A stretch of 20,918 nt of DNA from IMG/VR virus record IMGVR_UViG_3300044825_001900, positions 1-20,918 of that record. One strand, given 5' to 3'. The stretch is from a virus. Positions 1-20,918 of this stretch are shown one piece after another. How positions within the stretch are numbered: position 1 is the first letter of the stretch; every line of letters begins with the position of its first letter. A model generated the notes under the pieces. It did no database searches and was not told the origin of the DNA. It saw only the letters and a list, made by a program, of their open reading frames with translations. A program made the translations under genes and the position numbers.

Positions 1-1
1 G

Positions 2-1357
2 CTTCTCACCGAGGCCCGCAAGCGCGTCGCGCCGAAGCCCTCGCCGATCAACGTCGCGCTCGCCGACGCCACGCTCGAGGCCGCGGGCAAGGCGCTGCTT
101 CGCGCCAACCGCGTCGGCCGACTGGTGAAGTCGATCTACCAGCGACGCTGGCGCGCGTTCGTGGCATCGGACAAGCTCGACGCATCGCTGCTCACGCAGG
201 GCCTGCGCGCCGAGCTTGAAGCCGCGATCCGCGGCGAACTCACTGCGGTCGCCAACGCCACGGCGTCGGTGACGATGCGCGCGATCGCTGACGTCGTGCC
301 CGTCGAGGCGCTGCTGATCGTCCATCGACGGGAGGAAGAGCTTCGCAAGCTCTCGGTCCCCGGCGTCGTGAAGGAAGGGCCGCAGCTCGACTACTCGGGA
401 GACGAGACATCGAAGGACGCGACCGAGACCGCGAACGCCTTCGTGTCGCTGCCAACCGCCGCGGCCACCAAGGCGCTTGTCGATGAGCCGTTCAACGGCG
501 AAGCGTGGACGGACCGACTCAAGAACTGGCTGCCCGTCGAGGCCGACATCGCCCGCGAGGTGTCGAACGGCCTCAGCCTCGGCAAGAGCAACCGCGAGAT
601 CGCCGCCGCCCTGCTGCCGCTCGTCAACGACGTGGCGTACAAGGCCGAGCGCATCGCGCGCACCGAAGTCCACCGCGTCAACGTCACGGCGCAGATGCGA
701 TCGGTCGACAAGGCGCTCGGACCCGCGATCGAGGGCTGGCGCTACACGGCAACGCTCGACGATCGGACCTCGCAGGAGCACGCCGCGCTCGATGGCCGGA
801 TCTACCCGCGAGGAGCCGAGAAGCCGCGGCTGCCTTCGCGCCCGAACTGCCGCTGCACGTACACGCCGGTCATGAAGTCCTACGCCGACCTCGGCGTGCC
901 CGCGTCGATGGCGTCGATTCTCGACGAGCCGTTCGGCGGCCGGGCCGCGCAGACCTGGAACAAGATCACGAAGAGCATGGAGGGCACCGCGTTGGCGAAC
1001 GACTCGCGATACCCTCAGTGGTTCAACGCGCAGCCGATCGCGAAGCAGCGCGAGATTCTCGGGCAGCGCACGTTCGACGCAGCGCAACCGAAGAGCGGCG
1101 GCAAGGCGGTATGGTCGAAGGCGATCGCCGCTCGAGGCATCGCGCCACCGCCGCCGCAGACGTTCGACGCGCCACCGCCGCAGCCGAAGTTCCTCGGCCC
1201 GATCCCCGGCAGCAATCCCGACCCCGAGATTCCGCTGATCCAGATTCCGCCGACGCCCGGAGCGCCGCCCGAGAAGGACGAGCCGATCCCGGCGCCGCCC
1301 GCGGGCTTCACGCCGACGCCCTCGAAGAAGCGAAAGCGCCGTCGACCGACCGCGTGA
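2..1357 (+). CDS. Minor head / head morphogenesis protein (SPP1 gp7 / Mu F-like), 5' partial
   Basis: The frame is open to the left edge, so the true start lies outside the window; the first in-window GTG at 125 is unlikely to be the start because good coding sequence (LLTEARKRVAPKPSPINV) precedes it. Family features are clear between about 540 and 870: a helical stretch with ARTEVHRVN, then TLDDRTSQEHAALDGR and the closing RPNCRC, the signature seen in SPP1 gp7/Mu gpF-type minor head proteins, which sit near the portal inside the procapsid and help DNA packaging or injection. The last 80 residues or so are proline-rich (APPPPQ, APPPQPK, PPTPGAPP) and end in a basic KKRKRRRP cluster, an unusual tail that may contact DNA or scaffold. 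A portal gene is expected just to the left. The family call is fairly sure; the exact role is inferred. Confidence 0.82.
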   Translation, partial: LLTEARKRVAPKPSPINVALADATLEAAGKALLRANRVGRLVKSIYQRRWRAFVASDKLDASLLTQGLRAELEAAIRGELTAVANATASVTMRAIADVVPVEALLIVHRREEELRKLSVPGVVKEGPQLDYSGDETSKDATETANAFVSLPTAAATKALVDEPFNGEAWTDRLKNWLPVEADIAREVSNGLSLGKSNREIAAALLPLVNDVAYKAERIARTEVHRVNVTAQMRSVDKALGPAIEGWRYTATLDDRTSQEHAALDGRIYPRGAEKPRLPSRPNCRCTYTPVMKSYADLGVPASMASILDEPFGGRAAQTWNKITKSMEGTALANDSRYPQWFNAQPIAKQREILGQRTFDAAQPKSGGKAVWSKAIAARGIAPPPPQTFDAPPPQPKFLGPIPGSNPDPEIPLIQIPPTPGAPPEKDEPIPAPPAGFTPTPSKKRKRRRPTA

Positions 1358-1411
1358 GTTCTCGCGTTTGATGGCTTGCGCGTTTTCGGTGGGTGCGCAT
1401 ACGTTTCGAGC

Positions 1412-2557
1412 ATGGCCACTCGAAAGATCGTCACGCAGAGCATCACCGAGGCGTTCGCTGGCGGCGGCACTCCCGTCGTCGATCGCGAAAAGTCGATCGT
1501 CCGCGGCATGAAGATCGCATCGTGGAAGTCGAAGAACGGCCGCGACTACACGGCCGCTCTCAAGGGCCGCGCCTCGATCTACGAGAACGCGCCCGTCTCG
1601 CTGAACCACCCGAAGGACGGCGAGATCCCGAGCGCGGAGTCGCGCATCGGCAAGTACATCAACGCGACCGAGAAGGCCGACGGCATCTACGCCGACCTGC
1701 AGTACAACCCGAAGCACACCCACGCCGAGCAGATCCTGTGGGCGATCGAGCACCAGCCCGACACGCTCGCGAACAGCCACCGCGTCGAGGCCAAGGGCCG
1801 CAAGACCAACGGCGAACTCAAGGTCGAGCAGATCACCCGCGTTCGCGGCGTCGAGATCGTGACCGAAGGCGGGATGAATGAGACGCTCTTCGAGGCAGAG
1901 GACGCGGTCGCATCGGTCGAAGACGCACCGGCTTCGTCTGAGCCGACGCAGGACAGCCCGGAGATGTCCGCCTGCATCGTCCGCGTGACGGGCACGGGCA
2001 AGAGCGAAGCCGAAGCGCGCACGATCTGCGGCGCCTCGATCGAGGGCGAGGACAAGCCCGAGCCCGCTGCGCCCGCAGCAACCGAATCCCAAGACGGGGA
2101 GGACCTCGTCAAGAAAACCACGCCGGCCGCAGATGCGGCAATGGAGAGCATCATGGGCAAGACCCTTGCCGAACTGACCCCGTCCGAGATTCTCGCAGCC
2201 CGCCCGGATCTGAAGCCGGTCGTGCTGAAGGAGCACGCCGACGCTTCGACCACGCAGGCAGAGGCCGCCGCGACCAAGGCGAAGCTCGAGCGTCTCGCCG
2301 TCCTCGAGGCCAAGGAAGCGCGAGCCGCGAAGCTCGAGAGCCGCAAGACGCTCTGCGCTGGCCTGCCCGCAGGCGCCGCGACGGACACGTTCATCGAGTC
2401 GCTCGTCGACGTCACGGACGAAGTCGCGGCGAAGCTCGTCGAGGAGCGCAAGGCGTTCGCGACCGAACTCCCGGCGAAGCCGCGCACGAAGGCTCCGGTC
2501 GCGAACGGCGCGGGCGAGCTGAACGAGGCGACGTTCATCGAGTCCATCAAGAGCTGA
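1412..2557 (+). CDS. Prohead protease-scaffold fusion protein
   Basis: The protein has 381 residues from the ATG at 1412; a TTG 12 codons upstream would also be open, but its residues (RVFGGCAYVSS) look non-coding. The N-terminal half (to about residue 165) resembles phage prohead proteases: KGRASIYENAPVSLNHP with the NHP element, then VRGVEIVTEGGMNETLFEAE, matching the usual 'VR.VdlVtdpa.N.sLFE' end of that domain. The middle carries SACIVRVTGTGKSEAEARTIC, a motif often found between protease and scaffold parts. The C-terminal part (about residues 240-381) is Ala/Glu/Lys-rich and helical, as expected of a scaffold core. In related phages the protease trims head proteins while the scaffold shapes the procapsid and is then removed. 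The position just before decoration and capsid genes fits. Catalytic residues cannot be assigned with certainty by eye. Confidence 0.72.
   Translation: MATRKIVTQSITEAFAGGGTPVVDREKSIVRGMKIASWKSKNGRDYTAALKGRASIYENAPVSLNHPKDGEIPSAESRIGKYINATEKADGIYADLQYNPKHTHAEQILWAIEHQPDTLANSHRVEAKGRKTNGELKVEQITRVRGVEIVTEGGMNETLFEAEDAVASVEDAPASSEPTQDSPEMSACIVRVTGTGKSEAEARTICGASIEGEDKPEPAAPAATESQDGEDLVKKTTPAADAAMESIMGKTLAELTPSEILAARPDLKPVVLKEHADASTTQAEAAATKAKLERLAVLEAKEARAAKLESRKTLCAGLPAGAATDTFIESLVDVTDEVAAKLVEERKAFATELPAKPRTKAPVANGAGELNEATFIESIKS
2143..2155 (+). promoter_or_regulatory. Possible internal ribosome binding site and start for a separate scaffold protein
   Basis: Inside the protease-scaffold gene, GGAG (2143-2146) lies six bases before an in-frame ATG at 2153 (MGKTLAELTPSEIL). 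Translation from here would give a 134-residue protein made only of the helical scaffold part, ending at the same stop at 2557. Nested scaffold genes within protease genes are known from lambda (C/Nu3). The signal is suggestive only; another in-frame ATG at 2141 has no comparable site. Confidence 0.4.
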
Positions 2558-2602
2558 TCGCAGCCGCGGTCAACAACCCCACACGAGAGCGAAGGCACTC
2601 CA

Positions 2603-3082
2603 ATGGCAAACAAGCAGCGACACGTGTACGGCAACTCCGAACCGCGCGAGGCGCCCGTCCTCGCCGCGACCGTCATCCAGGTTGGTGACATCCTCTGGTT
2701 CGACGCAACCAACAACTGCGTCAAGCCCGCGAGCGACTACACCTGGGACACCGACCTCGCGACCACGCAGGGCACGTTCAAGGACGTGTTCGTCGGCGTC
2801 GCGCAGTCCGCCCACCTGGCGAACGGCCCCGAGACCACGGTGCGCTTCTCGACGCGCGGCAGCCACCGATTCGACTGCGCCTCGGCCGCGTTCGACATGG
2901 GCGTGTTCCTCGGCTGCGCGAAGCAGTCCGGAAACCTGCTCGAGAATCAGAAGGTCGTGGCCGTGGCGAATGCCACGCTCGGCTTCGCCAAGCCGTCGAA
3001 GCAGTACAGCTCGGCGGTCACCGAGGTGTTCGTCGACATCGAATCCACCATCGTCCACAGCGGCGTCCAGACGGTCACCTGA
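2603..3082 (+). CDS. Capsid decoration / stabilisation-like protein
   Basis: A 159-residue protein with an ATG start preceded by GAAGG. It is rich in beta-type sequence: VIQVGDILWFDATNNCVKPA, then FVGVAQSAH, RFSTRGSHRFDC and VFLGCAKQSG. This layout (a parameter-setting 'GD.lwfd' strand, a repeated 'GVA' strand and a 'STRG.h.fdc' strand) resembles the DUF2190-type small capsid proteins found directly upstream of the major capsid gene, many of which decorate or stabilise the outer shell. No signal peptide or membrane segment is seen. Position between scaffold and capsid genes supports a virion role. The family assignment is by resemblance; an unrelated head protein of similar size is possible. 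Confidence 0.6.
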   Translation: MANKQRHVYGNSEPREAPVLAATVIQVGDILWFDATNNCVKPASDYTWDTDLATTQGTFKDVFVGVAQSAHLANGPETTVRFSTRGSHRFDCASAAFDMGVFLGCAKQSGNLLENQKVVAVANATLGFAKPSKQYSSAVTEVFVDIESTIVHSGVQTVT

Positions 3083-3114
3083 TCGATCCCGCGGACCCAA
3101 ACGAAAGGCAACAC

Positions 3115-4314
3115 ATGACGTTCAAGATTTCGTCCCCGCGGGACATCTCCTACGTGAACCTCGCCACGCTCGTGCGCAAGCACGGCTCTGTCGTCGTCAC
3201 GGAGCAGCTGAAGAAGAGCATCAAGAACAAGGAGATCGCGCCTGGCGCGTTCGACCTCTCGATGCTCGCCCGCGCCTACCTCCAGGAGAAGTTCCAGCGC
3301 ATGAGTCTCGGCGAGTCCGAGATGATCCTGCGCGAGGAATCGATCGATTCGAGCCAGTTCAACACGATCAACCGGGAGATCCTCTCGGCCCGCGTCATGG
3401 AAGGGTACGGGGAGGTCGACGGCGGCGTGTTCGACCAGCTCTGCACCACGGTGCCGAGCAAGCTGAAGCGTGAGTTCATCCCCGGCATCTCGATGCCGAC
3501 GGACAACGCGTTCGAGATCACCGAAGGCATGCCCTTCCCCGAATCGAACGTGAACGAGGACTACGTCCAGACCAACACCACGAAGCACTTCGGCCTGATG
3601 CTCAAGCTGACGTTCTCCGCGGTGTTCTTCGATCGCACCAACCTGCTGCTCAAGCAGGCGAAGCAGATGGGAGAAGGCCTCGCGTACTTCAAGCTCCAGA
3701 ACCTCCTGCGGTACGTCCTCGGCATCCACACGGTCGCGGGCGGCAAGGTGCCGTTCTCGTGGAAGGGTCAGACCTACGACATCTTCCAGGCCTCGACGCC
3801 GTGGGTGAATACGAAGACGACCAACGCTCTGGTCGACTACACCGACATCGAGCTGGCGGCGTTGGCGGCGAGCGTCAACAACGACCCGAACACGGGCCGT
3901 CCGATCATGTTCCGCCCGAAGGTTCTTCTGGTTCCGACCGCGCTCGAGATGACCGCGAAGCGCATCGTCAACAGCACGCTGGTGCGGTTCGGCGACGGCG
4001 CGAGCGCGAGTGTCGGGACCGAGTTCGCGAACCCGATCTCGGACATGAAGCTCCAGATCGTGGTTTCCGAAGTCGCCAAGCGACTCCTCGACGACGAAGG
4101 CGGCCTCACGGCGACGCAGGCGGACGGCACCTGGTTCCTCGGCGACCCGAAGAAGGCGTTCGCCTGGATCCAGAACTGGCCGTATCGAGAGCTGCAGCTC
4201 GCCGACGGCTCGGACCTCAAGTTCGAGCGCGACGTGTGGTACGGCTACCGCGGCGACGAGCGCGGCGAGGGTGCATGCCTCGAACCGCGGCACTGGGTGA
4301 AGTGCTCCGCGTGA
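3115..4314 (+). CDS. Major capsid protein (HK97-fold type)
   Basis: 399 residues, ATG preceded by GAAAGG at good spacing. The N-terminal 100 residues are helical and charged (VTEQLKKSIKNKEIAPGAFDL, LREESIDSSQFNTINREILS), followed by the kind of core seen in HK97-fold capsid proteins: VPSKLKREFIPGIS, a glutamate-loop-like stretch with TEGMPFPESNVNEDY, then TTKHFGLMLKLTFSAVFFDRTNLLLKQAKQMGEGLA, a 'symmetrical' helix typical of capsid P-domains. RPKVLLVPTALEMTAKRIV matches the usual late 'p..Llvp..le..A..il' segment, and the end has a WFLGDP...FAWIQNWP strand. Size and place after scaffold and decoration genes fit. It forms the icosahedral shell. A hairpin terminator lies just downstream, so transcription may fall after this gene. 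Confidence 0.85.
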   Translation: MTFKISSPRDISYVNLATLVRKHGSVVVTEQLKKSIKNKEIAPGAFDLSMLARAYLQEKFQRMSLGESEMILREESIDSSQFNTINREILSARVMEGYGEVDGGVFDQLCTTVPSKLKREFIPGISMPTDNAFEITEGMPFPESNVNEDYVQTNTTKHFGLMLKLTFSAVFFDRTNLLLKQAKQMGEGLAYFKLQNLLRYVLGIHTVAGGKVPFSWKGQTYDIFQASTPWVNTKTTNALVDYTDIELAALAASVNNDPNTGRPIMFRPKVLLVPTALEMTAKRIVNSTLVRFGDGASASVGTEFANPISDMKLQIVVSEVAKRLLDDEGGLTATQADGTWFLGDPKKAFAWIQNWPYRELQLADGSDLKFERDVWYGYRGDERGEGACLEPRHWVKCSA

Positions 4315-4321
4315 TCGCATT

Positions 4322-4387
4322 CGGGCGCGGTCGCTTGGCTGGTCTCCTCCCGAGCCAGTCCGAGTGACCGCGCTCGTTCTCTTTTCT
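4322..4387 (+). terminator. Intrinsic terminator / attenuator after the capsid gene
   Basis: Left arm 4322-4342 and right arm 4355-4376 pair over about 20 positions (GCGCGGTC with GACCGCGC at the base, CTGG with CCAG at the top), with three G-U type pairs, one bulged A and a 12-base loop. A T-rich run (TTCTCTTTTCT, 4377-4387) follows directly, giving the standard rho-independent layout. It sits in the only sizeable gap of the head genes and would lower expression of downstream genes relative to capsid. Confidence 0.75.
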
Positions 4388-4395
4388 GGTGGATC

Positions 4396-4602
4396 ATGGC
4401 CGACGCAGATCTCGTTGCGATCCGATCGAACATCATCGCCCGCCTCAAAGAGGTGACGGCGTCGGCCAAGCCCTCGTACTCGATCGACGGGCAGAGCTAC
4501 TCCCACACCGAGTACCTCCAAACGCTGCTCGCGCAGCTCAAGGCGATAGACGAGGTGATCGCGGCGTCCGATCCGCTGTTCGAGATCACGCAGGTGATCT
4601 GA
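4396..4602 (+). CDS. Small protein between capsid and connector genes
   Basis: A 68-residue product, mostly helical (ADADLVAIRSNIIARLKEVT, then EYLQTLLAQLKAIDEVIAAS), with no cysteines or membrane segment. GGTGG precedes the ATG closely. Its stop codon overlaps the next ATG by one base, implying translational coupling. Small helical proteins of this size often sit right after the major capsid gene of siphophages and are linked to head completion or capsid stability, but nothing in the sequence proves that. It is the first gene after the terminator-like hairpin. Confidence 0.65.
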   Translation: MADADLVAIRSNIIARLKEVTASAKPSYSIDGQSYSHTEYLQTLLAQLKAIDEVIAASDPLFEITQVI

Positions 4603-5021
4603 TGGCGATCATCAACGTCTCGGCGGGCAACTCGATCCTGGTTTCCGGCGCACCGCACCGCGAAGGGTACGACGCATCGCTCGGCATCGCGGGCGACGCG
4701 CTCCTGTTCGACGGCGCTCGCGCGATCCAGTACGTCCAGGCGGGCGCGAAGACGATCACCAAGGGTAAGATCGCCGAGGCCGCTCCGACCTCGTACACGA
4801 TCCCGCACGCCCTTCGGCGCCAGGTCTCGATCCGCCAGGCGCAGCTCTCGGGCGGCAAGCTCCGAACGAGCGACGCGTACTGGGAGATCCCCGTCCTCGA
4901 GCTGCCGATCACTCCGCGCGAGGGTGACTTCATCCACGTCGCTGCGAACCGTTGGCAGGTGATCGCCTGCGACGAGGCCACGCACAGCACGCGCTGGCGC
5001 GTCTACGCGAGGCTCGTCTGA
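4602..5021 (+). CDS. Putative head-tail connector / head-closure protein
   Basis: 139 residues starting at the ATG that overlaps the previous stop; a longer open frame extends upstream but would run through the preceding gene. The sequence is mixed beta with a helix in the middle (SYTIPHALRRQVSIRQAQLSGGKLRTSD) and ends in beta strands: WEIPVLELPITPREGDFIHV, RWQVIACDEATHSTRWRVYARL. The 'p..GD.i...g..w.V..v' pattern resembles head-closure (stopper) proteins that seal the portal after packaging. Gene order capsid, small protein, this gene, gp10-like neck protein, tail terminator matches the usual connector series. The fold assignment is inference from pattern and place. Confidence 0.55.
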   Translation: MAIINVSAGNSILVSGAPHREGYDASLGIAGDALLFDGARAIQYVQAGAKTITKGKIAEAAPTSYTIPHALRRQVSIRQAQLSGGKLRTSDAYWEIPVLELPITPREGDFIHVAANRWQVIACDEATHSTRWRVYARLV

Positions 5022-5545
5022 TGGCGCAGTCGAAGAAGCGCAAGCGGAAGAAGAAGGGACCGGGCAAGCGAGTGCTCGCGCTCCGCGCTGGCGTCGCTGC
5101 CCGGCTCGTCGAGGACACGTTCGCCCACGCGAAGGTGAAGGAACTCGCGCTCGAGCGAGGCGCGTTCAAGGGTGCGCCGTCCCGCGTCGGCGGCGATCTC
5201 TCGGACGTCGGCGCGCGTCTCAAGACGGAGATGAACGCCTTCTTCGCCGCGCTCGCCACGACCCCGGCCGACGTCGAGAACGTCTTCCGGAAGGAGGTCG
5301 GCAAGACCTACCGCGTGATCGTCGATCGAACGCCGGTCGACATCGGCATGGCTCGGAGTGGGTGGCGCCTCGAGGTCGTCTCCGAGAACCCGCTCGTGAT
5401 GCGCATCGTCAACGCGGTGCCCCACTCTCTCTATCTCGAGTACGGCTGGAGCAAGCAGGCGCCGGCCGGAATGCTGCGCGTGAGCATCCTCGAGTTCGCC
5501 GATCGCCTGCGCCGCGCTACGGACGCGTTCTATGCCGCAGCCTAA
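5021..5545 (+). CDS. HK97 gp10-like neck / tail completion protein
   Basis: 174 residues from the ATG overlapping the preceding stop by one base. The core matches HK97 gp10-like proteins: an early helix, then VDRTPVDIGMARSGWRLEV, IVNAVPHSLYLEYGWSKQAP and a final helix with GMLRVSILEFADRL; the 'tP.dtG.aR.gW' and 'N..pYa..lE.G.s.qaP.Gm.r' elements are characteristic. Such proteins work at the head-tail interface. The first 20 residues are strongly basic (KKRKRKKKGPGKR), which is unusual for the family and could contact DNA or help nucleoid association. An internal ATG at 5231 would drop part of the N-terminal helix and is less likely to be the start. Confidence 0.75.
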   Translation: MAQSKKRKRKKKGPGKRVLALRAGVAARLVEDTFAHAKVKELALERGAFKGAPSRVGGDLSDVGARLKTEMNAFFAALATTPADVENVFRKEVGKTYRVIVDRTPVDIGMARSGWRLEVVSENPLVMRIVNAVPHSLYLEYGWSKQAPAGMLRVSILEFADRLRRATDAFYAAA

Positions 5546-6017
5546 CCTCGAGATCTACGCCGCACGTTCGATCGCCGAAGCGATCAAGGCCGCTCTCCCG
5601 GGTGTGCTGGTCGAGGAGATCGGCAACCGCGTCGGCGCTCGCGCGATCGAGTGGGTGTCGTTCACGCCACTCCAGCTCACGCAGACGTTCACCGGACGCG
5701 GCAACGCCCACGGCGTCTACGTCTCGCAGGTCACGGCGTTCTCGCTCTACGGCGAGCTGCGCGGCGACGGCGACGCCTACGCTCCGCATGCTCTCGCAGG
5801 GCGCGTGCGTCACGCGCTCGCGAACACCGACATCCTGGTGAAGTCCTACGGCGCGGCGTCGGAGGAGCACGTGGGCGTGCTCACGATGGAACCCGTCGAC
5901 GAGCAGTACATCGACGAAGCTGGTATCGGCGTGCCTGGCGGCGAGGGTGTCCCCTCGACACCCAGCAATGTGCACGGTATCGCTCTAACCTTCCGCGCGA
6001 CTCTTTCCCTCTCGTGA
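5532..6017 (+). CDS. Putative tail terminator / tail completion protein
   Basis: 161 residues, overlapping the neck-protein gene by 14 bases. It begins with a helix (EIYAARSIAEAIKAALPGVL), followed by strands FTPLQLTQTFTGRGNAHGVYVSQVTAFSLYGE and a helix AGRVRHALANTDILVKSY, ending with a strand IALTFRATLSLS. This alpha-beta order and size agree with lambda gpU/SPP1 gp17-type proteins that cap the tail tube and join it to the head. The gene lies directly before the tube gene, its usual place. No strict signature can be read by eye, so the role rests on fold pattern and synteny. Confidence 0.6.
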   Translation: MPQPNLEIYAARSIAEAIKAALPGVLVEEIGNRVGARAIEWVSFTPLQLTQTFTGRGNAHGVYVSQVTAFSLYGELRGDGDAYAPHALAGRVRHALANTDILVKSYGAASEEHVGVLTMEPVDEQYIDEAGIGVPGGEGVPSTPSNVHGIALTFRATLSLS

Positions 6018-6024
6018 GGCTCCG

Positions 6025-6552
6025 ATGGCAATCAGCTACACCACCACTCGAAACAAGCAGCACGGGACGATCACCATCTCGGACGGCACGGGCACGCCGA
6101 AGACGCTCCAGATCCCGATCTCGCCCGGCGACCTTCAGTTCTCCGCGGACCCGAATCCCGGCCAAATCGTGATGAACCGCGACGTGCTCTCGCACTGGAC
6201 CATCGCGCCGCAGACGCCGGTGACCGGTCGACTCTCGATCAAGTTCACCGAGTGGAAGGGCAAGGGACTGTCGGGCGCGAACCCGTCCGTCTACGACGCG
6301 ATGACGAAGACGGGCAACGCTTCGTCGTGGGTGTCGACATCGACGTGCGGGCCGTACACCACGGACATGACGTTCGCGATCGCCAACCCGTGCTCGGGTG
6401 CGGGAACGGGAATCGACCAGGCCGAGTCGCTCTTGTTCTCCGACGTTCGCTGGGGACCGTTCAACTTCGCCGAGGCGAGCGAAACGGACACGATCGAAAT
6501 CCCCTTCACCGCGCTCGTGACGGCTCCGAGCAGCACGCGGTCGGGGAGCTGA
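6025..6552 (+). CDS. Major tail (tube) protein
   Basis: 175 residues, ATG preceded by GAGG at five bases. Nearly all beta: TITISDGTGTPKTLQIPI, GDLQFSADPNPGQIVMNRDVLSHW, then the charged loop SIKFTEWKGKG and a final strand DTIEIPFTALVTAP. Major tail proteins of siphophages are beta sandwiches of this size that stack as hexameric rings to make the tail tube. Position between the terminator candidate and the assembly chaperone is the canonical one. No immunoglobulin-like extension is present. The product name relies on fold pattern and synteny more than on a motif. Confidence 0.72.
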   Translation: MAISYTTTRNKQHGTITISDGTGTPKTLQIPISPGDLQFSADPNPGQIVMNRDVLSHWTIAPQTPVTGRLSIKFTEWKGKGLSGANPSVYDAMTKTGNASSWVSTSTCGPYTTDMTFAIANPCSGAGTGIDQAESLLFSDVRWGPFNFAEASETDTIEIPFTALVTAPSSTRSGS

Positions 6553-6555
6553 TCG

Positions 6556-7143
6556 ATGCGCATCTCGGGAGAGCTTCCGCCGAAACCGAACACGCGCGAG
6601 GTCTATCTGCCGCGCGGCGAGACGCAGATCCGGCTCGTTCTCTCGCCCATGCCCCTCGGCCTCGAGGAACACATCCGCAACGTGTTCCCGCCGCCGCCGG
6701 CCGTGCGCGAGTACGAGTTCGACGCGCGCGGCGGGATCGCTCGAGGACCGGACAACAAGCCGCTCGAGCGATTCACCCGCGAGACAGCGTCGTGGACGAC
6801 GCATGCCGCACGGCAGAACCTGCGCAAGTTCGCGGTGCTCGTGCGCGAGGGCCTGCGCCACGATCCCGACATCCAGTTCGACGCCGACGGTTCACCAGGC
6901 AAGCCGACCGAGGAGAACCATTTCCCCGCGTGGACGGCGTACGCGGACGCGCTGCTCAAGGAATTCGAAGCCGCGAACTTCACGGCCGACGAGCTGGTGT
7001 TCCTGGTGAACGAACTCGCGAAGCTCACCGTGCCGACCGAGGCGTCGATCCGCGATGCGCGCGAACGTTTTTATCGGAGCCGGGGAATCGCCCCGGCGAC
7101 TGGAGCATCCCTCGAGATCGAGGGCGGTCCCTCCGCTACCTGA
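6556..7143 (+). CDS. Tail assembly chaperone, short form (lambda G-like)
   Basis: 195 residues, three bases after the tube gene stop, with GGGGAG upstream of the ATG. The sequence opens with a strand region (REVYLPRGETQIRLVLSPMP) and is then helical and charged (ARQNLRKFAVLVREGLRHDP, ELVFLVNELAKLTVPTEASI). It sits between tube and tape measure genes, where tail assembly chaperones lie; these bind the tape measure and recruit tube protein but are absent from the virion. The minus-one frame stays open past the stop at 7143 to 7280 and encodes a convincing C-terminal extension, so this is probably the shorter of two products. The last 24 residues or so after the slip site would be unique to the short form. 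Confidence 0.75.
   Translation: MRISGELPPKPNTREVYLPRGETQIRLVLSPMPLGLEEHIRNVFPPPPAVREYEFDARGGIARGPDNKPLERFTRETASWTTHAARQNLRKFAVLVREGLRHDPDIQFDADGSPGKPTEENHFPAWTAYADALLKEFEAANFTADELVFLVNELAKLTVPTEASIRDARERFYRSRGIAPATGASLEIEGGPSAT
7068..7097 (+). promoter_or_regulatory. Programmed -1 frameshift signal: T run plus hairpin
   Basis: Five T (7068-7072) are read in the zero frame as cgT TTT TAT. A P-site TTT codon can re-pair perfectly with TTT one base back. Four bases after the heptamer a perfect seven-base-pair GC hairpin follows: GCCGGGG (7079-7085), loop AATCG, CCCCGGC (7091-7097). Slip site plus nearby stem is the standard design of tail chaperone frameshifts. The A-site codon TAT would pair poorly after slipping, so the heptamer is not ideal. 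Confidence 0.65.
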
Positions 7144-7280
7144 TCTTCCGCGCCCTCGAGCGAGTCGACCCGGTTCGGATCTACGGCAGACCGTGGGTGC
7201 AGCTCACCCGTGAGGAGCAGGACGAGCTAGTGGCGTACGAGTCGGTTCGGGCCTACGAGAACTCACAGGGCGTGGAATGA
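7071..7280 (+). CDS. Tail assembly chaperone extension reached by -1 frameshift (lambda T-like)
   Basis: This is the -1 frame part of the long chaperone; if slipping occurs at the T run the fused protein has 172 + 69 = 241 residues. It has no start codon with a ribosome binding site of its own. Its sequence looks like a real domain: SLRYLIFRALERVDPVRIYG, then PWVQLTREEQDELVAYESVR and a charged end. A short helical domain with 'W..L..eeq.e..AYe.iR' is typical of the second part of siphophage chaperones, which in lambda gpGT contacts the tape measure. The stop TGA (7278-7280) overlaps the tape measure ATG at 7277, as expected in a coupled series. Confidence 0.68.
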   Translation, partial: LSEPGNRPGDWSIPRDRGRSLRYLIFRALERVDPVRIYGRPWVQLTREEQDELVAYESVRAYENSQGVE

Positions 7281-9151
7281 ACATCAACCACACGATCTCG
7301 ACCGACCTGGTGCTCAAGGCGGCGCCGTGGGTGCAGGCCGCGAAGGACGCCGAAGCCGCGACCGCAGGCGTCGTGAAGCAGGCAGAGCGGCTCGACACCG
7401 CGATCGCCACGAAGCTCAACCCGCACATCAAGGATCTCGCGTCTAACTTCCGGCTCACGAAGGATGCGCTCTTCGGCTACGAGCAGGGCCTCGACCGCGC
7501 CGCTCGAGCGAACGATCGATTCGCGACCAGCGCAGGGAACGCGGCCCGAGCGTCGCAGCTCCAACAGAACCTTGCGCGCGCCGGCGGGCAGTTCGCCCAG
7601 GGCGCCGCGCAGCTCGGCGTCGGGCAGTTCGTGAACGGCGGCCTGGCGCAGGTCGTCAATCCGGCGATCTCGGGCCTGGCTGGAAACGCCGCGGGCGTCG
7701 GCTTGTCGATGTTGTCGGGGCCCGCGCTCGCGATCACGGCGACGTTCGCCACGCTCGGCATCGCGACGAAAGCGCTGATCGATGACTTCGAGGAAGCGAA
7801 CCGGCGCCTCAGCGACGATCTGATGGCCGCGGCCGACGCCGCTCGACGCGCCACCGAGAACCGCGTTCAGGCCGAAGAGCGCGTCGGCGGTCTCGCGTCG
7901 AGGATCCGCGAGCGCGAATCGATCACGCCGAACCGGCTCGAGAACAAGGCGTTCTACGAGGCGCAGCTCACCGAGCGCACGGCAGAGCTTGCCGCTTCTC
8001 GCGCGTCGCTCGCCGAGCAGGAAAAGCTACTCGCCGCGTCGACGTCACGCCTTGCCGCGCTCCAGGCCGGCCGCTCGGCTGCGTCCGCGGGTGGCGAAGG
8101 CGCCGCGTTCAACCTCGCGCGGCTCGCGAACCCGGGCGACGAGTCGGTCGTCCTCGGGCGCGTCCAGCAGCTCGCAACGCAGGGCCGCACGCTCCAGAGC
8201 GGCGGCGACCAAGACGCCGCCCGCGCGAAGTTCGAGGAGGCGCAGCAGCTTCTACAGCAGCTCTTCCAGTCGCTCGGCGCACCGGTCGAACGGCTCGGCG
8301 AGTTCCAGCAGGCGATCGCGGTGCTCGCCGCCGAGATCGACGCATCGTTTCAAGCGTCGCTCGATGCCACGTCGGTGGCGGCGCAGAGCGCAGCAACGTC
8401 GGTCGCCACGCTCACGGAGCAGGTCGCCGCTCTCGACGCCGCGTTCCGCGAGACGGCCGCGAACCTCGCCGGCATCACGCAGCTACTCGCGCGCGACGTC
8501 GCCGAGATCTCCGCGATGCAGGCGCAGCTCACGCAGGCGCAGGGCCAGCTCACGAGCGCCAAGCAGGCCGAGTACCAGTCGAACCAGGCGTTCGGCGACA
8601 TCGAAGGGTTCGCCCGCGGCGGCGTCGCGGACGATCAACTCGCGCTCCTCGGCGTCGGGGAAGTGGTGTTGAACAAGCAGCAGCAGAACGCGCTCGGCGG
8701 AGCGGCTGCGCTTCGTCGTGCGGGCGTGCCTGGCTTCGCCGACGGCGGCGGATTCCGAGACATGCTCGAGGGCACGCGACGCTACACGGCGGCCAGCCAG
8801 GCGGCCGGCTCGATCGACGCTTCGGTGGCGCGCTCGGGCTGGAACGAGATGGCGAACGCGCTGATGTCGCAGGGCCTCACCTATCGCCAGGCCTGGGACA
8901 CGATCAACCGTCGACGCGCGGCCGGTCTGCCTCCCGTCTTCCCCGGATTCACCCAAACGCCTACGGTGGCGTCGTCGCTCGGCAACGTCCAGACGTTCGC
9001 AGAAGGCGGAATCGTTCAGCCCTCGTCGACGGTGACGATGGGTGATATGCATTTCGACCTTCGCGGCGCGGGCGCGAACGAGACGACGGCCCGCGACATG
9101 GCGAAGACGATCCGTCGCCAGGTACGGCTCGGACTCTCGAAACTCTCATAG
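7277..9151 (+). CDS. Tape measure protein
   Basis: 624 residues, start overlapping the chaperone extension stop. The protein is rich in Ala, Gln, Arg and Glu with long helical and coiled-coil stretches (residues about 180-280 and 330-440). A hydrophobic segment near residues 130-170 (GLSMLSGPALAITATFATLGI) resembles the membrane-insertion regions of tape measures. Around residues 443-470, GFARGGVADDQLALLGVGEVVLNK matches the recurring tape-measure motif 'f..GG.v....d..lamL..GE.VlnK', and a second FADGG and a third FAEGGIVQ follow. Tape measures run inside the tail tube and set its length; at roughly 0.15 nm per residue this one implies a tail of about 90-95 nm. No lysozyme or peptidase domain is visible. 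Family confidence is high from motif, size and position. Confidence 0.85.
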   Translation: MNINHTISTDLVLKAAPWVQAAKDAEAATAGVVKQAERLDTAIATKLNPHIKDLASNFRLTKDALFGYEQGLDRAARANDRFATSAGNAARASQLQQNLARAGGQFAQGAAQLGVGQFVNGGLAQVVNPAISGLAGNAAGVGLSMLSGPALAITATFATLGIATKALIDDFEEANRRLSDDLMAAADAARRATENRVQAEERVGGLASRIRERESITPNRLENKAFYEAQLTERTAELAASRASLAEQEKLLAASTSRLAALQAGRSAASAGGEGAAFNLARLANPGDESVVLGRVQQLATQGRTLQSGGDQDAARAKFEEAQQLLQQLFQSLGAPVERLGEFQQAIAVLAAEIDASFQASLDATSVAAQSAATSVATLTEQVAALDAAFRETAANLAGITQLLARDVAEISAMQAQLTQAQGQLTSAKQAEYQSNQAFGDIEGFARGGVADDQLALLGVGEVVLNKQQQNALGGAAALRRAGVPGFADGGGFRDMLEGTRRYTAASQAAGSIDASVARSGWNEMANALMSQGLTYRQAWDTINRRRAAGLPPVFPGFTQTPTVASSLGNVQTFAEGGIVQPSSTVTMGDMHFDLRGAGANETTARDMAKTIRRQVRLGLSKLS

Positions 9152-9160
9152 GAGCCCATC

Positions 9161-9784
9161 GTGGCAAAGATCCTCCGCCTCATCGTTCTACTGCTCTCCT
9201 GCGTCGGCCCGCTGATCCGGAAGCTCTACCGCCAGGCCACGCGCAAGAACGTCGTGATTCACGAGTCCTTCGTCGCGCCGTGCGAGAACGACGGCGGGCC
9301 GCGCGGCTCGTTCGTGGTGCAGTGCTTCGACAGCCTGGGAAACCTGAAGTGGAGCGAGGCCAACCACAACCAGATCAAGAATGCGGGCCTCGACTACGCC
9401 CTCAACACGTGCTTCCACGGCTCGGCCGCGATCACGACCTGGTACATCGGCCTGATCACCGCGGGCGGCACGATCACCACGGCCGGCGACACGATGTCCT
9501 CGCACGCGGGCTGGACGGAGAGCACTGCCTACAGCGACGCGACCCGTCGCGAGTGGACCGAAGGCGCATCGAGCGGCGGCGTGATCACCAGCTCGAGCAC
9601 GAGCGACTTCAACATCAACGCTACCGCGACCATCGGCGGCATCTTCGTGACGAGCGACAACACGAAGAGCGGCACGACGGGCACGCTGTGGTCGACGGCC
9701 GCATTCGCGACCGATCAATCCGTGAGCAGCGGCGACGTGCTGAAGGTCTCCTACACGATCACGATGACGGCCGGCGCGACCTGA
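9161..9784 (+). CDS. Tail structural protein with N-terminal hydrophobic helix
   Basis: 207 residues from a GTG with GGAG six bases upstream. The body matches a family common in siphophage tail clusters: NHNQIKNAGLDYALNTCF, TTWYIGLITAGGTIT, ADTMSSHAGWTE-like text (GDTMSSHAGWTESTAYSDA), FNINATATIGGIFVTSDN and the closing QSVSSGDVLKVSYTITMTA. These proteins are mostly beta and thought to be virion components, often just after the tape measure. Unusually, the first 30 residues contain a hydrophobic run (LRLIVLLLSCVGPLI) then a basic RKLYRQATRK, looking like a membrane anchor or signal sequence. No alternative start removing it has a comparable ribosome site. The role of that helix is unknown. 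Confidence 0.7.
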   Translation: MAKILRLIVLLLSCVGPLIRKLYRQATRKNVVIHESFVAPCENDGGPRGSFVVQCFDSLGNLKWSEANHNQIKNAGLDYALNTCFHGSAAITTWYIGLITAGGTITTAGDTMSSHAGWTESTAYSDATRREWTEGASSGGVITSSSTSDFNINATATIGGIFVTSDNTKSGTTGTLWSTAAFATDQSVSSGDVLKVSYTITMTAGAT

Positions 9785-9808
9785 TCCAACCCTGAAGGTG
9801 GTGCCCGC

Positions 9809-12160
9809 GTGGTGACCTTCGTCCCGTCGCTGCTGGCGCCGGATGAGCTTCGCGAGTTCAACGGCTCCTACTACATTCCAACCCGCTCACGCCTCGTTGC
9901 GCGTGGGCGGGATGGTCTGCTTTACAGCCTCTATGGCTCGGTGAACGGGCAGGGCATCGCGGTGCTGCGGTGCGTCTGCTACTCGATCAACATCCAGACG
10001 CGCGCCGCGACGGTCGTCTGGGACCATCGCGTGGCCGCCGGCGAGTCGATGACGTTCCCGAACATCGACAACCCGCTCGGCGACGATCTCCACAACTCGA
10101 CGATCGCGATCGACTACAGCGGGACCGTCGAGCGCGTCATCGTCGTTATGCCGGTCAAGGTCGATCTCGGCGGCGGCCTTTTCAGGACCGACCTCCAGCT
10201 CTTCCACGTGCGCACGGACACTCCGGGCACGTTCACCGCGGGCGACTCGTTCCAGTACTCGGGGCCCGCCGCGACGGGCCTGGTGGGCCTCGCTCTGTTC
10301 GGCAGGAAGAACGGCAGCGGCGATATTTGGTGCGTTTACGGCGCGGCCGACGAAAGCGACACCGGCTCGAGCGTGGTGATCATGCGCTCGCGCACGGTCT
10401 CCTCGCCGACGGGTTCCTGGTCCTCGGCGACGACCGCGATCGGGGCGGAGACCTTCAGCGGGTACGCCGCGGCCGGCATCGCGCAGCACACCGACGGGTC
10501 GATCTACATCCTGTTCGGCATGGGCTTGAGCGGCTCGCGTCGACTCTCGCTCTATCACTCGCTCACGACGACGTCGTGGACGCTGGTCGGGGACATCAAG
10601 ACCTACGATTCCTCGATCAAGGAAGACTGGCTTTGCTACTCGCTGGTGGTCGATCTCTCGGGCGACCTCCACGCCGCGTTCTGTAATCGCGTCGAGTTCC
10701 CCGGCGTCGGGTCGGGCGCGAAGCAGCGGCTGCGATATATGCAGCTCACCTCGAGCGGCTCGATCGTCTCCGAGTCGCTGTTCCACGAGCTGCCGCTGTG
10801 GAATCAGAACGCGACGGCGAACAACCAGAAGTTCAACTTCTATCGCTCCGCGCAGGTCGCCGTCGACGACCGCGGCTATGCGCGCGTGATCACCAACCTG
10901 CGCGCCAACCCGATCGGCTACGAGCCATCCACCAAGACGACGTTCACCGACGAGACCAACCATTGGGGGTTGACCGTCGTCTACCGCGAGACGCCGACCG
11001 GCTGGGTGAGCTACCTGGCGACCGCCAAGCAGAGCCCGAACTCCGGCGATGAGATTGCCTGCGTCGCGGGGCACGCTGTTCCGCACGACGTCTGGGGCAT
11101 CGGCCGTCGAGGAGTGCCGGCGCTCGGCGAACTCTGGTGCGAGATCGTCTGCGTCAACACCGCGTTCCTCACGCCGACAATCATCTCGTGCGAGGCGCCC
11201 GGCTATCAGCTCCGCGTGATGGTGTCGGACGACTACGAGGGCAGTCTCTCGCGCCTCGCAGCCAACGCGCCCGCGGTCGCTGGCATGCTCGCGTCGAACA
11301 ACTTCCTGAAGCTCTTCCCGTCGAACTCGCTCCAAGCCACGCACGCAGCGACGCATCCCGGTACGTCGCTCGCCCGCGCGGCGGCGAACCTTCTCGACAT
11401 CTACGGCACGGTGGCGGCGGGCAAAGCGAAGCTCGGATCGACGCTCGCCAACATCGGCCAGAGCGTCACCGTGTTCCTCGATGCGCTCTCGAAGTGGAGG
11501 GCTGCCAACACCGGCGAACTCGGACAGAGCGTCACCGTCTCGCGCGTGATCACGATCGCATGCGGGAATTTCGTGAGCGGCTCGAACGGAATCGGCAAGG
11601 CGTTGCCGGTCGCCAACGAACTCGAGGTGAACCAGGGCGTCGTTCTCAGCGGCACGATCTACGTCACGGCAGGGAACACGGTCGAGGTCGAACACGCCGT
11701 CGCGATCGAACCCGTCGAGGGATGCGAGACGCTCTACGATCCGGAGATCGACATCGTCGAGGATCCGCGCTCGATCCAGTCCGTGATCTTCTCCGCGCCG
11801 CCGTCCTCACCGGTTCACTTCGTGACCCTGCGCCGCCCGGAGATCGGCAACATGGACGTGCTCGCGACGCAGGGCGAGTACGCACGCTCGCGCACGGGCG
11901 TGCCTCTGCTCGCGCGGCGAACGCCGTCGACGCGACGACTCGTGATGCAGTTCGAGCACCTCACGCGAAACCAACGCGCCGAGCTCTCCGACTTCCTCGT
12001 GCTCTGGCGAGGCACCGAGCTGCGGTTCCGCGATCACCAGGGCCGGACCTGGCGAGGGTACATCCTCACCGAAGAGCCGCTGTTCCGCTCGGGATCGGGC
12101 GGCACGGCGCAATGGTCGGTCACGCTGGAATTCCAAGGCGTCCTCGAGGCGGGTGTCTGA
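9809..12160 (+). CDS. Tail-tip protein A: beta-propeller-like domain plus C-terminal Dit-like domain
   Basis: 783 residues from GTG 9809, with AAGGTGG seven bases upstream. Residues 30-436 show about seven repeats at about 60-residue spacing, each with a strand-turn-strand core such as AAGIAQHTDGSIYILFG (about 221), YSLVVDLSGDLHAAFC (277) and SAQVAVDDRGYARVIT (347); the 'vavD..G.lh..y' pattern recalls BNR/Asp-box-type propellers. Residues about 540-640 hold short repeats of the type 'GQSVTV' and 'NELEVNQGVVL'. The end (709-779), RRLVMQFEHLTRNQ...ELRFRDHQGRTWRGYIL, resembles distal tail (Dit/gpM-type) beta sandwiches. The same layout recurs in the next gene. I infer a tail-tip component that docks through its C-terminus and presents a propeller for receptor or glycan binding. 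No catalytic residues are assigned. Confidence 0.65.
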   Translation: MVTFVPSLLAPDELREFNGSYYIPTRSRLVARGRDGLLYSLYGSVNGQGIAVLRCVCYSINIQTRAATVVWDHRVAAGESMTFPNIDNPLGDDLHNSTIAIDYSGTVERVIVVMPVKVDLGGGLFRTDLQLFHVRTDTPGTFTAGDSFQYSGPAATGLVGLALFGRKNGSGDIWCVYGAADESDTGSSVVIMRSRTVSSPTGSWSSATTAIGAETFSGYAAAGIAQHTDGSIYILFGMGLSGSRRLSLYHSLTTTSWTLVGDIKTYDSSIKEDWLCYSLVVDLSGDLHAAFCNRVEFPGVGSGAKQRLRYMQLTSSGSIVSESLFHELPLWNQNATANNQKFNFYRSAQVAVDDRGYARVITNLRANPIGYEPSTKTTFTDETNHWGLTVVYRETPTGWVSYLATAKQSPNSGDEIACVAGHAVPHDVWGIGRRGVPALGELWCEIVCVNTAFLTPTIISCEAPGYQLRVMVSDDYEGSLSRLAANAPAVAGMLASNNFLKLFPSNSLQATHAATHPGTSLARAAANLLDIYGTVAAGKAKLGSTLANIGQSVTVFLDALSKWRAANTGELGQSVTVSRVITIACGNFVSGSNGIGKALPVANELEVNQGVVLSGTIYVTAGNTVEVEHAVAIEPVEGCETLYDPEIDIVEDPRSIQSVIFSAPPSSPVHFVTLRRPEIGNMDVLATQGEYARSRTGVPLLARRTPSTRRLVMQFEHLTRNQRAELSDFLVLWRGTELRFRDHQGRTWRGYILTEEPLFRSGSGGTAQWSVTLEFQGVLEAGV

Positions 12161-14022
12161 TGGCTGGTTCGACGCAATTCGGCGGGCAGTCCGGGCACGG
12201 CAGCACGCCGACGCAGGGCGGGCGGCACGTCGTCCGCGGCACGAACGGCGTGATCTGGATGTTCGTCGACGAGACGTCGGGCCTCAACCACGAGCTGGTC
12301 TGCTACTTCGCCGGCACGGGTTCTCGCGTAGCGACGCGCGAGGTGGTTCGAGCCGCGAGCGTGCTGTCGATCCTCGGCGTCTCGTGCTGCGTCGACACCG
12401 ACGACCAGCCCGTCGTGGCCTACACCGAAGGCGCGACAAGCGGGATCAAGGTCTCGCGCCGCATCGCGGACGTCTGGACGACCGAAGCCTCGGCCGCGAC
12501 GTTCCACACCTCGATCGCGGCCCACCAGATCCTCTGCAACTCCTCGGGCGCATTCGAACTGATCTACGGCGACTATCGCTCGTCGCTCACACGGCAGCAG
12601 GTTCAGCACCGACGCTCGACGGATGATCTCGGAACATGGGCGGCGCCGACCACGGTCGACTTCAACGCCACCGCACTCACCGACGTGACGCAGGAACGCC
12701 GCGTGGCTGCTTGCCTTGACGCCAGCGACGCGATTCACGCCGCGTGGTCTATTCGGACGGGTTCCACGTGGAACGTCTCCTACGCGCTCTATTCGGGTTC
12801 CTGGGGATCGATCGAAACCGTCGACTCGCCGCCGTTCAACTCGCCCGCCCAGCAGCCGCGGTACATCTCGATCGCCGTTGACGGCAGCGCGCGCCCGACG
12901 TGCGTCTGGGTGAAGCAGGGCCGGACATCGGCGCCTGGCGTGACCTCGATCTTTCACAGCAGGCGCCACGGCTCGTGGTCGGGCGCGCTCCAGATCCACG
13001 ACGCGCCGACGACGTCGCAGGACAAGCCGAGCGTCACCGTCAACCAGGCCGGGTACTGCGACGTGTTCTGGATCGGCGATTCGATCGGCGGCGCGGCGAC
13101 GGGTCACGACTCGCTGATGCGAGCCTACGGCGACGGCTCCTCGTTCGCGTTCGCGCGGATCGTCGACCCCGGATCGAACGTCCGCCAACCCGAGACGCCG
13201 CACTCGTGGCGCCCTCACGGCCACGGCTTCTTCGATTCCGGCTACTGGTGCATGTACTACGCCGCGGGGTCGGTCGGCTTCGCGGAGTCGATCACCGGAA
13301 CGACGTGGGTGCACGAGCCCGAGTGCGCGAACGATCTCTCGGTGGCGCACGCCTCGAGCATGGCGGGAAGCGTGTTCGGCAACCGAAACCAGCTCGGCGT
13401 CGGGCAGACGGTCGGCGTGACGGTCGAGCGCACACGCGAGGCGAAGAACGAACTCGTGGCGAACCAGAAGTTCACCTTGCCGCGCGGCGGATCGGTTGGC
13501 CTGGTCGGGCAATCGGTGTCGCTCGCTGGCTCGGTCTGGGTGCGCTCGGCGGGCAACTCGATCGCCGCCAACCAGGCAGTCGGCCGCGAGTATCCACCGC
13601 TCTGCGAGACCGCCTACGTTCCGAGTCCCGCGCTTTCCGCTTCGGAGTCGGCGAGCGTCTACCTGGCCGGCCCGTATCCACTCGCGACGCGAGCGCTCAA
13701 GCTCCCAGCGCCCGCGCTCGGCGACGGCCGAACCGAGGTGCTCCGCATCATCACCCTGCGGTCGATGGGCGGCGAGATCCAGCAGGCGAAGAAGACGACG
13801 AACCTCAAGCGGTTCACGCTGCCGTACTCGCAGCTCTCGCGGCTCAAGGCGGTGGAGGTGCAGGACTTCTTCGACGCGATGGTCGGGGAGCTGGTGCGCT
13901 ACACCGACATCGACGGCATCGCATGGAAGTGCGCCGTGCTCTCGGCCGAGATCCGGATCGTTCAGAACGGCGACTACCACCACGGCCAGGTCGAGATCGT
14001 TCTCGAGGGCGAGGCAGTATGA
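12160..14022 (+). CDS. Tail-tip protein B: paralogue-like propeller plus Dit-like domain
   Basis: 620 residues from the ATG overlapping the previous stop by one base; a longer frame upstream lies inside the preceding gene. Six repeats at about 53-residue intervals start near residues 24, 75, 123, 183, 236 and 290 (GTNGVIWMFVDE, CCVDTDDQPVVAYTEG, CNSSGAFELIYGDY, ACLDASDAIHAAWSI, IAVDGSARPTCVWV, VTVNQAGYCDVFWIG), consistent with a six-bladed propeller. Residues 405-475 carry 'NQLGVGQTVGV', 'NELVANQKFTL' and 'GQSVSLAG' repeats like those of protein A. The C-terminus (550-620, KRFTLPYSQLSRLKAVEVQD...DIDGIAWKCAVL) matches the Dit-like end of A. Similar order but low residue identity suggests old duplication. 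Likely a tail-tip or adhesin subunit; ligand unknown. Confidence 0.65.
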   Translation: MAGSTQFGGQSGHGSTPTQGGRHVVRGTNGVIWMFVDETSGLNHELVCYFAGTGSRVATREVVRAASVLSILGVSCCVDTDDQPVVAYTEGATSGIKVSRRIADVWTTEASAATFHTSIAAHQILCNSSGAFELIYGDYRSSLTRQQVQHRRSTDDLGTWAAPTTVDFNATALTDVTQERRVAACLDASDAIHAAWSIRTGSTWNVSYALYSGSWGSIETVDSPPFNSPAQQPRYISIAVDGSARPTCVWVKQGRTSAPGVTSIFHSRRHGSWSGALQIHDAPTTSQDKPSVTVNQAGYCDVFWIGDSIGGAATGHDSLMRAYGDGSSFAFARIVDPGSNVRQPETPHSWRPHGHGFFDSGYWCMYYAAGSVGFAESITGTTWVHEPECANDLSVAHASSMAGSVFGNRNQLGVGQTVGVTVERTREAKNELVANQKFTLPRGGSVGLVGQSVSLAGSVWVRSAGNSIAANQAVGREYPPLCETAYVPSPALSASESASVYLAGPYPLATRALKLPAPALGDGRTEVLRIITLRSMGGEIQQAKKTTNLKRFTLPYSQLSRLKAVEVQDFFDAMVGELVRYTDIDGIAWKCAVLSAEIRIVQNGDYHHGQVEIVLEGEAV

Positions 14023-16427
14023 AGACGATCCCGGCATCGGTGCTCGCGGCGATCAACAAGGAGACCGGGCGCGAGGCGCAGGTGCTCGTCCGCGTCGACT
14101 GGCCCTCGCCGATCGGAACCAAGTGGTACGGCGAGACGACGAAGCAGCTCGAGGATCTCGACATCCGCGGCTGGCTCGCGGGCGTCACGCCGCTCACGAG
14201 CACGGTCGGGCCGGACTGGAGCGCAGCCACGACCGACGTCGCGATCACCATCAACGACGCAGGCGGCGAGCTGTACGGCGCGCTCACGTTCCCGAGCGCA
14301 CCCGTCGAGACATCGACGGCTCGGATGTATCTCCACTTCGCCGAGACGACCAAGGCCGATCTCGTTCTCCTCGCCAAGGGCCGGGTGACGTCGCCGATCT
14401 CGTACTCCGAAGCGACGAGGCAGCTCACGTTCACCTTGTTCGCGGATCACCGCAGCGAGTCCGCGACGATCGTCCTCGACCAGACGCTCGACTCGCTGGT
14501 GCCGGACGAGAGCGATGGCAAGGTGGTGCCGCTCGTCTTCGGCGTGCCGCGCGACGTTCCCGCCGTCCTGATCCGCAAAGGCCCGGTCACGTTCCTCACG
14601 CAGGACATCGACAGCGCGGACACGCAGTTCGACTGCGAGTCGGACCACACTTTCCCGGGTGGCACGATCAAAGTGCGCGTCGAAGACGAGTACATGAACG
14701 CCGACGTGAACGGCGACACGATCACGGTGACGAGCCGCAACGTCGCAGCGTTCACCGCGGTCACAGCTTCGCGCCCGTCGAACTCACCCGACGTCTCGAA
14801 CCCCTTCGTGCTCTGGATCGACTCGGACCAGAACGCGGCGGGACAGCACATCATCATCAACGGCGACGACGTCCCCGGAACGCACTCGAAGAACCAGGCG
14901 CGGCTGTGCGTTGCGCAGAAGGGCCGGAAGCTCCTGTTCGATCGGCCTTGGACGCGCAACACCGGCGACACGTGGGTGATCGGCGCGGGCATTCCGGTGA
15001 CCGCGAAGCGCTACGCCTTCGACTGGCTCGACACGGCCGGTCCCGCGAACGCAAACCAGTGGACGATCCAGGCAGGCGCTCGCGTCTCGCAGGCCGGGCA
15101 GGAGTTCAAGACGTACCTTGTGTCGAGCGTGCCGGCGCTCGAACTCCTGCGCGTGCGGGCGTACCGCACCTACCAGCAAGGTCGGCTCGGCATCACGGGC
15201 CGGAAGCTCGTCGACGTCCCGCAGGATCTCTACGTCGCCACCAACCAGACCTACCTCTTGCCGAACGACGAAGGCACGCTCGTCGGCGTCACGTGCACGC
15301 AGATCCGATTCCCGGTCGCCCTCGAGTACCTGAACCAGGGCTGGGACGATGACACGGTCTACGTCACCGTGAAGAGTTCGACGGGCGCGAACGTCGTCGA
15401 CCAGATCCAGTGGTTGCTCGAGCAGAAGACCAACATCACCGTGGACGCGGCGAGCTTCGCTTCGGTGCGCTCGAAGGTCTCAAAGTACCGCGCCGACCAC
15501 GCCATCCTCGACGCCACCGACGCGCTCGAGCTGGCGCACGACATGGCCTACCAGGCGCGGTGCGCGATCTTCATCTCGAACGGCGTCGCGAAGATCCGAT
15601 ACCTGAGCCAGGCGCCGACGCCGGTCTACACGCTGCGCAACGACCGGAACCTGGTCGATAGCTTTGGCCTCGAGCTGACGGACGTGACCGAGCTCTACAC
15701 GTCGACCGCGGTGACCTGGCGTCGTGGCTACACGGGCGGCGACCAAGAGAAGCGCTTCCGGACGTCGAAGAACATCGATCGGTTCGGCGTGCTTCCCGAT
15801 GCGCGCGATTACTCGATCTACCAGCGCAAGAGTCTCGTGACGAAGAGTTCGACCTTCTGGGCGCTTCGGAAGAGCCGGACCTGGAAGATGATCCACGTCG
15901 TCGCGGACATGCGCCTATTGCCGTTCGAGCCATTCGACGGCATCGAGCTGAGGCTGAACGAAGCGGGGCAAAGCGTCGCCGTGCTGATTCCGGACGGCAC
16001 GATTGCCGAGGTCTACGCCGCGCGGTACTCGCCGAAGCCTCACGCCGTCGAGCTGCTGCTCTGGCTGCCGATCGAGAGCGGCGGCAACTTCACCAGCTCC
16101 AACGCGTACGTTTCCGACGTCGGCGACACCTCGATTGCCGATCCCACGCCCAAGCCAGCGAAGAACACTATCGCGCGGATCGCGCCCTTCGCGTTCTCGA
16201 TGTACTCCGAGCCTATGCAGCAGACCGTGGCCGCCAAGATCCTGAAGGTGATCACGTCGAAAACGGCCGAGATCGAGCTGTATCCTCTTGGCCTCGCGGC
16301 TGCGCCGTCCGGCACGGGCTTCTTGACGTGCTTGAAGACTCCGCCGGTGGCGCTCGCGGTCAATCAAACCGGGCTCGTCTGGCGAACGCCGATGGGCTCC
16401 TACCACACGGACGTGTTCGCTCAATGA
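14019..16427 (+). CDS. Tail hub / tip attachment protein
   Basis: 802 residues; the ATG at 14019 overlaps the previous stop (ATGA), and the open frame further upstream is only a shadow of the preceding gene. Residues 1-120 (QVLVRVDWPSPIGTKWYGET, DVAITINDAGGELYGALTFP) resemble the first domain of siphophage hub proteins, which encircle the tube end. Long beta-rich segments follow, and residues 460-620 (IQWLLEQKTNITVDAASF, AHDMAYQARCAIFISNGVAKIRYLS) look like the gp27/gpJ-type hub domains. The region near 690-740 (GNFTSSNAYVSDVGDTSIADPTPKP) is a Ser/Thr/Pro linker before a last beta domain (residues about 740-802), possibly a receptor-facing part. In lambda the equivalent gpJ determines host attachment. 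The hub role is by resemblance and gene order; no enzymatic motif was seen. Confidence 0.65.
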   Translation: MKTIPASVLAAINKETGREAQVLVRVDWPSPIGTKWYGETTKQLEDLDIRGWLAGVTPLTSTVGPDWSAATTDVAITINDAGGELYGALTFPSAPVETSTARMYLHFAETTKADLVLLAKGRVTSPISYSEATRQLTFTLFADHRSESATIVLDQTLDSLVPDESDGKVVPLVFGVPRDVPAVLIRKGPVTFLTQDIDSADTQFDCESDHTFPGGTIKVRVEDEYMNADVNGDTITVTSRNVAAFTAVTASRPSNSPDVSNPFVLWIDSDQNAAGQHIIINGDDVPGTHSKNQARLCVAQKGRKLLFDRPWTRNTGDTWVIGAGIPVTAKRYAFDWLDTAGPANANQWTIQAGARVSQAGQEFKTYLVSSVPALELLRVRAYRTYQQGRLGITGRKLVDVPQDLYVATNQTYLLPNDEGTLVGVTCTQIRFPVALEYLNQGWDDDTVYVTVKSSTGANVVDQIQWLLEQKTNITVDAASFASVRSKVSKYRADHAILDATDALELAHDMAYQARCAIFISNGVAKIRYLSQAPTPVYTLRNDRNLVDSFGLELTDVTELYTSTAVTWRRGYTGGDQEKRFRTSKNIDRFGVLPDARDYSIYQRKSLVTKSSTFWALRKSRTWKMIHVVADMRLLPFEPFDGIELRLNEAGQSVAVLIPDGTIAEVYAARYSPKPHAVELLLWLPIESGGNFTSSNAYVSDVGDTSIADPTPKPAKNTIARIAPFAFSMYSEPMQQTVAAKILKVITSKTAEIELYPLGLAAAPSGTGFLTCLKTPPVALAVNQTGLVWRTPMGSYHTDVFAQ

Positions 16428-17128
16428 TTCGCCAGCTTCCCGACGGCTCGATGATGATCCCGCGCTTCGACGCGGCCACGGTTGCGCACCTCGATCGGAC
16501 CTATCCACGCGTCGCCGGCGGCGAGTTGAGGTGGTGGAACCGTCCGCTCTCGGCGTGCGTGACCGTCGACGAGATCCGGAAGCGATTCGAGGGGCGGCGC
16601 GCCGTCGTGCTTGGCAAGGGCCCGAGCCTCGAGCGGATCCGCGAAGTCGCGATCTACGACGGCGATCTCGTGGCGTGCGTCAACGAGTCGGCGCTGGCGA
16701 AGGGCGTGCCTCGCGTCGACCTCGCGCTTGCCGTCGATCCGCCCGTCGTGAAGACGCTCGCCAAGCTCCGCGAGGGACCGCTTCTCCTCACCGATCCTGG
16801 GTGCGCAGAACTCACCGACCGCGCGACCGCCTTGTCCGATCTGTGGGATTCTAGACTTCGCCCGAACTCCGGGTGCTCTCCTGCGCTATTACGGCTCCTC
16901 AGGCGCGTCGGAGTCTCAGAGCTTGTCATGGTGGGGTTCGACGGCTTCGACGCGCCCACCCGCGGCGCAACGTACGCTGGCACAATCCTGGCGCTCGGGG
17001 TGAAAGATCGGGGCAACGGCGACTTCGGATCCATCAACGAGATGATCCGCGCGGAGATCGACGGGTGGGAAGTCCCGATCACGTGGCTGCATCGCGAGCC
17101 GAAGCCGCGGGTGCCGAAGGGCGGTTGA
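16424..17128 (+). CDS. DUF115 / MAF_flag10-like Rossmann protein
   Basis: 234 residues from the ATG overlapping the hub stop (ATGA). The core has RRAVVLGKGPSLERIREV near residue 60, then GDLVACVNESALAKGV, VDLALAVDPPVV and, later, SGCSPALLRLLRRVGVSELVMVGFDGFD. This succession ('G.GPSL', 'N.al', 'D.a.a.D', 'SG..A..l...lG...i.lvGfD') matches DUF115/MAF_flag10-type proteins and the related sialyltransferase-like (GT42) fold, some of which act on nonulosonic-acid or other sugars. It is the last gene of the plus-strand series, coupled to the tail hub. A sugar-transfer role on virion or cell surface is inference; binding residues are not proven. No membrane segment is seen. Confidence 0.6.
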   Translation: MIRQLPDGSMMIPRFDAATVAHLDRTYPRVAGGELRWWNRPLSACVTVDEIRKRFEGRRAVVLGKGPSLERIREVAIYDGDLVACVNESALAKGVPRVDLALAVDPPVVKTLAKLREGPLLLTDPGCAELTDRATALSDLWDSRLRPNSGCSPALLRLLRRVGVSELVMVGFDGFDAPTRGATYAGTILALGVKDRGNGDFGSINEMIRAEIDGWEVPITWLHREPKPRVPKGG

Positions 17129-17161
17129 CGCTCCTGCTGAGACGCCGGTCGGCGTACTTGT

Positions 17162-17185
17162 ACGCTTCTGAACGCTTCTGAACGC
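17162..17185. repeat. Tandem 10-bp direct repeat
   Basis: ACGCTTCTGA occurs twice head to tail (17162-17171, 17172-17181), followed by the first four bases again (ACGC). It lies next to the GCGTAC-TT-GTACGC palindrome, which shares the ACGC. Too short to assign a function; it could be chance or a protein-binding site. Confidence 0.6.
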
Positions 17186-17403
17186 CCGCGACGCACGTAG
17201 CTGAGAATCGCATGGTCTTGGCTTCGAATTGGCCGTAAGGGATGGCGAGCGCGATGGTTGCGCCAAGCGCGATCTGTAGCTGGGCGGTAGTTGGGCGATC
17301 GCAAACCGAATCTGCTACCACGACTGCGCCGATCCCATGGAAACGCAGAGCGTCGCGCTGCCCCTGGAAAAAAAGAAAAGTGTAGCTCGGCGGTGCAACG
17401 AAG

Positions 17404-17440
17404 ACGGGCGCGACGTCCCGAGGTAAGACGCCGCGCCCGT
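17404..17440 (-). terminator. Long hairpin at the end of the minus-strand operon
   Basis: Fourteen-base arms (17404-17417 and 17427-17440) pair around a nine-base loop. On the minus-strand RNA the single imperfect position is a G-U pair; on the plus strand it is an A-C mismatch, so the stem favours the minus transcript. It begins 36 bases past the stop of the 380-residue gene. A T-rich tract (minus strand, about 17383-17367) comes some 20 bases later rather than immediately, so classic rho-independent termination is uncertain. Confidence 0.5.
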
Positions 17441-17475
17441 GAAGAAGGAGGCCCGTGAAAGCCTGCGCGAGGATC

Positions 17476-18618
17476 CTACAGCACGCCGAAGTACTGCGGC
17501 AAGACCCAGGGATATCGGGCGTGGTCGATCCGCTCGCGCGCATCCTCGAGCAGCTCGTCGGCTCCGAGTTCGTCGGCCGCGTTCAGCGGATGGAATAGAT
17601 ACTGGTTCACGCCGTCCGCGCCTCGATTCCAGGTCGAGCCAGGAACGCGCGATACCTTCGGCGACTTCGTTCCTTCGATCATGCCGTCGAACCGCACGTC
17701 GTAGGTGTAGCCGACCAGCGCCTGTCGCTCCTCGCGCGCCGCCTTGATGATGTTCAGGCAGTCGTCGAGCATCGACTCGAGGATACTCCGAATGCGAGCG
17801 TCGATCATCGAGTCCATCGCCAGCGTGCGCCCGATCTCGGACGCGAGCGACGCCGTCTGGTAGACGGAGAAGAACGGCACGTCCGCGCCGAGATGATCGC
17901 CCGCGCCATCGTCGACGAGCGGCCAAGACTCCCAGGCCAGAAGGATGATGCGGTCGCGCCAGACCCGGATCGTCTCGACCATCGGCCAGAGCTGGGAGAA
18001 CGAGCAGATGTCGAGCATCGAGTTGAAGAACTCGAGGCACCCGCGCAGGGTGCGGTTGCGACCACGGTTGCCGAACCGCTTCGCAGGGTCGCCGCCGTTG
18101 CGCAGGTAGCTCCACTTGGCCGGGCGCATCTCGTCCTCGGGCCGGAACCAACGCGAGGCGTCGTTCGGATTCTTCGGGTCGTACCACCCCGCCCGGAAGT
18201 ACGCCAGGAACTGAATCGCCGCGCACACGCCCGCGTGGTAGACGCCGTGCTTCGTGTAGGCCCACGCGAGGTGCCGGATCGAGATCTCCTGCGGCGCGAG
18301 GTTCCACGTGCCCTTGTCCTCGGGATCCATGTCGGCGAACTCGAAAGTGGGCGCGAGCGCTGGCAGCTTGGCGAATTCGGGCGTCCCGACATCGGCGTAG
18401 CCGACGCGCTCAATCGAGTCGGACACCAAGCGCTGGAGGTAGCCGTGGAGCGTCGAGAACTCGATCGGGACGCCGCGGTCCTGCGCCACGTCGAACACGT
18501 CGTACGGGCCGATCGGAGCCACGCCGCCGCGCATCCAGAGGCGCTGGTCCTTCTCCGGCGTGTACGTCTTGAGCCACTTCGACAGCGCGGGCGGGGTGGG
18601 AATGGTCAGGTCAAACAC
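17476..18618 (-). CDS. Unrecognised 380-residue protein
   Basis: The chosen start is GTG at 18618, with GGAG eight bases upstream; a frame extension of 13 codons contains that ribosome site and is unlikely to be translated. I do not recognise the family. The protein is soluble-looking, rich in Trp, Tyr and Arg, without signal peptide or clear membrane helix. It opens FDLTIPTPPALSKWLKTYTP, has aromatic helical stretches (LAWAYTKHGVYHAGVCAAIQFLAY; LEFFNSMLDICSFSQLWPMV) and an acidic-rich end (ELGADELLEDARERIDHARYPW). Codon use agrees with a true gene. It is the last gene of the minus-strand operon, 14 bases after the upstream stop, and faces the tail genes. It could be a virion component or a host-interaction factor; no function is assigned. 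Confidence 0.72.
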   Translation of the reverse strand: MFDLTIPTPPALSKWLKTYTPEKDQRLWMRGGVAPIGPYDVFDVAQDRGVPIEFSTLHGYLQRLVSDSIERVGYADVGTPEFAKLPALAPTFEFADMDPEDKGTWNLAPQEISIRHLAWAYTKHGVYHAGVCAAIQFLAYFRAGWYDPKNPNDASRWFRPEDEMRPAKWSYLRNGGDPAKRFGNRGRNRTLRGCLEFFNSMLDICSFSQLWPMVETIRVWRDRIILLAWESWPLVDDGAGDHLGADVPFFSVYQTASLASEIGRTLAMDSMIDARIRSILESMLDDCLNIIKAAREERQALVGYTYDVRFDGMIEGTKSPKVSRVPGSTWNRGADGVNQYLFHPLNAADELGADELLEDARERIDHARYPWVLPQYFGVL

Positions 18619-18631
18619 GGGCGCTTCTCCT

Positions 18632-18979
18632 TCAAGGGATGACGGTGCCGCCAGCATCGACGATGGCCGTTTCCATCGCGGCCACGGCGGCGGCGTGCCG
18701 AGCCTGCTGATCGGTCGACGACTCGTTTGGAAGCACGTGCGTCGTCACGGTCGTGTGGATCGTGATCGGGTCGTTGTTCTCGTCGACGACGTCTGGATGC
18801 GTCCACTTGATCTCGGTGGCGAGCGGCGTGTCGGATCCGCTGGCCTCGAGCGTCTCGCTGCCGCCGTGGAGGAAGCCGTCGACGTGCGCCTCGGCCCAGT
18901 CGGGGCCGAGCTGGTTGGCTCGCTTCGCGGTCGTGACCGTGGTGGAGCCGTAAACGCTGATGGCGTGCTGCGTGATCAT
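18632..18979 (-). CDS. Hypothetical 115-residue protein
   Basis: The start ATG at 18979 overlaps the upstream stop (ATGA) and has AAGGA at eight bases; the longer frame lies within the upstream gene. Sequence features: a beta-like N-terminus (AISVYGSTTVTTAKRANQLG), a middle with ATEIKWTHPDVVDENNDPITIHTTVTTHVL, and a C-terminal helix (QQARHAAAVAAMETAIVDAGG). No membrane segment, cysteine cluster or known motif. Coupling to small membrane-protein genes on one side and the 380-residue gene on the other suggests a shared operon, but no function follows from the sequence. Confidence 0.65.
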   Translation of the reverse strand: MITQHAISVYGSTTVTTAKRANQLGPDWAEAHVDGFLHGGSETLEASGSDTPLATEIKWTHPDVVDENNDPITIHTTVTTHVLPNESSTDQQARHAAAVAAMETAIVDAGGTVIP

Positions 18980-19257
18980 CGATCGTGTCCTTGGGTTGCC
19001 TGTCGCTTCAGCAGGGCCTCGCGCACCGTGCGCCGCGCCCACGCGCCTGGGTCATCGATCTCTTCGAGCGTTTGGTTCGTCTCGAACTCGACGATGCCTC
19101 CGACGTTCGGATCGTACCAGTAGGTTCGAGCTTTCCCTGGAACGCGTTCAAGCTGCCGTCGCACGGAGACGTGGACGATCAGCAAGCCAGCGCAGAGAGC
19201 GATCAGGATGACGTCGGCCAGGATCCAGTCACGAAGGGTTCGGCGTTCTCCGGACAT
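18976..19257 (-). CDS. Small single-helix membrane protein
   Basis: 93 residues from ATG 19257; a TTG at 19266 would add three residues but is too close to the GGGGAG upstream. The N-terminus is MSGERRTLRDW followed by one membrane helix, ILADVILIALCAGLLIVHV, then a basic RRQLERVPGK and a soluble part of about 55 residues ending in a charged helix (WARRTVREALLKRQATQ). The positive residues flank both sides of the helix. It overlaps the upstream gene by 29 bases and the downstream one by four. Architecture resembles phage lysis or membrane accessory proteins (i-spanin or holin partners), yet no signature confirms this. Confidence 0.62.
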   Translation of the reverse strand: MSGERRTLRDWILADVILIALCAGLLIVHVSVRRQLERVPGKARTYWYDPNVGGIVEFETNQTLEEIDDPGAWARRTVREALLKRQATQGHDR

Positions 19258-19576
19258 GCTGCCCAAGCTCCCCGAGCTTCTCGTCGATGTCCAAGAGCCG
19301 ATCCTGTTGCTCGGTGGAGAGTCGTCGCTGCTCGACTGCCTGTTGTTCCAAGCGAGTGATCGCGCCCACGATCCCCACCTGGGTTTCCTCGATCTTCGTC
19401 ATCGTCGACTGCGCGTGCGTAAGAGTCTCGATCCCCTTCGTCGCGAGCTTCTCGGTCGCTGGCTTCACGATGTCGATCAGCAGCATCTTGCCGAGCCGAT
19501 AGAGGCCAATGAGCATGCCCAAGCTGCAGAGCGGAAGGAGTGCGTGGTTCTCGAGAACGCGAAGCCATTCGTTCAT
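19229..19576 (-). CDS. Membrane helix plus coiled-coil protein; holin/spanin candidate
   Basis: 115 residues from ATG 19576, which overlaps the upstream stop as ATGA; a GTG five codons earlier has no ribosome site. One membrane helix lies at residues 13-35 (ALLPLCSLGMLIGLYRLGKMLL), followed by a long charged heptad-like region (KIEETQVGIVGAITRLEQQ, EQRRLSTEQQDRLLDIDEKL) that should form a coiled coil. This design is shared by BhlA/UviB-type holins and by Rz-like spanins. Neighbouring genes also encode small membrane proteins, which supports a lysis cassette, but no endolysin is visible nearby, so the role stays open. Confidence 0.65.
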   Translation of the reverse strand: MNEWLRVLENHALLPLCSLGMLIGLYRLGKMLLIDIVKPATEKLATKGIETLTHAQSTMTKIEETQVGIVGAITRLEQQAVEQRRLSTEQQDRLLDIDEKLGELGQHVRRTPNPS

Positions 19577-19755
19577 CGGGGAAACGTACACGCACCCGAC
19601 CAGTCGGGCAACCCGACCGGGTCAAGAGTCGACCACCAGGCGAGCGCGACGCAGGACGCGATCGTGAGCACGAGCGGGATCCAGAACCACCCCGGTTCAC
19701 GCCGGTAGCAGCCGACCAGCCAGCCGACGCGGCGGCGCACGCGGGCGTGTCTCAT
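19573..19755 (-). CDS. Small membrane protein, 60 residues
   Basis: Start ATG 19755 with GGAG eight bases upstream, overlapping the previous stop by four bases; the stop overlaps the next ATG likewise. The basic N-terminus (MRHARVRRRVGW) precedes one hydrophobic segment, FWIPLVLTIASCVALAWW, and a short tail ending in GACTFPR. IASC within the helix resembles a lipobox, but the hydrophobic stretch continues after it, so a lipoprotein is doubtful. It could belong to a lysis set with the adjacent membrane proteins; this is inference from size and context. Confidence 0.55.
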   Translation of the reverse strand: MRHARVRRRVGWLVGCYRREPGWFWIPLVLTIASCVALAWWSTLDPVGLPDWSGACTFPR

Positions 19756-20102
19756 GATCGAAGCTCCGCCGCAGACAGCGCATCTGCCTTGAACTGACAC
19801 GCGACCGCTTCGACGTGATCGAGCGCGGAACGCAACCCGTTCGCAACGCTGTCGAGATCGATGCGATGGCTACAGAGCCGGTGAGCTATCAAGAACGTTT
19901 TCGCCATGTCGTCCCATTGCCAGGTCGATTGGTTGACGAGCTGCTGCGGACTCACGCCGACGATCTTCGCGAACGCAGCGAGCCCGTCCTCTAACTGCTT
20001 GAGTCGGTTGACCGTTCGCCCGCGTCGCGGCCAGCTCGAGAATCTCCGACTGCGTTCGCCACGTCGCGATCCACCGACGTGTAATCGGTTGACCAGCACC
20101 AT
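19752..20102 (-). CDS. Hypothetical protein, probably the 3' part of a frame-disrupted gene
   Basis: ATG 20102 gives 116 residues, but this start has a poor ribosome site and the first 30 residues are Arg-rich and look non-coding. Good coding begins near VNRLKQLEDGLAAFAKIVGV, with third positions mostly G/C from there, and continues through SPQQLVNQSTWQWDDMAKTF to the end AELRS. The stop overlaps the next gene (ATGA). Bases just upstream look coding in the two other minus frames (see the neighbouring small gene), so the real product may start at GTG 20152 and have about 132 residues, broken by two indels. No family recognised; probably soluble and helical. Confidence 0.5.
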   Translation of the reverse strand: MVLVNRLHVGGSRRGERSRRFSSWPRRGRTVNRLKQLEDGLAAFAKIVGVSPQQLVNQSTWQWDDMAKTFLIAHRLCSHRIDLDSVANGLRSALDHVEAVACQFKADALSAAELRS

Positions 20103-20152
20103 CCGCCACGGTCGCGCCACTGGATCGCGTAGAGCCGGTCGAGGCGTTTCAC
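19991..20152 (-). CDS. Short 53-residue reading frame, possibly the 5' part of the disrupted gene
   Basis: Starts at GTG 20152, overlapping the upstream stop as GTGA, the same junction type used across this operon. It opens MKRLDRLYAIQWRDRGGWCW, and third codon positions are G/C-rich up to about 20075, after which this frame loses that bias while another minus frame (TWRTQSEILELAATRANG) gains it. It may be a real tiny protein ending at 19991 or the intact start of the longer gene that ends at 19752. Confidence 0.45.
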   Translation of the reverse strand: MKRLDRLYAIQWRDRGGWCWSTDYTSVDRDVANAVGDSRAGRDAGERSTDSSS

Positions 20153-20478
20153 TTGGTTGCCTCCCGAGCGTCGTTATCCAGCGCTGGATTTGCCTCAGCG
20201 AACGCCGCCAACGCAAGATCCAAAGCATCCAGAGACTCCTTGTCTCTCCATACGGTGGCGGTGTCGGCAGCCTTCGCCATCTCATCCGCCTTCACCAGCG
20301 CCGCCTCCAACTTCGCGACCCGCTCCCGCAACGCGGCGAGTTCGGCGCGGGCAGAACTGACTCGGTCCTTGCTCCCACACTCACAGGTGTATGGAGGAAG
20401 GGCGCGCAGTTGGGCGCACGCATGCGTGTGTATCGAGTAGTCCGAGTCCTCTCCAAGAACGACATCCCATGCGCTCAC
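20149..20478 (-). CDS. Hypothetical coiled-coil protein, 109 residues
   Basis: GTG 20478 is chosen because GGAGG lies six bases upstream and the codon overlaps the previous stop (GTGA); GTG 20493 would place the ribosome site inside the gene. The N-terminal third (SAWDVVLGEDSDYSIHTHAC, LPPYTCECG) has three cysteines and histidines that might bind a metal, though no standard motif is complete. The middle is a clear heptad-rich helix (ARAELAALRERVAKLEAALV), and the end is acidic and alanine-rich. Coiled-coil small proteins like this are common among accessory phage genes. No function can be named. Its stop is coupled to the next start. Confidence 0.62.
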   Translation of the reverse strand: MSAWDVVLGEDSDYSIHTHACAQLRALPPYTCECGSKDRVSSARAELAALRERVAKLEAALVKADEMAKAADTATVWRDKESLDALDLALAAFAEANPALDNDAREATK

Positions 20479-20609
20479 CACGCACCTCCACACGCTTCGA
20501 TAATCCGAGCGACGAGAAACCAGTTCCAGAACATCACCACAACGAACAGTACCACGCTGAATGCGTCTTCACGCGAGACCGAGAACAGGTAGTCGATCGG
20601 GCGTTTCAT
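20475..20609 (-). CDS. Tiny membrane protein, 44 residues
   Basis: ATG 20609 overlaps the upstream stop (ATGA) and has AAGGA eight bases before it. After a short soluble start (MKRPIDYLFSVSRED) comes one strong membrane helix, AFSVVLFVVVMFWNWFLVARI, then a brief tail ending in CGGAW. A longer frame upstream overlaps the preceding gene and lacks a ribosome site. Such single-pass miniproteins can be holin or antiholin-like, or modulate host membrane proteins; the sequence does not decide. Confidence 0.58.
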   Translation of the reverse strand: MKRPIDYLFSVSREDAFSVVLFVVVMFWNWFLVARIIEACGGAW

Positions 20610-20914
20610 GGGTTCGGTCCTTCCGGGATCGGCATCCAGTGGCTCATTCTTCGCTTCCCTGTATATCCGCACTCGCCGCAACCCGAACCGCGATCTGGGG
20701 GCGACCCGAGTTCCTCGCTATCGGAGCACCCGCTACACGGGCCAGTCCACTCCGCAACAGCGTGAACCTCGTTATCAATGATGAGGTATCGACGCCGCCG
20801 ATCAAGGCGGCATCCAGCCAGCTTGTCAGCCTCGCTCCACGTTGCGGGCTCGTCATCTCTGACAGATACCCCGCTGACTTCGCGCAGCACTCGGCGGTCA
20901 ACGCTTCCGCTCAC
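20606..20914 (-). CDS. Zinc-ribbon-like protein near the right edge
   Basis: 102 residues from GTG 20914, four bases from the window end. The frame stays open to the edge, so an earlier start is possible, but GTGA at this codon matches the overlap style of the operon. The first half includes DEPATWSEADKLAGCRLDRRRRYLIID. The second half holds CSGC, 15 residues, then CGEC, followed by GYTGKRRMSHWMPIPEGP: a CX2C-X15-CX2C arrangement that would bind one zinc. Similar small zinc-ribbon proteins are frequent among accessory phage genes, where partners are mostly unknown. Nucleic-acid or protein binding is possible; no more can be said. Confidence 0.55.
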   Translation of the reverse strand: MSGSVDRRVLREVSGVSVRDDEPATWSEADKLAGCRLDRRRRYLIIDNEVHAVAEWTGPCSGCSDSEELGSPPDRGSGCGECGYTGKRRMSHWMPIPEGPNP

Positions 20915-20918
20915 GTCT

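Follow-up and report, generated by a model that had tools for sequence, protein, structure and literature searches.

It is a well-known arrangement in phages that a minority longer form of the tail chaperone is made by a −1 slip, proposed here for a short U run beside an RNA hairpin. The lambda products G and GT are found in a ratio of 30:1 (PMC5009743), and tail chaperone shifts measured elsewhere amount to 6–7% (PMC3711429). Tetramers of the form Z_ZZ.N can act alone in E. coli, given a strong stimulator (Sharma et al. 2014, PMC4066793). In that host A_AA.G, then U_UU.C, then U_UU.U are the three most shift-prone of these, the six active tetramers yielding 0.26–5.6%, and the same three predominate among the tetramer sites of IS1/IS3 elements (PMC4066793). 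The spacer between motif and stimulator is usually 5–8 nt, with 4–10 nt allowed (PMC4066793). PRFect lists a slip motif named 'five' that was found in its set of annotated frameshifts, mostly tail chaperones (PMC10885494).

Organization of the locus

The window, that is, the whole stretch of DNA analysed, is a virus record of 20,918 bases with a GC content of 66%. An earlier note on this DNA had proposed frameshifting of the lambda G/GT type within a tail assembly chaperone gene. The ORF in question lies between a putative tail tube gene and a putative tape measure gene, and an overlapping −1 extension runs directly up to the latter. As the note had described, the extension frame is open to 7280 and reaches the tape measure start, its stop codon (7278–7280) overlapping the ATG at 7277. 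The assignment of the ORF as a putative chaperone derives from its position alone, and the protein may represent an orphan chaperone family flagged by gene layout alone.

Table 1. Coordinates of the features of the chaperone locus within the window.
Feature	Position	Strand	Basis
Putative major tail tube protein	6025–6552	+	Position only
Putative tail assembly chaperone, zero-frame product, G-like, 195 aa	6556–7143	+	ORF list, position, codon usage
Slip motif U_UU.U (Z_ZZ.N tetramer); T run reaches 7072	7068–7071	+	Sequence, rarity, re-pairing
−1 frame extension FLSEPGNRPGD...SQGVE, putative T-like domain	7068–7280	+	Open frame, codon usage, stop/ATG overlap, no usable start
Spacer TATCGGA, 7 nt	7072–7078	+	Sequence; inside the usual 5–8 nt and the allowed 4–10 nt (PMC4066793)
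Putative stimulatory hairpin GCCGGGG-AATCG-CCCCGGC	7079–7097	+	Perfect 7-bp GC stem, 7079–7085/7091–7097, loop AATCG
Second perfect hairpin CCCTCG-AGAT-CGAGGG, 6-bp stem	7109–7124	+	Fold computation
Putative tail tape measure protein, 624 aa	7277–9151	+	Size, position, helical/hydrophobic make-up from sequence

Neither the chaperone nor the tape measure protein matched a Pfam or PHROG family, and no family match was obtained for the tail tube protein. When homologs of the chaperone, extension, tube and tape measure were sought in phages as well as in viral and genome contigs, none was found besides one record, the only one to share these genes, which is 100% identical to the window over 14,311 bases. 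Searches of phages and of viral and genome contigs with the capsid, hub and minor head proteins returned the identical record, chance matches and very distant neck1/minor head matches, and a search with one motif of the extension gave no further relative with a homologous chaperone. A match between Serratia phage Tsm2 and a window protein was rejected as due to chance. The AlphaFold model of the chaperone had a mean pLDDT of 46 and was unusable. The proposal of a lambda G/GT-type frameshift is supported in its layout, its −1 extension and, as described below, slippage of one tRNA, but no sequence similarity to established tail chaperones was found in Pfam, in PHROG or with the neck1-linked chaperone profile described below.

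The identical record bears also on the possibility of an assembly or sequencing indel, in which case the true genome would hold one T more and encode a continuous gene of 241 aa. A single extra T would indeed fuse the two frames, and the second record might come from related data; against this, the two records agree without a difference over those 14,311 bases, and the hairpin and lambda-like layout have an explanation of their own. An indel is accordingly regarded as highly improbable.

Coding in the two frames

The frames were compared by a score for codon usage, for which the other genes of the window served as the training set. In the zero frame the score was strongly positive to about position 7050, while in the −1 frame it was negative ahead of the slip site and mostly positive from about 7126 to the end of the frame. 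Between 7066 and 7126 the score was uninformative in both frames and hence does not show precisely where the shift occurs. The −1 frame is open from 6252 onwards, yet its openness upstream of the site is no evidence of coding because DNA of 66% GC often contains long spurious frames.

The extension has no plausible independent start; neither an ATG nor a well-placed ribosome-binding site for a separate gene was found. That ribosomes nevertheless reinitiate past the TGA at 7141–7143, on a CTG at 7140 or a GTG at 7197, and translate it as a small gene of its own would agree with the CTGA overlap at 7140–7143 and with −1 codon usage that turns positive only from around 7126. Such a gene would lack an ATG, however, the nearest GTG leaves only 26 aa, the GAGG motif lies 16 nt from the CTG and is too far from it, and reinitiation leaves the T run and the stem unexplained, making this reading very unlikely.

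The slip site

The zero frame of the chaperone reads CGT TTT TAT at 7066–7074, thus crossing five T (7068–7072) as the earlier note had reported, and this run is the sole TTTTT on the + strand of the 20.9-kb window. T_TTT occurs in frame at one of 5463 codon positions in the window, and shift-prone tetramers as a class at 30 of them. The remaining genes also make little use of the codons involved in the shift (TTT, 3/5298; TTA, 1/5298; TAT, 17/5298). At U_UU.U, tRNA-Phe re-pairs at all three positions in the −1 frame, on an identical codon. The decoder of Tyr UAU re-pairs with UUA at just one position of three, in keeping with the note's remark that T_TTT_TAT does not allow good A-site re-pairing, and Arg CGU on ACG is absent from sites with at least two re-pairing matches. 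The site consequently contains an in-frame Z_ZZN with cognate re-pairing on ZZZ (T_TTT), but not a canonical X_XXZ_ZZN heptamer allowing re-pairing in the P site and the A site alike.

Reading the site as the tetramer U_UU.U, separated from the stem by 7 nt, is preferable to treating it as a defective heptamer that ends 4 nt before the stem; the heptamer register T TTT TAT assumed earlier is wrong. With U_UU.U, only tRNA-Phe must re-pair. Nor is the label "non-standard" given to the site supported, since U_UU.U belongs to a recognised bacterial −1 class (PMC4066793) that recurs among tail chaperones (a tetramer is the only motif in 7 of the 45 loci surveyed below). To judge by its name, the 'five' motif of PRFect (PMC10885494) also resembles the window in having five identical bases at the junction of the zero and −1 frames.

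The T run could in principle act during transcription instead, slippage of the polymerase inserting one U and giving CGT TTT TTA TCG, which encodes an identical peptide. Five T is short for such an event, as described cases use Tn with n > 8 (PMC3711429), and transcriptional slippage has no need for a hairpin at ribosome-type spacing. We consider it extremely improbable that the fusion arises in this way.

Downstream structure

The note's perfect 7-bp GC hairpin with a 5-base loop was confirmed 4 nt past TAT, which is 7 nt past the slippery UUU. On its own this hairpin, whose stem is G-C closed, has a folding energy of −14.6 kcal/mol, and the fold of the 55 nt downstream has a z of −2.3. The loose hairpin rule of Sharma et al. 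(PMC4066793) is passed by 62% of random codon positions in the window and does not discriminate in this GC-rich DNA; the rarity of compact hairpins was therefore used instead. A compact hairpin as stable as that at 7079–7097 lies 4–10 nt downstream of 23 of the 5463 codon positions (0.4%). The number of coincidences of a prone tetramer with such a hairpin expected in the ~25-codon 3′ overlap is ~0.0006, a figure calculated post hoc. Judged by the signal rules of PMC4066793, the U_UU.U motif conforms, as do its 7-nt spacer and its G-C closed stem, the strong structural stimulator falling within 4–10 nt of the motif. The second hairpin might add to stimulation. No Shine-Dalgarno-like stimulator was found at the proper distance upstream of the slip site, and no pseudoknot partner was found for the loop AATCG.

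A −1 shift elsewhere in the chaperone gene is unlikely. P-site re-pairing is allowed at G_GGA_ATC (7083) and at T_CCC_TCC (7128), and both tRNAs can re-pair at T_TTC_CCC, a canonical heptamer at 6921–6927 in the chaperone zero frame, 147 nt ahead of the T run. However, codon usage remains strongly that of the zero frame for ~120 nt beyond T_TTC_CCC, G_GGA at 7083 falls inside the stem, and T_CCC at 7128 does not figure in PMC4066793 as a shift-prone tetramer and has no hairpin comparable to the one at 7079 placed after it.

Proposed mechanism

The elements at 7068–7097, their rarity and the switch in codon usage make it highly likely that the extension is expressed by programmed −1 ribosomal frameshifting of the lambda G/GT kind at U_UU.U. 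The majority of ribosomes would terminate at 7143 and produce the 195-aa chaperone. A few per cent, by our estimate, would pause as the hairpin meets the mRNA entry, and a single Phe-tRNA on UUU at 7069–7071 would slip onto the overlapping UUU at 7068–7070. Reading would then continue through UUA UCG GAG, giving a predicted chaperone-extension fusion of 241 aa with the junction ...RERF-LSEPG.... The slip would most likely occur while Phe-tRNA occupies the P site and the A site, whose codon UAU is a rare one here, is still empty. Alternatively, UUU could be in the A site at the moment of slippage, and the junction RERF-LSEPG would be identical.

P-site slippage is modestly favoured over A-site slippage because the stem then begins at about +11, counted from the first base of the P-site codon. 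Stem-loops 11–12 nt downstream block the entry of A-site tRNA (PMC7282821), and the position in the window is consistent with such a block, subject to a possible one-nucleotide difference in how positions are counted. The earlier note had offered P-site slippage or an unusual mechanism; slippage of a single tRNA is supported, whereas a need for an unusual mechanism is not, U_UU.U being a known shift-prone tetramer.

The proposed signal differs from that of lambda G/GT (PMC5009743) in that its motif is a tetramer, not a heptamer, and in that the proteins of the locus are unrelated by sequence to any family searched. It is like the Z_ZZ.N signals of IS1/IS3 elements (PMC4066793) in its U_UU.U, its strong stimulator 7 nt downstream and its G-C closed stem, but here the signal would be used in a putative phage tail chaperone and has a simple hairpin, whereas IS3 has a pseudoknot.

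Comparison with neck1-linked loci

The neck1 protein was used to reach distant phages, and loci combining a chaperone-like ORF and its −1 extension with an ORF of tape-measure size were collected. Forty-five neck1-linked viral loci showed the window's gene layout, −1 overlap included; these pairs were hand-picked from an automatic list by frame and closeness to the tape measure ORF, and the counts are approximate. The zero-frame overlap contained a canonical heptamer in 33 loci, GGGGGA(A/G) in 3, a shift-prone tetramer only in 7 and nothing recognised in 2. T_TTT is the sole motif, before a hairpin, in two of the 7 tetramer-only loci. One, L053, reads TCT TTT ATC with an 8-bp stem after 7 nt; the other, L085, reads CTT TTT ACG with a stem after 5 nt.

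Both loci (GC 63%) resemble the window in gene layout and in a T_TTT slip with a hairpin close downstream. Linkage assigns the proteins of L053 and L085, which have no detectable homology to the window protein, to a single large chaperone family in which AAATTTT, TTTTTTN, AAAAAAC or GGGAAAC serve most of the remaining members. Neither the window chaperone nor its extension matched a profile of this neck1-linked family. L053 and L085 thus provide analogy rather than conservation for the window site, and their occurrence within a mostly heptamer-using family suggests that U_UUU alone can suffice. A more general scheme is put forward tentatively, as a possibility we ourselves doubt: in GC-rich phages the chaperone shift may be reduced to a single Phe-tRNA slip on U_UUU in the P site, with a compact GC hairpin ~11 nt on and a rare UAU keeping the A site empty, and this reduced lambda-type signal may have been reached independently in several chaperone families (those of the window, L053 and L085). 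In five other loci (L017, L034, L038, L047 and L099) A_AAG stands immediately ahead of the zero-frame stop codon of the tail chaperone and is likely the slip motif of the overlap, another type of single-tRNA site.

Taken together, these data point to a very probably genuine frameshift that belongs with that of lambda G/GT and has a slip site of a minority but recognised class. This class is not new, having already been measured in bacteria, and is placed here in a putative phage tail chaperone gene. The site would offer a clean natural tail-chaperone shift barred from two-tRNA slippage, which could separate P-site from A-site models of single-tRNA slippage. The survey also suggests that, in this group, about one such site in four would escape annotation tools limited to XXXYYYZ heptamers (12 of 45 loci are without one).

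Other features of the window

A heptamer G_GGA_AAC is present in frame at 9337–9343 in the ORF at 9161–9784, where the −1 frame stops just 11 nt beyond the zero-frame stop and leaves no evident extension. An A-rich run (17368–17376) separates the + strand ORFs from a − strand gene cluster, and no terminator-like site was found at it. The proteins encoded at 9809–12160 and 12160–14022 have a C-terminal domain of ~174 residues in common (26% identity, E 9e-13) and, from this sequence similarity, are likely duplicated tail-tip modules.
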